Part shown: one piece after another, positions 1-64,000 of the stretch | Position numbering within the stretch: position 1 is the first letter of the stretch | Layout: the number at the start of each line of letters is the position of its first letter | Assembly: GCF_025685415.1 (NCBI RefSeq) | Contig: NZ_JAGSYB010000001.1 | Coordinates: 3,844,001-3,908,000 of the forward strand | DNA length: 64,000 nt | DNA from: Terriglobus aquaticus | GTDB taxonomy: Bacteria; Acidobacteriota; Terriglobia; Terriglobales; Acidobacteriaceae | Reading direction: 5' to 3' | Notes under the pieces: model-generated | Databases searched by the model: none | What the model saw: only the letters and a program-made list of their open reading frames with translations | What the model was told of the DNA's origin: nothing | Made by a program: the position numbers and the translations under genes

Positions 1-60
1 GCGCCTGGATGGACCAGAACGCCACCTTCATCGCAGTCGACCTCAGAGGAGTCCACCTCC

Positions 61-816
61 ATGTCTACCCAAATCGAGTGCCCGGCAGAGTTGCAGATCG
101 TCATCCCGGCAAAGAACGAGTCACGCTTCCTGCCAGATCTGCTGACCTCGTTGACCCGGCAGGATTACCCGCTCATCCGTTCTACGAAAGTCTTCGTTGC
201 TGACGCCGCATCCACCGACGATACCGTCGCCCTGGCACTCAGCTTTCGTCCCACCCTCGACATCCACATCCTGCCCGGCGGCATGCCTTCCGTTGGTCGC
301 AATCGCGGCGCCCGCGCCGGCAACGCGCAGTTCACGCTCTTCCTCGACGCCGACGTAGAGCTGCAGGACCCGACCCTCATCCGCCGTGCTCTGGAAGCGG
401 CTCAGCGCCGCAAATTCCACTGCGTCACCGTCGACATCCAGTGCAAGGACGGCCGCCCTTCCGACCGCTGGCTCTACCGCGGCAACAATCGCATGCAGCG
501 CCTCTCGCAGTGGTTCCTCCCTTTCGGCACCGGCATGTTTCTCCTCTTCCAGAGCGCGCGCTTCCACGAACTCGGCGGCTTCAGCGAAGACGCCCTTTTC
601 GCCGAGGACTACCTGCTCACCAAGCAGGTTTCGCCGCTCCGCTTCGCCGTGCTCAACGGCGAAGTCTGGACCAGCAACCGGCGGTTCCAGCGCACCGGCC
701 GCCTTCGCATGGTCACTCTCTTCTTCTGGACATTGCTGAACAGCAATAACCGCCGCCACTTCCAGCGCGACCACGGCTACTGGCGTCCCGCTGCAGCCAA
801 GGCGGCGAACAGTTAG
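61..816 (+). CDS. Family 2 glycosyltransferase (GT-A fold)
   Basis: This 251-residue protein has the layout of a family 2 glycosyltransferase, which transfers a sugar from a nucleotide-sugar donor to a lipid or surface polymer. The N-terminal strand reads IVIPAKNE (residues 13-20), followed by the VADAASTDDT nucleotide-binding loop (46-55) and a FLDADVE segment whose DAD (96-98) is the metal-binding DxD motif. A later FAEDYLL segment supplies the usual acidic pair. There is no transmembrane helix except perhaps a weak C-terminal one. The ATG at 61 is preceded by AGAGGAG at 45-51. The gene converges on the FNT channel gene with a 4-base overlap. The acceptor is unknown. Confidence 0.85.
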   Translation: MSTQIECPAELQIVIPAKNESRFLPDLLTSLTRQDYPLIRSTKVFVADAASTDDTVALALSFRPTLDIHILPGGMPSVGRNRGARAGNAQFTLFLDADVELQDPTLIRRALEAAQRRKFHCVTVDIQCKDGRPSDRWLYRGNNRMQRLSQWFLPFGTGMFLLFQSARFHELGGFSEDALFAEDYLLTKQVSPLRFAVLNGEVWTSNRRFQRTGRLRMVTLFFWTLLNSNNRRHFQRDHGYWRPAAAKAANS

Positions 817-1718
817 ATCGGCGGCAGCCCCGTAAAGCTGCTGTTCAGCCTCTCCCGCCGCTCGCCCGGCCGCTGGTCCTCGATCTTTCTCAGGTCGCTA
901 TCGCCGATCACCTGGCCGTACTCCAGCACGGTCACCATCAGCACGCCGCCACACACATTGCCAGCCACCGCCAAACCAAGCCAGCGCGGATAGGCCCACC
1001 ACGGCAGGTGGTGCGTCAGCACGGCGGCGATCACCTCGCCACTGCCCGCGATGCAGTGCGCAAACCCGCCCAGCCCCACCACAAACGCCAGGCTGAAGAT
1101 GATCATCACCGACCCGGTAATTGAGTGCGAGCCACTCACCAGCCACGCCACGCTCGCAATCATCCATCCGCCCATCACGCCGCTCCAGAAGATGGTCGCA
1201 ACAGGATGCTGCGATGCTTCCACGCCCAGGTGCACCAGCGCTTCCAGGATCTTCGGATTGAGCGCCGGCGTGTAACTGGCCAGGCCTGCAAACGCTGCCG
1301 CGCCCAGCACGTTTCCGGGCAACACCAGCGACCACAGCCGCAGGGTGCTCCACACATGCTTCTTGCGCGCCAGCACCAGCGCCACCGGGTACAGCGTGTT
1401 CTCGGTGAAGAGCTGCGCGCGCCCCAGGATCACCGCGATAAAGCCAAGCGGATAGAACAGCTTCGCACAGAACGACGCCACCGGACCGTTGCCCAGCAGC
1501 GCCAGTGCGATCGCCGTTCCCAGCGCCGACAAGCCCATAAATGTTCCGCCAGCAAATCCCGAGATAAACAGCGACGGCGCCGTCCGCTTCAGTTCATCTT
1601 CGGCATTGCTCAGCACCTGCCGATAGATCTGCTCGGCGCTGGGTCGCTCCAGGTTCTGCTGGCTTGACTGTCCGGCGGCCGCTGCGTCAGCGGCCTGGGT
1701 GGCTTCTTCGGTTGGCAT
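813..1718 (-). CDS. Formate/nitrite transporter (FNT) family channel
   Basis: This 301-residue integral membrane protein fits the FNT family of pentameric channels for small monovalent anions such as formate, nitrite or hydrosulfide. A hydrophilic N-terminus of about 45 residues precedes six hydrophobic segments. The LGRAQLFTENT segment and the later GFAHCIAGSGEV segment match conserved FNT half-helix regions, and the His in the second aligns with the family's pore histidine. The long N-terminal tail and lack of nitrite or formate enzyme genes nearby leave the substrate open; YfdC-like members are another possibility. Its 3' end overlaps the glycosyltransferase by 4 bases, tail to tail. Confidence 0.85.
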   Translation of the reverse strand: MPTEEATQAADAAAAGQSSQQNLERPSAEQIYRQVLSNAEDELKRTAPSLFISGFAGGTFMGLSALGTAIALALLGNGPVASFCAKLFYPLGFIAVILGRAQLFTENTLYPVALVLARKKHVWSTLRLWSLVLPGNVLGAAAFAGLASYTPALNPKILEALVHLGVEASQHPVATIFWSGVMGGWMIASVAWLVSGSHSITGSVMIIFSLAFVVGLGGFAHCIAGSGEVIAAVLTHHLPWWAYPRWLGLAVAGNVCGGVLMVTVLEYGQVIGDSDLRKIEDQRPGERRERLNSSFTGLPPI

Positions 1719-1762
1719 GCTCAGGTCTGATGCGCCGCAGACCTCGCCATTCGCTTCTCACC

Positions 1763-3118
1763 CTAACTTTGCTTTCCGCTTGCCACGTCGCGCCCCGTCA
1801 GCACCTCGCGGACCAGCGGTTTCCGGACGTAGTCCTGATCCGCAATCCGCAGCGTCTCGCGCAGCATCCGCTCCGGCTCGTCCAGCAGCGCCGCATCCTC
1901 GCTGAACATCGTGACCAGCGGCTGTCCCTCCGCGATGCGATCCCCGAGCTTCACGTGCATCTCGATCCCGGCGTGCGCCGCAACCGGCCCGCCCGGCACC
2001 TCGCGCCCCGCACCCAGCCGCTGCACCGCCCAGCCCACCTCGGTGCAATCCATGCTCACCAGCGTTCCGCTCCGGTCCGCCTTCAGCACGCGCGTCGCCG
2101 CAGGCTTGTGCTGCGCCGCGGGATCGTCAAACACGCTCACATCGCCCCCGTGCAGCCGCACCATCTCCAGCCACTTGGCATACGCGCTGCCGTCACGCAG
2201 TAACTCTGTTGCCCGCTGCTTTCCTTCCTCCGCACTCGAAGCTTCCGCGCCCAAAAACAGCATCCACCCGGCCAACGTCGTCGACAGATCCACCAGGTCG
2301 GCACTCAGCGCATGAGCGCGGTTCTGCAGAATGTCGACGCACTCCCAAACCTCAACCCAGTTGCCCGCAAATCGACCCAGCGGCTCGTCCATGCGCGTCA
2401 GCAGCGCAACCGTCTTTGTCCCGCTCGCCTCACCCGTCGCGACCATCAGCTCTGCCAGGTGCCGCGCGTCTTCATCGCGCCGCATGAACGCTCCACTGCC
2501 GGTCTTCACATCCAGCACCAGCCCATTCAGCCCGCTCGCCAGCTTCTTGCTCATGATGCTCGCGCAGATCAGGTTCGGCGACTCCACCGTCCCGGTGTGA
2601 TCGCGCAACGCATACAGAATGCGGTCCGCCGGCACCAGGTTCTTCGTCTGCCCGATCATGCTCGCACCGCACGCTTGCAGCACGCGGCCAAACTCCGCGA
2701 GCGACAACTGCGTGTTGTAGCCCGGGATCGTCTCCATCTTGTCCAGCGTTCCGCCGGTATGCCCCAACGACCGCCCGCTGATCATCGGATCCGCCAGCCC
2801 CGCCGCCGCCACAATAGGCGCAATCAGCAGCGACGTCTTATCACCCACGCCACCCGTCGAGTGCTTGTCCACCGTGAACTTGCCCAGAAACGCCGAGTCG
2901 AACGTCTCTCCCGAGTACCGCATCGCCGACGTCAAATCCGCCAACTCCCGCCGCGACAGTCCACGCTGAAACACCGCCATCAGCAGCGAAGCAATCCGCG
3001 CATCGGTGATGCTCCCGTCCACCACACCGACCACAAAGCTCTGGATCTCTTCGCGAGAAAGCTCCTTGCCATCGCGCTTCCGCAGGATCATGTCGATCGG
3101 ATGAATCGGTGAACTCAT
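1763..3118 (-). CDS. deoA: Thymidine/pyrimidine-nucleoside phosphorylase
   Basis: The protein cleaves thymidine or related pyrimidine nucleosides with phosphate to the free base plus (deoxy)ribose 1-phosphate, in nucleoside salvage. It has the family-3 glycosyltransferase fold: an N-terminal helical domain (PIHPIDMILRKRDGKELS), the phosphate-binding KHSTGGVGDKTS loop, the signature SGRSLGHTGGTLDK, and a C-terminal alpha/beta domain. Length 451 is normal for the family. The ATG at 3118 is preferred over an in-frame codon at 3136 because it overlaps the upstream stop as ATGA, suggesting translational coupling with the small membrane gene. It is the last gene of a cdd-orf-deoA unit. Thymidine phosphorylase versus broader pyrimidine-nucleoside phosphorylase cannot be separated by eye. 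Confidence 0.93.
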   Translation of the reverse strand: MSSPIHPIDMILRKRDGKELSREEIQSFVVGVVDGSITDARIASLLMAVFQRGLSRRELADLTSAMRYSGETFDSAFLGKFTVDKHSTGGVGDKTSLLIAPIVAAAGLADPMISGRSLGHTGGTLDKMETIPGYNTQLSLAEFGRVLQACGASMIGQTKNLVPADRILYALRDHTGTVESPNLICASIMSKKLASGLNGLVLDVKTGSGAFMRRDEDARHLAELMVATGEASGTKTVALLTRMDEPLGRFAGNWVEVWECVDILQNRAHALSADLVDLSTTLAGWMLFLGAEASSAEEGKQRATELLRDGSAYAKWLEMVRLHGGDVSVFDDPAAQHKPAATRVLKADRSGTLVSMDCTEVGWAVQRLGAGREVPGGPVAAHAGIEMHVKLGDRIAEGQPLVTMFSEDAALLDEPERMLRETLRIADQDYVRKPLVREVLTGRDVASGKQS

Positions 3119-3498
3119 AGACAGGCTCCTAGCCATTCGTCGCTCTCGATCTGGCGAAGCTTGCCTTCGGTAAACCTAAGTGCTGTACCGAAATAGTGGT
3201 GATCGCAATACCAGACCCGACGACCTTCTTGCGCGATGATGAGTAAGTCGTCGCCGCGTCCGATCGTATTTAGCCCGAGCGCCTTCACTTCGGCTTCAGC
3301 CTCGCTCAGCGGCTCGCCCAGCGCGAATCGCCCTCTCATTTTCGATGTCTGGATCGCCGTCGCGGCACGTGCACGATCGTCCTGCTGCTGCCCTCTAACC
3401 TCGACAAAGGTTGTAATCGCAGCCGCGATGGCTACAAAGCCTGCTACTACGACCACCATGCCACGAACGACTCGCAACCATCTCGATTTGCCCCTCAT
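3115..3498 (-). CDS. Small single-pass membrane protein in salvage operon
   Basis: This 127-residue protein of unknown function has an N-terminal transmembrane segment (about residues 12-30, VVRGMVVVVAGFVAIAAAI) after a basic start, then a soluble domain probably on the periplasmic side. The domain ends in a small beta-rich region with WYCDHHYFG and a final Cys. The start ATG at 3498 overlaps the cdd stop (ATGA) and its own stop overlaps the thymidine phosphorylase start (ATGA), so it is locked between two pyrimidine-salvage enzymes. Upstream in-frame codons would overlap cdd by much more. I recognise no family. A role linked to nucleoside salvage is only inferred from the coupling. Confidence 0.7.
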   Translation of the reverse strand: MRGKSRWLRVVRGMVVVVAGFVAIAAAITTFVEVRGQQQDDRARAATAIQTSKMRGRFALGEPLSEAEAEVKALGLNTIGRGDDLLIIAQEGRRVWYCDHHYFGTALRFTEGKLRQIESDEWLGACL

Positions 3499-3935
3499 GC
3501 GATTGTCTTGATTGCGAACTCGGCGGGGAGCAAGTCCGCCAAAGTGCATTCATCCGGCTTGCCGTTATCACCCGGATAGATAATCCGGCAGCTACCCTCA
3601 GCAAACTCAGCAATCGTCTGCCGGCACGCACCGCAGGGCTGGCATGCCACGCCCGCATCCGCATTCGCCACGGCAACCGCCACCACTTCTATCCCCGGCC
3701 CATGCTCCGCAACGGCACGCGCAATTGCCGTCTGCTCCGCGCAGGTCGTCAGGCGATAGCTCACGTTCTCCACGTTGCAACCGGTGACCGTCTCGCCTGA
3801 CGAGAGCAGAACCGCCGCACCCACATAGAACCGGCTATACGGCGCATACGCGTTGCGCGCTGCCTCCGCCGCGGCCTGGCGCAACGCCTCTGCCTGTGAG
3901 TCAGAAAGCGTTCCGGACTGCAGTGTTTGCGGCAT
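3495..3935 (-). CDS. cdd: Cytidine deaminase
   Basis: The enzyme hydrolyses cytidine and deoxycytidine to uridine and deoxyuridine with loss of ammonia. The 146-residue length is that of the homotetrameric, zinc-dependent class. The catalytic signature TCAEQTAI carries the zinc-ligand Cys65 and proton-shuttle Glu67, and QPCGACRQ supplies the other two Cys ligands (101 and 104). GCNVENVSY (52-60) is the substrate-binding strand. It heads a three-gene minus-strand unit with thymidine phosphorylase, so cytidine can be taken through uridine to base and sugar phosphate. It is divergent from the lhr gene, with 87 bases between the starts. Confidence 0.96.
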   Translation of the reverse strand: MPQTLQSGTLSDSQAEALRQAAAEAARNAYAPYSRFYVGAAVLLSSGETVTGCNVENVSYRLTTCAEQTAIARAVAEHGPGIEVVAVAVANADAGVACQPCGACRQTIAEFAEGSCRIIYPGDNGKPDECTLADLLPAEFAIKTIA

Positions 3936-4022
3936 AGAAAGCTGAGGCTAAACCCATGCATTCCGTAGCGCAAGCGTGCGGCGGGGCAGGGCGGTACCGC
4001 ATCCAATACCGAGCGCCCGGAT

Positions 4023-7000
4023 ATGCCGACAAAGTCCAAAAGCGAGATGAAGCCGAAGTCCAAGGAGACGCGCGCGAAGCGTGCTGCAGCCGGGAAACAG
4101 GCCACCTCTGAAAGCGGATTACCTGCTGCTTCCACCGCATCCGCAGCGCCGCAGCGCGACGTCCTCGAACTCTTCCACCCGGTCACCGCCGAGTGGTTCC
4201 GTCAGGTCTTCGAAGGTCCCACCCAGCCGCAGCGCGAAGGCTGGCCCGCCATCGCCAGCGGCGACTCCACGCTCATCCTCGCCCCTACCGGCACCGGCAA
4301 GACGCTCACCGCGTTCCTGTGGTGCCTCGACAAACTCATGCTGCAGGACACGCGCGCGAAAGGCGCGATCGCCGCAGCCGCGCTTCCCACACCCAAGCCC
4401 ATCCGCGCCCGCCGCAAGAAGGGCGAAAAGCCCGAACCCAAGCCGCTGCTCGCCCCCGGCACCGGCGTTCGCGTCATCTACATCTCGCCGCTCAAAGCGC
4501 TCGCCGTCGACGTGGAACGCAACCTCCGCTCGCCCCTCGCCGGCATCAGCAACATGGCGCAACGCATGGGCGTTCCCGTGCACACGCCCGAGATCAGCGT
4601 TCGCACCGGCGACACGCCTCTCGCCGAACGCGCCAGGTTCGCCAAGCATCCCGGCGACATCCTCATCACCACGCCCGAGTCGCTCTACCTCCTGCTCACC
4701 TCGAACGCCAGCGAGGCGCTGCGCACTGTCGAAACCGTCATCATCGACGAGATCCACGCGCTCGTCCCCTCCAAGCGCGGCGCGCACATGGCGCTCTCGC
4801 TCGAACGCCTCGAAGCCCTGACCGGCCGCAAGGTCCAGCGCATCGGCCTCTCCGCCACACAGCGTCCCCTCGAGGAAGTCGCCCGCTTCCTCGGCGGAGC
4901 CGACGGCTTCGCGACAACAGGGAACAGGGAAGGGGGCCTAGGCAACAGCGAATCGGCCCCGGGGACTTCCACCGGACCCGTGACACCCGCAACTGCGGCT
5001 TTAGCCGCCGAGGTAGATAGGGAACCCGCAGCACACCGCGGCTTTAGCGGTCGAGGTGACGATCTAACCGCCGATAACGCAGCACTCGTCACTTCGGACG
5101 ACGCTCAAACGGTCGTACAAGCGTTTGAACCGATCGATACCGTCGCCATCGCACCCGAGATCGGCGAACAAGCCGGCACTGCAGCCCTCGCTCTCGGCGA
5201 TAACGACCCACCCTCCTCCAACGGCACCATCGAACCCTTCGGCATCCGCTACCGCCCCGTCACCATCGTCAACGCCGGCGCCCGTAAAGTCCTCGAGCTC
5301 ACCGTCGAGGTCCCCGTCGAAGACATGGCCCGCCTCGGCGAAATCCAGGACACGCCCAGCGGTCCTGCCTCGCAGGGCCCCAAGCGCACCAGCATATGGC
5401 AAAGCATCCACCCGCGTCTGCTTGAAATCATCCGCGCACACACCTCCACCATCCTTTTCGTCAACGCGCGCCGCATCGCCGAACGTCTCGCCGGCGCCAT
5501 CAACGAACTCGCCGGCGAGCAGATCGCCCGCGCGCATCACGGCTCGCTCGCCGCCTCGCAGCGCAGCGAAATCGAAGAGCTGCTCAAGGCCGGTCACATC
5601 CGCGCGCTCGTCGCCACGTCGTCGCTCGAACTCGGCATCGACATGGGGGCGGTCGACCTCGTCATCCAGATCGAAGCGCCACCCTCAGTCGCCAGCGGCA
5701 TGCAGCGCATCGGCCGCGCCGGTCACCAGGTGGGCGCGCCGTCTAAGGGCATCATCTTCCCCAAGTACCGCGCCGACCTCATCGCCTGCGCCGCCGTCAC
5801 GCGCGCCATGCACGAGGGCCACGTCGAATCCACGCGCTATCTGCGCAACGCGCTCGACGTGCTCGCGCAGCAGATGGTCGCTATCATCGCGCATCCGCCG
5901 CTCGACGAAGAAGCCGCCGCGCGCCGCATCCGCAAGTTCCGCAGCGACGAAGACGAGTCGCCGGGCATCAGCTACGACCGCCTGCTCGGCATCATCCGCT
6001 CCTGCTCCGGCTACGCCGGCCTCAGCATCTCCGTCTTCGACGGCGTGCTCGACATGCTCGCCGGCCGGTACCCCTCCGACGAGTTCGGCGAGCTGCGCCC
6101 GCGCGTCACCTGGGACCGCCAGCGCGGCTGGATCACCCCGCGCCAGGGCGTCAAGAAAATTGCCATTCTCAACGGCGGCACCATCCCCGACCGCGGCCTC
6201 TTCGGCGTCTTCCTCTCCGGCGAGCGCAACCGCCCCATCCGCGTCGGCGAGCTCGACGAGGAGATGGTCTTCGAGGCCCGCACCGGCGAAACCTTCGTGC
6301 TCGGCGCCAGCACCTGGCGCATCGACGAGATCACGCACGACCGCGTCCTCGTCTCGCCCGCGCCCGGCGAACCCGGCAAGATGCCCTTCTGGCACGGCGA
6401 CCAGGCCGGTCGCCCGCTGGAGTTCGGCCGCCGCATCGGCACCCTCATCCGCGAACTCCGCGACATGCCGCGCAACGCCGCCGTCACGCGCCTCACCCGC
6501 GAGCACGACCTCGACCAACTCGCCGCCGAAAACGTCCTGCGCTACCTCGCCGATCAGGAGGTCGCCACCGAGATCGTCCCCGACGACCGCACCATCGTCG
6601 TCGAACGCGTGCGCGACGAACTCGGCGACTGGCGCGTCTGCGTCATGACGCCCTTCGGCTCGCGCGTCCACGCGCCATGGGCCATGGCGGTCACCGGCCG
6701 CATCCGCGCCGCCGGCGGTGCCGACGTGGAAGCCATGTGGAGCGAGGACGGCTTCGTCATCCGCTTCCCCGAAGCCGATACCGCGCCCGACGTCGACCAG
6801 TTCTTCCCCGAGGGTCAGGAAGCCGCCGAGTTCGTCCAGCGTCAGCTTGGCTCCACCGCTCTCTTCGCTGCCAAGTTCCGCGAGGCTGCCGCTCGCGCCC
6901 TCCTCCTGCCGCGTCGTCGCGCCGACGGTCGCGCACCGCTCTGGCAGCAGCGCAAGCGCGCCTACGACCTGCTCAGCGTCGCCGCGCGCTACCCGCAATT

Positions 7001-9281
7001 TCCCATGCTGCTTGAGGCGTATCGCGAGTGCCTGCGCGACGTCTTCGACATGCCCGCCCTGCGCGAAATCCTGCAACAGATCGCGCAACGCCAGATTCGC
7101 GTCCACACCGTCGATTCGCGCACGCCATCCCCCTTCGCCTCCGCTCTGCTCTTCAGCTACGTCGCCAACTACATCTACGACGGTGACGCCCCACTCGCCG
7201 AACGTCGCGCCCAGGCGCTCAGCATCGACCAGGAGCAACTGCGCGAACTCCTCGGCGACGCCGACCTCCGCGAACTACTCGACGCGAACGCCATCGAAGA
7301 AACCGAGGAGCAGCTCCAGATGCTCGCGCCCGACTACCGCGCGCGCTCCATGGACGGCATCCACGATCTGCTGCTCCGCCTCGGTGACCTGAACCGCGCC
7401 GAACTCCTCAAGCGCGTCACCTCGGCCGAGGTCGCCATCACCGTCGACCGCCTGCAGAAGGCGCGCCGCGTCATCGAACTCATGATCGGCGGCGAGAAGC
7501 GCCTCATCGCCGTCGAAGACGTCGCCCGCTACCGCGACGCGCTCGGCATCCCGCTGCCGCCCGGCCTGCCCACCGCCTTCCTCGAGCCCGCGCCCGACGC
7601 TATGCTCGACCTCATTCGCCGCTTCGGCCGCACCCACGGCCCGTTCACCACGGCCGAAGTCGCCGCGCGCTTCCGCATCCCCACCGAAACCGCCGAGGCC
7701 GTCCTGCAGCGCCTCGTACAAACCGGCCGCGTCGTCGAGGGCGCCTTCAAACCCGGTGGTCTCAGCCGCGAGTGGTGCGACGCCGAGGTCCTACGCACCA
7801 TCCGCCGACGCTCGCTCGCCAAGCTTCGCAAAGAGGTCGAGCCCGTCGAGCAGCAGACGCTCGCGCGCCTCTTCACGCACTGGCAGGGTGTGCTCACACC
7901 CCGCCGCGGCCTCGACGCTCTGCTCGACGTAGTCGAAACCCTGCAGGGCGCACCCCTACCCGCGTCGCTGCTCGAAACCGAGATCCTGCCCGCGCGCATC
8001 GCCGGGTACAAGCCCGCCGATCTCGACACGCTCATCGCCGCGGGCGAGGTCACCTGGGCCGGCCTCGAACCTCTCGGCGAGCGCGACGGCCGCATCGGCC
8101 TCTACCTCGCCGAAAAACTCCCGTTGCTCTGGCCCGTCGTAAACACGCAGCAAGCCGCCGCGGTCATCGAATCCGAATCGCCCACCAAAGATCGCGAAGA
8201 CCGCGTTCTCGAGTACCTCCGTGCGCACGGCGCCTCGTTCTTCCAGAACATCCACGACGGCACCGGCGGCGGTTACCCCGGCGAAACCATCGACTCGCTC
8301 TGGAATCTCGTCTGGCGCGGCGCCGTCACCAACGACTCGCTGCAATCCCTGCGTGCCTATACCGACCGCAACGCCGTGAATGGACGCGGCACCACGAATC
8401 ACCAGGGCAAGCCGCAGCGCCGTATCCACAACCAGGCCGCATCCTTCCGCTCGCGCCGCACCACGCCGCCTACCGTGCAGGGCCGCTGGGCGCTGCACCC
8501 GGCCTACTTTGCATCACAAAGCAAATCCGCCACCGATCCGCAACGCTCCGCCACCGAGTGGTCCCACGCGGAGGCTCACCAACTTCTCCAACGCTACGGC
8601 GTCGTCTTCCGCGAAACCGCCCACGCCGAAAACTTGCCCGGCGGCTTCTCCGCCATCTACGACGTGCTGAAGGCGCTGGAGGAATCCGGCAAGATCCGCC
8701 GTGGCTACTTCGCCGCCGACCTCGGCGCCACGCAATTCGCCCTGCCCTCCGCGCTCGACCTCCTGCGTTCGCTCCGCACCAAGCGTCCCGACACCGATCC
8801 CGAGATGATCGTGCTCGCCGCCACCGACCCCGCCAATCCCTACGGCGCCCTGCTCAAGTGGCCGCAACCGGCGGACGGCGGTGGCTCGCTCACCCGCACC
8901 GTCGGCGCCCGCGTCGTCCTCGCGGACGGCGCTCTCGTCGCCTACCTGCGCCGCGGCAACCCCAACCTGCAGATCTTCCTTCCCGAAGAAGACCCGCAGC
9001 GCACCCAGGTCATGCGCGCCCTCGCCCGCTACTTCGTCATCATGGGCCAGGCCGGCTCGGGCCGCATCGGCGAAGCCGCCACCGACCAGTCCGGCCGCGT
9101 CGGCATGCTCATCTCATCCATCAACGGAGTCGCCGTCGCCGAACACCCCATGGCCCGCGCCCTGCTCGACGCCGGCTTCCAGGCCGCCCCCATGGGCTTC
9201 AACCTGCGCCGCAACCTGCCCCCGCTGCCCGCCACCATGCTCACCGCCCAAAACGGCGGCCGCCCCGCCGGCAACGCATAG
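4023..9281 (+). CDS. lhr: Lhr-family large ATP-dependent helicase
   Basis: A 1,752-residue superfamily 2 helicase of the Lhr (large helicase-related) class, which acts in DNA repair. The core has Walker A APTGTGKT (near 88-95), IIDEIHA (motif II, near 240), LSATQRP (motif III, near 275) and QRIGRAGHQ (motif VI, near 562). The long C-terminal part fits the Lhr-CTD with winged-helix repeats like the AlkZ/HTH_42 type, ending GFNLRRNLPPLP. It is longer than the roughly 1,500 residues usual for the family. Much of the excess is a Pro/Thr/Ala-rich insert at about residues 298-400, between the two RecA domains, whose DNA resembles intergenic repeats. A Nei-type glycosylase follows, a linkage also known for mycobacterial Lhr and Nei2. 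An alternative start lies 24 bases downstream. Confidence 0.93.
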   Translation: MPTKSKSEMKPKSKETRAKRAAAGKQATSESGLPAASTASAAPQRDVLELFHPVTAEWFRQVFEGPTQPQREGWPAIASGDSTLILAPTGTGKTLTAFLWCLDKLMLQDTRAKGAIAAAALPTPKPIRARRKKGEKPEPKPLLAPGTGVRVIYISPLKALAVDVERNLRSPLAGISNMAQRMGVPVHTPEISVRTGDTPLAERARFAKHPGDILITTPESLYLLLTSNASEALRTVETVIIDEIHALVPSKRGAHMALSLERLEALTGRKVQRIGLSATQRPLEEVARFLGGADGFATTGNREGGLGNSESAPGTSTGPVTPATAALAAEVDREPAAHRGFSGRGDDLTADNAALVTSDDAQTVVQAFEPIDTVAIAPEIGEQAGTAALALGDNDPPSSNGTIEPFGIRYRPVTIVNAGARKVLELTVEVPVEDMARLGEIQDTPSGPASQGPKRTSIWQSIHPRLLEIIRAHTSTILFVNARRIAERLAGAINELAGEQIARAHHGSLAASQRSEIEELLKAGHIRALVATSSLELGIDMGAVDLVIQIEAPPSVASGMQRIGRAGHQVGAPSKGIIFPKYRADLIACAAVTRAMHEGHVESTRYLRNALDVLAQQMVAIIAHPPLDEEAAARRIRKFRSDEDESPGISYDRLLGIIRSCSGYAGLSISVFDGVLDMLAGRYPSDEFGELRPRVTWDRQRGWITPRQGVKKIAILNGGTIPDRGLFGVFLSGERNRPIRVGELDEEMVFEARTGETFVLGASTWRIDEITHDRVLVSPAPGEPGKMPFWHGDQAGRPLEFGRRIGTLIRELRDMPRNAAVTRLTREHDLDQLAAENVLRYLADQEVATEIVPDDRTIVVERVRDELGDWRVCVMTPFGSRVHAPWAMAVTGRIRAAGGADVEAMWSEDGFVIRFPEADTAPDVDQFFPEGQEAAEFVQRQLGSTALFAAKFREAAARALLLPRRRADGRAPLWQQRKRAYDLLSVAARYPQFPMLLEAYRECLRDVFDMPALREILQQIAQRQIRVHTVDSRTPSPFASALLFSYVANYIYDGDAPLAERRAQALSIDQEQLRELLGDADLRELLDANAIEETEEQLQMLAPDYRARSMDGIHDLLLRLGDLNRAELLKRVTSAEVAITVDRLQKARRVIELMIGGEKRLIAVEDVARYRDALGIPLPPGLPTAFLEPAPDAMLDLIRRFGRTHGPFTTAEVAARFRIPTETAEAVLQRLVQTGRVVEGAFKPGGLSREWCDAEVLRTIRRRSLAKLRKEVEPVEQQTLARLFTHWQGVLTPRRGLDALLDVVETLQGAPLPASLLETEILPARIAGYKPADLDTLIAAGEVTWAGLEPLGERDGRIGLYLAEKLPLLWPVVNTQQAAAVIESESPTKDREDRVLEYLRAHGASFFQNIHDGTGGGYPGETIDSLWNLVWRGAVTNDSLQSLRAYTDRNAVNGRGTTNHQGKPQRRIHNQAASFRSRRTTPPTVQGRWALHPAYFASQSKSATDPQRSATEWSHAEAHQLLQRYGVVFRETAHAENLPGGFSAIYDVLKALEESGKIRRGYFAADLGATQFALPSALDLLRSLRTKRPDTDPEMIVLAATDPANPYGALLKWPQPADGGGSLTRTVGARVVLADGALVAYLRRGNPNLQIFLPEEDPQRTQVMRALARYFVIMGQAGSGRIGEAATDQSGRVGMLISSINGVAVAEHPMARALLDAGFQAAPMGFNLRRNLPPLPATMLTAQNGGRPAGNA
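4915..5065. repeat. Intergenic-type palindromes read in frame inside lhr
   Basis: Within the lhr reading frame lie an AGGGAACAGGGAAGGGGGCC run (from about 4919) and two related palindromes: GCGGCT-TT-AGCCGC at 4995-5008 and ACCGC-GGCTTTA-GCGGT at 5035-5051, both followed by CGAGGT. The same GGCTTTAGC core occurs in the intergenic DNA at 49459-49474. The reading frame stays open through the insert, which encodes low-complexity protein between helicase domains. It looks like a REP-like element tolerated inside a gene. Confidence 0.6.
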
Positions 9282-9292
9282 GTGTTGTCCGG

Positions 9293-9321
9293 TTGACAGC
9301 GGTTGTAGAGTCTCGACTAGA
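9293..9321 (+). promoter_or_regulatory. Candidate sigma-70 promoter before the 115-aa gene
   Basis: A consensus TTGACA at 9293-9298 is followed after 17 bases by ACTAGA (9316-9321), a weak -10. It sits between the lhr stop and the ATG at 9337, implying a very short leader. The -35 is exact; the -10 is poor. Confidence 0.4.
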
Positions 9322-9336
9322 GATATTGGGGGAATC

Positions 9337-9684
9337 ATGCCTACCTCGCAACAGTTCAAAGAAGCTCTTGAAAAGGTTCATCAGAGAACGGATAGCCAAA
9401 TGGCGTTTTTGCAGGCCCACTATTCGACAAAGGCGCGTGCACTAACCGCGACTCACCTCAGCAAGTCGGCGGATTACAAGAACTACAGGCCTATTAACCT
9501 GCTTTATGGGAAACTCGCGGCTGACCTGGCTAGAGAGTTAGGGACTCGTGGAGGGCTCAGCTTGCTTTGCGATTTCTTCAGGCCAGGTACTTTGACCAAT
9601 CGAGAGTGGATTTTAGTTATGAAGCCAGACTTTGCAGAAGGGCTTCGACTTGCTGGATGGGTCAAAGCGAAGCAAGATGCCTGA
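9337..9684 (+). CDS. Small hypothetical protein between lhr and nei-type gene
   Basis: This 115-residue soluble protein of unknown function has many Lys, Tyr and Leu residues. The central YKNYRPINLLYGKLAADLARELG region, probably helical, is its most recognisable stretch. The ATG at 9337 follows GGGGGAA. Its codon use and base composition are clearly more AT-rich than lhr and the glycosylase gene on either side, suggesting later arrival. Its 3' end overlaps the glycosylase start by 8 bases, so the two are probably co-translated. I do not recognise a family. The position suggests a DNA-transaction role, but nothing in the residues shows this. Confidence 0.72.
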   Translation: MPTSQQFKEALEKVHQRTDSQMAFLQAHYSTKARALTATHLSKSADYKNYRPINLLYGKLAADLARELGTRGGLSLLCDFFRPGTLTNREWILVMKPDFAEGLRLAGWVKAKQDA

Positions 9685-10627
9685 GGGAGATACCATCTAT
9701 CGCGCCGCTCGCGCGCTGGGCAAAGTGCTCACCGGTAAGGTCGTCACGCGCTTCGAAACCGCCTACGCCCACCTCGCCACCGTCAACGACGACCGCCCCG
9801 TCGTCGGCCGCGTCATCGAGCGCGTCGAAGCCCGAGGCAAGTGGTGCCTCATCTTCTTTTCCGGCGATCTCATCCTCGTCACGCACATGCTCATGAGCGG
9901 CTCCTGGCACATCTATCGCACCGGCGAAAAGTGGTGGGGACCAAAGAAAGCCGCGCGCGTCTGGCTCGACGTGGACGGCTGGCAGGCCGTCGGCTTCAAC
10001 ATCCCCGTAGCGGAGTTCCACACCGCTGCCTCCCTCGAGCGCAAGAGCAGCGTCCCCAAGCTCGGCCCTGACATCCTTTCGGGTGACTACTCCGCCCAGT
10101 CCGGCCTTGCGGCATTACAGGCTCGCAAAACATCGCACCCCGACGACGAGATCGCCAACGTACTGCTCAACCAACGTGTGCTCGCCGGCCTTGGCAACGT
10201 CTACAAAAGCGAAGTTGCATTCGCCGCGCGCGTCCACCCCTTCCGCCACATGAGCACCATCACCGACGACGAGATGCTCCAAATGGCCGACGTCTCCCAG
10301 CGCTACATGAAGGCCAACGTCATCGACAACAGCTCTGAGACTGGCGGCGATCGCATCATCACCTACAGCGGCATGCGCCGCACCACCAACAGCGCCAACG
10401 AAAAAAACCGCCTCTGGGTCTACGGCCGCCGCGGCCAGGAGTGCCGCCGCTGCGGCGCCCTCATCGAGTACCGCAAGCAGGGTCCCGGCGCGCGTAGCAC
10501 CTACTGGTGCCCCGAGTGCCAGCCCTGGGTGCCCTCCCAGCAGCAGCTCGCCGCCGGCGCCACCACAACCGACGCACCCAAAGGCTGGAACGGCGCCATC
10601 CGCCGCAACCGAGTCGGCTGCTCATAG
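9677..10627 (+). CDS. Fpg/Nei-family DNA glycosylase (Nei2-like)
   Basis: A 316-residue bifunctional DNA glycosylase/AP lyase that removes oxidised bases. The ATG at 9677 is chosen because it gives the mature MPEGDT start, whose Pro2 is the catalytic Schiff-base nucleophile and Glu3 the second catalytic residue. The H2TH domain contains the LNQRVLAGLGNVYKSE segment. The C-terminus has a complete zinc finger, with CRRC and a later CPEC. MPEGDTIYRAA is closer to endonuclease VIII (Nei) than to classical MutM. An in-frame codon at 9632 would add a non-family N-terminus. It overlaps the small upstream gene by 8 bases and follows lhr, as nei2 does in mycobacteria. Confidence 0.92.
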   Translation: MPEGDTIYRAARALGKVLTGKVVTRFETAYAHLATVNDDRPVVGRVIERVEARGKWCLIFFSGDLILVTHMLMSGSWHIYRTGEKWWGPKKAARVWLDVDGWQAVGFNIPVAEFHTAASLERKSSVPKLGPDILSGDYSAQSGLAALQARKTSHPDDEIANVLLNQRVLAGLGNVYKSEVAFAARVHPFRHMSTITDDEMLQMADVSQRYMKANVIDNSSETGGDRIITYSGMRRTTNSANEKNRLWVYGRRGQECRRCGALIEYRKQGPGARSTYWCPECQPWVPSQQQLAAGATTTDAPKGWNGAIRRNRVGCS

Positions 10628-10628
10628 G

Positions 10629-10645
10629 GCTTTGCAATGCAAAGC
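10629..10645. repeat. 17-base palindrome after glycosylase stop
   Basis: GCTTTGCA-A-TGCAAAGC is a perfect 8-1-8 inverted repeat starting just after the stop codon. It resembles the ACTTTGC-N3-GCAAAGT palindromes at 35501 and 53621. It has no T-run, so I do not call it a terminator. Confidence 0.5.
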
Positions 10646-10692
10646 AGGCGGGCGGCACATGAACGCGCATGTGCCGCACGCTCCACAGCACG

Positions 10693-11769
10693 TTAGAACG
10701 TGTGTGCCACACCCAAGATGACCGCGTAATCCGCAAACGCCGCGTCGCCATGCGTGTGGTTCGCCAGGTCCGTCACCGACGCCCGCCGATTCCGCTGCAC
10801 CGCCCACGGCGCGCTCAGCGAGATCATGCTGCGACGGTATTGGTACTGCAGCGCCGGCTCGACGGAGATGATGTACCCCGGCCGCCGGAACCCATCGCTC
10901 TTGCCAAATGCATCGCGCACCGGGATGCCTTCCATGCGCCCGCCGAACGCCGCTGCCAGACCGTACACATGCGGCACGTGACGCGATAGTCCGGCGCGGA
11001 AGATGTACTGGTCCGTGGCGCTCATCACGCCCTCACCCTTGGCTGTGCGGAACGTGGGCACGCCCGTCGTATCCACGGGGCTGAATAGCCACGATCCCTG
11101 GAAGTATCCAACCGTGTGGAAGTAGGTCTGCTTATACGCCTGGCTGCCCAGCGTGAAACCCCACGTGCCATCGCCTGGCTGCAGCGACTGGTCCGCCACC
11201 ACCTTCTGCACAGTGCCGTTTGCCAGCCGCCCCGTTCCCATGCCGTTGTTGATACCCGTCGGCAGCTTCAGTCCTGCGCTGAACGCGATGTTGCCACCAG
11301 CCTCTGTGGGTGGCCGCCACACCCAGCCTTGCACGCCCACAATCATGTCGCCGATGCCTGCAATCTCCACCTTCTGCACCGGCGCGTACTTCTGATCACG
11401 CGTACCCTGCAGCACCGGCACAAACGTGTTCACGCTCCAGCGCGGCGACACTTGCAAATCCATGCTGATGTTGTAGAGATTCTGGTGATTCGGAATGAAG
11501 TTCCCGTTCACCTGGCGCGACGTGTTCTCCACCGTTCCGCTGAAGTGGCGGAACGAGCTGAACGACCTCCAATCCACCTCGACTGTCAGCGGATGGTGAC
11601 GCAGAAACGCACTCGTCGATTGCGGCATATCGTGACCGTTCGACGTGATGCAGCTCTGCATATTGCTGTTGGTATGCGCCGCCAGGCATCCCTGGGCGCG
11701 TGCGGAACTGGCTCCAAAGCCGGACGCAAGCGCGCCCAGAATGACGGTGCAAACCACTGTGTTCTTCAT
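10693..11769 (-). CDS. Outer-membrane beta-barrel protein, function unknown
   Basis: A 358-residue exported protein. It starts with a signal peptide (MKNTVVCTVILGALASGFGA, cleavage likely after SARAQ). Three Cys within about 20 residues of the mature N-terminus (GCLAAH, QSCITS) may include a disulfide. The rest alternates hydrophobic and polar residues in strands with short turns and ends in an aromatic (AHTF), the usual signature of an outer-membrane barrel. Strand patterns such as WSVNTFVPVLQGT, IAFSAGLKLPTGI and PALQYQY resemble the MetA/phenol-degradation-like or transporter-like porins, but I cannot assign it. It is convergent with the glycosylase and divergent from the thioredoxin gene. 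Confidence 0.75.
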   Translation of the reverse strand: MKNTVVCTVILGALASGFGASSARAQGCLAAHTNSNMQSCITSNGHDMPQSTSAFLRHHPLTVEVDWRSFSSFRHFSGTVENTSRQVNGNFIPNHQNLYNISMDLQVSPRWSVNTFVPVLQGTRDQKYAPVQKVEIAGIGDMIVGVQGWVWRPPTEAGGNIAFSAGLKLPTGINNGMGTGRLANGTVQKVVADQSLQPGDGTWGFTLGSQAYKQTYFHTVGYFQGSWLFSPVDTTGVPTFRTAKGEGVMSATDQYIFRAGLSRHVPHVYGLAAAFGGRMEGIPVRDAFGKSDGFRRPGYIISVEPALQYQYRRSMISLSAPWAVQRNRRASVTDLANHTHGDAAFADYAVILGVAHTF

Positions 11770-11883
11770 GATGGAGAGCCATACTAGGGATCACTCCACA
11801 CGCTTGACGACCATCGCCATACCGATCTTTCTCTCCATCCGCCGATGGAGGAATAAGGCCGCACGGATCGCTATCGTGGTGCG

Positions 11884-12438
11884 ATGCGATTCCAGCATCT
11901 TGTTCCGCGGGCCCACCGGCCCGCTCTGCTGTGCGCTGCCGCGTGCCTTGCGTTCGCCAGCCTCCACGCCGCCACACCGGTCGAGCCCGTCCCGCAGTTC
12001 CGCAGCAGCGATGGCGCGACCCACACCCTCAACGATCTGCGCGGTCACCCGGCAGTCGTCAACTTCTGGGCCACATGGTGCGGCCCGTGCCGCGAAGAGA
12101 TGCCGCGCCTGCAAAAGCTCGCCGACACCTACGGCAGCAGGGGCGTGCAGTTCGTCGCCATCTCGCTTGACGCCCCCGATACGCAATCGAAGATCCCGCA
12201 GGTCATTGCGAAACGCAACCTGCGCATCCCGGTCTGGACCGGCGCCGACGAAACCACACTCAAGGCACTCGACCTCGGCGAACTCGTCCCCGCAACCCTC
12301 ATCCTCGACGACACAGGCACCGTGATCGGCCGCATCGAAGGCGAAGCCAGCGACAAGGACATCCGCTCCCGCATCGACTGGCTCCTGAACGGCCGCAACG
12401 GCAAACAGCCGAAAGCCATCCAGCGCAACGACTGGTAG
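11884..12438 (+). CDS. TlpA-like periplasmic thioredoxin-fold protein
   Basis: A 184-residue secreted thiol-disulfide oxidoreductase of the TlpA/ResA type, likely reducing or maturing envelope proteins. A signal sequence (CAAACLAFASLHAA, ending near residue 31) is followed by a thioredoxin fold with active site FWATWCGPCREE (Cys66 and Cys69). The usual later Pro is present in GELVPATLILDDTG. The FVAISLDA strand fits the AhpC/TSA-Redoxin subgroup. No cytochrome maturation genes are nearby, so the partner is unknown. It is followed by a strong shared terminator. Confidence 0.9.
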   Translation: MRFQHLVPRAHRPALLCAAACLAFASLHAATPVEPVPQFRSSDGATHTLNDLRGHPAVVNFWATWCGPCREEMPRLQKLADTYGSRGVQFVAISLDAPDTQSKIPQVIAKRNLRIPVWTGADETTLKALDLGELVPATLILDDTGTVIGRIEGEASDKDIRSRIDWLLNGRNGKQPKAIQRNDW

Positions 12439-12470
12439 TAGGTCGCGCTGAGTACCTGACGCACCTCAGT

Positions 12471-12518
12471 AGCAGCAACAGAAAGGGCCGGCAGAGGCCG
12501 GCCCTTTCTGTTGCTGCT
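12471..12518. terminator. Bidirectional terminator, 22-bp perfect stem
   Basis: A perfect 22-base inverted repeat (12471-12492 with 12497-12518) closes on an AGAG loop. The A/T-containing ends CAACAGAAAG and CTTTCTGTTG surround a GC core. It sits between two convergent genes, the TlpA-like gene and the TonB-dependent receptor gene, and should stop transcription both ways. Confidence 0.9.
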
Positions 12519-12527
12519 GCAGTTTGG

Positions 12528-15500
12528 CTAGAAAATGATCTTGCCCGCGAACTGCACGTTGAACGGCTCACCCGGTCCAATGCCCGGAGCGCCTCCGTTG
12601 TTGCGCGTGTTCGTCGACCGGCCCAGCGTGCTGCTGGTCAGCGTTGCTGTCGGATTTGCCAGGTTCGTGTAGTTGAAGATGTTGAACATCTCCGCACGAA
12701 TCTGCAGATTCACGCCCTCACGCAGCCGCGTGTTCTTCACCAGCGAAGCATCCGTCGTGAAGAAGTTCGGTCCGCGGAACGCGTTGCGACGCGTCGTTCC
12801 GAAGTTGCCGGCTGCCGGGCTCACAAAGGCCGCCGGGTTGAAGAACTGCGCATAGGGCTGTCCGGTCGTCGGCACAATTACCTTGTTGCTCACCTTGTAC
12901 GTCGCACCCGGAACGTAGTTGGCGCGGTCCTGGTTCTCGCCCGTGCCGCTTATGTCGTTGCCCACCTTCACGCTGAACGGCGTTCCGGTAAATGCCGTGA
13001 CAAAGGCATTGCCCTGCCATCCCTGCGTCAGCACCTTCAGCTTGTCAGAGAAGTGGGGCACTTCGTACACCACGTAGCCGTTGAACGTGCTGCGCACGTC
13101 GAAATCGGAGTCGCCGTATTCCGCCGCCAGGTTTGCAGAATCCTGCGGTGCCAGGTTGCGTGTGCTGCTGATCACATCCAGCGCGTGGCCCCACGTGTAC
13201 GAACCTTGTGCCGTAAGCCCCTTGATGTTGGAGATTCGAAGGCTCGCCTGCAGCGAATCGTAGTTCGAGTACCCGCGGCTCTCAATCTCGTTCACCGCGC
13301 CAATCGTCGCGTAGTTCGGCACCGTGCGATTCACATAGATCGGCCGCCGCGTCACCTCCGCCGTTGCCGAAGTGGTGGTGCCCGGCCGAGCCTGGTTGAT
13401 GTCGCTCAGGTTGAACAAATCGCGCCCTGCCGCACCCACATAGCCCAGCGTGAAAATGGTGTTGCGTGCCAGCTGCGTTTCCATGTTCACGGTCCAGTTG
13501 TGCGAGCGAGCCGTGGCGAAGTTCGGATCGATTGTCGCCAGACCATAGATCGTCGTCGGCGAAGGCGCCGTCGGGAAGGGGTTCACGCCCGACACCCACT
13601 GGCCATACGTCTTGCTCACCGTGCGAACCGGGTTGGGACCCGTCGGGTTCGCCTGCGGTCCGCGAGCGCCGCCGTTGCCCGGGCCATTGTCAAAGAAACC
13701 GTTGAAGTTCGGCGCGTCGAAGTACAAACCGTACGTTCCGCGCAGCACCATCACCGGGTTCAACTGGTACGCCACACCCACGCGCGGCGAAAAGTTCGTC
13801 TGCTGCCCGTTATAGGGCTTGTCCACGCCGCCGCTGCCCAACGGCACCAACCCGTACCCATCGGCTGCCGGATTGCCTGGACGGTAAAAGCTGAAAAAGC
13901 CCGGGCTCGACCACGGCGCGTTGTACTCATATCGCAGACCGTAGTTCAGCGTCAGCTTCGGCGTCACCTGGAACTGGTCCTGCACAAACCCTGCGAAGGT
14001 GTTCTGGTAGATGCTGCGCCGCAGGTAACCCTGCACAAAGCTGTTGGAGTTGTAGAACCCGGCCAGGTAATCGGCCAGGGAACGCACATCCGTACCCACA
14101 CTGGCATCGTTCGCCCAGGGCGTCGCTCCGTTCAGCAGCGGCGTAATCGCTGCGTTGCTCGACGCCGTTCCGTTGAAGCTGAACGTGCCGCGCACGTTGC
14201 GCTGGTATTGCAGGTCCATGTAGTTGCGGCGATACTCGCCACCAAACCGGAACTGGTGCTTGCCCTTCACAAACGTCGCTGCATCCGTCACGTGGCCGGT
14301 GTAGTCCTTGCGGCCCAGAGGCGGCGTCTGGCCGGTCACGTCGATCGCACCACCACCAATGGTGATGTTCGGCGCACCAAACAGGGTCGGATCGGTCACA
14401 CCCGTCGCCAGGCCTAGTGACGGCAGATTGAACGAGTGGTTCGCATCGTTGAAGGTCTGGTTGAACACGCCCACGCCAAACAGCAATTGGTTGCTCACGC
14501 GATCGCTGATGGCCCAGTTATGCGCCAGTGAAAAATTCTGCGTAATGTCCGGCGCCACCTGGAAGTAGTCGTACACGTTGGTGCCGACCGCGGAGTACTG
14601 CCGGCCCGTTCCCACAAAGGCCTGCAGCCGCAGGTTCTGCCGGCTGGTCATGTTCCACGTGATGTTGCCGATCGCGTTGTCGCTGTAGCCCTTCTGATTG
14701 CGCGGATCGAAGTAGTTGCCGCTCGCGGCCGGCCCAACGTTCTTGTTGCCCTCCGGCCAAAGCGTCAACAGGTTGAGCGACAGCGGGTTGACCACACTGG
14801 TCGGCGAGTAGCGGTACCCGTGCGCCTGCAGCAGCGCGGTCGCCGCGTTCACATACGCCGTCGTCGGTTCCGTTGCCGCGGCCGAGTTGCCGATCAGGAA
14901 CATCTGCCGTTCGTAGTTCACAAAGAAGAACAGCTTGTCCTTGATGATCGGCGCGCCAACGGATCCACCAAACTGCTGGTTGCGCAGCGTAGGCTTGCGC
15001 GTCGTCGGAGACAGGAAGGGCGACCGCGCCGCAAAGAACTCATTCCGGTTGAAGTAGTAGGCCGACCCGTGCACGTTGTTCGTGCCCGTCTTGATCGCCA
15101 GGCTGATCAGGCCGCCCACGTTACGACCCGCCTCAGCATTCGCGTTCGACTGCACCGTGAACTGGTCGATGGCGTCGATCGGAATCGTCACACCCGCAAT
15201 CGATCCCACACCGCCCTGGTTCGCCGCCGCGCCGTTCTGCCAGATGTCGTTGGAGTCGGCACCATCAATCTGGTAATTGTTCTGGTTCGACCGCGTGCCG
15301 TTTAGCGATCCTGCACCGTTGTAGCCGGGCACAATCTTGATCAACTGCGTGTAGTCGCGGCCGTTCAGCGGAATGTTCTGTACCGCCTTCTCGTTCACCA
15401 CGCTGTTGTTCGCCGTCGTCTCCGTATCCAGCGCCAGTGCTGCCGCGTTCACATCCACGCTCTGCGTTTCCGCGCCCACGCCCAGCTTCGGGTCCAGCGA

Positions 15501-15869
15501 ATACACCGCGCCCGGCCGCACGTCGATCTTCTCCACCTTCGTCACGCTGAAGCCCTGCGCTTCCACCGTCACCGTGTACTGACCGATCGGCAGATCCTGA
15601 AACGCATACGCGCCCGCGCTGGTCGACTGCTGTGTCCGCGTAAAGCCCGTCGACGGGTCCAGCAGCGTCACCTTGGCGTTGGGAACCACCGCGCCGCTCG
15701 CGTCCAGAACCGTGCCGGCGACGCCGCCGCGGTAGGTCTGCGCCATCGCAGATCCAGCGGGCATCAAGCCGATCACAAAGGGAGCCAGGGCGATCGCCGT
15801 CGTACTCAGCGTTGCGCTGACGGGCAGCAGGGCGGGAGCAAGCAGGAACTTCACAGCATTCTTCTTCAA
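12528..15869 (-). CDS. Oar-like TonB-dependent receptor with CarboxypepD-regulatory domain
   Basis: A 1,113-residue outer-membrane receptor. After a long signal peptide ending SAMAQ comes a carboxypeptidase-regulatory/Ig-like domain (GTVLDASGAVVPNAKVTLL, then TGFTRTQQSTSAGAYAFQDLPIG). A plug follows with LNGRDYTQLIKIVPG and the DGADSNDIW region, then a very long beta-barrel rich in Asn, Gly and aromatics, ending FAGKIIF with the barrel-type terminal Phe. This layout is typical of the expanded Oar-like receptors of acidobacteria, thought to import carbohydrates or peptides with TonB energy. The start chosen is TTG at 15869: it gives MKKNAVKFLL and is 6 bases from AGAGG. An ATG at 15968 would put a Cys/His-rich stretch before the signal peptide. 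Confidence 0.9.
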   Translation of the reverse strand: MKKNAVKFLLAPALLPVSATLSTTAIALAPFVIGLMPAGSAMAQTYRGGVAGTVLDASGAVVPNAKVTLLDPSTGFTRTQQSTSAGAYAFQDLPIGQYTVTVEAQGFSVTKVEKIDVRPGAVYSLDPKLGVGAETQSVDVNAAALALDTETTANNSVVNEKAVQNIPLNGRDYTQLIKIVPGYNGAGSLNGTRSNQNNYQIDGADSNDIWQNGAAANQGGVGSIAGVTIPIDAIDQFTVQSNANAEAGRNVGGLISLAIKTGTNNVHGSAYYFNRNEFFAARSPFLSPTTRKPTLRNQQFGGSVGAPIIKDKLFFFVNYERQMFLIGNSAAATEPTTAYVNAATALLQAHGYRYSPTSVVNPLSLNLLTLWPEGNKNVGPAASGNYFDPRNQKGYSDNAIGNITWNMTSRQNLRLQAFVGTGRQYSAVGTNVYDYFQVAPDITQNFSLAHNWAISDRVSNQLLFGVGVFNQTFNDANHSFNLPSLGLATGVTDPTLFGAPNITIGGGAIDVTGQTPPLGRKDYTGHVTDAATFVKGKHQFRFGGEYRRNYMDLQYQRNVRGTFSFNGTASSNAAITPLLNGATPWANDASVGTDVRSLADYLAGFYNSNSFVQGYLRRSIYQNTFAGFVQDQFQVTPKLTLNYGLRYEYNAPWSSPGFFSFYRPGNPAADGYGLVPLGSGGVDKPYNGQQTNFSPRVGVAYQLNPVMVLRGTYGLYFDAPNFNGFFDNGPGNGGARGPQANPTGPNPVRTVSKTYGQWVSGVNPFPTAPSPTTIYGLATIDPNFATARSHNWTVNMETQLARNTIFTLGYVGAAGRDLFNLSDINQARPGTTTSATAEVTRRPIYVNRTVPNYATIGAVNEIESRGYSNYDSLQASLRISNIKGLTAQGSYTWGHALDVISSTRNLAPQDSANLAAEYGDSDFDVRSTFNGYVVYEVPHFSDKLKVLTQGWQGNAFVTAFTGTPFSVKVGNDISGTGENQDRANYVPGATYKVSNKVIVPTTGQPYAQFFNPAAFVSPAAGNFGTTRRNAFRGPNFFTTDASLVKNTRLREGVNLQIRAEMFNIFNYTNLANPTATLTSSTLGRSTNTRNNGGAPGIGPGEPFNVQFAGKIIF

Positions 15870-16172
15870 CAGCAACCTCTTTGACGTACAGGGGTGCGGG
15901 CACTTCTGCCATGCAGCACAGCGATGCCGGAGGGACAGACCGGTCGCAAGTAGCGGCCATCGATGCACCAGTTTGGCGCCACCGAGACCTCGCGAACGGG
16001 AGAATCTAGGTTGTGGGGTTCATCTCAACTCTATTGCAGGCCGATGAATCTGGCAAACAAAAGCCGCAGCGTTAGCGCTTTCGATCTGCCCTTTTCGTGA
16101 TCGAGGACCCAAAGCAAAACGGCTGACCTCACGGTCAGCCGTCCTGTTGCAATTGCTTGTTTGTAGTAGGTG
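15870..16172. other. 303-base intergenic region upstream of receptor gene
   Basis: This stretch holds the ribosome binding site of the receptor gene (CCTCT at 15876-15880, AGAGG on the minus strand) and a terminator hairpin near 16119-16142 for the YXWGXW gene. The ATG at 15968 on the minus strand opens in frame but encodes an implausible N-terminus. I see no convincing paired -35/-10 and no further gene. Confidence 0.5.
16119..16142 (-). terminator. Terminator hairpin after YXWGXW gene
   Basis: ACGGCTGACC pairs perfectly with GGTCAGCCGT across a TCAC loop. Read on the minus strand it is followed by TTTTGCTTT. It lies 30-55 bases beyond the stop of the minus-strand gene. Confidence 0.75.
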
Positions 16173-17486
16173 TTATCGGCGGCGATCGTTGTGGTTCTCC
16201 TGCTTGATCTGCTGCGAAGCGTGGTTCTGCTCACGCTGTACCTGCTGCCGCTCCGGCTGGTTCATGCGGCCGCCATTTGCCACCCGGTCGTTGTGTACCT
16301 GCTGGTCCACAAAGCCCTGCCGCTGTTGCGCGCGCATCGCCTCACCGTTCGTCATCTGCCCGCTGCGAACGCCGTTGGCGATCCGCTGGTCCTGGTTGGC
16401 CTCGCGGTTGTCCACGGAGTTCGGCCGCACCGCGTTGCCGTTATGGTTGTCGTTATAGATCTGCCGGCCCAACGCATTCTGCTGCTGGTTGATCCCTTGC
16501 CGCTGCTGCTGGTTCAGCGGAGCTCCACCATTCGCCTGCCGGTCCGTACGCACCTGCTGGTTGATGCCCGCCTGCATGCGGTTCGCCTGCGCCGCCTCGC
16601 CGCTTGTCATCTGTCCGCTGCGCAGACCGTTGGCGATGCGCTGATCCTGGTTCGCCTGCCGGCTCTGAAAGGCCGCCGTGTTGAAGCTGCGCCCCATCTG
16701 CCGGTCCTGCGCGCTGATCGGCTGCGCCTGCATGTGCTGCTGCGCCACCTGGTGATAAGCGCCCGGGTTCGGCGTCGCAAAGGTCTGCGGACGCCCACCA
16801 TTCACTGCCGCCAGTTGCGCCCGATCCTGCGCCGCAAACTGCTGGTGTTGCATCTGGTTCTGCGTCGGGTTGAAGTGCTGATCGCGAGCCCAGTTCTGCT
16901 CCGCAATCGTCGGCTGCCGCTGAATTCCGTTCGGCCCACCGTTGTACGCCACGTGATTGTTGTTGATGATCGTGTTGTTCTGGATCACCGTCGTGTTGTT
17001 GTACACGTTCGTCACGTGCACATTCGTCACGTTCGCCGCGGCCCGGTTATAGAAGAAGCTATTGCCACGCCACTCCCCACCGAAGAAGCCAACGCCGCCG
17101 TACCCGAAGCCATAGTTCACGCCGCCGTAGAAGCCCACGTGCGGTCCCCAGTACCCGGGATGCCAGCCATACACGTTGCCGGCGTAGCCCCAATATCCGG
17201 GCGTCCAAAGCAGGCCTTCCTGCGGTGGCAGCACCCACGTTCCCGGCACCCAGTAGTAGCCCGCGTCACCCCAGGCCCAGTAGCCCGGCGTCCAAATGTA
17301 ACCAGGCGCGGGCAGCGGCGGCTGCACATACACCGGCAACGGCGGCGGCGGCGTGCCCACGCTAATGCTGATGCCAAGCGAGATCGAGGCGCGAGCCTCC
17401 GCCGTGCTTACCAGCGCCAGCGGTGTCAACAGCGCTGCCGTCAGAGCAAAACGCCCAATCCGGGACATAGAGGAACGCGAAATCAT
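16173..17486 (-). CDS. YXWGXW-repeat secreted protein with duplicated Gln/Asn-rich tail
   Basis: A 437-residue exported protein. A signal peptide (FALTAALLTPLALVSTAEA) leads to a PPPPLPVYVQPPLPAPG linker and a run of tryptophan/tyrosine/glycine units (TPGYWAWGD, VPGTW, TPGYWGYAG, HPGYWGPH), the hallmark of YXWGXW-repeat proteins. Then come an Asn-rich stretch (NNTTVIQNNTIINNNH) and a Gln/Arg/Asn-rich C-terminus. That tail contains a module of about 60 residues twice: each copy begins NQDQRIANG.RSGQMT and continues through QQV..DR.ANGG to NHN. The ATG at 17486 follows AAGGAG by 6 bases; an ATG 36 bases upstream lacks one. The function is unknown; a surface or matrix role is likely. Confidence 0.85.
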   Translation of the reverse strand: MISRSSMSRIGRFALTAALLTPLALVSTAEARASISLGISISVGTPPPPLPVYVQPPLPAPGYIWTPGYWAWGDAGYYWVPGTWVLPPQEGLLWTPGYWGYAGNVYGWHPGYWGPHVGFYGGVNYGFGYGGVGFFGGEWRGNSFFYNRAAANVTNVHVTNVYNNTTVIQNNTIINNNHVAYNGGPNGIQRQPTIAEQNWARDQHFNPTQNQMQHQQFAAQDRAQLAAVNGGRPQTFATPNPGAYHQVAQQHMQAQPISAQDRQMGRSFNTAAFQSRQANQDQRIANGLRSGQMTSGEAAQANRMQAGINQQVRTDRQANGGAPLNQQQRQGINQQQNALGRQIYNDNHNGNAVRPNSVDNREANQDQRIANGVRSGQMTNGEAMRAQQRQGFVDQQVHNDRVANGGRMNQPERQQVQREQNHASQQIKQENHNDRRR

Positions 17487-17839
17487 TCTGTACTCCTTGC
17501 TGACTCTCGAGGCCCACGCCATGTTGGTCCGGCGCCTCTGTCATCTCGTTCAACGCAAACCCGCGGCACTCCAAAGTGTTGTGTTTCGCCGTCCACAACT
17601 CTCCAGATTCTTGTTGCGTCTCCCCGTTAGCGCTTACGTAAAAGGCTATGTCTTCCTGCTGTCTCGCCATCGGCTTTCGCTTGCATGGCCTATTGCGCAG
17701 GGCGCATAATCCGCCCACAACGACTCTGGCGCATTCGCACGTCGTAAAGCGCCAGGCAACGGGACGGTTGACGGCACTGCTGCATCCATTCCGACGGCGG
17801 CATCATTCTTCGCTTCGGCATCAGACAAGCAGGTACAGC
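17487..17839. other. 353-base divergent intergenic region
   Basis: This region lies between the divergently read YXWGXW and ROK genes. It contains the AAGGAG site for the former (about 17493-17498) and a promoter candidate for the latter at 17681-17710. Reading frames cross it in both directions but none has a credible start or family pattern. No RNA gene was recognised. Confidence 0.5.
17681..17710 (+). promoter_or_regulatory. Candidate promoter for the ROK-family gene
   Basis: TTGCAT (17681-17686), 18 bases, then CATAAT (17705-17710). This is a reasonable sigma-70 match and would give a leader of about 120 bases before the ATG at 17840. Confidence 0.4.
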
Positions 17840-18844
17840 ATGGCAAGCATCCGCACGGTAGGTCTCACTCTTTCCAAGCGCATCGTCGCCGGCCTCGTGG
17901 ACGAAGCGGGCGTCGCAGGCAAGCTGCGCGGCTACCCCGCCGACGAGGAGTACGACGACGCCCTGGTCGAAATGCCGCGCGAACACCTGCTCGAAGCCAT
18001 GTGCGAGCAGATCATCGCAGTCGTCAACGGCGCGCCCGCGGAGGGCGCCGTCAGCGAAGGCATCGGCTTGGTTCACGATCAGGGCTCGCGCGACAACGGC
18101 CCAGCCAGCATCGATGCCGTCGGCGTAGCCTTGCCGGGCATCGTCCGCAACGGCGTTGTCGAAGACGCGCCCAACGTCCCGCAGCTCAAAGGCGTGCGCA
18201 TTGCCGCGGAACTCGGCCAGATGTTGCGCGACCACGGCGTCGACGCTCCCATCACCGCGCTCAATGACGCAGACGCCGTCGCCGCCGGCCTCGCCGCCAC
18301 CCAGGGCAAGCTGCAGCAACTCATCCGCGTCTGGACCGTCGGCACCGGCATCGGTTTCGGCCGCTACCCCATGATCGACGGCATCGGCGAAGGCGGTCAC
18401 ACCGTCGTCACCCTCGACGAGCGCGAGAGCTACTGCGGCTGCGGCGGCAAGGGCCACATCGAAGGCATCATGGGCCACCGCGCCATGCGCCTGCGCTTCC
18501 TCGACATGGAACCCGAGGACGTCTTCGCCGCCGCCGAAAACGGCGACAAGCGCTGCCTCGAGTTCAAGCGCCTGTGGCACCGCGCCCTGGCCGCCGGCAC
18601 CGCCACCAGCATCCACATGACCGGCGCCGGCAAGTTCTACGTCACCGGCTACAACGTCCGCTTCCTCGATTTGCCGCTCTTGCACCACTACATCGAGCAG
18701 ATGGTCCGCATGAGCCCACTGCAGGGCTTCAGCGTCGAGATCCGCCCCGAAGACGTCCGCACCGAAGTCGTCGGCGCCGCCGTTATCGCCCGCCAGGCAG
18801 CCCTGGCCAGCACCGAATCCCTCGCCGAAGCTGCCCGCGCCTGA
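17840..18844 (+). CDS. ROK-family sugar kinase-like protein with degenerate N-terminal motif
   Basis: This 334-residue protein has the ROK (repressor, ORF, kinase) architecture of glucokinase-like enzymes. The C-terminal half is well preserved: the zinc-binding YCGCGGKGHIEG loop, the glycine loop VWTVGTGIGFG, and LNDADAVAAG holding the catalytic-type Asp. The first phosphate loop, normally DxGGTK, is instead TVGLTLSKR, without its Asp and Gly-Gly. It may therefore phosphorylate poorly, or bind sugar as a sensor. No DNA-binding domain precedes it. The ATG at 17840 is taken because homologous sequence starts there; the reading frame upstream is not ROK-like. It precedes rnc by 84 bases. Confidence 0.82.
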   Translation: MASIRTVGLTLSKRIVAGLVDEAGVAGKLRGYPADEEYDDALVEMPREHLLEAMCEQIIAVVNGAPAEGAVSEGIGLVHDQGSRDNGPASIDAVGVALPGIVRNGVVEDAPNVPQLKGVRIAAELGQMLRDHGVDAPITALNDADAVAAGLAATQGKLQQLIRVWTVGTGIGFGRYPMIDGIGEGGHTVVTLDERESYCGCGGKGHIEGIMGHRAMRLRFLDMEPEDVFAAAENGDKRCLEFKRLWHRALAAGTATSIHMTGAGKFYVTGYNVRFLDLPLLHHYIEQMVRMSPLQGFSVEIRPEDVRTEVVGAAVIARQAALASTESLAEAARA

Positions 18845-18927
18845 TCCCATCTCGCGCGGCAGCAGAGATCCGGGCGCACCAACTCCGGCAATCTTCGCCC
18901 CGCGCGTGACTGGCTACACTGAACACC

Positions 18928-19803
18928 ATGGCGAAGCGCAAAGCGGACAAACCTGGCGTGCCGACCGACTCTGGCGTGCCAGCCAAAGGCGCTGACCGCC
19001 GTGCGCCCGCTCCTTCGAGTCCGGTCCCAACCCCGCTCGAGGATCGCCTGCAGTACCACTTCCGCGACAAAGCCCTGCTCGAACTCGCTCTCACCCACCG
19101 CTCCGTCGCAGAAGAGCAGGGTCGCAACGAAACCGACGCCGACAACGAACAGCTTGAGTTCCTCGGCGATTCCATCCTCGACCTCCACGTCACCGAGCTC
19201 CTACTGGAGCGCTTCGGCCATCGCCGCGAAGGCGACCTCACGCGCATGCGCGCCATGCTGGTCAGCCGCGAAGCCCTCAGCCAGGTCGGCGTGCGCCTCC
19301 AACTCGGCGAGGCCCTCCGTCTCGGCGCGGACCTGGAAGCCACCGGCGGTCGCCAGAAGACCAGCCTCCTCGCCAACGCCGTAGAAGCCGTGCTCGCCGC
19401 GATCTACCGCGACGCCGCGCCCGACGGCCACCTCGCCGTTGCCCCGCTCATCCGCCGCGAAATCTTCGAGCCGCACCTGCCCGACCTGCTTCGCATCGCC
19501 GAAGACGGTGCTAACTTCGGCATCATGGGCGATTGGAAGTCCGCCCTGCAGGAGCTGCTGCAAGCCCGCGGCGTTGGCGTTCCCACCTACCGCAACGCCG
19601 CGGAACTCGGCGAGACCCAGGCCGACCGCCGCTTTGTCGAAGAGGTTCTCCTCGGTGAGCAGGTCCTCGGTCGCGGCGAAGCCCGCAACCGCAAAGCCGC
19701 CCAGAAAGCCGCCGCTGCCGAAGCCTTCCGCCTCTTGCAGGCTGAGCCCCTCACCCTGGCCGCTGCAGCGGACTCCGCCACCGGCAGGGAACAGGCGCAA
19801 TGA
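18928..19803 (+). CDS. rnc: Ribonuclease III
   Basis: A double-strand-specific endoribonuclease that processes rRNA precursors and structured mRNAs. The signature NEQLEFLGDSILDL (73-86) holds the catalytic Glu77 and Asp81, with the second acidic pair in NAVEAVLAAIY. A double-stranded RNA-binding domain follows at about 210-272 (DWKSALQELLQARG... RNRKAAQKAAAAEAFRLL). There is a disordered N-terminal extension of about 35 residues and an Ala-rich tail, so at 291 residues it is longer than the usual 225-250. A TACACT at 18915-18920 could be its -10. The stop overlaps the signal peptidase start (ATGA), as in the known rnc/lep gene linkage. Confidence 0.95.
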   Translation: MAKRKADKPGVPTDSGVPAKGADRRAPAPSSPVPTPLEDRLQYHFRDKALLELALTHRSVAEEQGRNETDADNEQLEFLGDSILDLHVTELLLERFGHRREGDLTRMRAMLVSREALSQVGVRLQLGEALRLGADLEATGGRQKTSLLANAVEAVLAAIYRDAAPDGHLAVAPLIRREIFEPHLPDLLRIAEDGANFGIMGDWKSALQELLQARGVGVPTYRNAAELGETQADRRFVEEVLLGEQVLGRGEARNRKAAQKAAAAEAFRLLQAEPLTLAAAADSATGREQAQ

Positions 19804-20645
19804 CGCCCGGAACACCCCGGCCGGAACATTCCGGCACCGGCCTGCCGCAGGCTCCGCGCGCGCCGCACAAGCCCTTCGCCGGGTCGCCACAGCCGCTCAC
19901 CTTCCGCGCAGCCGACCTGCCACCGCACCCGCCTGCACCGCCACCGCCGCCGGTCCACCAGCGCCGTCGAGGCACCCTGCTCGCCACCGCATTTGGCACG
20001 GTCGCCGCCTCGCTTGCCCGCCTCACCGCCGTGGCCCTGTTCGTAATCACGTTCCTGGTGCAGCCCACGCAGATTCCCAGCAGCAGCATGGAGCAAACCC
20101 TGCTGGTCGGCGACTTGGTCCTGGTCAATAAGCAGGTCTTCGCCCCCGCTGGCCACTGGCGTTGGTTGCTGCCATACCGCCAGCCCCGCGTCGGCTCGCT
20201 GGTCGTCTTCCACTACCCGGTCGACCCCGACCAGCTTGTTGTCAAGCGCGTCGTCGCCGTCGCGGGCGACCGCATCCACCTGCGCGACAACACCCTGTAT
20301 CGCAACGGCGAGCCACAGGCCGAGCCCTACGCGCAGTACACCCCCGCCGGCCGCTCACCCTTCCGCGACCGTTTCCCCAATTTGCAAGAAGCCGACCCCT
20401 CCGCCGAGGCCCCGTGGTGGATCGAGCTCCGCAGCCGCATACGCGACGGCGAACTCCCCGTCCCCGACCGAAGCTACTTCGTAATGGGCGACAACCGCAA
20501 CGACAGCCTCGACAGCCGCTACTGGGGCTTTGTCCACCCGGCCGCCATCGTCGGCGAACCCCTGCTCACCTACCTCTCCATCGACCACCAGCCCGGCCAG
20601 GCGCCGCATCTTCGCCGCGCCCGCCTGGGCCACATCGTCCGCTGA
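19800..20645 (+). CDS. lepB: Signal peptidase I (first of two)
   Basis: A membrane-bound serine protease that removes signal peptides from exported proteins. After a Pro-rich cytoplasmic N-terminus of about 60 residues there is one transmembrane helix (about 63-87). Then come QIPSSSMEQTL with nucleophile Ser96, VVKRVVAVAGD with the general-base Lys149, and the family box VMGDNRNDSLDSRYWG. Length is 281. It overlaps rnc by 4 bases and is followed 60 bases later by a second, diverged copy. It differs from the second in having a longer Pro-rich lead and an extra WWIELRSRIRDGELPVPDRSYF segment. Confidence 0.95.
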   Translation: MTPGTPRPEHSGTGLPQAPRAPHKPFAGSPQPLTFRAADLPPHPPAPPPPPVHQRRRGTLLATAFGTVAASLARLTAVALFVITFLVQPTQIPSSSMEQTLLVGDLVLVNKQVFAPAGHWRWLLPYRQPRVGSLVVFHYPVDPDQLVVKRVVAVAGDRIHLRDNTLYRNGEPQAEPYAQYTPAGRSPFRDRFPNLQEADPSAEAPWWIELRSRIRDGELPVPDRSYFVMGDNRNDSLDSRYWGFVHPAAIVGEPLLTYLSIDHQPGQAPHLRRARLGHIVR

Positions 20646-20704
20646 ATCAGTAAGCCTGCGCCCCGCGCAGGTACACTGCTTGCAGCAGAGGAGACGCATC
20701 CGCC

Positions 20705-21523
20705 GTGGCCACAGAACTTCAACCCGAACCCCCGGTCGTCGCCACAGGTCCTGCCGCGCCCGCCGTCGTGGAAGAGCGTCGCGAAACCCTGCCCGAATCG
20801 CTGGCAGGAACCGCCTACGTCTTCGTCATCGGCCTCTTCCTCATGACGTTCCTGTTCCAGAACTACGCCATCCCGTCCGGCTCCATGGAGAAGACGCTGC
20901 TCATCGGCGATCACGTGGTGGTCGACCGCTCCACCATCTCGCCGCAGCCGTTCCCCGTTGGCATCATGCACTACCGCGCCGTCCAGCGCGGCGACATCAT
21001 TGTCTTCGTCAAGCCCAACCCGGAATCCCCAGACCTCGTGCTCGTCAAGCGTGCGATTGGCCTGCCCGGTGATCGCATTCATCTAGACCACGGCGTTCTA
21101 TACCGCAACGGCCAGCGCGTCGACGAGCCTTTCATCAGCATGCCGAAAGACGACGGCGATTTCAGTTCCTCATACGATCCGTACCGCGACGATTTTCCGC
21201 GGAATCCCGGTCGGCCGCCTGCAACTGAGCTCTGGACCGTCGATCTCCCGAATCACGTCCAGGGCGGCGATCTTGTCGTGCCCGATCACGTCGTCTTCGC
21301 CATGGGTGACAACCGCATCGGTTCGCTCGACTCGCGCTTCTGGGGCTTTGTTCCGGACAACAACATCATGGGCCGCCCCATGTTCGTCTACTGGTCCTTT
21401 GTCACCCCGGCCGACCAGAACGACAAGACGGGTGCCAGCTCCACTGCCGCCTGGGTCAGCCACGTCATCACCCACTTCTTCTCTGACACCCGCTGGTCGC
21501 GCACCGGCCACATCACCCGATAG
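20705..21523 (+). CDS. lepB: Signal peptidase I (second of two)
   Basis: A second type I signal peptidase, 272 residues, with a GTG start at 20705 preceded by AGAGGAG. A single transmembrane helix (about 35-53) is followed by AIPSGSMEKTLLIGD with nucleophile Ser60, LVKRAIGLPGD with Lys114, and the conserved VFAMGDNRIGSLDSRFWGFV box. All catalytic residues are intact in both copies, so neither is a decayed duplicate. A TACACT shortly upstream may allow separate transcription. Two peptidases may divide a large export load, given the many secreted proteins here; that is inference. Confidence 0.95.
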   Translation: MATELQPEPPVVATGPAAPAVVEERRETLPESLAGTAYVFVIGLFLMTFLFQNYAIPSGSMEKTLLIGDHVVVDRSTISPQPFPVGIMHYRAVQRGDIIVFVKPNPESPDLVLVKRAIGLPGDRIHLDHGVLYRNGQRVDEPFISMPKDDGDFSSSYDPYRDDFPRNPGRPPATELWTVDLPNHVQGGDLVVPDHVVFAMGDNRIGSLDSRFWGFVPDNNIMGRPMFVYWSFVTPADQNDKTGASSTAAWVSHVITHFFSDTRWSRTGHITR

Positions 21524-21582
21524 CACGGTCGCTTATTGTTGCGGAAAGCGCACATCGTGCAGCGACCGCCGCTACTGGATCC

Positions 21583-23433
21583 ATGACGAGCCACGACAAC
21601 AACACATCTGAGCCGATCGAGGGCAGCGACGCCGCCCTCGACGCCCAGCCCGTCCTCAGTCACCGCACGCTCCATCGCATCGGCTGGGCGGTCGTCGTCG
21701 TGCTGCTTCTCGTCCTGCTCACGGTCCTTCCGCCGCTGCTCAACGTCAATAGGTACCAGCACCGCGTCGCGCAGGCCATCAGCGCCAGCATCGGTCGCCC
21801 GGTTCACTTCGACAACATCCACCTGCACGTGCTCCCGCTACCCGGGCTGACTATCCAGAATTTTGTCGTTGAAGAAGACCCCGCCTTCGGCTACGAACCC
21901 GCCCTCCGCGCCAACACGGTCGAGGCCCGCCTCCGCCTCTCCTCGCTCTGGCGTCGCCGGGTCGAGGTCTCCCACATCAAGCTGCTCGCGCCCAGCATCA
22001 ATCTCGTCCGCCGCTCCGACGGCCGTTGGAATCTGCAGGGCGTCGTCACCCAGGCCGGCTATCTGCAAAACGCGCCCACCTCGCAGGGCAGGGCAGGCGC
22101 CGCTCCGCGCTTCCCCTACATCGAGGCCACCGAGGCCCGCATCAACGTCAAGGCCAGCGACACCAAGCTGCCCTGGTCGCTGCTCGACGCCAAGCTAGCC
22201 CTTTGGCTTCCCGACGAAAACGAATGGCGCGTCCGCCTCCGTGGCCGTCCGCTCCGCACCGATACCGACGTCAGCGACGTCGGCGAACTCGAACTCGAAG
22301 GCTCACTCGGCCGCGGCGACGCCGGCGTTCTCAACCAGCCGCTCGCCATCTCGGCGCGCTGGTCGTCCACTCCGTTGGGCGAGGCGGCTAAACTCGTCGT
22401 TGGCCGCGATACCGGCTTCCGTGGCGCCGCATCCGCCGAGCTCGAGGTGCGCGGCACCCCCGCTCACATGCAGCTCTCCTCTGACCTGCATCTCCACAAC
22501 CTGCGCCGCGCCGAGTTCGTCCCGCGCCTGCCCATGAGCCTCGACGCGCATTGCCAGGCCGACGCCCAGGGCATCGTCCGAGCACTCGGCAACATCCGCT
22601 GCGCCATCCCCACCACCTCTGAAACCGCCGGTCTCTTCCAGGGCGTCTTCCGCTCCCACGACAACGCGCAGCCAACCGCCGCGCCCGGCGTCGTCTTCCT
22701 CCAGGGCAGCATCCCCGACCTGCTCACTCTGTCGAACGCCACCGCCACGGTCGACCTCAAGGAAGCAAGCCCCAGCTACTTCCTAGACTGGTCGCGCGTC
22801 CTCTCCAGCCGCATCCCGGAATCCGCCAGCGCCACCGGCACGGTGAACCTCCACGCAGACCTCAACGGTCCGCCACAGTCGTGGACCTTGCAAGTGGACT
22901 GCCGCTGCCTTCTATCGCCGGCGTACCGCACCGCACCCGCCGGAGCACCGACACCGTCTGCCACGGACGCGCAGACCGCATCCGCCCCCGCCGACCCAAC
23001 CACACCGGAACCGGGCAGGGCCGCAGGCACAACCGGCCAGCCCTGGATCATCCATCTGGCTCGAACGCCCGTACCGACCGGCCCGGAAAGCACGGCCGAA
23101 GGCTCGGAATCCCTCACCATCACCGCCGGCTTAGCGGTGTCTCCCGCGCCAACCGCTCAGACTGGCATTGCCGCCGACCGCGTAGACCCCGCAACCGAAG
23201 TGCGCGGACAGATCAGCCGACAAGCGATCACCATGCAGTACCCCTCGCGCTCCCTCGCGCAATACGCCAGCAGCCTCGTACCTCCCTTGGGCGACAACCT
23301 CCCGACACCGGCAGACAGCACGTCCGCACAGTCACCCGTGCAGTCGGTGCGCCCCTGGGGTCAGGCCCAGACCTGGACCGCTACCGTCTCCACCACCGCG
23401 GAAACCAAATCCCGCAGACACAACCGCCGCTAG
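21583..23433 (+). CDS. AsmA-like inner-membrane-anchored envelope protein
   Basis: A 616-residue protein with one N-terminal transmembrane helix (about 31-52, WAVVVVLLLVLLTVLPPLL) followed by the AsmA-type start LNVNRYQHRVAQAISASIGRPVHFDNIHLHVLPLPG. Repetitive beta-rich periplasmic sequence continues to about residue 440. AsmA-like proteins are implicated in phospholipid transport and outer-membrane assembly. The last 170 residues are Pro/Thr/Ala-rich, ending in a basic RRHNRR, and look like an unstructured tail. The DNA there contains a palindrome (23121-23139) of the same form as those inside lhr. It lacks the C-terminal AsmA signature domain of longer relatives. Confidence 0.82.
   Translation: MTSHDNNTSEPIEGSDAALDAQPVLSHRTLHRIGWAVVVVLLLVLLTVLPPLLNVNRYQHRVAQAISASIGRPVHFDNIHLHVLPLPGLTIQNFVVEEDPAFGYEPALRANTVEARLRLSSLWRRRVEVSHIKLLAPSINLVRRSDGRWNLQGVVTQAGYLQNAPTSQGRAGAAPRFPYIEATEARINVKASDTKLPWSLLDAKLALWLPDENEWRVRLRGRPLRTDTDVSDVGELELEGSLGRGDAGVLNQPLAISARWSSTPLGEAAKLVVGRDTGFRGAASAELEVRGTPAHMQLSSDLHLHNLRRAEFVPRLPMSLDAHCQADAQGIVRALGNIRCAIPTTSETAGLFQGVFRSHDNAQPTAAPGVVFLQGSIPDLLTLSNATATVDLKEASPSYFLDWSRVLSSRIPESASATGTVNLHADLNGPPQSWTLQVDCRCLLSPAYRTAPAGAPTPSATDAQTASAPADPTTPEPGRAAGTTGQPWIIHLARTPVPTGPESTAEGSESLTITAGLAVSPAPTAQTGIAADRVDPATEVRGQISRQAITMQYPSRSLAQYASSLVPPLGDNLPTPADSTSAQSPVQSVRPWGQAQTWTATVSTTAETKSRRHNRR
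23121..23139. repeat. REP-like palindrome inside the AsmA-like gene
   Basis: CACCGC-CGGCTTA-GCGGTG: a 6-bp stem with loop CGGCTTA, closely matching ACCGC-GGCTTTA-GCGGT in lhr at 5035-5051. It is read in frame in the low-complexity tail of the protein. Confidence 0.5.
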
Positions 23434-23514
23434 CACCGTTCGCTCTTCGTAGGTCGGCCAAACGCAGCAAAGGGAAAGACAGCCCGTCTCCCCCCTTCGC
23501 ACTCCATCGCGGTC

Positions 23515-24012
23515 TTACTGCACGGAGCAGTTCTGGTTCTTCGCGATGCTCGCTCCGCTCGTCTTAGCATCCGACTCCGACACATACTTGCCCGTCTTGG
23601 TCCGGCCGTAGTTCGGATCGGCGGCACAGTAGTACCGGTTCGTCTTGGCGTCCACCCACACCAGGCCGGGCCCGGCGCCGGGAGCCTGAGGCCGCGTCGT
23701 CCCACCGTTCGGCAGAGCTGCCGGAGTTGGCCGCGCCGGCCTCTTCGGTGCCTTCTGCGTCATGCCATCCATGTTCGCCTGGTCTGCCCCCGGAGCCGCG
23801 TTTAGCGTCCCCGCGGGCGCTTTGTCCGCGCCGCCGTCCGTCGGGAACCACGTCTTCACGCCGCCATTTGCTTTGCACGCCTGCTTCCGCGTCGCCGCCT
23901 GCGAATACGTGCCGTCCTTACACAGCGCGGTCGAACCCTGCGGCGCCTGCGCCTGCGTCCCTGCCGTCAACGCCACCGCTGCCGCAATCCCTAACCAGAT
24001 CCCAGTCCTCAT
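23515..24012 (-). CDS. Secreted DUF3761-like protein
   Basis: A 165-residue exported protein. The signal peptide MRTGIWLGIAAAVALTAGTQA is followed by a Cys-containing domain, CKDGTYSQAATRKQACKANGGVKTW, matching the DUF3761 pattern as I remember it. Then come a Pro/Ala/Gly-rich linker and a second small domain, LVWVDAKTNRYYCAADPNYGRTKTGKYVSESDA, ending CSVQ. The second domain, with YYC and GRTKTGKYVSE, resembles short secreted domains found repeatedly in acidobacteria. The ATG at 24012 follows AGGGGA; the frame is open upstream but not protein-like. The function is unknown. Confidence 0.75.
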   Translation of the reverse strand: MRTGIWLGIAAAVALTAGTQAQAPQGSTALCKDGTYSQAATRKQACKANGGVKTWFPTDGGADKAPAGTLNAAPGADQANMDGMTQKAPKRPARPTPAALPNGGTTRPQAPGAGPGLVWVDAKTNRYYCAADPNYGRTKTGKYVSESDAKTSGASIAKNQNCSVQ

Positions 24013-24203
24013 TCGCCGTCCCCTGACCATGTGAAGTTCGAGCCACACGCCAAAAGATGCGGCCTCAACCTCACCGGGATAGCCGCCGCTGAGACGCCGT
24101 TTCGGCCCATAACAATCGTTTGATCGAAACACCATCCCGTTGCGGAACATGTCAGCGCAGCCGCGCTGCGTTCGTTCGCCATACTTCGAGTGCAGAGACC
24201 CAA

Positions 24204-26378
24204 TCAACGACTCTCCCGCGTCACCTCGATCGAACGGTGGTGCGTCTGCCCATGCTGCTCCGGCGCGGTCCCGTCATTCACCCAGACCTCTTCGGGCGCT
24301 GCCTCAAACGGCACCCGCACCGTGGCCCGCCCGTGCGCCGGCACCCGCAGCGGCAGCTGGTTCTGCAGCCCGGCAGATCGCACCGTTACCGGCACCTCCA
24401 CGGCAGCATCGCCGTTGTTCTGCACCTCCACGGCCACCAGCCACGATCCGTCCGGCAGGCCGGCGGTGTTGCGGCTGGCCGCGGTCGGCGAGCTCCTGCG
24501 CGGATCATCTGCCTCCGCCTGAGGCTCCGCTCCCAGCGCCCCCAGCCGTGGCCCGCGCTTCACCGGCTCCGTCACGGTCGTGGCTCCGCGCTCAATCCGC
24601 CGCGGCGCCACCTGCACAATCTGCAAATCCGGCAGACCGCGATCCGCGCTGAACCAGTCTGAAAAAAACCAGCTCAGATCCTTGCCCGAACTCTGCTGTA
24701 CCGCCGCTTCAAACCGCCGCGTCAGCGCCCGTCCACCCTCCGCTTCGCCGCCCACGCCCGCATCCGCCGCGCTCCCGGGCAGCAGCACCGCCTGCAGCGC
24801 CTGCGCCAGCGGAGCGTCGCCCACCATACCCCGCAGCATCATCAGCGCAAACCCTGCCTTGTCGCGCGCACACACCGGGTCCACGCAGGTGCGCAGCGGT
24901 GCCGGATCCATGCCGCGCTCCGCCTCGGCGGTCTGCAGCGCGGGAGTCAGCCCCTGCAACTCCGCCAGCATGCGGTCGCGTCCGCCCGTCTGCTCCAGGT
25001 ACACGAGCCGCAGGAACTCCGGAACACCCTCCCGCATCCACGCCGGGGCGTCCACCGGCATCCGCGCCGCAGCCATCGGGTACACCAGCGACTCCGCCAG
25101 CGCTGCCGTGTCGCTCGCATGCGTCGGAGCGACCAGTAGATCGCCGTCCGCAAACGCCTGCGTCCCGGGCGAGGGAAGCGCCAGCACCGTCAGCACCGCG
25201 CCGCCAGACAGCGGCAGCCACTGCTTCAGCAGCGGCGCAACGCGTCCCGCGGCACTCGCGTAGCTGCTGCGCGCACCGGCCTCGCCGCCCACCAGCCGCA
25301 CCGGCGCAGCCGCCTCGGCTGCTCCCGCTGCATCGCCCTCCATCACAAACAACGACACGGGCCGTCCGTCCAGCCGGATGCCGTCCCATTTCGCCGTCAC
25401 GATCTCAGTCTGGTCAGGATCCCCCGCCGCCTCGGTACTCTGCGCGTCGCCGCTCTGTTCGCCGGCCTCGTGCGCACCGCTGTCTTGCGATGCGGCCGCA
25501 CTCTGCGTGCCTGCTCCGGCCGTATCCGTGCCATGCCGCGCAGGCATGAACGCATCGCGGCGCTGCAGGGCAGAGCGAAGCTCCGCCGGCTGATCCACAA
25601 ACCACGCCGTCATTGGGGACGCGCCGGTATGCTCCAGCGCCAACGACATCTGCACCGTTGCGCCCGCCGTGCGCTCGCGTTCCGCACGCACAGCCTTGGC
25701 AAACGCATCGCCATCCGCCAGGATCGCCGCCGGAGCGCTCACCGGGAGCCACAGCACGTTGCCGAATCCGCGCAAACCCACGAACTCCGGAGACACACCG
25801 TCCCAGTCCGCCTCGGCTGCCCGGTTCTCGGGCGCGCCGATCCGCAGCAGCCGTTCCGCGCTCTGCACGAGCGTGCCGCCGTAGTACAGGTCCAGGTTCA
25901 GCTCCGCACCGGGAGCCAGCGCCTTCGGCAGCGCCAGCACCAGCTCGTTCGCCACGCCGGTGTGGTCCGTGTCCGTCGTCACCCGATACTGCCGCACCGG
26001 CAGCGCCGTCCCACCTCCATCGCCGCCGGTCAGCCGCGCGCTCTGCCACAGCAGCGCCGAGCTCACCTGCAACGCCACGCGAGTCATCGGCGAAGCTCCA
26101 CCGTTCCGCACCCGCATCCGCGCCCGCGTCGTCACCGCCCCGGTGTCGGCGTTCAGGTGCATGTCCAGCGACAGGTTCTCGATCCGCAACGCCGTCCGCT
26201 CCGCGTTGCCCACCGGCGACTCGCCAGAACTCACCGCAGCAGCATCGTTCGCAGCAGCAGCTTGATGCGTCGGCGCCGCCGGCATCTGCGCTGCATCACC
26301 CGCCTGCGCACCGGCAACCGGCACCACCAGAACTGCGGCCAACCCTAAACGCGCAAACGATCTCTTGAAGCTCTTCAG
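24204..26378 (-). CDS. M1 aminopeptidase-like protein lacking the zinc motif
   Basis: A 724-residue exported protein with the layout of an M1 (gluzincin) peptidase: an N-terminal beta-sandwich (LRIENLSLDMHLNADTGAVT), a middle region, and a helical part ending in a C-terminal beta domain. At the place of HExxH...E only AESLVYPMAAA and PAWMREGVPEFLRL are found, so the zinc ligands are missing and it should be inactive. The start is unusual. The first ATG/GTG/TTG-type codon is TTG at 26342, which cuts a signal peptide in half. A CTG at 26378 gives KSFKRSFARLGLAAVLVVPVAGAQA, overlaps the rlmB stop as CTGA, and follows GAGGAAGGG. I use the CTG. Confidence 0.75.
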   Translation of the reverse strand: MKSFKRSFARLGLAAVLVVPVAGAQAGDAAQMPAAPTHQAAAANDAAAVSSGESPVGNAERTALRIENLSLDMHLNADTGAVTTRARMRVRNGGASPMTRVALQVSSALLWQSARLTGGDGGGTALPVRQYRVTTDTDHTGVANELVLALPKALAPGAELNLDLYYGGTLVQSAERLLRIGAPENRAAEADWDGVSPEFVGLRGFGNVLWLPVSAPAAILADGDAFAKAVRAERERTAGATVQMSLALEHTGASPMTAWFVDQPAELRSALQRRDAFMPARHGTDTAGAGTQSAAASQDSGAHEAGEQSGDAQSTEAAGDPDQTEIVTAKWDGIRLDGRPVSLFVMEGDAAGAAEAAAPVRLVGGEAGARSSYASAAGRVAPLLKQWLPLSGGAVLTVLALPSPGTQAFADGDLLVAPTHASDTAALAESLVYPMAAARMPVDAPAWMREGVPEFLRLVYLEQTGGRDRMLAELQGLTPALQTAEAERGMDPAPLRTCVDPVCARDKAGFALMMLRGMVGDAPLAQALQAVLLPGSAADAGVGGEAEGGRALTRRFEAAVQQSSGKDLSWFFSDWFSADRGLPDLQIVQVAPRRIERGATTVTEPVKRGPRLGALGAEPQAEADDPRRSSPTAASRNTAGLPDGSWLVAVEVQNNGDAAVEVPVTVRSAGLQNQLPLRVPAHGRATVRVPFEAAPEEVWVNDGTAPEQHGQTHHRSIEVTRESR

Positions 26379-27172
26379 GATCCCAAACCCTTCCTCGGTT
26401 TGGACGCCTTCGCTGCTACTTCGTTCCCCGCAACCGCCGGCCGCGCCGCCACTCGCCGCTGCCGCGCGGCCTCATACAGCACCACCGCGCCCGCAACCGA
26501 CACATTCAACGACGGCACCGCCCCCGCCATCGGAATGCGCAAGAGAAAGTCGCAGGTCTTCCGCGAGAGGTCGTGCAGCCCCGCGCCCTCGCGTCCCAGC
26601 ACCAGGCAAAAGTCGCCGCGAAAGTCGAAATCCGTGTAGTCCTGCGTCCCGCGCTCGTCCAGCCCGACGATCCAGACGTTTTCCTTCTTCAGCGCCTCCA
26701 GCGACCGCACCAGGTTCGTCACCTGCGCGATCCGGACGTGCTCCGTCGCCCCCGCCGCCGCCTTGGCCACCGTCCCGGTAACGCCCACGGCGCGCCTCTC
26801 CGGCAGGACCACACCAGTCGCCCCGGCACCATCGGCCGACCGCAGCAGCGCTCCCAGGTTGTGCGGATCTTCCACCCCGTCCAGCGCCAGCAGCATGTGC
26901 GCCGCACCGTTCTGCCGCGTGAACAAGTCCTCCAGCGCCAGCAGCTTGCGCTCTTTCAGAAACGCCACCACACCGCCGTGCTGCTCCGTCTTGGTCATCC
27001 GCGACAGCTCGTCCCGGCTGCCCTGGGTCACGCGCACCCGATTCGCCCGGCACAGATCGGCCAGCGCCGCCAGCCGCGGATTGCCGCCCGCCTGCAGCGT
27101 CACGTGGTCCACATCGCGCGCACGGCTGCGCACCGCCTCCGTCACCGGATGCACGCCAAACAGCACTTCCAT
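26375..27172 (-). CDS. rlmB: 23S rRNA 2'-O-ribose methyltransferase, RlmB/TrmH type
   Basis: A 265-residue SPOUT-family enzyme that methylates a guanosine ribose in 23S rRNA (G2251 in E. coli) with S-adenosylmethionine. An N-terminal substrate-binding domain begins FGVHPVTEAVRS. The knotted catalytic domain has DPHNLGALLRSADG (motif 1), LVLGREGAGL (motif 2) and IPMAGAVPSLNVSVAGAVVLYEA (motif 3). The C-terminal tail is basic. Its stop overlaps the CTG start of the M1-like gene. Related group-3 TrmH enzymes are the alternative reading. Confidence 0.92.
   Translation of the reverse strand: MEVLFGVHPVTEAVRSRARDVDHVTLQAGGNPRLAALADLCRANRVRVTQGSRDELSRMTKTEQHGGVVAFLKERKLLALEDLFTRQNGAAHMLLALDGVEDPHNLGALLRSADGAGATGVVLPERRAVGVTGTVAKAAAGATEHVRIAQVTNLVRSLEALKKENVWIVGLDERGTQDYTDFDFRGDFCLVLGREGAGLHDLSRKTCDFLLRIPMAGAVPSLNVSVAGAVVLYEAARQRRVAARPAVAGNEVAAKASKPRKGLGS
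26388..26396 (-). promoter_or_regulatory. Ribosome binding site supporting a CTG start
   Basis: On the minus strand GAGGAAGGG ends 9 bases before CTG (26378-26376). No in-frame ATG, GTG or TTG lies between this site and the full signal peptide, so it decides the start of the M1-like gene. Confidence 0.55.
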
Positions 27173-27196
27173 CCCTCAAGTGTAGCGGTGCGGGCC

Positions 27197-27202
27197 TATA
27201 CT
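27197..27202 (+). promoter_or_regulatory. Candidate -10 box for the sigma-factor gene
   Basis: TATACT lies 39 bases before the ATG at 27241, in the short gap divergent from rlmB. No good -35 accompanies it at standard spacing. Confidence 0.25.
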
Positions 27203-27240
27203 AAAACGGTTTACTAGCCACACATCAGGAGCTCCACGGT

Positions 27241-27957
27241 ATGCCGTTTCCCCGAAACGCCGGCACCGCCCGAGTCTTTTCGCCCGCATCCCGCGTCTCT
27301 GGTGGTGTGAACGCCTCTGCCGCAGCGTCGCTCTCCGCCGCCAGCCTGGCCGAGGCCGTTGCGCGCGAACAGGCAGAGATCGCACAGGGGCTCAAGCAGC
27401 AGGATCCCGAACTCCTCGATCGCCTCATCGACACCTACCAGCACCGCCTCATGCGCTACCTGTCGTTCCTCACAGGCCGCCGCGAGCTGGCCGAAGACCT
27501 CTTCCAGGAAACCTGGATCCGCGTCCTGATGCGTGGCGCGCAATTCAACGGCAAGGCCCGCTTCGACACCTGGCTGTTTACCATCGCCCGCAACCTCGTC
27601 ATCGACCAGTCTCGCAAGCGCTCCATGGCGTCGCTGGACGAGATGCAGGACCCCGAAGCCGACGAGCGCCCCTTCGAAGTCGCCACCGAAGCTCCCTCGC
27701 CCTACGAACAGTTCTGCTCCCGTGAGAACGCGGCAGAGGTCTCCGCCGTCCTGCTCGCGCTGCAGCCCGCCTACCGCGAGGTCCTCGTCCTCCGCTTCCA
27801 CGAAGACCTTCCGCTCGAAGAGATTGCCAGCGTCACTCGCGCTCCGCTCAGCACGGTCAAGTCCCGCCTCTACCGCGGTCTGGCTGCGCTCAAGCCAGAG
27901 CTGGAGCGCCTTCGCACTCAGCGCAACGCTGCCCAGGCCGCAGAGGGCCTCATCTAA
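27241..27957 (+). CDS. RNA polymerase sigma factor, ECF-type
   Basis: A 238-residue sigma-70 family protein with regions 2 and 4 only. Region 2 runs LIDTYQHRLMRYLSFLTGRRELAEDLFQETWIRVL with the core-binding DLFQETW, then FDTWLFTIARNLVIDQSRKR. Region 4 (LLALQPAYREVLVLRFHEDLPLEEIASV...STVKSRLYRGLAALK) has the helix-turn-helix. An N-terminal extension of about 50 residues is Ala/Ser-rich. The stop TAA shares a base with the ATG of the next membrane-protein gene, so the following proteins may control it, but neither shows a classical zinc anti-sigma motif. Confidence 0.92.
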   Translation: MPFPRNAGTARVFSPASRVSGGVNASAAASLSAASLAEAVAREQAEIAQGLKQQDPELLDRLIDTYQHRLMRYLSFLTGRRELAEDLFQETWIRVLMRGAQFNGKARFDTWLFTIARNLVIDQSRKRSMASLDEMQDPEADERPFEVATEAPSPYEQFCSRENAAEVSAVLLALQPAYREVLVLRFHEDLPLEEIASVTRAPLSTVKSRLYRGLAALKPELERLRTQRNAAQAAEGLI

Positions 27958-28400
27958 TGGAGCTCCACGAAACGGAAACGGCCAACTCCGCCGTGTCCGC
28001 GGCGGCGCGGGCCGCCATCGTGAACCGCACGCATCGCGTGGTGCGCGAGCGAGCCATGGAAATGCGCAAGCAGAAAAAGAGCCGTCGCGAGCTCATTCTG
28101 CCCCTGCTCATCTGCTCCGCGGTGCTTCTGCTGGTCTGCTACGCCGGCAGCGTCGTCGCCTCGGGTTCGGCCTTTTGCGGTGTAGAGAGCCAGCTTGAGC
28201 ATCGCGCCAGCCGTCTGTTCAGCGGCCAGACCATGGACACCGGCAGCCCTGCTTTCCTTCTGCTCTTCTGGTTTCTGCCCATCACCGTCGTCACCGTGGT
28301 CGCGGTGTATCTCCGGCGAAACCGCAGCAGCCGTGACCGTGGCCGCGACGGAGGAAGCGCCCAGCTCCAGGGCCGCTTCCGGAACGAGGTGACCCGGTGA
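27957..28400 (+). CDS. Two-helix membrane protein, possible anti-sigma partner
   Basis: A 147-residue protein whose ATG overlaps the sigma-factor stop (TAATG). The N-terminal 45 residues are cytoplasmic and charged (HRVVRERAMEMRKQKKSRRE). Two transmembrane helices follow (about 47-69 and 98-117) around a short loop with one Cys, and the C-terminal tail is Arg-rich. The topology and coupling resemble an anti-sigma factor, but the HxxxCxxC motif of zinc anti-sigma proteins is absent. The end overlaps the next start (GTGA). No family was recognised. Confidence 0.72.
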   Translation: MELHETETANSAVSAAARAAIVNRTHRVVRERAMEMRKQKKSRRELILPLLICSAVLLLVCYAGSVVASGSAFCGVESQLEHRASRLFSGQTMDTGSPAFLLLFWFLPITVVTVVAVYLRRNRSSRDRGRDGGSAQLQGRFRNEVTR

Positions 28401-28966
28401 ACTGGGATGCTCCCAACTTCGCACGCTCTGCCAACAGCCGTACCGCCCACACCCGGCCCGACGTCGACAAGCCTGAAAGCGATCTCCGCCTGATTCCGTG
28501 GTGGTCCGTCGCGCTGTCCGCGCTGGTCTTCTTCGCCATCCAGATCCTGTTCCACCGCATCATGCCGCCGCCGCACCCCGGCACGGCCGCCATGCGTTGG
28601 ATCATGAGCTATAGCTGGGGCACCGCCCTGGCCAGCTACATGCTCCTCATCGGCTACATCAGCCGCGACGTCAAGCGCCGCAACATGAGCGGTGCCGTCT
28701 GGATGCTGATGGTGCTGCTCATGCCTGCGGGCATCGGCGCGGTCGTCTATTTCCTGCTGCGACAGCCCGTCATGACGCGCTGCCCCTCGTGCCGCACCGA
28801 ACTCGCGCACGACTTCCACTTCTGCCCGCAGTGCTCGTTCCAACTCGCACCCGTCTGCGGCCAGTGTTTCCGCGGCGTCCACATCACCGACGTCTTCTGC
28901 GTCCAGTGCGGCCATGACCTCGCACAGGACAGCATGCCCGCCCGCCTCCGCTCCTATACCGACTAA
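28397..28966 (+). CDS. Membrane protein with double zinc ribbon
   Basis: A 189-residue protein with a GTG start at 28397 overlapping the previous stop (GTGA). A soluble N-terminus is followed by three hydrophobic segments: PWWSVALSALVFFAIQILF, ALASYMLLIGYI and GAVWMLMVLLMPAGIGAVVYF. The cytoplasmic C-terminus carries two zinc ribbons: CPSC...CPQC and CGQC...CVQC. Such ribbons on membrane stalks are usually protein-interaction or regulatory modules. Co-translation with a sigma factor makes a role in sigma control plausible but unproven. Confidence 0.78.
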   Translation: MNWDAPNFARSANSRTAHTRPDVDKPESDLRLIPWWSVALSALVFFAIQILFHRIMPPPHPGTAAMRWIMSYSWGTALASYMLLIGYISRDVKRRNMSGAVWMLMVLLMPAGIGAVVYFLLRQPVMTRCPSCRTELAHDFHFCPQCSFQLAPVCGQCFRGVHITDVFCVQCGHDLAQDSMPARLRSYTD

Positions 28967-29039
28967 ACGCCTCCCGCCCAGAGGCCACGGAGCTCCTCAC
29001 GCGCAGAGCATCGGCGAAGGAGCCCCTTGTCCGTCCTCT

Positions 29040-30245
29040 CTATACGAGAACACCGGCAGGCTCAGGTGCCAACTGGGCAGCGTGATCCACCGTGATCTTG
29101 CCGGGCTTCCATGTCGTAAAGCGCTTCTCGTAAAAGTGAAAGCTGACCCAGGCGAAGGCAAAGCTGAACCCGAACACGATCGGCAGAGTCAGCAAACGTG
29201 TGTGACCGGGCATGTGATCCGCCATCTGGCTCACCAGGTCCTTGCGCAGGTAATGGATCATGTAGAACCCGTAGCTGACCAGTCCCAGCTCCTGCAGCGG
29301 CCGCCACTGCAGCGCGCGAGACACCCAGGACTCATGGTCCAGAGAAAGCAGCAGCAGGCCCCCACCACGCAGTGCGAGTAAGGAAGAACTGAACGTCTGC
29401 ACCATTGGGTTCAATTCGTAATTCCACATGCCGTGCCCGAATAAGCTCTGTCCCACCGCGTAGCCCACGATGCCAACGGCCAGCAGACCCACACCGCTGA
29501 GGTGAAGTTGTCGCCTGGTCAGCTTCGCTTCCTGTAACCAGAGGTTCAGAAACGCTCCGACAAACAAACCGTCGCAGTGGGTCAACGGGAAGAAGTACAT
29601 GTAGTCAGACTTGCCCGCCACGTTGCTGTCCACGTGAAACAGGATGCAACGGAGTACAACTTCAAACACAACTCCGGCACCCGACAACGCGAGCAGCTTC
29701 TTGCGGTCGCGCAGGAACCGAATGACAAAGGGCCACAGCAGGTAGAAGTTCTGCTCCACAGCCATGCTCCACAGCACGCCTAACCCAATCACTCCACCAC
29801 TTCGCAGGTGAATGTCGAACGGTGTCAGGTCCGTAGTGCCTGCAGAATACATATGCATGGGCATCGTCTGGATGAAGAAAAGATTCATCCACATGCCTTT
29901 GGGTGCGTCCGTGTGGCTGACCAGCAGATACAGGTACAGCACGGCAAACACACCAAAGTACAAGGGCAATGTGCGAAGCGCGCGGCGCAGGTAGAACCGC
30001 GAAAAATAGTCCTGCCTATGAGCGCTCTTGTAGAGGATTCCGGTGATCAGGAATCCCGATAGGACAAAGAATAAGTCCACGCCTCCAAACGCGAGCGACG
30101 AGTGAAACCGCTCTGGGTAGGCGATGGGACCGTAGTGGCGATAGAAAACCAGGAGCAGAGCAAGGGCACGAATGCCATTAAAAGACAGGTAGTTCTTGCT
30201 CACCCACAAACGTGGATAAGCTGCTGAATCTGCAAACGATTGCAA
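29040..30245 (-). CDS. Acyltransferase 3 family membrane protein
   Basis: A 401-residue membrane enzyme of the OafA/acyltransferase-3 family, which O-acylates surface sugars. It begins with the typical SFNGIRALALLLVFYRHYG, whose RA and H match the family's conserved Arg and catalytic His. FFVLSGFLITGILYKS and FYLRRALRTLPLYF follow, then about ten hydrophobic segments ending before a short charged tail. The start is TTG at 30245, 5 bases from CGGAG; there is no nearby ATG. Base composition is lower in GC than the neighbours, as often seen for surface-polysaccharide genes. The next gene on the same strand is GT87-like, so both probably act on envelope glycans. Confidence 0.88.
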   Translation of the reverse strand: MQSFADSAAYPRLWVSKNYLSFNGIRALALLLVFYRHYGPIAYPERFHSSLAFGGVDLFFVLSGFLITGILYKSAHRQDYFSRFYLRRALRTLPLYFGVFAVLYLYLLVSHTDAPKGMWMNLFFIQTMPMHMYSAGTTDLTPFDIHLRSGGVIGLGVLWSMAVEQNFYLLWPFVIRFLRDRKKLLALSGAGVVFEVVLRCILFHVDSNVAGKSDYMYFFPLTHCDGLFVGAFLNLWLQEAKLTRRQLHLSGVGLLAVGIVGYAVGQSLFGHGMWNYELNPMVQTFSSSLLALRGGGLLLLSLDHESWVSRALQWRPLQELGLVSYGFYMIHYLRKDLVSQMADHMPGHTRLLTLPIVFGFSFAFAWVSFHFYEKRFTTWKPGKITVDHAAQLAPEPAGVLV

Positions 30246-30346
30246 TGGAGCTCCGACAGATATTAAGAACTTCTTATTCTTCTGTCTTACTACGGGGCAA
30301 AACCCACGCGCATGCCACTATTCGGTAAGCGCAATCTGCTTCCGGG

Positions 30347-31669
30347 TTATGCGCTCAGCGCTCCCTCGATCACGGGCTTCGATTGCAAAGTCAGCGACGC
30401 TTCCGCAATCGGATACCGCAGCGCGGTCCACAGGATCGCGATCAGGCACAGGCACCGCAACTGCGCGCCATGAGGATTGCTGAACCACGTCACAAACGAC
30501 AGCGGCGTCAGCAGCACTGCAAACAGCACAAAGTACCGCATCGCATTGGGAATCGGCTCCAGACCTGCGAACGCTCTCCGCGCCACTTCCATGCTCAGCA
30601 TCACCAGCGGAGGGTAGACCGCGAGCAGGGTGTAATCGTACGAAACCGGCGGCAGCGTGATCGACAAGATCGACAGAACCATCACCTGGTTCAGCATGGG
30701 CAGATGCCGGATCCGGACAAAATACAGCAGCAGGGAGAGCACCGCCGCTGTGCGCACATAGATCGGCACGAGCGCCGTCAGGTTAGGATGCCACGGCAGC
30801 GTCACAAACTTCACCAGCCCGAAAAACGAGTGGTCGTACCCGAGCTGGGATGGCACACCGGCATAGCGCTTCTGGAACAGGGAAAGCTGGAATCCGTCCC
30901 ACGCCAACGCCGCATGGACCGTTGGTCCGAACGCCAGGGCCGCGACAAATGTGACCGCGATTGCAGTTCCGAACGCCACACCTAGCGCCCGCCAGCGGCG
31001 CTCTGAAAAGAAAAGCCCAGCCAGGATAAGTGGATAGATCTTGCATGCTCCAGCTACGCCGAGGAGTACTGCGGCAAGATAGGGCTTTTCTTTCCACCAG
31101 GCAATCAGTCCGAAAGCGGTCAACGAAAAGAGGAAGATCTCGACGTTGCCGCGCAGATACTCGAATGCAAGCGGATAGGAAAGAAGTACCGTGGCTGCGA
31201 CAAAGATAGCTAACCCCACGCCGCGCATCCCGGAACTGCGCATCGCCCGCACAAAGGCATAGACCAGCAAGCTGGTAGAGACGAGGAGCAGAAGGATAAA
31301 GAGGATAAAGGGCCGAGATGTAGCAAACAGCGGCCGCAGCAGATAGAACAGGGGCAAGGGATACATAAAGTATCCGCCGCTGCTGGAGTAGAAGTGGTAC
31401 GTGTGCAGGTACGAGAACTTCGTCCAGAAGAACCGGAAGTCACTTAGAAGCTGCCCCGGAACAAAGAAGTAAGGAAAGCTGTACGGTAATCCCCAGTGGA
31501 ACCACCGGGCCACCAAACTGAACAGAAAAGCCGCGGAGGTGAGTGCCGCGCTAATCAGCAGGAAGAGCCACAACTCGTAAGGCAGGCGTTTGTCTGTAAC
31601 CTCCCCCGTCTTCCACTGGGCCAGTGTTGATTCTTCTGTCTGTAACTCCGCTGTTCCCCTATCTCTCAT
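30347..31669 (-). CDS. GT87/DUF2029-like membrane mannosyltransferase
   Basis: A 440-residue polytopic protein with about ten transmembrane segments. It has features of the polyprenyl-phosphate-sugar-dependent GT-C enzymes of the GT87 (DUF2029) family: a large first periplasmic loop with FFWTKFSYLHTYHFYSSSGGYFMYPLPLFYLL and a central GVAGACKIYPLILAGLFF segment, the family's most recognisable signature. Such enzymes add mannose or another hexose to lipid-linked glycans outside the membrane. It overlaps the upstream gene by 11 bases. Confidence 0.8.
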   Translation of the reverse strand: MRDRGTAELQTEESTLAQWKTGEVTDKRLPYELWLFLLISAALTSAAFLFSLVARWFHWGLPYSFPYFFVPGQLLSDFRFFWTKFSYLHTYHFYSSSGGYFMYPLPLFYLLRPLFATSRPFILFILLLLVSTSLLVYAFVRAMRSSGMRGVGLAIFVAATVLLSYPLAFEYLRGNVEIFLFSLTAFGLIAWWKEKPYLAAVLLGVAGACKIYPLILAGLFFSERRWRALGVAFGTAIAVTFVAALAFGPTVHAALAWDGFQLSLFQKRYAGVPSQLGYDHSFFGLVKFVTLPWHPNLTALVPIYVRTAAVLSLLLYFVRIRHLPMLNQVMVLSILSITLPPVSYDYTLLAVYPPLVMLSMEVARRAFAGLEPIPNAMRYFVLFAVLLTPLSFVTWFSNPHGAQLRCLCLIAILWTALRYPIAEASLTLQSKPVIEGALSA

Positions 31670-32285
31670 GTTGGGTCAGCCACTCCTCGGCATCGTGGCG
31701 AGCCAGATCTAGGTTCCTCTCCCAGACCACCTGCTGCGCCTCCTCCATGGTTTTCGGTGCGCCGATCACTGGCGGGGGCGGTAGTTCTGCCTCAACTCCT
31801 CCCGATCTCAGGTTTTCGGCGTCCAGTCTCCACTCGGGTGTGCCTCCGCTGTAGGGTGCCTCCACAGCCAGGCTGGCGATCTTATCTTCCCGCTCCATGC
31901 GCCTGCTGCGGGACTGTGCGGCGTCGGAAGCGGGCGGCATGCTGAGATTGCGGTCCCCGCAATGCCCGCTGACGAGGCAACTCATCTGCACCGAAACATA
32001 GCCCGGAAAGGGGCACGAGTAGTCGTACTTGCTACCCATCGGCTTGCACTGTGGATCCTGATCGGCGTTCACTTCCATGCGATCCAGGGCACCCAAATCG
32101 GTGGCGCGCACGTAGTGCACGATCTCCGCTCCGATCAGCAGTGCGGTGACCACAACGCCACTCACCAGCAATCGTACCTGCCCGGCAGATGCGAATACTC
32201 TGGAGCCGCGCGAAGTCTTGTCTCGGTGAAAACTGCCCGGCTCCCGCAGATACCCATCGGAGTTACGCACGCCGTTCATTATCAT
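31659..32285 (-). CDS. Hypothetical membrane-anchored protein upstream of the GT87-like gene
   Basis: About 208 residues. A polar N-terminus is followed by one transmembrane helix (VRLLVSGVVVTALLIGAEIV), then a periplasmic domain with four Cys (QCKPMG, YDYSCPFPG, SCLVSGHCGD) and a Glu-rich C-terminal region (TMEEAQQVVWERNLDLARHDAEEWL). No family was recognised. An ATG at 32285 or 32279 is more likely than the GTG at 32330. It overlaps the GT87-like gene by 11 bases, so it may be a partner of that enzyme. Confidence 0.6.
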   Translation of the reverse strand: MIMNGVRNSDGYLREPGSFHRDKTSRGSRVFASAGQVRLLVSGVVVTALLIGAEIVHYVRATDLGALDRMEVNADQDPQCKPMGSKYDYSCPFPGYVSVQMSCLVSGHCGDRNLSMPPASDAAQSRSRRMEREDKIASLAVEAPYSGGTPEWRLDAENLRSGGVEAELPPPPVIGAPKTMEEAQQVVWERNLDLARHDAEEWLTQHER

Positions 32286-35449
<3,164 letters not shown>

Positions 35450-35470
35450 TCACAACCGCATCGCACAACC

Positions 35471-35500
35471 AGAAGGGCTCGGCACTTGCCGAGCCCTTCT
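35471..35500 (+). terminator. gyrB terminator hairpin
   Basis: AGAAGGGCTCGGC pairs with GCCGAGCCCTTCT around an ACTT loop, starting 21 bases after the gyrB stop. A second small palindrome follows at once (35501-35517). Confidence 0.85.
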
Positions 35501-35517
35501 ACTTTGCCCTGCAAAGT
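35501..35517. repeat. ACTTTGC-N3-GCAAAGT palindrome
   Basis: ACTTTGC-CCT-GCAAAGT directly follows the gyrB terminator. The same arms with a different spacer (CGC) occur at 53621-53637 inside pyrB, and related forms at 8507-8521 and 10629-10645. Confidence 0.5.
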
Positions 35518-35722
35518 CTTCGCGCAGCCGGCGGAAGATTCCGGAGCCTTCGTCTTGCTTCCCACGCTGCCTCGCCCTCTGCCATCCGAACCGCAACATC
35601 TCGGAAAAGCTCCGCTTCCATCACAAGCAAAGCCACACGGCGCACACCACCGCCGTACTCGGGTACAACTGCACATGCAGGACTCGACCGCGGCTCGATG
35701 CGATCGCCAGAAGGATGACCCG

Positions 35723-37465
35723 ATGAAGCAACGTGACACTATTCGTCAACGGAGCGCGCTGTGTATCGCAACGGCAGCAATCATGGCAAGCCTGACCGCA
35801 CTCGCCCAGGGCACCATCCCACCGCCGCCCGAAGCGCCGCAGCAAGAGCCGGTCGCCATCGCCGTAAACCTGGCCCAACCCACCGGCGACTACAAGCCCA
35901 TCTATAGCTGGTTCGGCTACGACGAAGGCAACTACACCACCATGCGCGACGGCAAAGTCCTCCTTCGCAAGCTGCACGATCTCTCGCCCGTGCCCGTATA
36001 TATCCGCGTGCACCACCTGCTCACCAGCGGCAACGGCACACCCGAGCTCAAGTGGAGTTCGACCGGCGTCTACAGCGAAGACGCCACGGGCAAGCCCGTC
36101 TATAACTTCACGATCCTCGACGGCATCTTCGACGAGTTCCAGGCCGCCGGCGTGCGTCCCATGGTCGAGCTCGGCTTCATGCCGCAGGACCTCGCGGCCG
36201 ACCTGCCGAACCGCCACGAACCGTACCAGGTCCACTACCCGCAAAGCACCGTCAGCGGCAAAAGCGACAACCCGCCCAAGGACTACGCAAAGTGGGGCGA
36301 ACTCGCCCGCGTCGTCACCGCGCACCTAGTCCAGCGCTACGGCCGCGACACCGTGCGGCAGTGGTACTTCGAAGTGTGGAACGAGCCCGACATCGACTAC
36401 TGGCACGCCTCGCCCCAGGACTACTGGAAGCTCTACGACTACGCCGTCGCCGGTGTGCGCGCAGCTTTGCCCGACGCCAAAGTCGGCGGTCCCGCCTCCA
36501 CCAGCCCGCGCAGTCCCAAAGCTTACGACTTTCTCAAGGGCTTCCTGGAACACGTGAACACCGGCAAAAGCTCCGCCAATGGCAAGCCTCTGCCGCTCGA
36601 CTTCATCAGCTTCCACGCCAAGGGCCAGCCCACCATCGTTGACGGCAAAGTCATCATGGGCATCTCCAGCGAACTCACCGACGTGGACCACGGCTTCCAG
36701 CTCGTCTCCACCTTCCCGCGCTTCCGCACCCTGCCCATCATCCTCAGCGAGGCGGACCCCGAGGGCTGCGCCGCCTGCTCCAGCAAGGTGAATCCGGCCA
36801 ACAACTACCGCAACGGCACGCTCTACCCCGCGTACACCGCCGCGGCCTACAAGCGCCTGTTCCAACTGCAGGACAAGTACCGCGTTAACCTGCTCTCCAT
36901 GCTCAGTTGGTCGTTTGAGTTTGAGGGCCGCGACTACTTCGAAGGCTTCCGCTCGCTCTCCACCAACGGCATCGACAAGCCAGTACTCAACTTCTTCCGC
37001 ATGGCCGCCCTGCTGCACGGCACTCGCGTGGCCGTCACCAGTACCGGCGCCGTTCCACTCGAACAGATCGTGCAAACCGGTGTACGCGGCAACAACGACA
37101 CCGACGCCCTCGCCACGCGCGGCACCGACAACACCGCAGCCGTCCTCGTGTGGAACTACAACGACAGCAACGCGCCTGGCCCAGCTACGCCCACTTCAGT
37201 CAGCATCACCGGCGTCCCAGCAACTGCAAAGCGCGTCCTCGTCTCCCAGTACCGCATCGACGACACGCACAGCAACGCCTACACCGCGTGGCAGGCCATG
37301 GGCTCACCGCAGCACCCCACCACCCAGCAGTACCAGCAACTCCAGTCCGCGGCCGGCCTTCAACTGCTTACCTCGCCCGCATGGCTCGACGCAACCAACG
37401 GCACGGTCCACATCGCAACGGACATGCCCAGGCAAAGCGTCGAGCTCATCACCATCAAGTGGTAA
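35723..37465 (+). CDS. Secreted family 39 glycoside hydrolase (beta-xylosidase-like)
   Basis: A 580-residue exported glycosidase. The signal peptide SALCIATAAIMASLTALAQG precedes a TIM barrel. The barrel has FEVWNEPDIDYW, giving acid/base Glu221, and LSEADPEGC, giving the nucleophile Glu343, the GH39 arrangement used by beta-xylosidases. A C-terminal beta-sandwich begins near residue 430. The ATG at 35723 is taken because it is preceded by AAGGA and by no earlier signal peptide; the frame is open upstream to 35486. It is adjacent to a Gfo/Idh/MocA oxidoreductase and upstream of other secreted enzymes. Xylan or another plant glycan is the likely target. Confidence 0.88.
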   Translation: MKQRDTIRQRSALCIATAAIMASLTALAQGTIPPPPEAPQQEPVAIAVNLAQPTGDYKPIYSWFGYDEGNYTTMRDGKVLLRKLHDLSPVPVYIRVHHLLTSGNGTPELKWSSTGVYSEDATGKPVYNFTILDGIFDEFQAAGVRPMVELGFMPQDLAADLPNRHEPYQVHYPQSTVSGKSDNPPKDYAKWGELARVVTAHLVQRYGRDTVRQWYFEVWNEPDIDYWHASPQDYWKLYDYAVAGVRAALPDAKVGGPASTSPRSPKAYDFLKGFLEHVNTGKSSANGKPLPLDFISFHAKGQPTIVDGKVIMGISSELTDVDHGFQLVSTFPRFRTLPIILSEADPEGCAACSSKVNPANNYRNGTLYPAYTAAAYKRLFQLQDKYRVNLLSMLSWSFEFEGRDYFEGFRSLSTNGIDKPVLNFFRMAALLHGTRVAVTSTGAVPLEQIVQTGVRGNNDTDALATRGTDNTAAVLVWNYNDSNAPGPATPTSVSITGVPATAKRVLVSQYRIDDTHSNAYTAWQAMGSPQHPTTQQYQQLQSAAGLQLLTSPAWLDATNGTVHIATDMPRQSVELITIKW

Positions 37466-37486
37466 CCGCGTCAGCCCTCCAAGCCG

Positions 37487-38605
37487 CTACGCGATCGGGT
37501 GTCCCGCCGCGCGATAGATCGCCTCAATCGCCAGCATGTCCTTCAGCCCCTCTTCGCCTGGCGTCTTCGGCGTCGCACCCGTGCGAATGCAATCCGCAAA
37601 GTGCGTCGCCTCCAGTTGGAAGTGGAACGTCTGATCATCCGGGCTCGTTGCATCCGCATGGATCCTCGGTTCCAGGCTGCGCAGGTGAATCCCCGTGTAA
37701 TCGAACGCCGGCCCCAGCTCGATCGTCCCCTTATCCCCGTGAATGCGCACAAAGCCCGGCATGTTCTCGCCATAGCTCGTACCGATGCTTGCCAGCACAC
37801 CCGACGGAAACTTCATGGTGAACTCCATCGTCTGCTCCATGCCGTCGAACCGGTGCGAAGTCTTGTCCCGCGTCGACACCACCGCCGTAAAATCCGTCGG
37901 GTCTTCGCGCACGAAGTACCGCATCGCGTTCAGGGGATAGATCCCCACATCCATGATCGGCCCACCACCGGCGAACTTAGGATCCAGCCGCCACTGATTC
38001 GGGTGCGCATTGAACCCGAACCCGCCCTCAAACGCCTGAATCTGCCCAATCGCCCCCGACTGGATGATCCGCTCCGTCTCCAGGTGCGTCGGGTCGTAGT
38101 GGCAGCGGTACGCGATCATCAGCTTCACCTTCGCCTGCTTGCACGCATCGATCATCTGCCGGCACTCGGCGCTGCTGATCGCCATCGGCTTCTCGCACAA
38201 CACATGCTTGCCCGCCTTGGCCGCGCGCACCGTGTACTCGCAGTGCATGCTGTTCGGCAATCCGATGTACACCGCCTGCACCGCCTTGTTCTCGCGGATG
38301 CGGTCGAAGTTCTCGTACGAGTAGATCGAGCTCTCGGGCACACCATACCGCGCCGCCCACTCCTTGCCCTTCGTATCGCCGTGTCCGGTCACCAGCGCCG
38401 TCACCTTGATGTTCTTGCCCGCAAGTTGCAGGCAGCCGCGCCCAAAGATGTCGCTGATGGTGCCCAGCCCCACCAGCGCATAGCCCACCGGCTCGCCAGC
38501 ACCGCTGCCGCCCTGCAATCCCAAGTCCGACGCCGCACTGAACGACGGCAAACTCAACCCAGTCAGCGCGAGCGCAGAAAGCCTGCTGAAATCCCGACGG
38601 TTCAT
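37487..38605 (-). CDS. Tat-exported Gfo/Idh/MocA family oxidoreductase
   Basis: A 372-residue NAD(P)-dependent sugar oxidoreductase relative. The N-terminus MNRRDFSRLSALALTGLSLPSFSA carries a twin-arginine (RRDF) export signal. The Rossmann fold has GYALVGLGTISDIFGRG, and CEKPMAIS includes the conserved EKP lysine. The C-terminal substrate domain includes GGPIMDVGIYPLNAMRYF. It is closest in pattern to glucose-fructose oxidoreductase, which is also exported by Tat with bound NADP. The ATG at 38605 follows AGAGGA; 18 residues upstream in frame are not protein-like. It converges with the GH39 gene. Confidence 0.87.
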   Translation of the reverse strand: MNRRDFSRLSALALTGLSLPSFSAASDLGLQGGSGAGEPVGYALVGLGTISDIFGRGCLQLAGKNIKVTALVTGHGDTKGKEWAARYGVPESSIYSYENFDRIRENKAVQAVYIGLPNSMHCEYTVRAAKAGKHVLCEKPMAISSAECRQMIDACKQAKVKLMIAYRCHYDPTHLETERIIQSGAIGQIQAFEGGFGFNAHPNQWRLDPKFAGGGPIMDVGIYPLNAMRYFVREDPTDFTAVVSTRDKTSHRFDGMEQTMEFTMKFPSGVLASIGTSYGENMPGFVRIHGDKGTIELGPAFDYTGIHLRSLEPRIHADATSPDDQTFHFQLEATHFADCIRTGATPKTPGEEGLKDMLAIEAIYRAAGHPIA

Positions 38606-38689
38606 GCGAAGTGTCCTCTTGACCACATCAGATGCGCGGCAACCCGCCCGCATCGCCACACCGCCTCACGCCGACTTGCGGCGGTAGAA

Positions 38690-38706
38690 GGTGCTACAAA
38701 AGCACC
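38690..38706 (+). promoter_or_regulatory. Hairpin touching the start codon of the metalloprotease gene
   Basis: GGTGCT-ACAAA-AGCACC forms a 6-bp stem that ends exactly at the base before the ATG at 38707. Any Shine-Dalgarno would have to lie inside or before it, so it may dampen initiation. Confidence 0.35.
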
Positions 38707-41190
38707 ATGCCCCGAAAGCCCCTGCTGCTCTCCACCCTCCTGCTCGCCGCGCTCACCCTTTCGGCGCAGGACACACCCAGGCCGCAGACCCTCACCGCGC
38801 GCATCGCCGGCATGCAGCACATCGCGGGCTTCGTCCCGCTCGACTACGAAGCCAAATCCGGCAAGCTCTTCCTAGAGATCCCGCACCCCGGCACCGACCT
38901 TCTCTGGACAGATTCGTTGCCCTACGGCACCGGCTCCAACGACCTCGGCCTCGACCGCGGCCAGACCGCACCCGCCCGCGTCGTTCGCTTCGAACGCCAG
39001 GGCAGCAAGGTCCTGCTCACCGAGCGCAATCTCGGCCTCGGCACCTCAGCCACCGAGCCCGCCGAAGTCCTGGCCACGCGCCAAAGCTTCCCCGAATCCG
39101 TCCTGTGGGGCTTCAAAGTCGAAGCCGAAAACCCGGACGGCTCGCTGCTCGTCGACGCTACCGACTTCTTCCTGCGCGACGTCCACCACGTCTCCGAATC
39201 GCTCACCGCCACGCACCAGGGCAGCTACAAGGTCGACGCCTCACGCTCAGCCATCGCGCTCGACAGCACCAAGGGCTTCCCACGCAACACCGAAGTCGAA
39301 ACCATCCTCACCTTCACCACAGACGACATCACCAGGGCGCACTTCGTCTCCGACGTCACGCCCGACCCGCACTCGCTCACCATCCGCGAGCGCCAGAGCT
39401 TCGTCGCCCTTCCTGAGCCCGGCTTCACCCCGCGCCGCTACGACCCGCGCTCCGGCTACTTCGACCTTTCGCATCGCGACTACAACGCTCCGCTCGGCGC
39501 CGACCTTGACCAGCGCTTCATCGAGCGCCACCGCCTCATCAGGAAAGACCCCAACTGCCGCACCAACTGCGACCCCGTCGAGCCCATCACCTACTACGTC
39601 GACCGCGGCGCACCCGAACCCATCCGCTCCGCTTTGCTCGAGGGCGCCCGCTGGTGGAACGACGCCTTCACCGCCGCCGGCTGGCACAACGCCTTCCGCG
39701 TTGATGTCCTGCCCGCCGACGCCGACCCCATGGACGTCCGCTACAACATCATCCAGTGGGTCCACCGCTACACCCGCGGCTGGAGCTACGGCGCCACCGT
39801 CACCGACCCGCGCACCGGCGAAATCCTCAAGGGCAACGTGACCCTCGGCAGCCTGCGCGGCCGCCAGGACTACCTCATCGCCGAAGCCCTGCTCGCGCCC
39901 TACACCGGCCCCAATGCAAAGGGTATTGCAGACGCCGCCAGAGACCCCATGCTGCAGATGGTCCTAGCCCGCATCCGCCAGCTCAGCGCGCACGAGACGG
40001 GCCACACCCTCGGCCTTGCTCACAACTTCGCCGCCAGCACCGCGGGGCAGGGAACCAGCGTCATGGACTACCCGCACCCCTACATCACGCTCGCCAACGG
40101 CGTGCCCGACCTCTCCCACGCCTACGCCGTCGGCATCGGCCCCTGGGACAAGGTCGCCATCAACTACGGTTACCGCGACTTCGGCCGCAAGGAACAGCCC
40201 ACCGCCGAAACCGCAAGCCTGAACAAGATCCTCACCGACGCCCAAGCCGCCGGCCTGCCCTACATCACCGACCAGGACGCTCGTCCGCTCGGCTCCGCCA
40301 ACCCCAAGGCCCACCTCTGGGACAACGGCGCGGACCCCGTCGCCGAGCTCAACCGCATCCTCGAAATCCGCAAGGCCGCCCTCGCGCGCTTCGGCCCCTC
40401 CGTCATCCGCGAAGGCCAGCCCATGGCCACTCTGCAGGAAGCGCTCGTTCCGCTCTACCTGCTGCACCGCTACCAGACCGAGGCCGCGGCCAAGCTCATC
40501 GCTGGCGTCAACTACGAGTACAACCTGCGCGGCGACGGCCAGCCCAACCCCACCATCATCGACCCCGCCATCCAGCAAAAAGCGCTGGAAGCCGTCCTCT
40601 CCACCCTCAAACCCGATGTTCTCGACTTGCCCGAAAACATCCTCGCGATCATGCCGCCGCACCCGCCCGGCTGGCAGCGCACGCGCGAGTCCTTCGCCTC
40701 CAACGCCGGTGCCATCTTCGATCCCGTCGCCGCCGCGGAAGCCTCCGCAGACCTCACGCTCTCGCTTCTCTGCAACCCCGAACGCGCCACGCGTCTCTTC
40801 GAACTCCACATGCGCATCACCAAAACACCCGGCCTGCGCACCGTGCTCGAAGGCATCTCCAACACCACCGCCGAGCGCCCCGAAGGCGGCCACACCACCT
40901 CGTCTGAAATCGAGCGCGCCGTCGAGTTCCGCGGCCTCGAAGCCATGCTCGCCCTCTCCGTCGAACCCAACACCGCCTCCCAGGCGCGCGCCATCGCCCG
41001 CTCCCACATCGACGACCTCTTGAAGAAGTGGACGATCGAACCCATGCCCACCGACTCCGCCGAGGCCATCCACCGCCGCGCCCTCGTCGACCGCGTCCAG
41101 CAATACCTCAAAGACCCGCAGAAGTTCGTCCCCGTCAAACCCCAGCAAGCCCCACCCGGCATGCCCATCGGCACCGACGACGAGATGTAG
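38707..41190 (+). CDS. Secreted zinc metalloprotease, DUF4953/DUF5117 type
   Basis: An 827-residue exported protein. The signal peptide LLLSTLLLAALTLSAQ is followed by an N-terminal beta domain with GFVPLDYEAKSGKLFLEI (DUF5117-like). The metalloprotease domain holds HETGHTLGLAHN (429-440), an extended HExxHxxGxxH zinc site as in metzincins, with SVMDYPHP as a Met-turn about 20 residues on. A long helical C-terminus ends near QAPPGMPIGTDDEM. The ATG at 38707 is the only one giving a signal peptide. These proteins are frequent in acidobacteria and Bacteroidetes; the substrate is unknown. Confidence 0.87.
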   Translation: MPRKPLLLSTLLLAALTLSAQDTPRPQTLTARIAGMQHIAGFVPLDYEAKSGKLFLEIPHPGTDLLWTDSLPYGTGSNDLGLDRGQTAPARVVRFERQGSKVLLTERNLGLGTSATEPAEVLATRQSFPESVLWGFKVEAENPDGSLLVDATDFFLRDVHHVSESLTATHQGSYKVDASRSAIALDSTKGFPRNTEVETILTFTTDDITRAHFVSDVTPDPHSLTIRERQSFVALPEPGFTPRRYDPRSGYFDLSHRDYNAPLGADLDQRFIERHRLIRKDPNCRTNCDPVEPITYYVDRGAPEPIRSALLEGARWWNDAFTAAGWHNAFRVDVLPADADPMDVRYNIIQWVHRYTRGWSYGATVTDPRTGEILKGNVTLGSLRGRQDYLIAEALLAPYTGPNAKGIADAARDPMLQMVLARIRQLSAHETGHTLGLAHNFAASTAGQGTSVMDYPHPYITLANGVPDLSHAYAVGIGPWDKVAINYGYRDFGRKEQPTAETASLNKILTDAQAAGLPYITDQDARPLGSANPKAHLWDNGADPVAELNRILEIRKAALARFGPSVIREGQPMATLQEALVPLYLLHRYQTEAAAKLIAGVNYEYNLRGDGQPNPTIIDPAIQQKALEAVLSTLKPDVLDLPENILAIMPPHPPGWQRTRESFASNAGAIFDPVAAAEASADLTLSLLCNPERATRLFELHMRITKTPGLRTVLEGISNTTAERPEGGHTTSSEIERAVEFRGLEAMLALSVEPNTASQARAIARSHIDDLLKKWTIEPMPTDSAEAIHRRALVDRVQQYLKDPQKFVPVKPQQAPPGMPIGTDDEM

Positions 41191-41192
41191 TC

Positions 41193-41633
41193 ATGTCTGC
41201 ACGACACGAGCCGAGACAGCACACCCATGCCTTCGTCATCCGCTCAAGTTCGTCGAGCATCTCCGTTGAGCAACATGGATGCTCTGTGTTCATGCCGTCT
41301 GTGCAGTTCATGCATTGCGATGCATCCGAATTGCACTACGGGCGCCGAAGCTTCTGGGGTCGCTGGCGTAGAACTCGCTTTGCGGTAGAGAAGATCGCTG
41401 CGATGCAGCGCGTCATCCGCATGTATGGAAAGGCTACCGTTCCCGTGCTTTCCTTCGTGTACGAAGGCAAGACTTACGACATCCTCGAGACGATCAGCTT
41501 TACTGCATCAGAGCGAATCTTGACCTCGTGTAAAGCTCTCGGCGTCGATGCCGTCGAACTACACGACGAAGCAGCTCCGATGTTCCGCGATATAGAGGAG
41601 AACGGCTGGCTTGTGAATCCGTGGTCTAGATAG
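41193..41633 (+). CDS. Hypothetical protein, unrecognised
   Basis: A frame of 146 codons begins ATG at 41193, two bases after the metalloprotease stop, and ends at 41633. The first 33 residues are Ser/His-rich and may not be translated; an ATG at 41292 gives a more protein-like 113-residue product with WGRWRRTRFAVEKIAAMQRVIRMYG and VLSFVYEGKTYDILETISFTAS. The base composition is more AT-rich than either neighbour. No transmembrane segment or known motif is visible. It may be a real small conserved protein or a decayed gene. Confidence 0.5.
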   Translation: MSARHEPRQHTHAFVIRSSSSSISVEQHGCSVFMPSVQFMHCDASELHYGRRSFWGRWRRTRFAVEKIAAMQRVIRMYGKATVPVLSFVYEGKTYDILETISFTASERILTSCKALGVDAVELHDEAAPMFRDIEENGWLVNPWSR

Positions 41634-41666
41634 ACCTACTAATCCAGCTCTTGTAGAAAAGAACGT

Positions 41667-42800
41667 ATGCCCGCAACCCGCTTCGCCTGCGCTCTGCTCC
41701 TGCTCGCCACCACCTGCCTCGCCCAACAGCCGCAGCCCAGCCCACGCGAACGCGCCAATGCCGCAGCCGCCACTCTCCAGCACTGGTACGTGCAGCGCAC
41801 CGGCCTCTACACCACCACGGGCTGGTGGAACGCTGCCAACGCCATCACCGCCATCGTCGATCTCAGTCGCGCCACGCATTCGCAGACCTACGCGCCCACC
41901 CTCGCGAACACCTTCACGCAGGCGCAGATCGTCGTTCCCAAGGCGGAACAGGTCGGCGCACTCGACAAAATGACCGGCGCGCCCAACTTCCTCAACGACT
42001 ACTACGACGACGAAGGCTGGTGGGCCCTCGCCTGGGTCGACGCCTACGACCTCACGCACGACACGCGCTACCTCGCCATGGCGCAGACCATCTTCCAGGA
42101 CATGAGCGGCGGCTGGGATTCGACCTGCGGCGGCGGCATCTGGTGGAGCAAGGAACGCACTTACAAGAACGCCATCGCCAACGAACTCTTCTTCTCCGTC
42201 GCCACGCACCTCGCCGCGCGCGCCCAAGCCGCAGACCGCGACCGCTACGCCGACTGGGCAACGAAAGAGTGGGCCTGGTTCCAGAACTCAGGCATGATCA
42301 ACAATCAGCACCTGGTCAACGACGGCCTCACCATCGACAAGGCCTCCGGCCAGTGCACCAACAACGGCCGCACCGTCTGGACCTACAACCAGGGCGTCGT
42401 CCTCGGCGCACTCGCCGAGTGGTCCCGCATCAACCCCGACACCAAGCTCCTGCTCGACGCTCGCATCCTCGCCGACGCCGGCCTCGCCAACCTCACCGAC
42501 ACCGCCGGCGTCTTGCACGACCCTTGCGAGCCCACCTCCTGCGGCGCCGACGCCCCGCAGTTCAAAGGCATCTTCGTCCGCAACCTCCGCGCCCTGCAGC
42601 ACGTCGTTCACGAACCCCGCTACACCGCCTTCTTCGAAACGAACGCCGACAGCATCTGGCTCAATGACCGCAACACCGCTAAGCGCTTCGGCGGTACCGA
42701 CAACCAGCTCGGCCTCGTCTGGTCCGGCCCGCCCAAATCCATCGACGCCAGCACCCAAAGCAGCGCCCTCGACGCCCTCACCGCGGCCATCCCCGACTAG
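41667..42800 (+). CDS. Secreted family 76 glycoside hydrolase (alpha-1,6-mannanase-like)
   Basis: A 377-residue exported enzyme. The signal peptide (FACALLLLATTCLAQQ) is followed by an all-helical barrel typical of GH76. The NDYYDDEGWWALAW segment has the catalytic Asp pair at residues 114-115, and CGGGIWWSKERTYKNAIANELFF follows. GH76 enzymes hydrolyse alpha-1,6-mannan backbones such as those of fungal cell walls; relatives act as transglycosylases. It ends in RATSAL-free, ordinary helical sequence with no anchoring domain. It closes the block of secreted enzymes that starts at 35.7 kb. Confidence 0.87.
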   Translation: MPATRFACALLLLATTCLAQQPQPSPRERANAAAATLQHWYVQRTGLYTTTGWWNAANAITAIVDLSRATHSQTYAPTLANTFTQAQIVVPKAEQVGALDKMTGAPNFLNDYYDDEGWWALAWVDAYDLTHDTRYLAMAQTIFQDMSGGWDSTCGGGIWWSKERTYKNAIANELFFSVATHLAARAQAADRDRYADWATKEWAWFQNSGMINNQHLVNDGLTIDKASGQCTNNGRTVWTYNQGVVLGALAEWSRINPDTKLLLDARILADAGLANLTDTAGVLHDPCEPTSCGADAPQFKGIFVRNLRALQHVVHEPRYTAFFETNADSIWLNDRNTAKRFGGTDNQLGLVWSGPPKSIDASTQSSALDALTAAIPD

Positions 42801-42956
42801 CTTCCTTCTCGTCGCTATGAGTAGCTCAGTAGATTGAAGCCACATAGCTTCCCACATGCCAACCTATCGGGAGATCAAGACACGGCCGTATCTTTTTCTG
42901 CAAACTTCACGAATTTTGCTAGAGGATGATTAGAAGCAGCAGCGGAATCTAAGGCC

Positions 42957-42963
42957 GGAGGAA
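42957..42963 (+). promoter_or_regulatory. Ribosome binding site for a TTG start
   Basis: GGAGGAA stands 6 bases before TTG at 42970. This fixes the start of the AraC-family gene, which has no ATG nearby. Confidence 0.7.
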
Positions 42964-42969
42964 CGAAGC

Positions 42970-43857
42970 TTGACTGGCTCGATCTCAGTCCGGGAGCGAG
43001 GACAGATCGTCCCGATCGTTCCGCACGTTGTGCGCAGACACGCCGGGCTTGCCGCTCGGGGCTTGCATGTGGAGCAACACATGCATGAGCCGACCGAGTT
43101 TGCTGAAAGAGAACTTCTTCAGCACAACTTATTTCTGTACACAGGGCCGGCAGCGCGGGCAGAGATCAAGAGTCCTGAGTTTGCCGGAATGCGCTGGATT
43201 CATCCGGGATCGATCTGGATTATGCCCGAAGGAAGCCGGCACAGCGTGCGGTTCGAGAGCCGTATGGCAGGAATCGCGCTGGCGTTCGATCCGCCGACGT
43301 TTGACCTTCTTGTGCAGTCTGCAGGCGGCAGAGCCTCGCTGCCAATTCTGCATGCGCTGACTCCCTGTTCACCAAGGATCTACCACCTGATGCGCGCGCT
43401 CATGCACGAAAGCCTGGATGCGAGTCCCGACAGCGGAATGGGGCTGGAATGTATTGCGACGGCTGTGGCTCTTTCCATCAGCACCCATGCGGGGGCAATC
43501 GCGCCACTAAAAACACGGACGGCTCCACGGCTTGCGCCGAAACAGATCCGTGCGGTGCAGGCCTTTGTCGAAACGCATCTGCACCAGAAGATCTCATTGG
43601 CCGATCTGGCGGCGACTGCCGGACTGAGCTCGTTTCACTTCCTCCGCAGCTTCAAGGGCAGCCTGGGGTCGACACCGGCGAAGTACGTGATGGACCGCCG
43701 CATGGAGAGAGCGCGGTATCTGCTGAAGGTGGGCAAGATCACGGTTTCCGATGTGGCGATCGAGGTAGGTTTTGAGGACGTGAGTCACTTCTCAAGAGCG
43801 TTTCGCCGAGCAATGGGCGTCACTCCATCGGCCTTCCGAAGCGCCACGCAGGAATAA
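42970..43857 (+). CDS. AraC-family transcriptional regulator
   Basis: A 295-residue regulator with a TTG start. The N-terminal domain (1-180) is cupin-like, with HVEQHMHEPTEF and WIMPEGSRHSVRF, so it may bind a small ligand. The C-terminal 100 residues form the double helix-turn-helix: ISLADLAATAGLSSFHFLRSFKGSLGSTPAKYV and KITVSDVAIEVGFEDVSHFSRAFRRAMGVTPSAFR. Codon use is less biased toward C-ending codons than the surrounding genes, as in the hydrolase gene that follows, hinting at joint acquisition. It likely controls that hydrolase. Confidence 0.92.
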   Translation: MTGSISVRERGQIVPIVPHVVRRHAGLAARGLHVEQHMHEPTEFAERELLQHNLFLYTGPAARAEIKSPEFAGMRWIHPGSIWIMPEGSRHSVRFESRMAGIALAFDPPTFDLLVQSAGGRASLPILHALTPCSPRIYHLMRALMHESLDASPDSGMGLECIATAVALSISTHAGAIAPLKTRTAPRLAPKQIRAVQAFVETHLHQKISLADLAATAGLSSFHFLRSFKGSLGSTPAKYVMDRRMERARYLLKVGKITVSDVAIEVGFEDVSHFSRAFRRAMGVTPSAFRSATQE

Positions 43858-43929
43858 GCAAGAAGCGGCAAAGGTGGGCAAGATTCGGTAACGGTGTGTG
43901 CGGGCTTTGCGCACACACTCAACAGGAGC

Positions 43930-43947
43930 GGTCAGAGTTTTCTGACC
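43930..43947 (+). promoter_or_regulatory. Leader hairpin before the hydrolase gene
   Basis: GGTCAGA-GTTT-TCTGACC, a perfect 7-bp stem, lies just before the GGAGGA site (43953-43958) of the alpha/beta hydrolase gene. It could be an operator or an RNA hairpin controlling the gene. Confidence 0.4.
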
Positions 43948-43964
43948 CCCCTGGAGGAACACTC

Positions 43965-44663
43965 ATGTCCGAAACTTCCCATTCCAAGAACATCGTCTTG
44001 GTCCATGGCGCATTCGCCGATGGATCGAGCTGGTCGAAGGTCATTCCGCTATTGCTCGCCAAGGGATACAAGGTGACCGCTGTCTCCAACCCTCTGACGA
44101 CCTTTCAGGAAGACGTCGCAGCTACAAAGCGCGCGATCGCCGCGCAGGATGGACCGGTGACTCTGGTCGGCCACTCGTACGGTGGAGTCGTCATCACAGA
44201 GGCTGGCAACGATCCCAAGGTCACAGCGCTGGTATACGTTGCGGCCTTTGCTCCCGATGCCGGGCAGTCCATTGTGGAGATCGGCAAAGCCTTTCCGCCG
44301 CCGCCGGGCCCGCAGACGGCCGTGCCGGTGGGCGATGGTTTCATTCTGCTGTCCCCAGAGGGCGTTGCGACTGACTTTGCGCAGGACCTGAGCGAGGAAG
44401 AGAAGGCGCTGATGATAGCGACCCAGCCGCAGACTTCCGGCTCGATCTTTGGGGCTCAGCCAACGCAGGCCGCGTGGCGCAGTAAACCGTCGTGGTACAT
44501 CGTCGCCAGCAACGATCGCATGATTGCGCCAGAACACGAGGCGAGCATGGCCAAACAAATCCAGGCAACAACCACAACGCTGCCTGCAAGCCACGTCGTG
44601 ATGCTCTCTCATCCGAATGAGGTCGCGAAGGTGATCGAGGACGCTGCCACTGGCGCCAGGTAA
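43965..44663 (+). CDS. Alpha/beta hydrolase
   Basis: A 232-residue cytoplasmic hydrolase of the Abhydrolase_6 type. The core has NIVLVHGAFADGSSW with the oxyanion HG, LVGHSYGGVVITEA with nucleophile Ser71, ASNDRMIAPEHE for the acid, and ASHVVMLSHPNEV with the late His. The pattern is that of the esterase/EstC-like hydrolases often placed beside AraC regulators. The ATG at 43965 follows GGAGGA by 6 bases; the open frame upstream has no site. No export signal. The substrate is unknown. Confidence 0.9.
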   Translation: MSETSHSKNIVLVHGAFADGSSWSKVIPLLLAKGYKVTAVSNPLTTFQEDVAATKRAIAAQDGPVTLVGHSYGGVVITEAGNDPKVTALVYVAAFAPDAGQSIVEIGKAFPPPPGPQTAVPVGDGFILLSPEGVATDFAQDLSEEEKALMIATQPQTSGSIFGAQPTQAAWRSKPSWYIVASNDRMIAPEHEASMAKQIQATTTTLPASHVVMLSHPNEVAKVIEDAATGAR

Positions 44664-44669
44664 TCCTGA

Positions 44670-44697
44670 AGTTGCTGGCGCGACAGCGCCAGCAACT
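44670..44697 (+). terminator. Terminator after the hydrolase gene
   Basis: AGTTGCTGGCGC pairs perfectly with GCGCCAGCAACT around GACA, six bases past the stop, with TTTG next. It also lies downstream of the convergent oxidoreductase gene. Confidence 0.85.
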
Positions 44698-44774
44698 TTG
44701 TATCGGCATAAGGAACGAGAAGAGCACTTAACGGAAGCTGCGACAGCCGATCGCCACTCCTCAGCGTTGCGCGA

Positions 44775-45827
44775 TCAGAACCCGCGAACCGGTAAAACCA
44801 TGCCGCGCTGTGCGGACTCGAAACACGTCTCCAGCACAGCCATCACGGCAACAGCTTCGCTGGCAGGAACGGGGTTCGCTCCGCGTCCGCGAATGGCTTC
44901 CCGGATCGCAACGTAGTACGCCCGCTGGTTTGCGCCCGGGGGCGGCATACGCACCGGTTCCGCGTTCGCCGCACCATAGAACCAGCCCGGGTCCGGATCG
45001 TCTCCAAAGCCGACCTCGTCCGGGCGCATGCCTCGTTGCAAACGAGCCTCCTGCAGATCGCCTCCGAACTTCGCCCAACTTCCCTGGGTGCCGTGAACCA
45101 CGGTTCTCGGCATCCCGCCTCCGGCAGCCAGCAGCGTTGCGTGCAGGATGACGCGCGTCTTCCCGTAGGCAAGCACCACGTGCGCCCAGTCGTCGGTCTC
45201 GCCGCCTTCGCGCTGTACGGCCAGTTGCGCAGACACTGTCTCCGGCATCCCAAACTGCTGCAGCGCCTGATCGATCAGGTGCGGCCCCAGGTCGAACCAC
45301 AGCCCCGCTCCGGGGCCGGCAGACTCGCGCCATCGCTTTCGAACGTTCGGACGGTAGCGGTCCATGTGGATCTCCAGCAATGAGATCTCGCCAAGCATGC
45401 CCGACGCGATCACGGCCCGGGTGGCAAGCACCTCGCTATCCCACCGCCGATTATGAAACACCGACAGCAACCGGTCTTGCTCGTCAGCAATCCGATTCAA
45501 AGCTTGCGCCTCCGCAAGGGTCAGCGTGAACGGCTTGTCGCACACAACATGCTTGCCCGCGCGCAGCGCTGCCGCTGTAAGTGGGTAATGGCTCTGGTTT
45601 GGACTTGCAATCACAACAAGGTCGACGTCAGGATGTGTTGCAACCGCAAGGGGATCGCCAACAACCTCCACCTCCAGAAGCGCTGTCAGCACCTCCGCGG
45701 GCCGGCTCGATCCAACGACCGTCAGCGTCAGCCCAGGAACAGAGCGTACCAGCGGAGCATGAAATGTCCGGCCCACATAGCCATACCCAATCAGGCCAAC
45801 TCTTATGCTTCCCGCTTCCTCTGACAT
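44775..45827 (-). CDS. Cytoplasmic Gfo/Idh/MocA family oxidoreductase
   Basis: A 350-residue NAD(P)-dependent dehydrogenase of the inositol-dehydrogenase-like class. The N-terminal Rossmann fold reads RVGLIGYGYVGRTFHAPLV, with SPNQSHYPLTAAALRAGKHVVCDKPFTL including the conserved DKP lysine. The C-terminal domain has GAGLWFDLGPHLIDQALQQFG with the family's Asp and His. In pattern it is like E. coli YdgJ or B. subtilis YvaA. It has no signal peptide, unlike the homologue at 37.5 kb. The ATG at 45827 follows AGGAAG; the frame upstream is not protein-like. The substrate is unknown. Confidence 0.88.
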   Translation of the reverse strand: MSEEAGSIRVGLIGYGYVGRTFHAPLVRSVPGLTLTVVGSSRPAEVLTALLEVEVVGDPLAVATHPDVDLVVIASPNQSHYPLTAAALRAGKHVVCDKPFTLTLAEAQALNRIADEQDRLLSVFHNRRWDSEVLATRAVIASGMLGEISLLEIHMDRYRPNVRKRWRESAGPGAGLWFDLGPHLIDQALQQFGMPETVSAQLAVQREGGETDDWAHVVLAYGKTRVILHATLLAAGGGMPRTVVHGTQGSWAKFGGDLQEARLQRGMRPDEVGFGDDPDPGWFYGAANAEPVRMPPPGANQRAYYVAIREAIRGRGANPVPASEAVAVMAVLETCFESAQRGMVLPVRGF

Positions 45828-45893
45828 CCCACTTCCTCGCACAAACCTGCAGTCATTCTGCCCCAAATGGAACAGCAAACGCTCCACAAACGA

Positions 45894-45930
45894 AAAGCGG
45901 CTTGTGCACATACCTCGCACAAGCCGCTTT
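45894..45930. terminator. Terminator of the three-gene small-protein operon
   Basis: AAAGCGGCTTGTGC pairs perfectly (14 bp) with GCACAAGCCGCTTT around a 9-base loop. It lies 30 bases beyond the last gene of the 46824-45961 unit and upstream of the oxidoreductase start. Confidence 0.9.
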
Positions 45931-45960
45931 GATTCGTAAGGATTACTGCTGCATGACGAT

Positions 45961-46134
45961 CTAGGTGCGCTCAAAGAGCCGCGTCCACCAGTGCATCTGC
46001 TTCGGCACAGGTGCTGCCTCCGCAAATTCCCGGGCATTCCGCAGCGACTGCGCCATCTGATCTCGCTGCGTCTGTTTTGTTTCGGCCTGGGTTGGATACC
46101 AGCTTTGCATCGAGGGCGGATCGGTGATCTTCAT
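45961..46134 (-). CDS. 57-residue hypothetical protein, third gene of small operon
   Basis: The product is about 57 residues, beginning MKITDPPSMQSWYPTQAE, with a helical centre TQRDQMAQSLRNAREF and an aromatic basic tail HWWTRLFERT. An open frame extends 17 codons upstream, but the ATG at 46134 has GAGGAG before it. No family was recognised. It shares strand and spacing with two other small genes and ends at a strong terminator, so it is probably co-expressed with them. Confidence 0.6.
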   Translation of the reverse strand: MKITDPPSMQSWYPTQAETKQTQRDQMAQSLRNAREFAEAAPVPKQMHWWTRLFERT

Positions 46135-46194
46135 GGCTCCTCGTATCGTGTCGCCTGCGAACGAACGCCCTTGCCTGCCGGGCATGGAGCTCCG

Positions 46195-46365
46195 TTAGAG
46201 CTTCGTCGACTTCGCAATCAGCTTCTGCAGCCGGCCGATCTCCGAGCGATGCTCTGCCAGCACAACATTGCGTTCCAGCGTGTTGGGCTGCTTCACAATG
46301 TCGTTGAAGGAAGTCTGGTGACTCTCAAGGGAGGACTTTGCCTGTTCTAGATTCGCGGTTGTCAT
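46195..46365 (-). CDS. 56-residue coiled-coil-like protein, second gene of small operon
   Basis: A 56-residue, almost wholly helical protein: MTTANLEQAKSSLESHQTS, then NTLERNVVLAEHRSEIGRLQKLIAKSTKL with a heptad-like spacing of Leu, Val and Ile. The ATG at 46365 follows AAAAGGA by 5 bases. It likely forms a coiled-coil or a small adaptor. There is no membrane segment. Function unknown. Confidence 0.65.
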   Translation of the reverse strand: MTTANLEQAKSSLESHQTSFNDIVKQPNTLERNVVLAEHRSEIGRLQKLIAKSTKL

Positions 46366-46416
46366 AATTGTCCTTTTCGATTGGAGTGGAGATCTATCTG
46401 GCATGTACTGCCCCTA

Positions 46417-46824
46417 TTAGGAGTTCGCGAAAGGCATGCCAAACGAAAGCACAGCTGTCCGCGGCGGCCTCTGCAGGCGTCCCGTAATCTTGACGCCCTT
46501 CTGCATCTGCTTCCAGATGGTCAAGGCGAAGTCGTTCATGTACAGCAGGCGCATTTCCTTGGAACTGGCGCCACGCTGCGCGTAAATGCTGATCTCGTTC
46601 AGGCGCTGTGTCTGCGCAGAAGCCAGCAGAAACGCCCACATGCTCACACCCGGCGAGTTCTCTGGATCCCGTAGGTCCGCAGCGTCCTGCGACAACGTCC
46701 AGTAGCGCGTCGGAGCGTCCGCCTGTTCCGCGGTATCGACCGCGACGTTCACGTCGACCAGCCTTCCGGAAAATGGCCGTAACAGACCTTCAAATACGAC
46801 TTGCTTGCTCTCAAAAGTGAACAT
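46417..46824 (-). CDS. 135-residue hypothetical protein, first gene of small operon
   Basis: A 135-residue beta-rich protein beginning MFTFESKQVVFEGLLRPFSG. The centre has a WAFLLASAQTQRLNEISIYAQRG segment, then MRLLYMNDFALTIWKQMQKG, and a final PPRTAVLSFGMPF strand. The order helix, strand, strand, long loop, final aromatic strand is loosely like the Hcp/tail-tube fold, but I cannot support that by motif. The ATG at 46824 follows GGAG. It heads a unit of three small genes ending at the terminator at 45894. Confidence 0.65.
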   Translation of the reverse strand: MFTFESKQVVFEGLLRPFSGRLVDVNVAVDTAEQADAPTRYWTLSQDAADLRDPENSPGVSMWAFLLASAQTQRLNEISIYAQRGASSKEMRLLYMNDFALTIWKQMQKGVKITGRLQRPPRTAVLSFGMPFANS

Positions 46825-47073
46825 GGCGGCTCCAGACTGGCTGCACTGCAAAGGTGAGCTCGTCTAGAGAAGAAGTCCGGAATCGGACTAGAGGCGAGAG
46901 AGGTGGTCTTTCCAGTCTAGCCTCTTTACGCATCGCGTGCCGCCCACACCTTAAATCTCCGCTCGGGCACACAATTCCATGCGCGAAGCCTCGCTTGCAG
47001 CAGCGACACTGCTCCAGCAAACGCGAACCCCGGTCAGCGGTTCACCTTTGCGAACCGTTGCGAAGACGCTGGA
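46825..47073. other. 249-base intergenic region before the small operon
   Basis: No gene or tRNA was recognised. A short hairpin AGTCCG-GAAT-CGGACT lies at 46874-46889, with GAGGCGAGAGAGG just after it. The promoter of the small-gene operon must lie here, but I could not pick one out. Confidence 0.4.
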
Positions 47074-47835
47074 CTACTCTTCCACCACCGTATGCGTTCC
47101 CGCCGCCGGCGCAGCCGCCTCTTCCTCAATCGGCAGCCGTTCCCCACGGCGCGCAAACATCCGCCGCACCATCCACAGCGCCAGCACGATCAGCAGCAGT
47201 CCGACCACCACCAGGATGCCGCGCCCATGCGATCGCACCGCGCCTTCCAGCATCGCCGTGGTGCCCATGCCATACTTCAGCGCCAACAGCGCCACCGCCA
47301 GGAACTGCACAAACTTGCCGATAAACAGCGCCGACGTATACGACCGCACGCGCATCTCGAACACGCCCGCCGCCAGCTCAAACACCTTCAGCGGCATCGG
47401 CGGAGGGCACATCGCCGGCAGCATCACCGCCAGGAACTCCTGCCGCTCAAATCGGTCGCGCATCCGCTCATAGCGGCGCCGATCCACCTTGCGCAGCAAC
47501 AGCGCCTCGCCACCCGCCCGGCCAATGTAGAAGGGAAGCAGGCTCCCAATCGTCGACAGCGCCGCTGCCACAATTGCGCTCACCAGCGCATTCTGGTGCT
47601 CACGCGCCACGTAGAACACGACCCACGTGATGATTCCGCCAGGCAGCGGCACCAGCGCCGAATCCAGCAGCGCCAGCCCGCCCAGGCCCCACAGGCCCAG
47701 CGGCGCAAACACCTTGCTGATCCAAAGCCCGAAGCGTGCCAGGCCATGCGTGATCGGGTAAAGCGGACCGTGATGCTTGCCGGCCTCGCTGGCGGTCTGC
47801 GCCAGCAGCGTGGCGACAAGTGGAACGTGGATCAT
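47074..47835 (-). CDS. DedA/VTT-domain membrane protein
   Basis: A 253-residue inner-membrane protein of the DedA/SNARE-associated (VTT) type, linked to lipid scrambling. Features are LALLDSALVPLPGGIITW, a re-entrant loop; STIGSLLPFYIGRAGGEALLLRK, with the conserved GxxxGYxxGR-like step; and the second half MLPAMCPPPMPLKVFELAAGVFEM. About five hydrophobic segments are visible, and the C-terminal tail is charged. The pattern is nearest YqaA-type members. Standalone gene. Confidence 0.85.
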   Translation of the reverse strand: MIHVPLVATLLAQTASEAGKHHGPLYPITHGLARFGLWISKVFAPLGLWGLGGLALLDSALVPLPGGIITWVVFYVAREHQNALVSAIVAAALSTIGSLLPFYIGRAGGEALLLRKVDRRRYERMRDRFERQEFLAVMLPAMCPPPMPLKVFELAAGVFEMRVRSYTSALFIGKFVQFLAVALLALKYGMGTTAMLEGAVRSHGRGILVVVGLLLIVLALWMVRRMFARRGERLPIEEEAAAPAAGTHTVVEE

Positions 47836-48029
47836 GCTCGGGTCATTTTACCCTTCGGCCCGCCTGCGCCACCCCGCGTGGCGCGTCAAAGCCGATCCCC
47901 GGGCCGCACCTCTTCGCCCAAAACCCGCCTCAGGATGCGAAAATGTACCGAGCGCACCCTCGGCCCTGCCCTCTGTCACCGGGGCGAACGAAACTCTTTC
48001 GCGCCGGAACGAGTCAGACCTAGCAGGCA

Positions 48030-49124
48030 ATGCCAACCGTCGAAACACCACCGGAGCACGAAGCTCCGCAGCCGCCGCCCGATCCGGGTTCCGACACTCC
48101 GCGCTCTTCGCGGGGCCGCTCCGGCAACGGCCGCCGCTACGACTACTACGACACGCACGAACTCATCACGCTCATCGACCAGATCGACGACGAGCGCGCC
48201 CGCGCCCGCTTCCGCGAAGCCGTCTACCTCGCCGTTATCCTCTGGCTGGTCATGGCGCTGGCCTACATCTTCCTTCCGCGCTGGCTGCCGCACCGCCCCG
48301 TCCTCATCGTTCAGGACCGCAACCCCAAGGAACTCACCTACCTCGAAACTCCGCCCAACCTGAAAGACATGCTGCGCCAGAAACCCGCGCCGCACATCAG
48401 CGAGCACACGGCCGAGGCGCAAACCCCGCGCCCGACCAAGGCGCCCACGCCGCCTGAGCCGCGCGCCGGCCACCCCGAACCGCCCGCGCCGCGCCCGCAG
48501 CCGCAACCGGCCCAGCCCGCACCGCAGCAGCCTCAGGCACAGCAGCAACCGCCGCAGCAGCAGACCCACGTCACGCCGCAGCCCACGCCGCACCCGAACG
48601 TCCCGCCCATCGTGGCCGATGCGCCCGCGCCGTCGTCCCAGCGCCAGCCCAACTTCAACAACCAGCAGAGCGCCTCCTCCGCCATCGCCGACGCCGCCCG
48701 CAGCTCCCGCTCGCAAAGCGGCCTCCCCGACCAGCAGGGCGACTATGGCAACGCTCCGGGCAAGCAGGGGCAGGGCAAAGCCGGCTACGAAATCCTCTCG
48801 GATACCCAGGGCGTCGACTTCGGCCGCTACATCCAGCGGCTGCTCGCGCAGGTCCGCCGCGCCTGGCTGCCCCTCATCCCCGAGGAGTGCAACTCGCCCC
48901 TCTTCAAGCAGGGCATCACCGGCGTCCGCTTCACCATCCAGCCCGACGGCCGCATCACCGGCATGAACCTCGACTACTCCACCCACGACGACGCCATCAA
49001 CCGCGCCGCCTGGGGCTCGCTCAAGAGCATCGGCTCGGCCCCACCCCTGCCCAAGGAGTTCCACGGCCCCAACCTCGAACTCCGCATCGAGTTCCGCGTC
49101 AACAAAGACCGCGACCTGCAGTAG
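48030..49124 (+). CDS. TonB-like energy-transducing protein
   Basis: A 364-residue protein with the TonB/TolA layout. A cytoplasmic N-terminus is followed by one transmembrane helix (about 65-83, YLAVILWLVMALAYIFLP). The periplasmic spacer of about 150 residues is very rich in Pro, Gln and Ala (RPQPQPAQPAPQQPQAQQQP). The C-terminal domain resembles TonB_C (VRRAWLPLIPEE, GVRFTIQPDGRITGMNLDYST, AAWGSLKSIGSAPPLPKEF). The spacer could span the periplasm to reach receptors such as the Oar-like one here. No exbB or exbD is adjacent. A 56-residue membrane protein follows after 6 bases. Confidence 0.85.
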   Translation: MPTVETPPEHEAPQPPPDPGSDTPRSSRGRSGNGRRYDYYDTHELITLIDQIDDERARARFREAVYLAVILWLVMALAYIFLPRWLPHRPVLIVQDRNPKELTYLETPPNLKDMLRQKPAPHISEHTAEAQTPRPTKAPTPPEPRAGHPEPPAPRPQPQPAQPAPQQPQAQQQPPQQQTHVTPQPTPHPNVPPIVADAPAPSSQRQPNFNNQQSASSAIADAARSSRSQSGLPDQQGDYGNAPGKQGQGKAGYEILSDTQGVDFGRYIQRLLAQVRRAWLPLIPEECNSPLFKQGITGVRFTIQPDGRITGMNLDYSTHDDAINRAAWGSLKSIGSAPPLPKEFHGPNLELRIEFRVNKDRDLQ

Positions 49125-49130
49125 CGCTCC

Positions 49131-49301
49131 ATGAGCACACAGCAGCAACCGGACGATCTGGCAGCCCGCAACGCAACCCAGCGCCGCAGCCAACTCATCG
49201 TCCTCCTCATCGCCGCCGCGGCCATCCTCATCGCCAGCGTCCTGCTCGCCGGCCCCCGCAACATCTTTCTCCCGAACTGGTGGCGCATCGACCTGCCCTA
49301 A
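49131..49301 (+). CDS. 56-residue single-pass membrane protein after the TonB-like gene
   Basis: A short gene starting ATG at 49131, six bases after the TonB-like stop. It encodes MSTQQQPDDLAARNATQRR, a transmembrane helix of about 22 residues (LIVLLIAAAAILIASVLLAG), and a short aromatic tail (NIFLPNWWRIDLP). The composition, tight spacing and clean helix support a real gene. A role with the TonB-like protein is inferred only from position. Confidence 0.65.
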   Translation: MSTQQQPDDLAARNATQRRSQLIVLLIAAAAILIASVLLAGPRNIFLPNWWRIDLP

Positions 49302-49419
49302 CGGCATACCGCCGCAACTGCCCGACCATCGAAGAATGGATCGCAGCCCGCGTGAGCCAGTCATCGCAGCACGGCGTGAAGCGGACACCGCAGCTCTGCA
49401 TAACCTGAGAGGGAGGGAG

Positions 49420-49474
49420 CAGCGGCCTTCAGGCCGCTGAATCGCGACCGCCGCGATGCAGGGCTTTAGCCCTG
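49420..49474. repeat. Intergenic REP-like palindromes
   Basis: CAGCGGCCT-TC-AGGCCGCTG (49420-49439) and CAGGGCT-TT-AGCCCTG (49459-49474) lie between the TonB-like unit and miaA. The second shares the GGCTTTAGC core found inside lhr. Both arms are perfect. Confidence 0.6.
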
Positions 49475-49492
49475 GGCCTCTCCCCCGCTAAG

Positions 49493-50434
49493 GTGGATGC
49501 AGTGGCCACCAACTCACAGAACGACCCGCTCCTCGTCGTCCTCGTCGGCCCGACTGCCTCCGGCAAAACCGCGCTCTCGCTCGCTCTCGCGGAACACCTC
49601 AACGGCGAGATCATCTCCTGCGACTCCGTAGCGGTCTACCGCGGCATGGACATCGGCTCCGCCAAGCCCACCCCCGCCGAGCAGGCCCGCATCCCGCACC
49701 ACCTCACCGACGTCGCCACCCCGGCCACCGACTACACCGCCGGCGACTACGGCCGCGCCGCCCGCGCCGCCGCCCACAGCATCGCCTCGCGCGGTAAGAC
49801 CCCCATTGTCGCCGGCGGCACCGGCCTATACCTCCGCGCCTTCCTCGACGGCCTCAGCCCCATGCCCACCCGCAACGAAGCCCTCCGCGACCGCCTGCGC
49901 ACCTTCAGCACACGCCGCGGCCCCGCCTCGCTCCATCGCCTGCTCACGCGCCTCGACCCGGCCGCCGCCGCATCGATCCACCCCAACGACGAACCCAAGC
50001 TCATCCGCGCCCTCGAAGTCAGGCTCCTCGCCCGTCAACCGATCACGGAAGCCTGGCAGGACCAGCGCCCCGAACCGCTCACCGGCTTCCATGTCGTCCA
50101 GTTCGGCCTCGCCCCGCCGCGCGCCGACCTCTACACCCGCATCAACGCGCGATGCGCCGCAATGTTCGCGAACGGCCTAATCGAAGAAACCCGCAACCTA
50201 ATCGCCGAGTACGGCCCCACCCCGCGAGCCTTCCAAGCCCTGGGCTATGCGCAGGCTTCCGCCGTCCTCCGCAACGAACTCACCGAGCCCGAAGCCATCG
50301 CCGCCACGCAGCAAGGCCACCGCAACTACAGCAAACGCCAGGGAACCTGGTTCCGCCGCGACCCGCGCATCCACTGGCTCCCCACCTTCGGCGAAACCGC
50401 ACTCCCAGCACTCCTGCAGGCGCTCAAGGCATAG
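49493..50434 (+). CDS. miaA: tRNA dimethylallyltransferase
   Basis: The enzyme adds a dimethylallyl group to N6 of A37 in tRNAs reading codons that begin with U. The 313-residue protein has P-loop VGPTASGKTALS (near 18-29), the ISCDSVAVYRGMDIGSAKP segment with substrate-binding Asp, HHLTDVATP, GGTGLYLRAF, and the tail QQGHRNYSKRQGTWFRRD that binds tRNA. A GTG start at 49493 or 49502 is possible; both are weak. Good overall match and length. Confidence 0.95.
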   Translation: MDAVATNSQNDPLLVVLVGPTASGKTALSLALAEHLNGEIISCDSVAVYRGMDIGSAKPTPAEQARIPHHLTDVATPATDYTAGDYGRAARAAAHSIASRGKTPIVAGGTGLYLRAFLDGLSPMPTRNEALRDRLRTFSTRRGPASLHRLLTRLDPAAAASIHPNDEPKLIRALEVRLLARQPITEAWQDQRPEPLTGFHVVQFGLAPPRADLYTRINARCAAMFANGLIEETRNLIAEYGPTPRAFQALGYAQASAVLRNELTEPEAIAATQQGHRNYSKRQGTWFRRDPRIHWLPTFGETALPALLQALKA

Positions 50435-50636
50435 GCAACTCCCAGCCCCGCCCCGCCAGCGAGCTCAAACGCCCTGCCCTCACAAGGTGTCATCCTGAGC
50501 GCAGCGAAGGACCTGCTTTTCCCGCGGGCCACAACACCGTCGGGCAAGTCGCCACCCAGCGGCGCTCCGCTCAACCCTATCCCTACCGCCTCAACGCTTT
50601 CTCCCTAATCCCTGAGCCCTACTCCCTACTCCCTCA
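50435..50636. other. 202-base intergenic region with a common bacterial repeat
   Basis: It holds GTCATCCTGAGCGCAGCGAA (from 50489) followed by GGACCTGCTTTT, a sequence I recognise as a dispersed intergenic repeat in acidobacteria and some delta-proteobacteria. A CCCTA/TCCCT-rich run follows (about 50575-50636). No gene is visible. Confidence 0.5.
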
Positions 50637-51704
50637 CTACTGCGCCGGCTGCACCGTCAGATTGTCCTCCAACCGGAACCGCAACAGCGTCTCCGCGGGA
50701 ATCGTAATGTCCTTGTTACCCGTAACCCCGGCCAGGAACGTTCCCAGCCCACCGCCAGCCAGCGCACCCACCGCCAGGCCAACGCCGCCCGTCGCTACGC
50801 CACCTACCAGTGCGCCCACACCCGCCGTCCCGCCAATAAATCCAGCGGTCCGCTTGCCCTTGCCCTTCTTGGTCTCCGTCACTCCGGCCGTTTCAATTGG
50901 GTATACCTTGCCGTTGAAGACCATGCTCGTCAGCCGCAAGCCCAGGTAGCTCCGCCCCTTGAAGTGCCCGCGCTTGTGCGCTTCCGTTACCACTCCGTTG
51001 AACCGCGTTCCCCGCGGCAGCACCACGTTGCCATCGCGCCGGATCGTCTCCGCAAGCGACCCGCTGAACCGGTCGCCCGCATGCGTGTGCTTCACCGACA
51101 GCGTCTGGTTGATCCGGATCGCAATGCCTGTCCCCGCCGGCAGCGTCACATTTGTAGGCACGAAGTTCGCCGGCGGAGCCTCCGGCGCATCCGGCCCTGA
51201 ACCAATTCCCGCGCCCGCCCCAGCGACGGCTCCATTCACCGCCGGTCCCACACTCGGCGCCGCCACCGTCGGCGCAGGCGCAATCGGCGTCGATCCCACC
51301 ACCGACCCCGGAGGCAGCGGTTCACCCGAAGCAGGAGCAGCAACCCCCGTCTTCGGCCCCATGAACGTCACAGTGTTCCCCGGCGCCGGCCGAGCCCCGT
51401 TCGAATAGTCGGGCAGGTTCGCCGGCAGCGGCGCACCCGCCGGCTCGGTCTGCGTATTCACGCTCACCGGCTGGCCCACGGCCTGCGGCGGCTGTACCAC
51501 CGTCACCGTGGTTTTCCCATCCTTGTCGACGCTGACCACCTGCTGCGCCTGCCCGGTCGCAATCGCGTCCTGCTTGGCCTTCTCCACAGCCCGGTCATAC
51601 GCGGACTTGCAGCCGCTCAACGGTGCAACCAGCGCAAACACTACCGCCCCCGCAGCCAAAGAACGCCGCGCTGAAACCCGCAAAGCAGAAATCGAAGAAG
51701 TCAT
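50637..51704 (-). CDS. Lipoprotein with glycine-zipper region, function unknown
   Basis: A 355-residue protein with a lipoprotein signal (AAGAVVFALVAPLSGCKS, lipobox LSGC at about residue 32). Next is a long Pro/Ala/Val-rich linker. A soluble domain follows with GTGIAIRINQTLSVKHTHAGDRFSGSLA and VVLPRGTRFNGVVTEAHKRG, resembling the beta-rich parts of TrbI-like or BON-like envelope proteins. Near the end is a glycine-zipper stretch (GGTAGVGALVGGVATGGVG) that may insert in a membrane. The start ATG at 51704 is the one giving a signal peptide. Confidence 0.75.
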   Translation of the reverse strand: MTSSISALRVSARRSLAAGAVVFALVAPLSGCKSAYDRAVEKAKQDAIATGQAQQVVSVDKDGKTTVTVVQPPQAVGQPVSVNTQTEPAGAPLPANLPDYSNGARPAPGNTVTFMGPKTGVAAPASGEPLPPGSVVGSTPIAPAPTVAAPSVGPAVNGAVAGAGAGIGSGPDAPEAPPANFVPTNVTLPAGTGIAIRINQTLSVKHTHAGDRFSGSLAETIRRDGNVVLPRGTRFNGVVTEAHKRGHFKGRSYLGLRLTSMVFNGKVYPIETAGVTETKKGKGKRTAGFIGGTAGVGALVGGVATGGVGLAVGALAGGGLGTFLAGVTGNKDITIPAETLLRFRLEDNLTVQPAQ

Positions 51705-51799
51705 CCCAAGCGCCTCCCAAACCCAATGCGCTTGGGATGCGACAGAAGCCGACAAGGTGAACCCGCCGCAACGATTTCAGCCGTCGACGCTTACCGCGC

Positions 51800-53149
51800 T
51801 CAGGACGCCCGAAACACCACCCGCCCCTGGCTCACCGTGTACCGCACCCGGCCCACCATCGCCGCGCCATCGAACGGCGTATTCCGTGACCGCGAAGCCG
51901 TCGCCGTTACGTCGTAGGCGTACGAAGCCCCGGCATCGAACACCACCACGTCCGCCGACAACCCCACACCCAGCGCACCCAGGTCGTCCCGCCCCAGCAC
52001 CTTCGCCGGCGCGCTCGTCATCAGCGCCAGTACCTTGCCCTGCGCCATCCCATGCTCCCGGTGCAACACGCGCAGCGCCACGCCCAGCGCCGTCTCCAGC
52101 CCCACAATCCCATTCGGAGCGCGCTCAAACTCCACGCCCTTCTCCCACGCGGCATGCGGCGCATGATCCGTCGCCAGCACATCCACGGTTCCGTCCAGCA
52201 CCGCCGCAATGCACGCGTCGCGATCCTCCGCCGAACGCAACGGCGGATTCATCTTGAACCGCGTGTCATACCGCACCGATCTCTGCGCCGCGTCACCAGC
52301 AATCGCCTCGTCGGTAAGCGCAATATGGTGCGGAGCCACCTCGCACGTCACGTGCAGCCCGCGCCGCTTCGCCTGCCGAATCGCCTCCAGCGCCTTCGCC
52401 GTCGACACATGCTGCACATGCAGATGCGGCCGCACCTTGTCCGCCCGCTCAATCTCTTCCAGCAGCCGAATATCCCGCTCCACAATCGACGACTCGGCCT
52501 CAACCGGCATCCCGCGCAGCCCCAACCGAAAGCTCACCGGCCCCGCGTTCATGCTGGCGCCGACCGTCATGCGCGTATCTTCCGCATGCTGCGAAACCGG
52601 AACGCCCAGCCGCCCCGCCGTCCGCAACGCCTCGCGCATCACCTCGTCCTGCAGCACCGGCTTGCCGTCATCCGTAAATCCCACCGCGCCCGCTGCATGC
52701 AGCGCAGCCATGTCCGTCAGCCGCTCGCCCATGCTGCCCACGGTCACCGCCGGCATGGCCAGCACGCGCACCGCCGCCTGGCGCTTCGGGCTCATCACAA
52801 ACTCCAGCCACTCCACGCTGTCCGTCACCGGAGACGTATTCGGCATCGCCACCACGGTCGTAAACCCGCCCGCCGCCGCCGCGCGCGTGCCCGTTGCAAT
52901 CGTCTCCTTGTGCGTCTGCCCCGGCTCACGCAGGTGCACGTGCACATCGATAAATCCCGGCGCCACCGCCAGCCCCGTGCAGTCGATCACCTCGGCCCCG
53001 GCATCCTTTGCGCGCGCATCCAGCGCACCCGCCTCGCCGGTATGAATCGCCGCCACCGCACCATCTGCAATCAGCACATCGCCGCGAAAGCTGCGATCCT
53101 CCGCCGGCTGCAACAGCGTCCCACCCCGCAACAACACCGCTCCACTCAC
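51800..53149 (-). CDS. pyrC: Dihydroorotase
   Basis: It catalyses ring closure of carbamoyl aspartate to dihydroorotate, the third step of de novo pyrimidine synthesis. The 449-residue protein belongs to the class I amidohydrolases: GFIDVHVHLREPGQTHKET gives the zinc ligands, TTVVAMPNTSPV follows, a later HVQHVST supplies another His, and DVLATDHAPHA supplies the catalytic Asp. The GTG at 53149 is chosen because it overlaps the pyrB stop (GTGA); the ATG at 53194 would place an Arg-rich, non-family N-terminus. It is downstream of pyrB in the same operon. Confidence 0.93.
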   Translation of the reverse strand: MSGAVLLRGGTLLQPAEDRSFRGDVLIADGAVAAIHTGEAGALDARAKDAGAEVIDCTGLAVAPGFIDVHVHLREPGQTHKETIATGTRAAAAGGFTTVVAMPNTSPVTDSVEWLEFVMSPKRQAAVRVLAMPAVTVGSMGERLTDMAALHAAGAVGFTDDGKPVLQDEVMREALRTAGRLGVPVSQHAEDTRMTVGASMNAGPVSFRLGLRGMPVEAESSIVERDIRLLEEIERADKVRPHLHVQHVSTAKALEAIRQAKRRGLHVTCEVAPHHIALTDEAIAGDAAQRSVRYDTRFKMNPPLRSAEDRDACIAAVLDGTVDVLATDHAPHAAWEKGVEFERAPNGIVGLETALGVALRVLHREHGMAQGKVLALMTSAPAKVLGRDDLGALGVGLSADVVVFDAGASYAYDVTATASRSRNTPFDGAAMVGRVRYTVSQGRVVFRAS

Positions 53150-54147
53150 GCGCGCACCTCGCCTGCTGACTCGCCGCACCCCAGCGCCCGGCACAACAGC
53201 GCCATCCGCACCTGCAGCCCATGCGTCACCTGCCGCTCAATCCGCGACTGCGCCCCATCCGCCACATCACTCGTAATCTCCAGCCCACGCACCATCGGCC
53301 CCGGATGCATCACCAGCGCTCCCGGCCCAAACTCCGCCAGCCGCCGCCCGTGCAACTGGTAGTCGCGCACATACGAGTTCACATCTAGCTCCAAGCCCGC
53401 CAGCCGCTCCCGCTGCACTCGCAACATCATCGCCACATCCGCTTGTCGCAGCGCGCGCTCAAAGTCCCGCTCAACCTCGAGCCCGGGTGCCAGCGACAGC
53501 GCCTCCTCCGGCAACAACTCCACCGGCCCGCACAGAATCACCCGAGCGCCCAGCCGCGGCAGCAGCCTCGCGTTGCTGCGCGCCACCCGCGAATGCCGAA
53601 TGTCCCCGGTAATCACCACTACTTTGCCGCGCAAAGTGTCCGCGCTCAACCCAGTAGGCTCAGTCCCAAACCACTCCAGCATCGTCCGCAGATCCAGCAG
53701 CGCCTGCGACGGATGCTCATGCATCCCATCGCCCGCATTCAGCACCGGCAACCCCGTCGACCGCGCCAGCACCTCCGGCGCGCCCGAAAAGTTCGACCGC
53801 AGAATGATGCACTCCGCGCCCAGCGCGCGCAGCGTCACGCCCGTATCGTGCAGGCTCTCGCCTTTTTCAATGGAAGAAGACTTGTCGCTCACCAGCGTCG
53901 TCATCGCACCCAGCGACTTCGCCGCCAGCTCAAAGCTGGTCCGCGTCCGCGTGCTCGACTCGTAAAACAGCAGCGCAACCTTGCGCCCATCCAGCCGCGC
54001 CACGCGCTCGCGATGCGCTTCTGCCGCCAGCGCATCGCCCTGTTGCAGGACCGCGCTCACTTGCTCCAGCGAAAGATCCGCAATCGAAAGCAGCGAACCC
54101 GCCTGCGTCCCGCCGCCACTCACTTGCTCCCTGCCACCATCAATCAT
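53146..54147 (-). CDS. pyrB: Aspartate carbamoyltransferase catalytic subunit
   Basis: It condenses carbamoyl phosphate with aspartate, the second step of pyrimidine synthesis. The 333-residue protein has FYESSTRTRTSFELAAKSLG, the carbamoyl-phosphate site, DGMHEHPSQALLDL, GDIRHSRVARSNARLLPRLG and MHPGPMVRG. The N-terminal 15 residues are low complexity. No pyrI is adjacent. A palindrome ACTTTGC-CGC-GCAAAGT is read in frame at 53621-53637. The pyrR gene lies 2.3 kb upstream on the same strand, with a small gene and bshA between, plus an oppositely directed gene. Confidence 0.96.
   Translation of the reverse strand: MIDGGREQVSGGGTQAGSLLSIADLSLEQVSAVLQQGDALAAEAHRERVARLDGRKVALLFYESSTRTRTSFELAAKSLGAMTTLVSDKSSSIEKGESLHDTGVTLRALGAECIILRSNFSGAPEVLARSTGLPVLNAGDGMHEHPSQALLDLRTMLEWFGTEPTGLSADTLRGKVVVITGDIRHSRVARSNARLLPRLGARVILCGPVELLPEEALSLAPGLEVERDFERALRQADVAMMLRVQRERLAGLELDVNSYVRDYQLHGRRLAEFGPGALVMHPGPMVRGLEITSDVADGAQSRIERQVTHGLQVRMALLCRALGCGESAGEVRA
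53621..53637. repeat. ACTTTGC-N3-GCAAAGT palindrome inside pyrB
   Basis: ACTTTGC-CGC-GCAAAGT lies within the codons for TLRGKVVV of pyrB. The same arms occur downstream of gyrB (35501-35517). Confidence 0.5.
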
Positions 54148-54280
54148 GCCAAGCCGATGCTATCAAGTCGTTCGGCTTGGGCACCTGTCGTCAGCAGCGT
54201 GCCGTCGCGGCGGGAGACGCGGGCACGCACAGTCGCGCGGCACATCGAGGCCGCGACAGCTTTCCGTCCTGGTGCGAACG

Positions 54281-54490
54281 TTAGAAGATGCGCGGAACCA
54301 GGTGGTATGCATCCGTTTCCAACGATGCCCGAATCTGCGGCTTCCCGTCGCCCGGCGTGCCCAGCTTGGCCTCACTCGGTTCCGCCGGCGGGTCGTGAAC
54401 CACGCAGATACATTCGCAGCCCTTCACATACGCCTGTGCCAGGCCGCGCGCCATGTCCCCACAGGTGTGTGCCAGATCCGAAACGTGCAT
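54281..54490 (-). CDS. 69-residue hypothetical protein upstream of pyrB
   Basis: A small soluble product starting MHVSDLAHTCGDMARGLAQAYVKG, with three Cys (HTCGD, GCECICVV) and a Pro-containing C-terminal half ending TDAYHLVPRIF. The ATG at 54490 has GGAGGG 4 bases before it. The Cys pattern could bind a metal, but no known motif is formed. It reads toward pyrB with 133 bases between. No family was recognised. Confidence 0.55.
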   Translation of the reverse strand: MHVSDLAHTCGDMARGLAQAYVKGCECICVVHDPPAEPSEAKLGTPGDGKPQIRASLETDAYHLVPRIF

Positions 54491-54731
54491 GTCGCCCTCC
54501 GTCTCCGCTCGGGGCCGCGCTGCCGTGGTGTTCGCGCCTCGGCGCGGTCTGCGGATCGACGATCTTCCGGAAGCAGCATCGCCAGCGCCACTCTCCGAAG
54601 GCCACCAACATAACTCCACCGCAACATCTTTGGCACAACTTTGTTGCCTACAACCGCTACAGCGGCGCGTGCTTTCACGCATCGCTTCGGCTTACGAGCG
54701 CAAAGACCGGCATGGTAGAACGTGAAGCATC

Positions 54732-55220
54732 ATGCTTGCATTCTTTCCCGGTGAGGTGCAGGTGCTCACTCCATCCGCCGGTGTTCTCCAGGTGGTCTAC
54801 CCTCTCGACGTGATCACGGCTGGCGCTTTGTCGTTGAGCGTCTGCTTTGTTCTCTTTATGGCAAGGGTCCTCTACAAGAAGAACGGCAAGCTCCCGTGGT
54901 TCGCCGTCGTCCTAGCAGCCTTCACGTTCTACTTCTGCCTGGATGCACTCAGCTATCGCGGCACCATCACCGTGTCCCAGGCAGATCGCACCATTCGCAT
55001 CGACGAGCGTTCCTTCTACTACCAGCGCAGCGCAACATACCCCATCGCGTCATTCAACCGCGCAGTCGCCGAAACAGGCAGTTCGCGGAACCGTCAACTG
55101 GTACTTCTAACGCCATCTGGGCAAAGCGTTCACTTCGGCAATGGCTTTACCGGACGGTCCGGCATCGATCATGCAGCGTACGTCCTGAATGCCGTCTTAT
55201 CGCGCGATGCGCAGCCCTGA
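54732..55220 (+). CDS. Two-helix membrane protein, function unknown
   Basis: A 162-residue protein with two N-terminal transmembrane helices (about 28-47, AGALSLSVCFVLFMARVLY, and 54-72, LPWFAVVLAAFTFYFCLD). They are followed by a compact beta-rich soluble domain: TITVSQADRTIRIDERSFYYQRSATYP, LVLLTPSGQSVHFGNGF. The domain looks like a pleckstrin-homology-like bPH fold, as in other small membrane proteins, but this is a visual guess. It lies on the strand opposite to its pyrimidine-gene neighbours, with no obvious partner. Confidence 0.65.
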   Translation: MLAFFPGEVQVLTPSAGVLQVVYPLDVITAGALSLSVCFVLFMARVLYKKNGKLPWFAVVLAAFTFYFCLDALSYRGTITVSQADRTIRIDERSFYYQRSATYPIASFNRAVAETGSSRNRQLVLLTPSGQSVHFGNGFTGRSGIDHAAYVLNAVLSRDAQP

Positions 55221-55248
55221 CGACCAGTGACCGGGTGCGATCCGACCT

Positions 55249-56382
55249 CTACCGCCCCAGCACCGATTCATAAAAGCGCTCATACCGCGGAATCACCCGC
55301 GACGTACAAAAGTGATCCTGCGCCGTCCGCCGAGCCGCCACCGCCATCCCGCGCAGCCGCTCCTCATCCCGCAACAGCGCCACCGCCGCAGCGCTCATCG
55401 CCTCCACATCGCCAACAGGGAACAGCAGCCCATTCACGCCATCCTCCACCAGCTCCGGCACGCCACCCACCCGCGTCGCAATGCACGGCACACCGCACGC
55501 CATACCCTCCAGCGCAGCCAGCCCAAAGCTCTCCATCGCGGAAGGCATCAGCAACAAGTCTGTCAGCGGCAGCAGGTCCTGCACCGAATCCTGCTTGCCC
55601 ACAAAATGCACCTTGCCCTGGATGCCGTACTTCAGGCATAGCTGCTCGGCCAGGGACCGGTCGGGCCCATCGCCAATCAGCAGCAGCTTGGAGGGCACCT
55701 CGCGCTGCACCCGCGCAAACACCTCCACCACGTCGTCCACGCGCTTCACCCGCCGAAAGTTCGACAGGTGGCAGATCAGCTTTTCGCCCTCCGCCGCATA
55801 CTGCGCGCGATCCCGCGCCCGCAGCGCGCCGTCCGGCTTGTACTCGTCGCAGTTCACGAAGTTCTGGATCACTTCAATCGGTCGCTGAATGCCGAAGTCC
55901 CGCTCCGTCGCCCGCTTCAGGTCATCGCTAATGCTGGTCACGCCATCGCTCTGCTCTATCCCAAACTTAGTAATCGGCAGGTACCCGGGATCCTGCCCCA
56001 CCAGCGTGATGTCGGTCCCATGCAGCGTCGTAATGAACGGCACGCGCCGCCCACGCGCCTCCAGCATCTGCCGCGCCAGCATCGCGCACACGCTGTGCGG
56101 AATCGCGTAGTGCACATGCAACAGGTCCAGCTCGTAGAACTCCGCCACCTCCGCCATCCGCGAAGCCAGCGCCAGGTCATACGGTGGGTATTGAAACAGC
56201 GGATACGTCGTCACCGCCACTTCGTGGAAGAAGATGCCGTGCTCGCGCCCCGTCAGCCGAAACGGCTGCTGATACGTGATGAAGTGAACCTGGTGCCCAC
56301 GCGCCGCCAGCTCAATCCCCAGCTCCGTCGCCACCACACCGCTGCCACCATACGTCGGGTAGCACGTCATCCCAATCTTCAT
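55249..56382 (-). CDS. bshA: N-acetyl-alpha-D-glucosaminyl L-malate synthase (bacillithiol)
   Basis: A 377-residue family 4 glycosyltransferase that joins UDP-GlcNAc to L-malate in the first step of bacillithiol synthesis. It starts KIGMTCYPTYGGSGVVATELG, the very conserved BshA opening, followed by HVHYAIPHS, LHGTDITLVG and the C-terminal donor site PSAMESFGLAALEGMACGVP. Length agrees with the family. The ATG at 56382 is chosen because it starts this segment. BshB and BshC are not in the window. Confidence 0.92.
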   Translation of the reverse strand: MKIGMTCYPTYGGSGVVATELGIELAARGHQVHFITYQQPFRLTGREHGIFFHEVAVTTYPLFQYPPYDLALASRMAEVAEFYELDLLHVHYAIPHSVCAMLARQMLEARGRRVPFITTLHGTDITLVGQDPGYLPITKFGIEQSDGVTSISDDLKRATERDFGIQRPIEVIQNFVNCDEYKPDGALRARDRAQYAAEGEKLICHLSNFRRVKRVDDVVEVFARVQREVPSKLLLIGDGPDRSLAEQLCLKYGIQGKVHFVGKQDSVQDLLPLTDLLLMPSAMESFGLAALEGMACGVPCIATRVGGVPELVEDGVNGLLFPVGDVEAMSAAAVALLRDEERLRGMAVAARRTAQDHFCTSRVIPRYERFYESVLGR

Positions 56383-56399
56383 AGCAACTAGATGCAGCA

Positions 56400-56439
56400 A
56401 AGCCCACCTTCGCCGCGTGCGGGCAGCTTAGGTGGGCTT
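56400..56439 (-). terminator. Hairpin between pyrR and bshA
   Basis: AAGCCCACCT pairs with AGGTGGGCTT across a 20-base loop. On the minus strand it follows the pyrR stop by 28 bases and ends just before the bshA start. It could end pyrR transcription or act in the bshA leader. Confidence 0.5.
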
Positions 56440-56466
56440 CAATCTTCCGTGACACAATGACGAAGC

Positions 56467-57072
56467 TTAATCCACTCGCTCCACCAGCAACACCTGGTCG
56501 GCCCCATCCACCTCGCTCAGCTTCACTTCAATAATCTCGCGCGAACTCGTCGGCACCACGCGCCCCACAAACTGCGCCTCAATCGGCAGCTCGCGATGCC
56601 CGCGATCGATCAGCACCAGCAGCCGCACCGACCGTGGCCGCCCATGATCGAACAGCGCATCCAGCGCCGCGCGGATCGTGCGCCCCGTGTACAGCACGTC
56701 GTCCAGCAGAATGATGTCGCGATCCGCGATGTCGAACCCGATCGCTCCTGGCGTCACCGTCGGCCGCGGCCCGCTCGTCGACAGGTCGTCCCGGTAGAAC
56801 TGGATGTCCAGCGACCCAACCTCAACCGGCTGCTTCTCGATCGTCTCGATGATCTTGCCGATGCGCTCCGCTAGCGGCACACCGCGCCGCTTGATGCCGA
56901 CCAGCCCCAGGTTGCCGCCGCCGTTGTGCTTCTCCACAATCTGGTGCGCCAGCCGCACCAGCGTGCGGTCAATCTCCGAAGCCGACATCAGCCGGCCCTT
57001 CTCCCGAATCTGCGGTGTTCCCGTCTCCGAAGCCTGCTGCAAACCTGTCTCGCTCATCTTGCTCAGGATCAT
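56467..57072 (-). CDS. pyrR: PyrR-type bifunctional regulator/uracil phosphoribosyltransferase
   Basis: A 201-residue protein of the type I phosphoribosyltransferase fold. The PRPP-binding motif is DIILLDDVLYTGRTIRAALD, with LGLVGIKRRGVPLAERI upstream and RLLVLIDRGHRELPIEAQFVG after it. In Gram-positive bacteria PyrR binds pyr mRNA leaders; the RNA target here is unknown. It has an N-terminal extension of about 25 residues. An ATG at 57057 is a second possible start. It precedes bshA on the same strand, and pyrB/pyrC lie further on. Confidence 0.93.
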   Translation of the reverse strand: MILSKMSETGLQQASETGTPQIREKGRLMSASEIDRTLVRLAHQIVEKHNGGGNLGLVGIKRRGVPLAERIGKIIETIEKQPVEVGSLDIQFYRDDLSTSGPRPTVTPGAIGFDIADRDIILLDDVLYTGRTIRAALDALFDHGRPRSVRLLVLIDRGHRELPIEAQFVGRVVPTSSREIIEVKLSEVDGADQVLLVERVD

Positions 57073-57093
57073 ACCGCGCCATCCGCGACGTCT

Positions 57094-57819
57094 CTACCCC
57101 GCGCCCAGCGACCGTTGCCGTTTGCTCAACACAGTCCCCGCAATCAAGCCGGCCAGCGCCCCGCCGATCACCAGCAGCACCATCACCGCGCCTTCCATCA
57201 GCAGGAACCAGCCAGCGTGCCATTCTGGCGTCCGCATCGCGGCAAACAGCCCCGCCGGTGCGTTCGGCTGCCCGGCGCGTACCTGCGCCTCGGCCTGCTG
57301 CATCACCGCGTCAAAGTTCTGCTGCAGGCTCAGGTTGTGCCGCCCATACCGCAGCGCAAAGCTCGCCACCGCCGTAACCGTACTCTCCGCAAACGCCAGC
57401 ATCGTCCCCAGCGCCAACCCCATCTGCGCGCCGCGTCCCGGCGTCATACGCCCCCGCGGACGCCACCGCAGATACGCCGCCGCGCTCGCCAGCCCCAGCA
57501 GCGGCAACAAAAACAACACCGCAAAGCCCAGCGTCCCGCTCAGTAGCACATCGTGCAGCAGCAGTGCCGGCAACAGCCCCACGGCCGTCGCCACCGCCAG
57601 GATGCGCAGCATCAGCGGCCAGTCCATCGCACCTGCCAGCGCTGTGGCGGCCCCACCATCGCGTGCCCCGGCGGCAGGCTGCGACGCCCGCACCTCCACC
57701 GCGTCCAGCACACTCTCTGACACCCGCAACTGCGGCAGGCCGCACACCGCGCAGAACGCTCCGGGCTCGCCGTCCACCTGCGGAATCACAGCGCCACACC
57801 GGCCGCAATGTTGCTCCAT
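57094..57819 (-). CDS. Zinc-ribbon membrane protein, unknown
   Basis: A 241-residue protein starting MEQHCGRCGAVIPQVDG and FCAVCGLPQLR, a CxxC...CxxC zinc ribbon. It is followed by four hydrophobic segments: two in 60-110 (LMLRILAVATAVGLLPALLL, AVLFLLPLLGLASAAAYL), one near 130 (MGLALGTMLAFAESTVTAVASFAL) and one near the C-terminus (LLMEGAVMVLLVIGGALAGLIAG). It matches no specific family I know, though such ribbon-plus-helix proteins are common in acidobacteria. The ATG at 57819 lies 3 codons after another ATG. Confidence 0.72.
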   Translation of the reverse strand: MEQHCGRCGAVIPQVDGEPGAFCAVCGLPQLRVSESVLDAVEVRASQPAAGARDGGAATALAGAMDWPLMLRILAVATAVGLLPALLLHDVLLSGTLGFAVLFLLPLLGLASAAAYLRWRPRGRMTPGRGAQMGLALGTMLAFAESTVTAVASFALRYGRHNLSLQQNFDAVMQQAEAQVRAGQPNAPAGLFAAMRTPEWHAGWFLLMEGAVMVLLVIGGALAGLIAGTVLSKRQRSLGAG

Positions 57820-58050
57820 AACAATCACTCTCCCCAGCAGCTTACTCGAATCAATCTGGCGTCATCCGGCCACCCCGCCTGTGGCCGTTCGCCTCCCTCC
57901 GCCGTGGTAGCCTAAGGCCGTATCGCAGGGGTACTCCGGCCTCTAACCGAGACCTCCGGCTCTGCCGATACGTCTAACCAGTCCGTCCGCTGCACGGCTC
58001 TGCCTGCAGTTAGCCGCGTCCCCTTACCCGAGGAAGAGCAGCCCCCAAAC

Positions 58051-59463
58051 ATGGCCATTTCCACAAAGTCCGGCAGCGCCTACGACCTCATCGTCATCGG
58101 CTCCGGTCCCTCCGGCCAGCGCGCCGCCATCTACGGCGCCAAGCTCGGCAAGCGCGTCGCCCTCGTCGAATCCCGAGAGGTCGTCGGCGGCGCCTGCATC
58201 AACACCGGCACCATCCCCTCCAAGACCATGCGCGAGGCGGTCCTCCACCTCTCCGGTTACAACTACAAGTCCATCTACGGCATGAACTACCGTGTCAAAG
58301 AACGCATCACCATGGCCGACCTGGCCTTCCGCGTTCAGCACGTCATCAAGACCGAGATCGACGTCACCGAGGCCCAGCTCTCCCGCAACAACATCGAAGT
58401 CCTCACCGGCGTCGCCTCCTTCGAAGACTCCTCCCACGTCCGCGTCACCAACTCCCGCGGCTCGACCGTCTATGAGGCGGAAAGCATCATCATCGGCACC
58501 GGCACCAAGCCGGCCTCCAGCCCCAAGGTGCCCATCAACGGCAGCACCATCATCAACTCCGATCTCATCCTCGAGCTCAAAAACCTCCCGTCCACCATGA
58601 TCGTCGTCGGCGGCGGTGTCATCGGCGTCGAGTACACCTGCATGTTCGCCGCGCTCGGCGTCCGCGTCACCCTCATCGAGCGCCGCCCCCGCCTCCTCGA
58701 ATTCGCCGACCAGGAAATCATCGAGGCCCTCAGCTACCACCTCCGCGACTCCCGCGTCACCATGCGCCTCAACGAAGAGGTCGAGTCCGTCACCGAAAAC
58801 GAGGACGGCACCGTCACCGCCAACCTCGAGAGCCGCAAAAAGGTCCAGGGCGGGGCATTGCTCTACGCCGTCGGCCGCCAGGGCAACGTCGACGAGCTCA
58901 ACCTCTCCGCCATCGGCGTCGAAGCCGACAACCGCGGCCGCATCCCCGTCGACAAGGACTTCCGCACCAAGTGCCCGTCCGTCTACGCCGTCGGCGACGT
59001 CATCGGCTTCCCCTCGCTCGCCTCCGTCTCGATGGAGCAGGGACGCATCGCCGCCGCCCGCGCCTTCGGCGACGACACCATCCTCTCCAACCCCAGCTTC
59101 TACCCCTACGGAATCTGGACCATCCCGGAGATCAGCTTCCTCGGCAAAACCGAAGAGCAGCTCACCGAAGAAGACGTGCCCTACGAAGTCGGCGTCGCCT
59201 ACTACCGCGAGATCGCCCGCGGCCAGATCCGCGGAGACACCACCGGCCGCCTCAAGCTCATCTTCCACCGCGAAAACCGGTCCATCCTCGGCGTCCACAT
59301 CATCGGCGAAGGAGCCTCCGAACTCCTCCACATCGGCCAGGCCGTCATGGCCCTCGGCGGAACCGTCGACTACTTCGTCGAAACCGTCTTCAACTACCCC
59401 ACCCTCGCCGAGTGCTACAAAGTAGCCGCCTTCAACGGCCTAAACCGCCTCCGCCGGGACTGA
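58051..59463 (+). CDS. sthA: Soluble NAD(P)+ transhydrogenase, Si-specific
   Basis: A 470-residue flavoprotein that moves hydride between NADPH and NAD+. It has the FAD site VIGSGPSGQRAA, ACINTGTIPSKTM, the NAD(P) site VVGGGVIGVEYTCMFAALG, CPSVYAVGDVIGFPSLA, and the dimerisation domain ending FNYPTLAECYK. The first segment has Cys49 but Thr54 where the redox-active disulfide's second Cys would be, as in STH and not in lipoamide dehydrogenase or glutathione reductase. It is preceded by about 230 bases without a gene. Confidence 0.93.
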   Translation: MAISTKSGSAYDLIVIGSGPSGQRAAIYGAKLGKRVALVESREVVGGACINTGTIPSKTMREAVLHLSGYNYKSIYGMNYRVKERITMADLAFRVQHVIKTEIDVTEAQLSRNNIEVLTGVASFEDSSHVRVTNSRGSTVYEAESIIIGTGTKPASSPKVPINGSTIINSDLILELKNLPSTMIVVGGGVIGVEYTCMFAALGVRVTLIERRPRLLEFADQEIIEALSYHLRDSRVTMRLNEEVESVTENEDGTVTANLESRKKVQGGALLYAVGRQGNVDELNLSAIGVEADNRGRIPVDKDFRTKCPSVYAVGDVIGFPSLASVSMEQGRIAAARAFGDDTILSNPSFYPYGIWTIPEISFLGKTEEQLTEEDVPYEVGVAYYREIARGQIRGDTTGRLKLIFHRENRSILGVHIIGEGASELLHIGQAVMALGGTVDYFVETVFNYPTLAECYKVAAFNGLNRLRRD

Positions 59464-59660
59464 TTCGACTGGGTCGAAATTAGCTGCACTTCAGGGCTTT
59501 TCTCGTTTGGTGCGGCTCTTCCGGAGAGTCGCTGAACCTGTCCATGATGCTGGTAAGGCCGCAATTCCACTGCCAGCCCGCATCATTGCGGTGACATCAA
59601 TCAGATGACGTGGCGCACCAAGGGTCCCTTCGTTATGCTCACGCATAAAGGAGAGTTTCA
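59464..59660. other. 197-base AT-richer leader of the GHKL-nuclease gene
   Basis: Composition changes from very GC-rich to average just after the sthA stop. It has no recognised gene or tRNA. The strong ribosome binding site of the next gene lies at 59647-59655 (AAAGGAGAG). A promoter is expected but I could not point to a clear one. Confidence 0.4.
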
Positions 59661-61589
59661 TTGGATAACGGGGTTAAGCAGGGCTGCCTGTTTGAAGAAG
59701 ATTTTCTTGTTCGCACTCTTGGACCTATCGCAAACTCTCCGGATGTCGCCCTGACTGAACTCGTTGCTAATGCCTGGGATGCTGGCGCTTCTGAGGTCAA
59801 CATTGAGCTTCCTTCAGACCTTGAGGAGAAGCTCCTCGTGCGCGATGACGGAACCGGCATGACCGAGCAGATGTTCCGAGACAAATGGATGCGACTTGGC
59901 TACGACCGTGTTCGCCACCAAGGTAGTCAAGCAGAGTTCCCTCCGGAAAGACGCCATCTAGCGAGGCCCGCCTACGGTCGCAATGGTGTGGGCAGACACG
60001 GAATGCTGTGTTTTGCACCCGAGTACGAAGTCAGAACCCGCAGAGACGGAGAAGAGACAAAGTTACAGATTGTAACTACGAGTGGTGCAAACCCCTTTGA
60101 GATAGCGGATGCTAAGACAAGGAAAGCTGCTGGACATGGTACAACGCTAAGTTGCCGCGTGACCCGTAATCTCCCTTCGGCTCCCCGTACACGCGAGATT
60201 CTTGCAGCGCGCTTTCTGCACGATCCCCAATTCAGGGTGAGCGTGAACGGCCAGTTCATCCCTTTAGCGGAGCACAAGGGCCTCGTCTCTGAAGCTGAAA
60301 TCATCTATTCGGACGGATTCAAAGCGCAAGCCTTCTTCGTGGACTCAACCAAGTCTTCTCGCCGAACCCAATACCAAGGGGTGGCTTTCTGGGTAGGCAA
60401 TCGCCTTGTCGGGGAGCCGGGATGGGCGGCTGGAGGAACGATATTCTTGGACGGTAGAACGCGCATAGCTAAGCGCTACACAGTGGTGGTGAAAACTGAT
60501 GATCTCTTTGAAGATGTCCTGCCAGACTGGACGGGTTTCCGCCGCACTGAACGGGTGAAAGCGCTGATGAGCGAGGTAAGTAAGTACGTTCGAAAGATCT
60601 TCTTGCAATTGTCCGAAGAGCGAATGTACGAGACCAAAGCTAGCGTCTACCGCGAGCATGCGGAAGAGTTATCGTCTCTTAGTTCTTTAGGCCGGCGAGA
60701 TTTGCAAGATTTTGTCGATCAGGTGACTCAAAGTAACCCTACTATAAGTTTTGAAAGCCTATCCGCCTCTGTGGCTGCTGCCATTTCGCTGGAGCGAATG
60801 AAAGGCGGAGCGCAGTTGCTGGAGAGGCTGACAAGCCTCTCAGACGAAGATGTTCTTGGTCTAGATAGACTTCTGAGTGAATGGTCCGTTAGAGATGCTC
60901 TGATTGTTTTAGATGAAATAGATCGCCGCCTAACGGTTTGCTCTGCGATAGAAACTTTGTCCGCGGATCCTAAAGCGGATGAACTCCATTCGTTACATCC
61001 GTTGATAGTTGAATGTCGTTGGCTCTTTGGACCAGAGTTTGATTCTCCAGAATTTGTCTCAAATATAACGCTTAACTCGGCTTTGCATGAACTGTTCGGT
61101 AAGAAGGCACTGAATGGGGAAGTAGAGAACGGTCGCAAGCGACCGGACATACTTGTTCTGCCGGAGAGAAGTTTGTCAGGGACCGCCACGGAACAAATTG
61201 ACGAGGTCTCGGGCATGCCGGTGATTTCCCAGGTCCTACTCATCGAGTTAAAGCGCGGTGGAGCGGAGATCAATCGAGACAATGTGAACCAAGCGTCAAA
61301 CTATGTAGAGGATCTTCTTCGGAGCGGTCTTATAGACGGTCAACCGACTTTCAGAGCTTTTGTTATTGGTCATTCCTACTCTCCGAAGATCGAGCTTAGC
61401 CGTCGAATAGGTGAACGCGGCAACGTTCAAGTCGTCACGTACTCTCAACTAGTACGCCTAGCCAATAAGCGGCTTTTCCGTCTGAAAGAGAAGCTAAGCG
61501 AGAGGTACGCGGAGGCTTCGTCTGCTGCGCTGCTAGACCGGGTTATAGCTGAGCCTTTCCAGGCTACTCTTGACGGTACTGTGGCTTAA
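59661..61589 (+). CDS. GHKL ATPase fused to a nuclease-like PD-(D/E)xK domain
   Basis: A 642-residue protein with a TTG start at 59661, preceded by AAAGGAGAG. The N-terminal Bergerat fold is complete: ELVANAWDAGA (N-box, Glu33 to Asp40), RDDGTGM (61-67), YGRNGVGRHG (105-114) and GHGTTL (148-153). An S5-like second domain with QGVAFWVGNRLVGEPGW follows, then a helical linker. The C-terminal part has RPDILVL (Asp496) and VLLIELKRGG (Glu529 and Lys531), a D...ExK arrangement like that of restriction-type nucleases. The fold order resembles prokaryotic MORC-type ATPases of conflict systems. It is AT-richer than its neighbours and stands alone. Function unproven; a DNA-targeting defence gene is my inference. 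Confidence 0.75.
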   Translation: MDNGVKQGCLFEEDFLVRTLGPIANSPDVALTELVANAWDAGASEVNIELPSDLEEKLLVRDDGTGMTEQMFRDKWMRLGYDRVRHQGSQAEFPPERRHLARPAYGRNGVGRHGMLCFAPEYEVRTRRDGEETKLQIVTTSGANPFEIADAKTRKAAGHGTTLSCRVTRNLPSAPRTREILAARFLHDPQFRVSVNGQFIPLAEHKGLVSEAEIIYSDGFKAQAFFVDSTKSSRRTQYQGVAFWVGNRLVGEPGWAAGGTIFLDGRTRIAKRYTVVVKTDDLFEDVLPDWTGFRRTERVKALMSEVSKYVRKIFLQLSEERMYETKASVYREHAEELSSLSSLGRRDLQDFVDQVTQSNPTISFESLSASVAAAISLERMKGGAQLLERLTSLSDEDVLGLDRLLSEWSVRDALIVLDEIDRRLTVCSAIETLSADPKADELHSLHPLIVECRWLFGPEFDSPEFVSNITLNSALHELFGKKALNGEVENGRKRPDILVLPERSLSGTATEQIDEVSGMPVISQVLLIELKRGGAEINRDNVNQASNYVEDLLRSGLIDGQPTFRAFVIGHSYSPKIELSRRIGERGNVQVVTYSQLVRLANKRLFRLKEKLSERYAEASSAALLDRVIAEPFQATLDGTVA

Positions 61590-61594
61590 GCCAG

Positions 61595-61624
61595 GTCCCA
61601 TGTCCGGCTTCTCGGACATGGGAC
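61595..61624 (+). terminator. Terminator after the GHKL-nuclease gene
   Basis: GTCCCATGTCCG pairs with CGGACATGGGAC (12 bp) around GCTTCT, five bases after the stop, followed by ATTTGTTG. It marks the end of the unit. Confidence 0.8.
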
Positions 61625-61665
61625 ATTTGTTGCTATCCCAGTACCGAACCAATACTCTCTTCTGC

Positions 61666-62100
61666 ATGCCACCCGATCCAACCACTACGCAGAAGATCGT
61701 GCGGCACACCCTGCGCTGGACAACACCGATCCTCGTCCTCGCGGCTCTCGGCGGTACCACCATGGATGGCATCTTCGCCGGAGGGCGCCTCTGGTCCAAC
61801 CTCCGCCCCAGCGCTGCAGTTGAGTCGCCGGACCATCGCTACCGCGCCCTCATCTACGTCAACGGGGAACACGACCACGCGGCCGGGGTCATTGTCGAGC
61901 ATCAGTGGCACGGCATCTACCTCGGCCAGTTCTCGGCCATGGCCACGGACGATCCTATAGACCGGATCGTCATCCTTTGGGCCGCGCCCGATCGTCTCGC
62001 CATCCGATGCGATCAGTGCCTCCGAGAAAGTACCGAAATCGCTAAGAGCAACTGGGGCAATCTTCACTTCAGCTACGACCTTGGCAAGGCTGCGCGCTAA
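61666..62100 (+). CDS. Hypothetical protein with N-terminal hydrophobic segment
   Basis: A 144-residue protein whose ATG at 61666 precedes MPPDPTTTQKIVRHTLRWTTP and a hydrophobic segment ILVLAALGGTTMDGIFA (about 20-36). A soluble domain follows with YRALIYVNGEHDHAAGVIVEHQW and LAIRCDQC, the last giving two Cys. The composition is back to GC-rich, unlike the gene just upstream. No family was recognised. Confidence 0.6.
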   Translation: MPPDPTTTQKIVRHTLRWTTPILVLAALGGTTMDGIFAGGRLWSNLRPSAAVESPDHRYRALIYVNGEHDHAAGVIVEHQWHGIYLGQFSAMATDDPIDRIVILWAAPDRLAIRCDQCLRESTEIAKSNWGNLHFSYDLGKAAR

Positions 62101-62204
62101 ATCTGTCAAGCCCACTTTTAGCCTAAGTGCGGTGGGGTGAACAGCTTACGGCTGGCATGGTATTTCCTCAAACCTAGTAAACTGAAAGAGCACACAAGAA
62201 CAGA

Positions 62205-62239
62205 GCAACGGGCCAGCCCATCAAGGGCTGGCCCGTTGC
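62205..62239 (+). promoter_or_regulatory. 15-bp hairpin before the CxxH-type small gene
   Basis: GCAACGGGCCAGCCC pairs perfectly with GGGCTGGCCCGTTGC across ATCAA. It ends 21 bases before the ATG at 62261, just upstream of the CAGGAG site. It could terminate the preceding transcript or attenuate the following one. Confidence 0.55.
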
Positions 62240-62260
62240 CATTTCAGGAGAAAGAACCTC

Positions 62261-62740
62261 ATGGGCCAGACCGTAGGATTCCCCAGTTGCCGCCACATCC
62301 TCACCAACGGCGAGAAGTGCGAGTCGCCCGCCTGGAGCGGACGCCACTTCTGCTACTACCACACCCTCTACCGCCGCCGGAACAAGCCCAATAAGAAGAC
62401 CACCCCGGCCCTCAACGTCGCCATCGTCGACAACGAAGACAAGTGGCACCGCGTCGAAGCCATCGAACCCTTCGCCAAGCGCTACACCCTCGGCCCGCTC
62501 GAGGACGCCGCCTCCATCCAGGTCGCCATCTCCACCGTCCTCAACGCCCTCGCCGACCAGCGCATCGACCACGGCCGAGCCTCCACCCTCCTCTACGGCC
62601 TCCAGCTCGCCAGCAACAACCTCCGAGCGCTCCAGACCGCCACGGACAGCACCCCAAAACCGCCCGTAACTCCCTGTCCCGCAGTAACTTACGCGCAAGT
62701 TCCTGCCAGTCAAGAACTTACAGCCCCAATCCAACCCTAA
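62261..62740 (+). CDS. Small Cys/His-motif protein, acidobacterial-type
   Basis: A 159-residue protein starting MGQTVGFPSCRHILTNGEKC, with the Cys/His set CRH...C...CYYH (residues 10, 20, 31, 34) that resembles a small zinc knuckle. It is followed by YRRRNKPNKK, a helical region (AISTVLNALADQRIDHGRAS) and a C-terminal tail with PVTYAQVPASQELTA. The tail DNA contains repeated AACTTAC motifs. I recall close relatives of this protein in several acidobacteria. Function unknown; nucleic-acid binding is plausible. Confidence 0.7.
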   Translation: MGQTVGFPSCRHILTNGEKCESPAWSGRHFCYYHTLYRRRNKPNKKTTPALNVAIVDNEDKWHRVEAIEPFAKRYTLGPLEDAASIQVAISTVLNALADQRIDHGRASTLLYGLQLASNNLRALQTATDSTPKPPVTPCPAVTYAQVPASQELTAPIQP

Positions 62741-62766
62741 CCCCAAGCAGGACAAGAACTTACAAA
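62685..62766. repeat. Iterated AACTTAC motifs at the gene end
   Basis: Copies occur as GTAACTTACGCG (near 62685), CAAGAACTTACAG (near 62711) and CAAGAACTTACAAA (near 62754), with a further AAAACTTTACC near 62810. The first lies in the C-terminal codons of the small CxxH-type gene, the second straddles its final codons and the third lies after its stop. The near-regular spacing of about 25-45 bases is like iterons. Confidence 0.45.
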
Positions 62767-62872
62767 ATCACCCACCCCAGGGGACACACCCCACCCAACC
62801 GATCGCCAAAAACTTTACCGCTCCCCACTTTTCGACGATGATGAAGCAGTCCAAGGAGCATCCAACCAAGGC

Positions 62873-64000
62873 ATGCCGGAACCCAACCAACGAATGAACA
62901 CCGGCGTCCCCGGTCTGGACGACATCCTCCAAGGCGGCCTGCCCGGCGGCGAAATGTACCTGCTCGAAGGCGACCCAGGCACTGGCAAGACCACAATCGC
63001 CATGCAGTTCCTGCTGGAAGGCATCCGCCGCAACGAACCCGTTCTCTATCTCAGCTTGTCCGAACCCGAACAGGAACTGCGCAGATCCGCTGACTCACAC
63101 GGCTGGGACTTCTCCGTCGTTCCTGTCGTCGAGTTCATCCCGGACGAAGCTTCCCTCGGTTCCGATGAGCAATACACCGTCTTCCATCCGACCGACGTAG
63201 AGCTGTCCAGCACCATCGACCGCATGTCCGCCGAGGTCGAGAAGGCGAAGCCAACCCGCCTCGTCATCGACTCACTCTCTGAACTCCGCCTGCTTGCCGT
63301 CGACAACATCCGCTATCGCCGCCAGTTGCTCGCCCTCAAGCGCTTCTTCGCGGGCCGCAGAACAACCGTGCTCATGCTTGACGATCGCACCTCCGATGGC
63401 CACGATCGCCAGCTCCAGAGCATCGCTCACGGCGTGATTCGCTTGGAAAAGCTGGCGCGCACCTTTGGCGTCACGCGCCGGCAGATCGAAATCCTCAAGC
63501 TTCGCGGATCCACCTTCCGCGAAGGCTTCCACGACTACAACATCCACTACGAAGGCGTGATCGTCTACCCGCGCCTGGTCGCCGCAGAGCACAGCACGAC
63601 CTTCGAGCACACCGTCGTTCAGAGCGGTCTGCCGCAACTGGACAAGCTGTTCGGCGGCGGCATCCCCCGTGGCTCCAGCACGCTGATCATCGGACCCACA
63701 GGAAGTGGCAAAAGCTCCATCGCCATGCAGTACGCCTATACGGCAGCGAGCCAAGGCGAGCGCGCCATCATCTATGCGTTCGACGAAGTTCTGCGCACCG
63801 CGCAGGAGCGTGCCGAAGGTCTGGGCCTCGACGTCCGCCCCCTGATCGACGCCGGCACCCTTGCCATGTCACAGGTCGACCCCGCGGAGCTTTCGCCCGG
63901 CGAGTTCATCTGGCAGATCCGTCGCGATGTAGAAGACCGGCATACCAAGCTTGTCGTGATCGATAGTCTCAACGGCTTCCTCAATTCCATGCCGGGTGAA
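62873..64000 (+). CDS. KaiC/RAD55-like double P-loop ATPase (3' end cut by window)
   Basis: A reading frame opens with ATG at 62873 (or 62894) and runs off the window without a stop: 376 codons here. It has two RecA-like repeats. The first has MNTGVPGLDDILQGGLPGGE and Walker A GDPGTGKT (33-40), with LSLSEPEQEL beyond. The second begins SGLPQLDKLFGGGIPRGS with GPTGSGKSS (about 273-281) and AFDEVLRTAQERA; LVVIDSLNGF is a Walker B. This is the KaiC-like ATPase layout, found in many non-cyanobacteria with sensor kinases. The frame upstream has no start after the previous gene's stop. No kaiA or kaiB is visible. Confidence 0.88.
   Translation, partial: MPEPNQRMNTGVPGLDDILQGGLPGGEMYLLEGDPGTGKTTIAMQFLLEGIRRNEPVLYLSLSEPEQELRRSADSHGWDFSVVPVVEFIPDEASLGSDEQYTVFHPTDVELSSTIDRMSAEVEKAKPTRLVIDSLSELRLLAVDNIRYRRQLLALKRFFAGRRTTVLMLDDRTSDGHDRQLQSIAHGVIRLEKLARTFGVTRRQIEILKLRGSTFREGFHDYNIHYEGVIVYPRLVAAEHSTTFEHTVVQSGLPQLDKLFGGGIPRGSSTLIIGPTGSGKSSIAMQYAYTAASQGERAIIYAFDEVLRTAQERAEGLGLDVRPLIDAGTLAMSQVDPAELSPGEFIWQIRRDVEDRHTKLVVIDSLNGFLNSMPGE

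Follow-up and report, generated by a model that had tools for sequence, protein, structure and literature searches.

A stand-alone GHKL ATPase–nuclease gene of Terriglobus aquaticus, a probable single-gene defence system of the paraMORC3/GHKL-Shedu kind from a clade without linked C5 methylases

The paraMORC3 proteins combine a GHKL–S5 module with a restriction-fold nuclease carrying the residue set E-D-ExK. Their distribution is wide and sporadic, and a subset of them, mainly from proteobacteria and Bacteroidetes, is stand-alone (Iyer, Abhiman and Aravind, 2008; PMC2292703). In the same study, paraMORCs were proposed to be parts of restriction-modification (R-M) systems, and MORC proteins sensu stricto were described as having a GhXhhpXXRhl motif in the S5 domain (PMC2292703). 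More recently, VcSduA of V. cholerae, a GHKL-Shedu protein (type I-D) of the kind once annotated as paraMORC3, was characterised as a single-gene anti-phage system with the layout GHKL-PD-(D/E)xK (PMC12137116; Nat Microbiol 2025). It protects against Drexlerviridae phages while sparing the host cell, and this defence requires both E27 in the ATPase and K557 in the nuclease (PMC12137116). For other Shedu nucleases, sensing of DNA ends has been described (PMC12904381; PMC12409362). A GHKL ATPase and a C-terminal D-ExK domain are also found in the restriction enzymes BbrUII/HgiDII (NF050001), which have a neighbouring C5 methylase; the target of the HgiDII methylase is GTCGAC (PMC5867850).

The window analysed here, a stretch of 64,000 nucleotides from Terriglobus aquaticus, contains one gene of this type (Table 1). 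Its product has a GHKL domain with all four ATP-binding motifs, followed by a predicted S5-fold domain and by a conserved C-terminal nuclease of the restriction-endonuclease fold with E-D-ExK; it is thereby like paraMORC3, including in its stand-alone occurrence. It differs from paraMORC3 as described in that its clade has an additional invariant QxxxY motif and lacks linked C5 methylases. With VcSduA, to which it is likened by description, it has in common the single gene, GHKL motifs I-IV, a clamp-like middle part, and a C-terminal PD-(D/E)xK domain. A first-pass annotation, made from the sequence alone, had recognised no named single-gene system with this order, but both paraMORC3 (2008) and VcSduA (2025) have it. 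The architecture is already known; the gene appears to belong to a clade of its own, apart from the phage-paraMORC3/BbrUII branch.

Table 1. Features of the GHKL ATPase–nuclease gene; coordinates are those of the window.
Feature	Residues	Coordinates	Strand	Evidence
GHKL ATPase - S5 - helical linker - PD-(D/E)xK nuclease gene, paraMORC3-like, stand-alone	642 aa	59661..61589	+	intact ORF, start TTG, stop TAA; 77-row family alignment
Shine-Dalgarno AAAGGAG		59647..59653	+	7 nt 5' of TTG; direct sequence reading
Bergerat-fold ATPase domain	~1-205	59661..60275	+	Pfam HATPase_c_3 E 5e-16; model matches; invariant residues
ATPase motifs	N-box ELVANAWDA 33-41; DDGTGM 62-67; GRNGVGRHG 106-114; GHGTT 158-162			
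S5-like transducer region (predicted)	~206-295	60276..60545	+	Hsp90/MORC/GyrB model matches; conservation
Helical linker (predicted)	~297-434	60549..60962	+	DSSP on model m87a022436850
PD-(D/E)xK nuclease domain	425-622	60933..61526	+	separate model; structure matches; SduA_C profile match
First catalytic acid	E441	60981..60983	+	E 77/77; aligned with Shedu helix-1 Glu
RPD motif	R494-P495-D496	61140..61148	+	R, D 77/77; P 76/77
ExK motif, within IELKRG 528-533	E529-L530-K531	61245..61253	+	K 77/77; E 73/77, D 4/77
QxxxY motif, RecB/Shedu-type	Q544...Y548	61290..61304	+	each 77/77
GC-rich 12-bp hairpin, probable terminator		61595..61624	+	directly 3' of stop codon

Relatives were gathered from plasmids, from a scan of genome contigs, from viral contigs, and from genomes of the phylum, and the resulting family alignment comprises 77 full-length rows with 29-51% identity to the window protein. 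The four Bergerat motifs claimed in the first-pass annotation are all present, and their key residues (E33, N37, D62, G64, G66, G106, G109, G111, R112, and G160) are invariant in the 77 homologues. In the S5-like region, position 271 is Lys in 71 of the 77 rows and Arg in the other 6; from general knowledge of the GHKL family, we take K271 to be a candidate for the Lys finger that would contact ATP. The model of the whole protein (pLDDT 80.8, pTM 0.53) is confident within domains and uncertain in their arrangement. Its residues 1-320 match TRAP1/Hsp90, MORC2/3, GyrB, and MutL with Z-scores of 15-17; the matches to MORC2/3, TRAP1, and GyrB cover both domains together, at 8-10 A rmsd. These model matches support the MORC-type likeness suggested initially and point to a MORC/MutL-like GHKL ATPase. 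The likeness lies in the ATPase plus S5 architecture: unlike the window protein, MORC2/MORC3, TRAP1/Hsp90, GyrB, and MutL carry no PD-(D/E)xK nuclease on the same chain.

For the C-terminal part, the first-pass annotation had read RPD and IELKRG as a nuclease-like motif, a reading that would have fallen with a predicted structure lacking a nuclease fold or with an ExK that was not conserved. Neither was observed. Both segments are in place, with D496 and K531 found in every row and E529 replaced only by Asp. An AlphaFold2 model of the domain alone, built from 39 rows, has the PD-(D/E)xK fold (pLDDT 85, pTM 0.83). E441, Q544, and Y548 had been missed; with them, the nuclease site is better defined than by D...ExK alone. 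The model matches FokI (Z 8.7, 139 residues), BspD6I (Z 8.7), and EndoMS (Z 8.3), as well as DNA-bound EcSduA (8ps5; Z 7.1, 142 residues over the whole domain, 3.7 A), which is absent from the first 50 rows of plain Foldseek and present only in the realigned list. MspJI and AspBHI are also among the matches, followed lower down by the PD-(D/E)xK nucleases Kpn2I, NucC, McrC, Can2, and Cap4; RPB5 chains occur as well. As FokI, BspD6I, EndoMS, and EcSduA fall within 1.6 Z of one another, the predicted structure shows the superfamily and not Shedu in particular.

Sequence searches of the PDB with the nuclease domain gave nothing meaningful, so it is profile-profile and structural evidence that carries the link to Shedu. 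When the family nuclease alignment was compared by hhalign with seven SduA_C domains, E-values of 2.3e-7 and, in reverse, 5.1e-8 were obtained. The match spans 151 columns, and in it the first Glu, the Asp, the ExK, the Q...Y, and the TY-x2-L segment at the end all coincide. As controls, shuffling the columns (three times), reversing the alignment, or using the family's own middle domain gave 0.04-0.5, and HSDR_N_2 gave 0.007 against the family nuclease. For the nuclease domains of phage paraMORC3, E-values are 1e-10 to 1e-11 against SduA_C and 7.4e-8 to 6.5e-5 against the window family. By profile-profile comparison, the family's nuclease domain is homologous to SduA_C. On the curated Pfam definition (DUF4263/SduA_C), the protein would not count as Shedu: it has no match to PF14082 (SduA_C) at E<1 and does not reach the Pfam gathering cut-off. 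Pfam matches on the nuclease domain (HSDR_N, HSDR_N_2, SduA_C) are all weak; among relatives, HSDR_N_2 was matched by 17/39 (best 0.0044) and SduA_C by 3/39 (best 0.024), and the PADLOC SduA model matched 5 of the 77 full-length members (best 9.8e-5). The Shedu/PD-DExK profile search proposed in the first-pass annotation was therefore positive at the profile-profile level and negative at the Pfam Shedu cut-off. The window protein has in common with Shedu SduA (PF14082/DUF4263; EcSduA 8ps4/8ps5, SduA 8ti8) the E...D...ExK...Q...Y order and the TY-x2-L strand-helix, and differs from it in having a GHKL ATPase as its N-terminal part and in missing the gathering cut-off. The nuclease is Shedu-like and a possible formal member of Shedu.

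Other GHKL-nuclease groups were also encountered. A different GHKL-plus-nuclease gene, with a C-terminal ELKRP, is present in a congener (L006; G016:C279, ~1438-3327 of the locus) and in a viral contig (L120). Its nuclease domain aligns with that of the window family at E 1e-8, and the GHKL-nuclease architecture therefore seems to have arisen or spread in several subfamilies. A further group, from the viral contigs L112 and L115, has a nuclease domain that aligns with that of the window family at E 1e-10, a closer match than the one between the window family and Shedu.

The gene is single, as its upstream neighbour stops at 59463 and the first likely start after it is at ~61669, and its TTG start is backed by the N-termini of family members. 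Its composition (GC 51.7%, GC3 0.512) stands apart from that of the eight neighbouring genes (GC 62-69%, GC3 0.76-0.91). Coordinates, composition, and the AAAGGAG sequence agree with the initial description of a single, AT-richer gene with a strong ribosome-binding site and a TTG start; no sigma-70-type promoter was found for it. Of the terminator described at the same time, the hairpin is clear (dG -25.5 kcal/mol for a 57-nt stretch, z -4.2 against shuffles), whereas its role as a terminator is only probable: the T-tract (ATTTGTTGCT) is weak, and a pattern scan found terminator-like sites no more often than by chance.

Members of the family occur in Pseudomonadota, Bacteroidota, Bacillota, Chloroflexota, Acidobacteriota, Verrucomicrobiota, Myxococcota, and Thermodesulfobacteriota, and also in one Methanoperedens archaeon and in four viral contigs, the last of these found, all full length, when the viral contigs were searched with the alignment; a search with the single protein found no relatives there. 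The nearest relatives of the window protein come from Methylophilaceae, Comamonadaceae, Gallionellaceae, and Burkholderiaceae. An orthologue is absent from the 18 congeners searched, and only 5 of 396 genomes of the phylum have a match at E<=1e-20, including the genome itself, distant ones, and one broken copy. With its foreign composition, its absence from the congeners, and its patchy presence in the phylum, the window gene looks foreign and is taken to be a recent horizontal acquisition.

In a relative from the same family (L125; G119:C5:17516-19362), the homologue is broken into two frames and adjoins a phage-type integrase gene; it is an acquired defence gene in decay. Broken frames are found at some other family loci as well. 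Such cases, together with the stand-alone position and foreign composition of the window gene, would fit a decayed or inactive remnant. The chance of this is negligible, and we reject it: the copy in the window retains its full length, all of its catalytic residues, and the conserved ends, and its ribosome-binding site is good. A MutL/EndoMS-like enzyme for DNA repair or chromosome maintenance, acting on the cell's own damaged DNA, would be in keeping with the resemblance of the GHKL domain to MutL and of the nuclease fold to EndoMS, and with the position of a few relatives near imuA/dnaE2 or ligD genes or an IMS polymerase. However, the patchy, acquired distribution, the foreign composition, and the defence-island neighbours of relatives argue against a housekeeping role, and relatives possess a separate MutL; a repair function is thus very improbable and was likewise rejected.

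Around the gene, similarity to relatives at the DNA level breaks off where the upstream gene stops (59456-59471) and is found again only inside a KaiC-like gene (~62,890). No insertion boundary could be drawn by empty-site comparison with relatives, because the two flanking genes are not neighbours in them. The KaiC-like gene, a tandem ATPase at 62873-64000 that runs past the end of the window, is present in 12 of the 18 congeners at other places, and the flanks are therefore not syntenic. Between the nuclease gene and the KaiC-like gene lie two small ORFs (61669-62100 and 62261-62740). In relatives, nothing corresponding to their DNA is present next to the flanking genes; their GC3 is typical of the host. 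At 62205-62239, just 5' of the second small ORF, two 15-bp arms form a perfect inverted repeat around a 5-nt loop (GCAACGGGCCAGCCC).

In a tree of the GHKL region, phage paraMORC3 and haloarchaeal BbrUII-like proteins group together (support 95/92), and the C-terminal parts of these two align at E 5e-37. The window family falls in another part of the tree, where it makes up 40 of the 43 rows of a group with support 97/97; the deepest forks of the tree are weak. With the same weak support for deep forks, the window protein falls in a different clade from the paraMORC3 of Escherichia phage PhiR44_1. A phage protein annotated as paraMORC3, used as a stand-in for VcSduA, belongs to the other clade too; it is 27% identical to the window protein, and BLAST is significant over the ATPase only. 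The window clade appears to be separate from the phage-paraMORC3/BbrUII branch, and the new point is that it has no linked C5 methylase. Such a methylase lies beside the gene at 8 of 8 tested loci of that branch and at 0 of 82 loci of the window family, a contrast between loci and not proof of mechanism, VcSduA as described being also without a named methylase. Prophage paraMORC3 genes (L017, from Escherichia phage PhiR44_1; L140, L141, L145, L105, and L106) all have a C5 methylase in the stretch examined and have their C-terminal domain in common with BbrUII-like enzymes, and paraMORC3 and the BbrUII/HgiDII restriction enzymes may be one family with two names. No C5 methylase was detected in the organism's own genome (99.99% complete) by a search that was positive in 10 of 14 control genomes; N6/N4-type methylase matches were found there at three distant places, and a methylase other than a C5 one could still protect the host.

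These data bear on the possibility of a Type II restriction enzyme like BbrUII/HgiDII, which would cut a fixed sequence while the host is protected by a methylase encoded elsewhere, for instance one of the three N6/N4 matches. All 77 members match the NCBIfam BbrUII/HgiDII profile and PADLOC REase_II models, and the architecture recurs in a haloarchaeal protein of the BbrUII-like kind, the C-terminal part of which aligns with the window family at E 9e-5. However, the window protein scores 104.8 bits (E 4e-30) against an equivalog cut-off of 550 bits, its best match is confined to ATPase residues 29-219, and both the methylase contrast and the GHKL tree, in which BbrUII goes with phage paraMORC3, separate the two. 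A Type II enzyme is therefore unlikely.

The loci of relatives point to defence. Among 82 non-redundant family loci, 25 have at least one tested defence or mobility family nearby, compared with 0 of 17 control stretches; HsdM was found at 8, HsdR at 4, HsdS at 3, Shedu at 4, and any tested integrase at 8. The 99 nearest large neighbours include N6_Mtase, Mrr_cat, ResIII, GmrSD_N, Eco57I, MmeI, HSDR_N, SduA_C, and Phage_integrase, with 2-4 members each, and PADLOC returned the same kind of list. In three Hyphomicrobiales loci (Rhizobium, Martelella, and Mesorhizobium), a separate Shedu gene directly follows the homologue. The neighbourhood comparison proposed in the first-pass annotation thus revealed restriction and defence genes around relatives; beside the window gene itself, no defence gene was recognised within the window, and across the family loci there is no constant partner gene. 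In the Acidobacteriaceae relative G024, the homologue lies directly after hsdM-hsdS-hsdR on the same strand, which, together with the Hsd genes at other loci and with the view of paraMORCs as R-M parts (Iyer 2008, PMC2292703), would suit an accessory of Type I R-M, that is, a GHKL remodeller or nuclease aiding or backing HsdRMS and stranded here without its partner. This has a slim chance: at 74 of the 82 loci no HsdM was detected, the recurrence of several defence families is more in keeping with a defence island than with an obligate partner, and the gene stands alone within the window.

Taken together, the best explanation is an ATP-gated DNA nuclease of the paraMORC3/GHKL-Shedu kind that serves as a single-gene defence against phages or other DNA invading the cell; we assign it a probability of about 0.7. 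The gene had initially been put forward as the best candidate in this stretch for a new defence or DNA-damage system. Its candidacy for defence is supported by the genomic context of its relatives and by VcSduA, but it is not a new kind of system, and a DNA-damage role has little support.

GHKL machines such as gyrase, MutL, Hsp90, and MORC work by closure of an ATP clamp. By analogy with characterised GHKL proteins, VcSduA among them, ATP would cause two subunits of the nuclease to close up via their N-terminal domains. The closed dimer would trap DNA in a cavity bounded by the ATPase and the middle regions, in the manner of MORC, MutL, and gyrase. Closure or hydrolysis could then join the two C-terminal nuclease domains or free their active sites, and the trapped DNA would be cut. 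The least certain step is the trigger. Instead of a recognition site that lacks methylation, the enzyme might respond to some structural property of the DNA (ends, topology, crossings, or replication intermediates). Such a trigger is proposed because the clade has no accompanying C5 methylase and the host genome has none; the choice between self and non-self therefore probably works differently here. A structural trigger in place of methylation is nevertheless a tentative idea.

The coupling of GHKL ATPases to nucleases in immunity is a broader question, for which this clade offers one-gene, methylase-free examples in which what is sensed can be tested. A clear contrast is available in the related branch, where this architecture goes together with a C5 methylase. 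The clade also bears on the proposed prokaryotic origin of the eukaryotic MORC silencing proteins. Somewhat speculatively, the window gene may represent a separate and widespread clade of GHKL nucleases that are methylase-free. These would distinguish foreign DNA from the cell's own by ATP-driven clamping on an unusual feature of the DNA (ends, crossings, topology, or replication forks), and neither base modification nor sequence would decide. If true, such a mechanism would stand as a sister to that of the methylase-paired BbrUII/paraMORC3 restriction enzymes, and might have given rise to them or derive from them.
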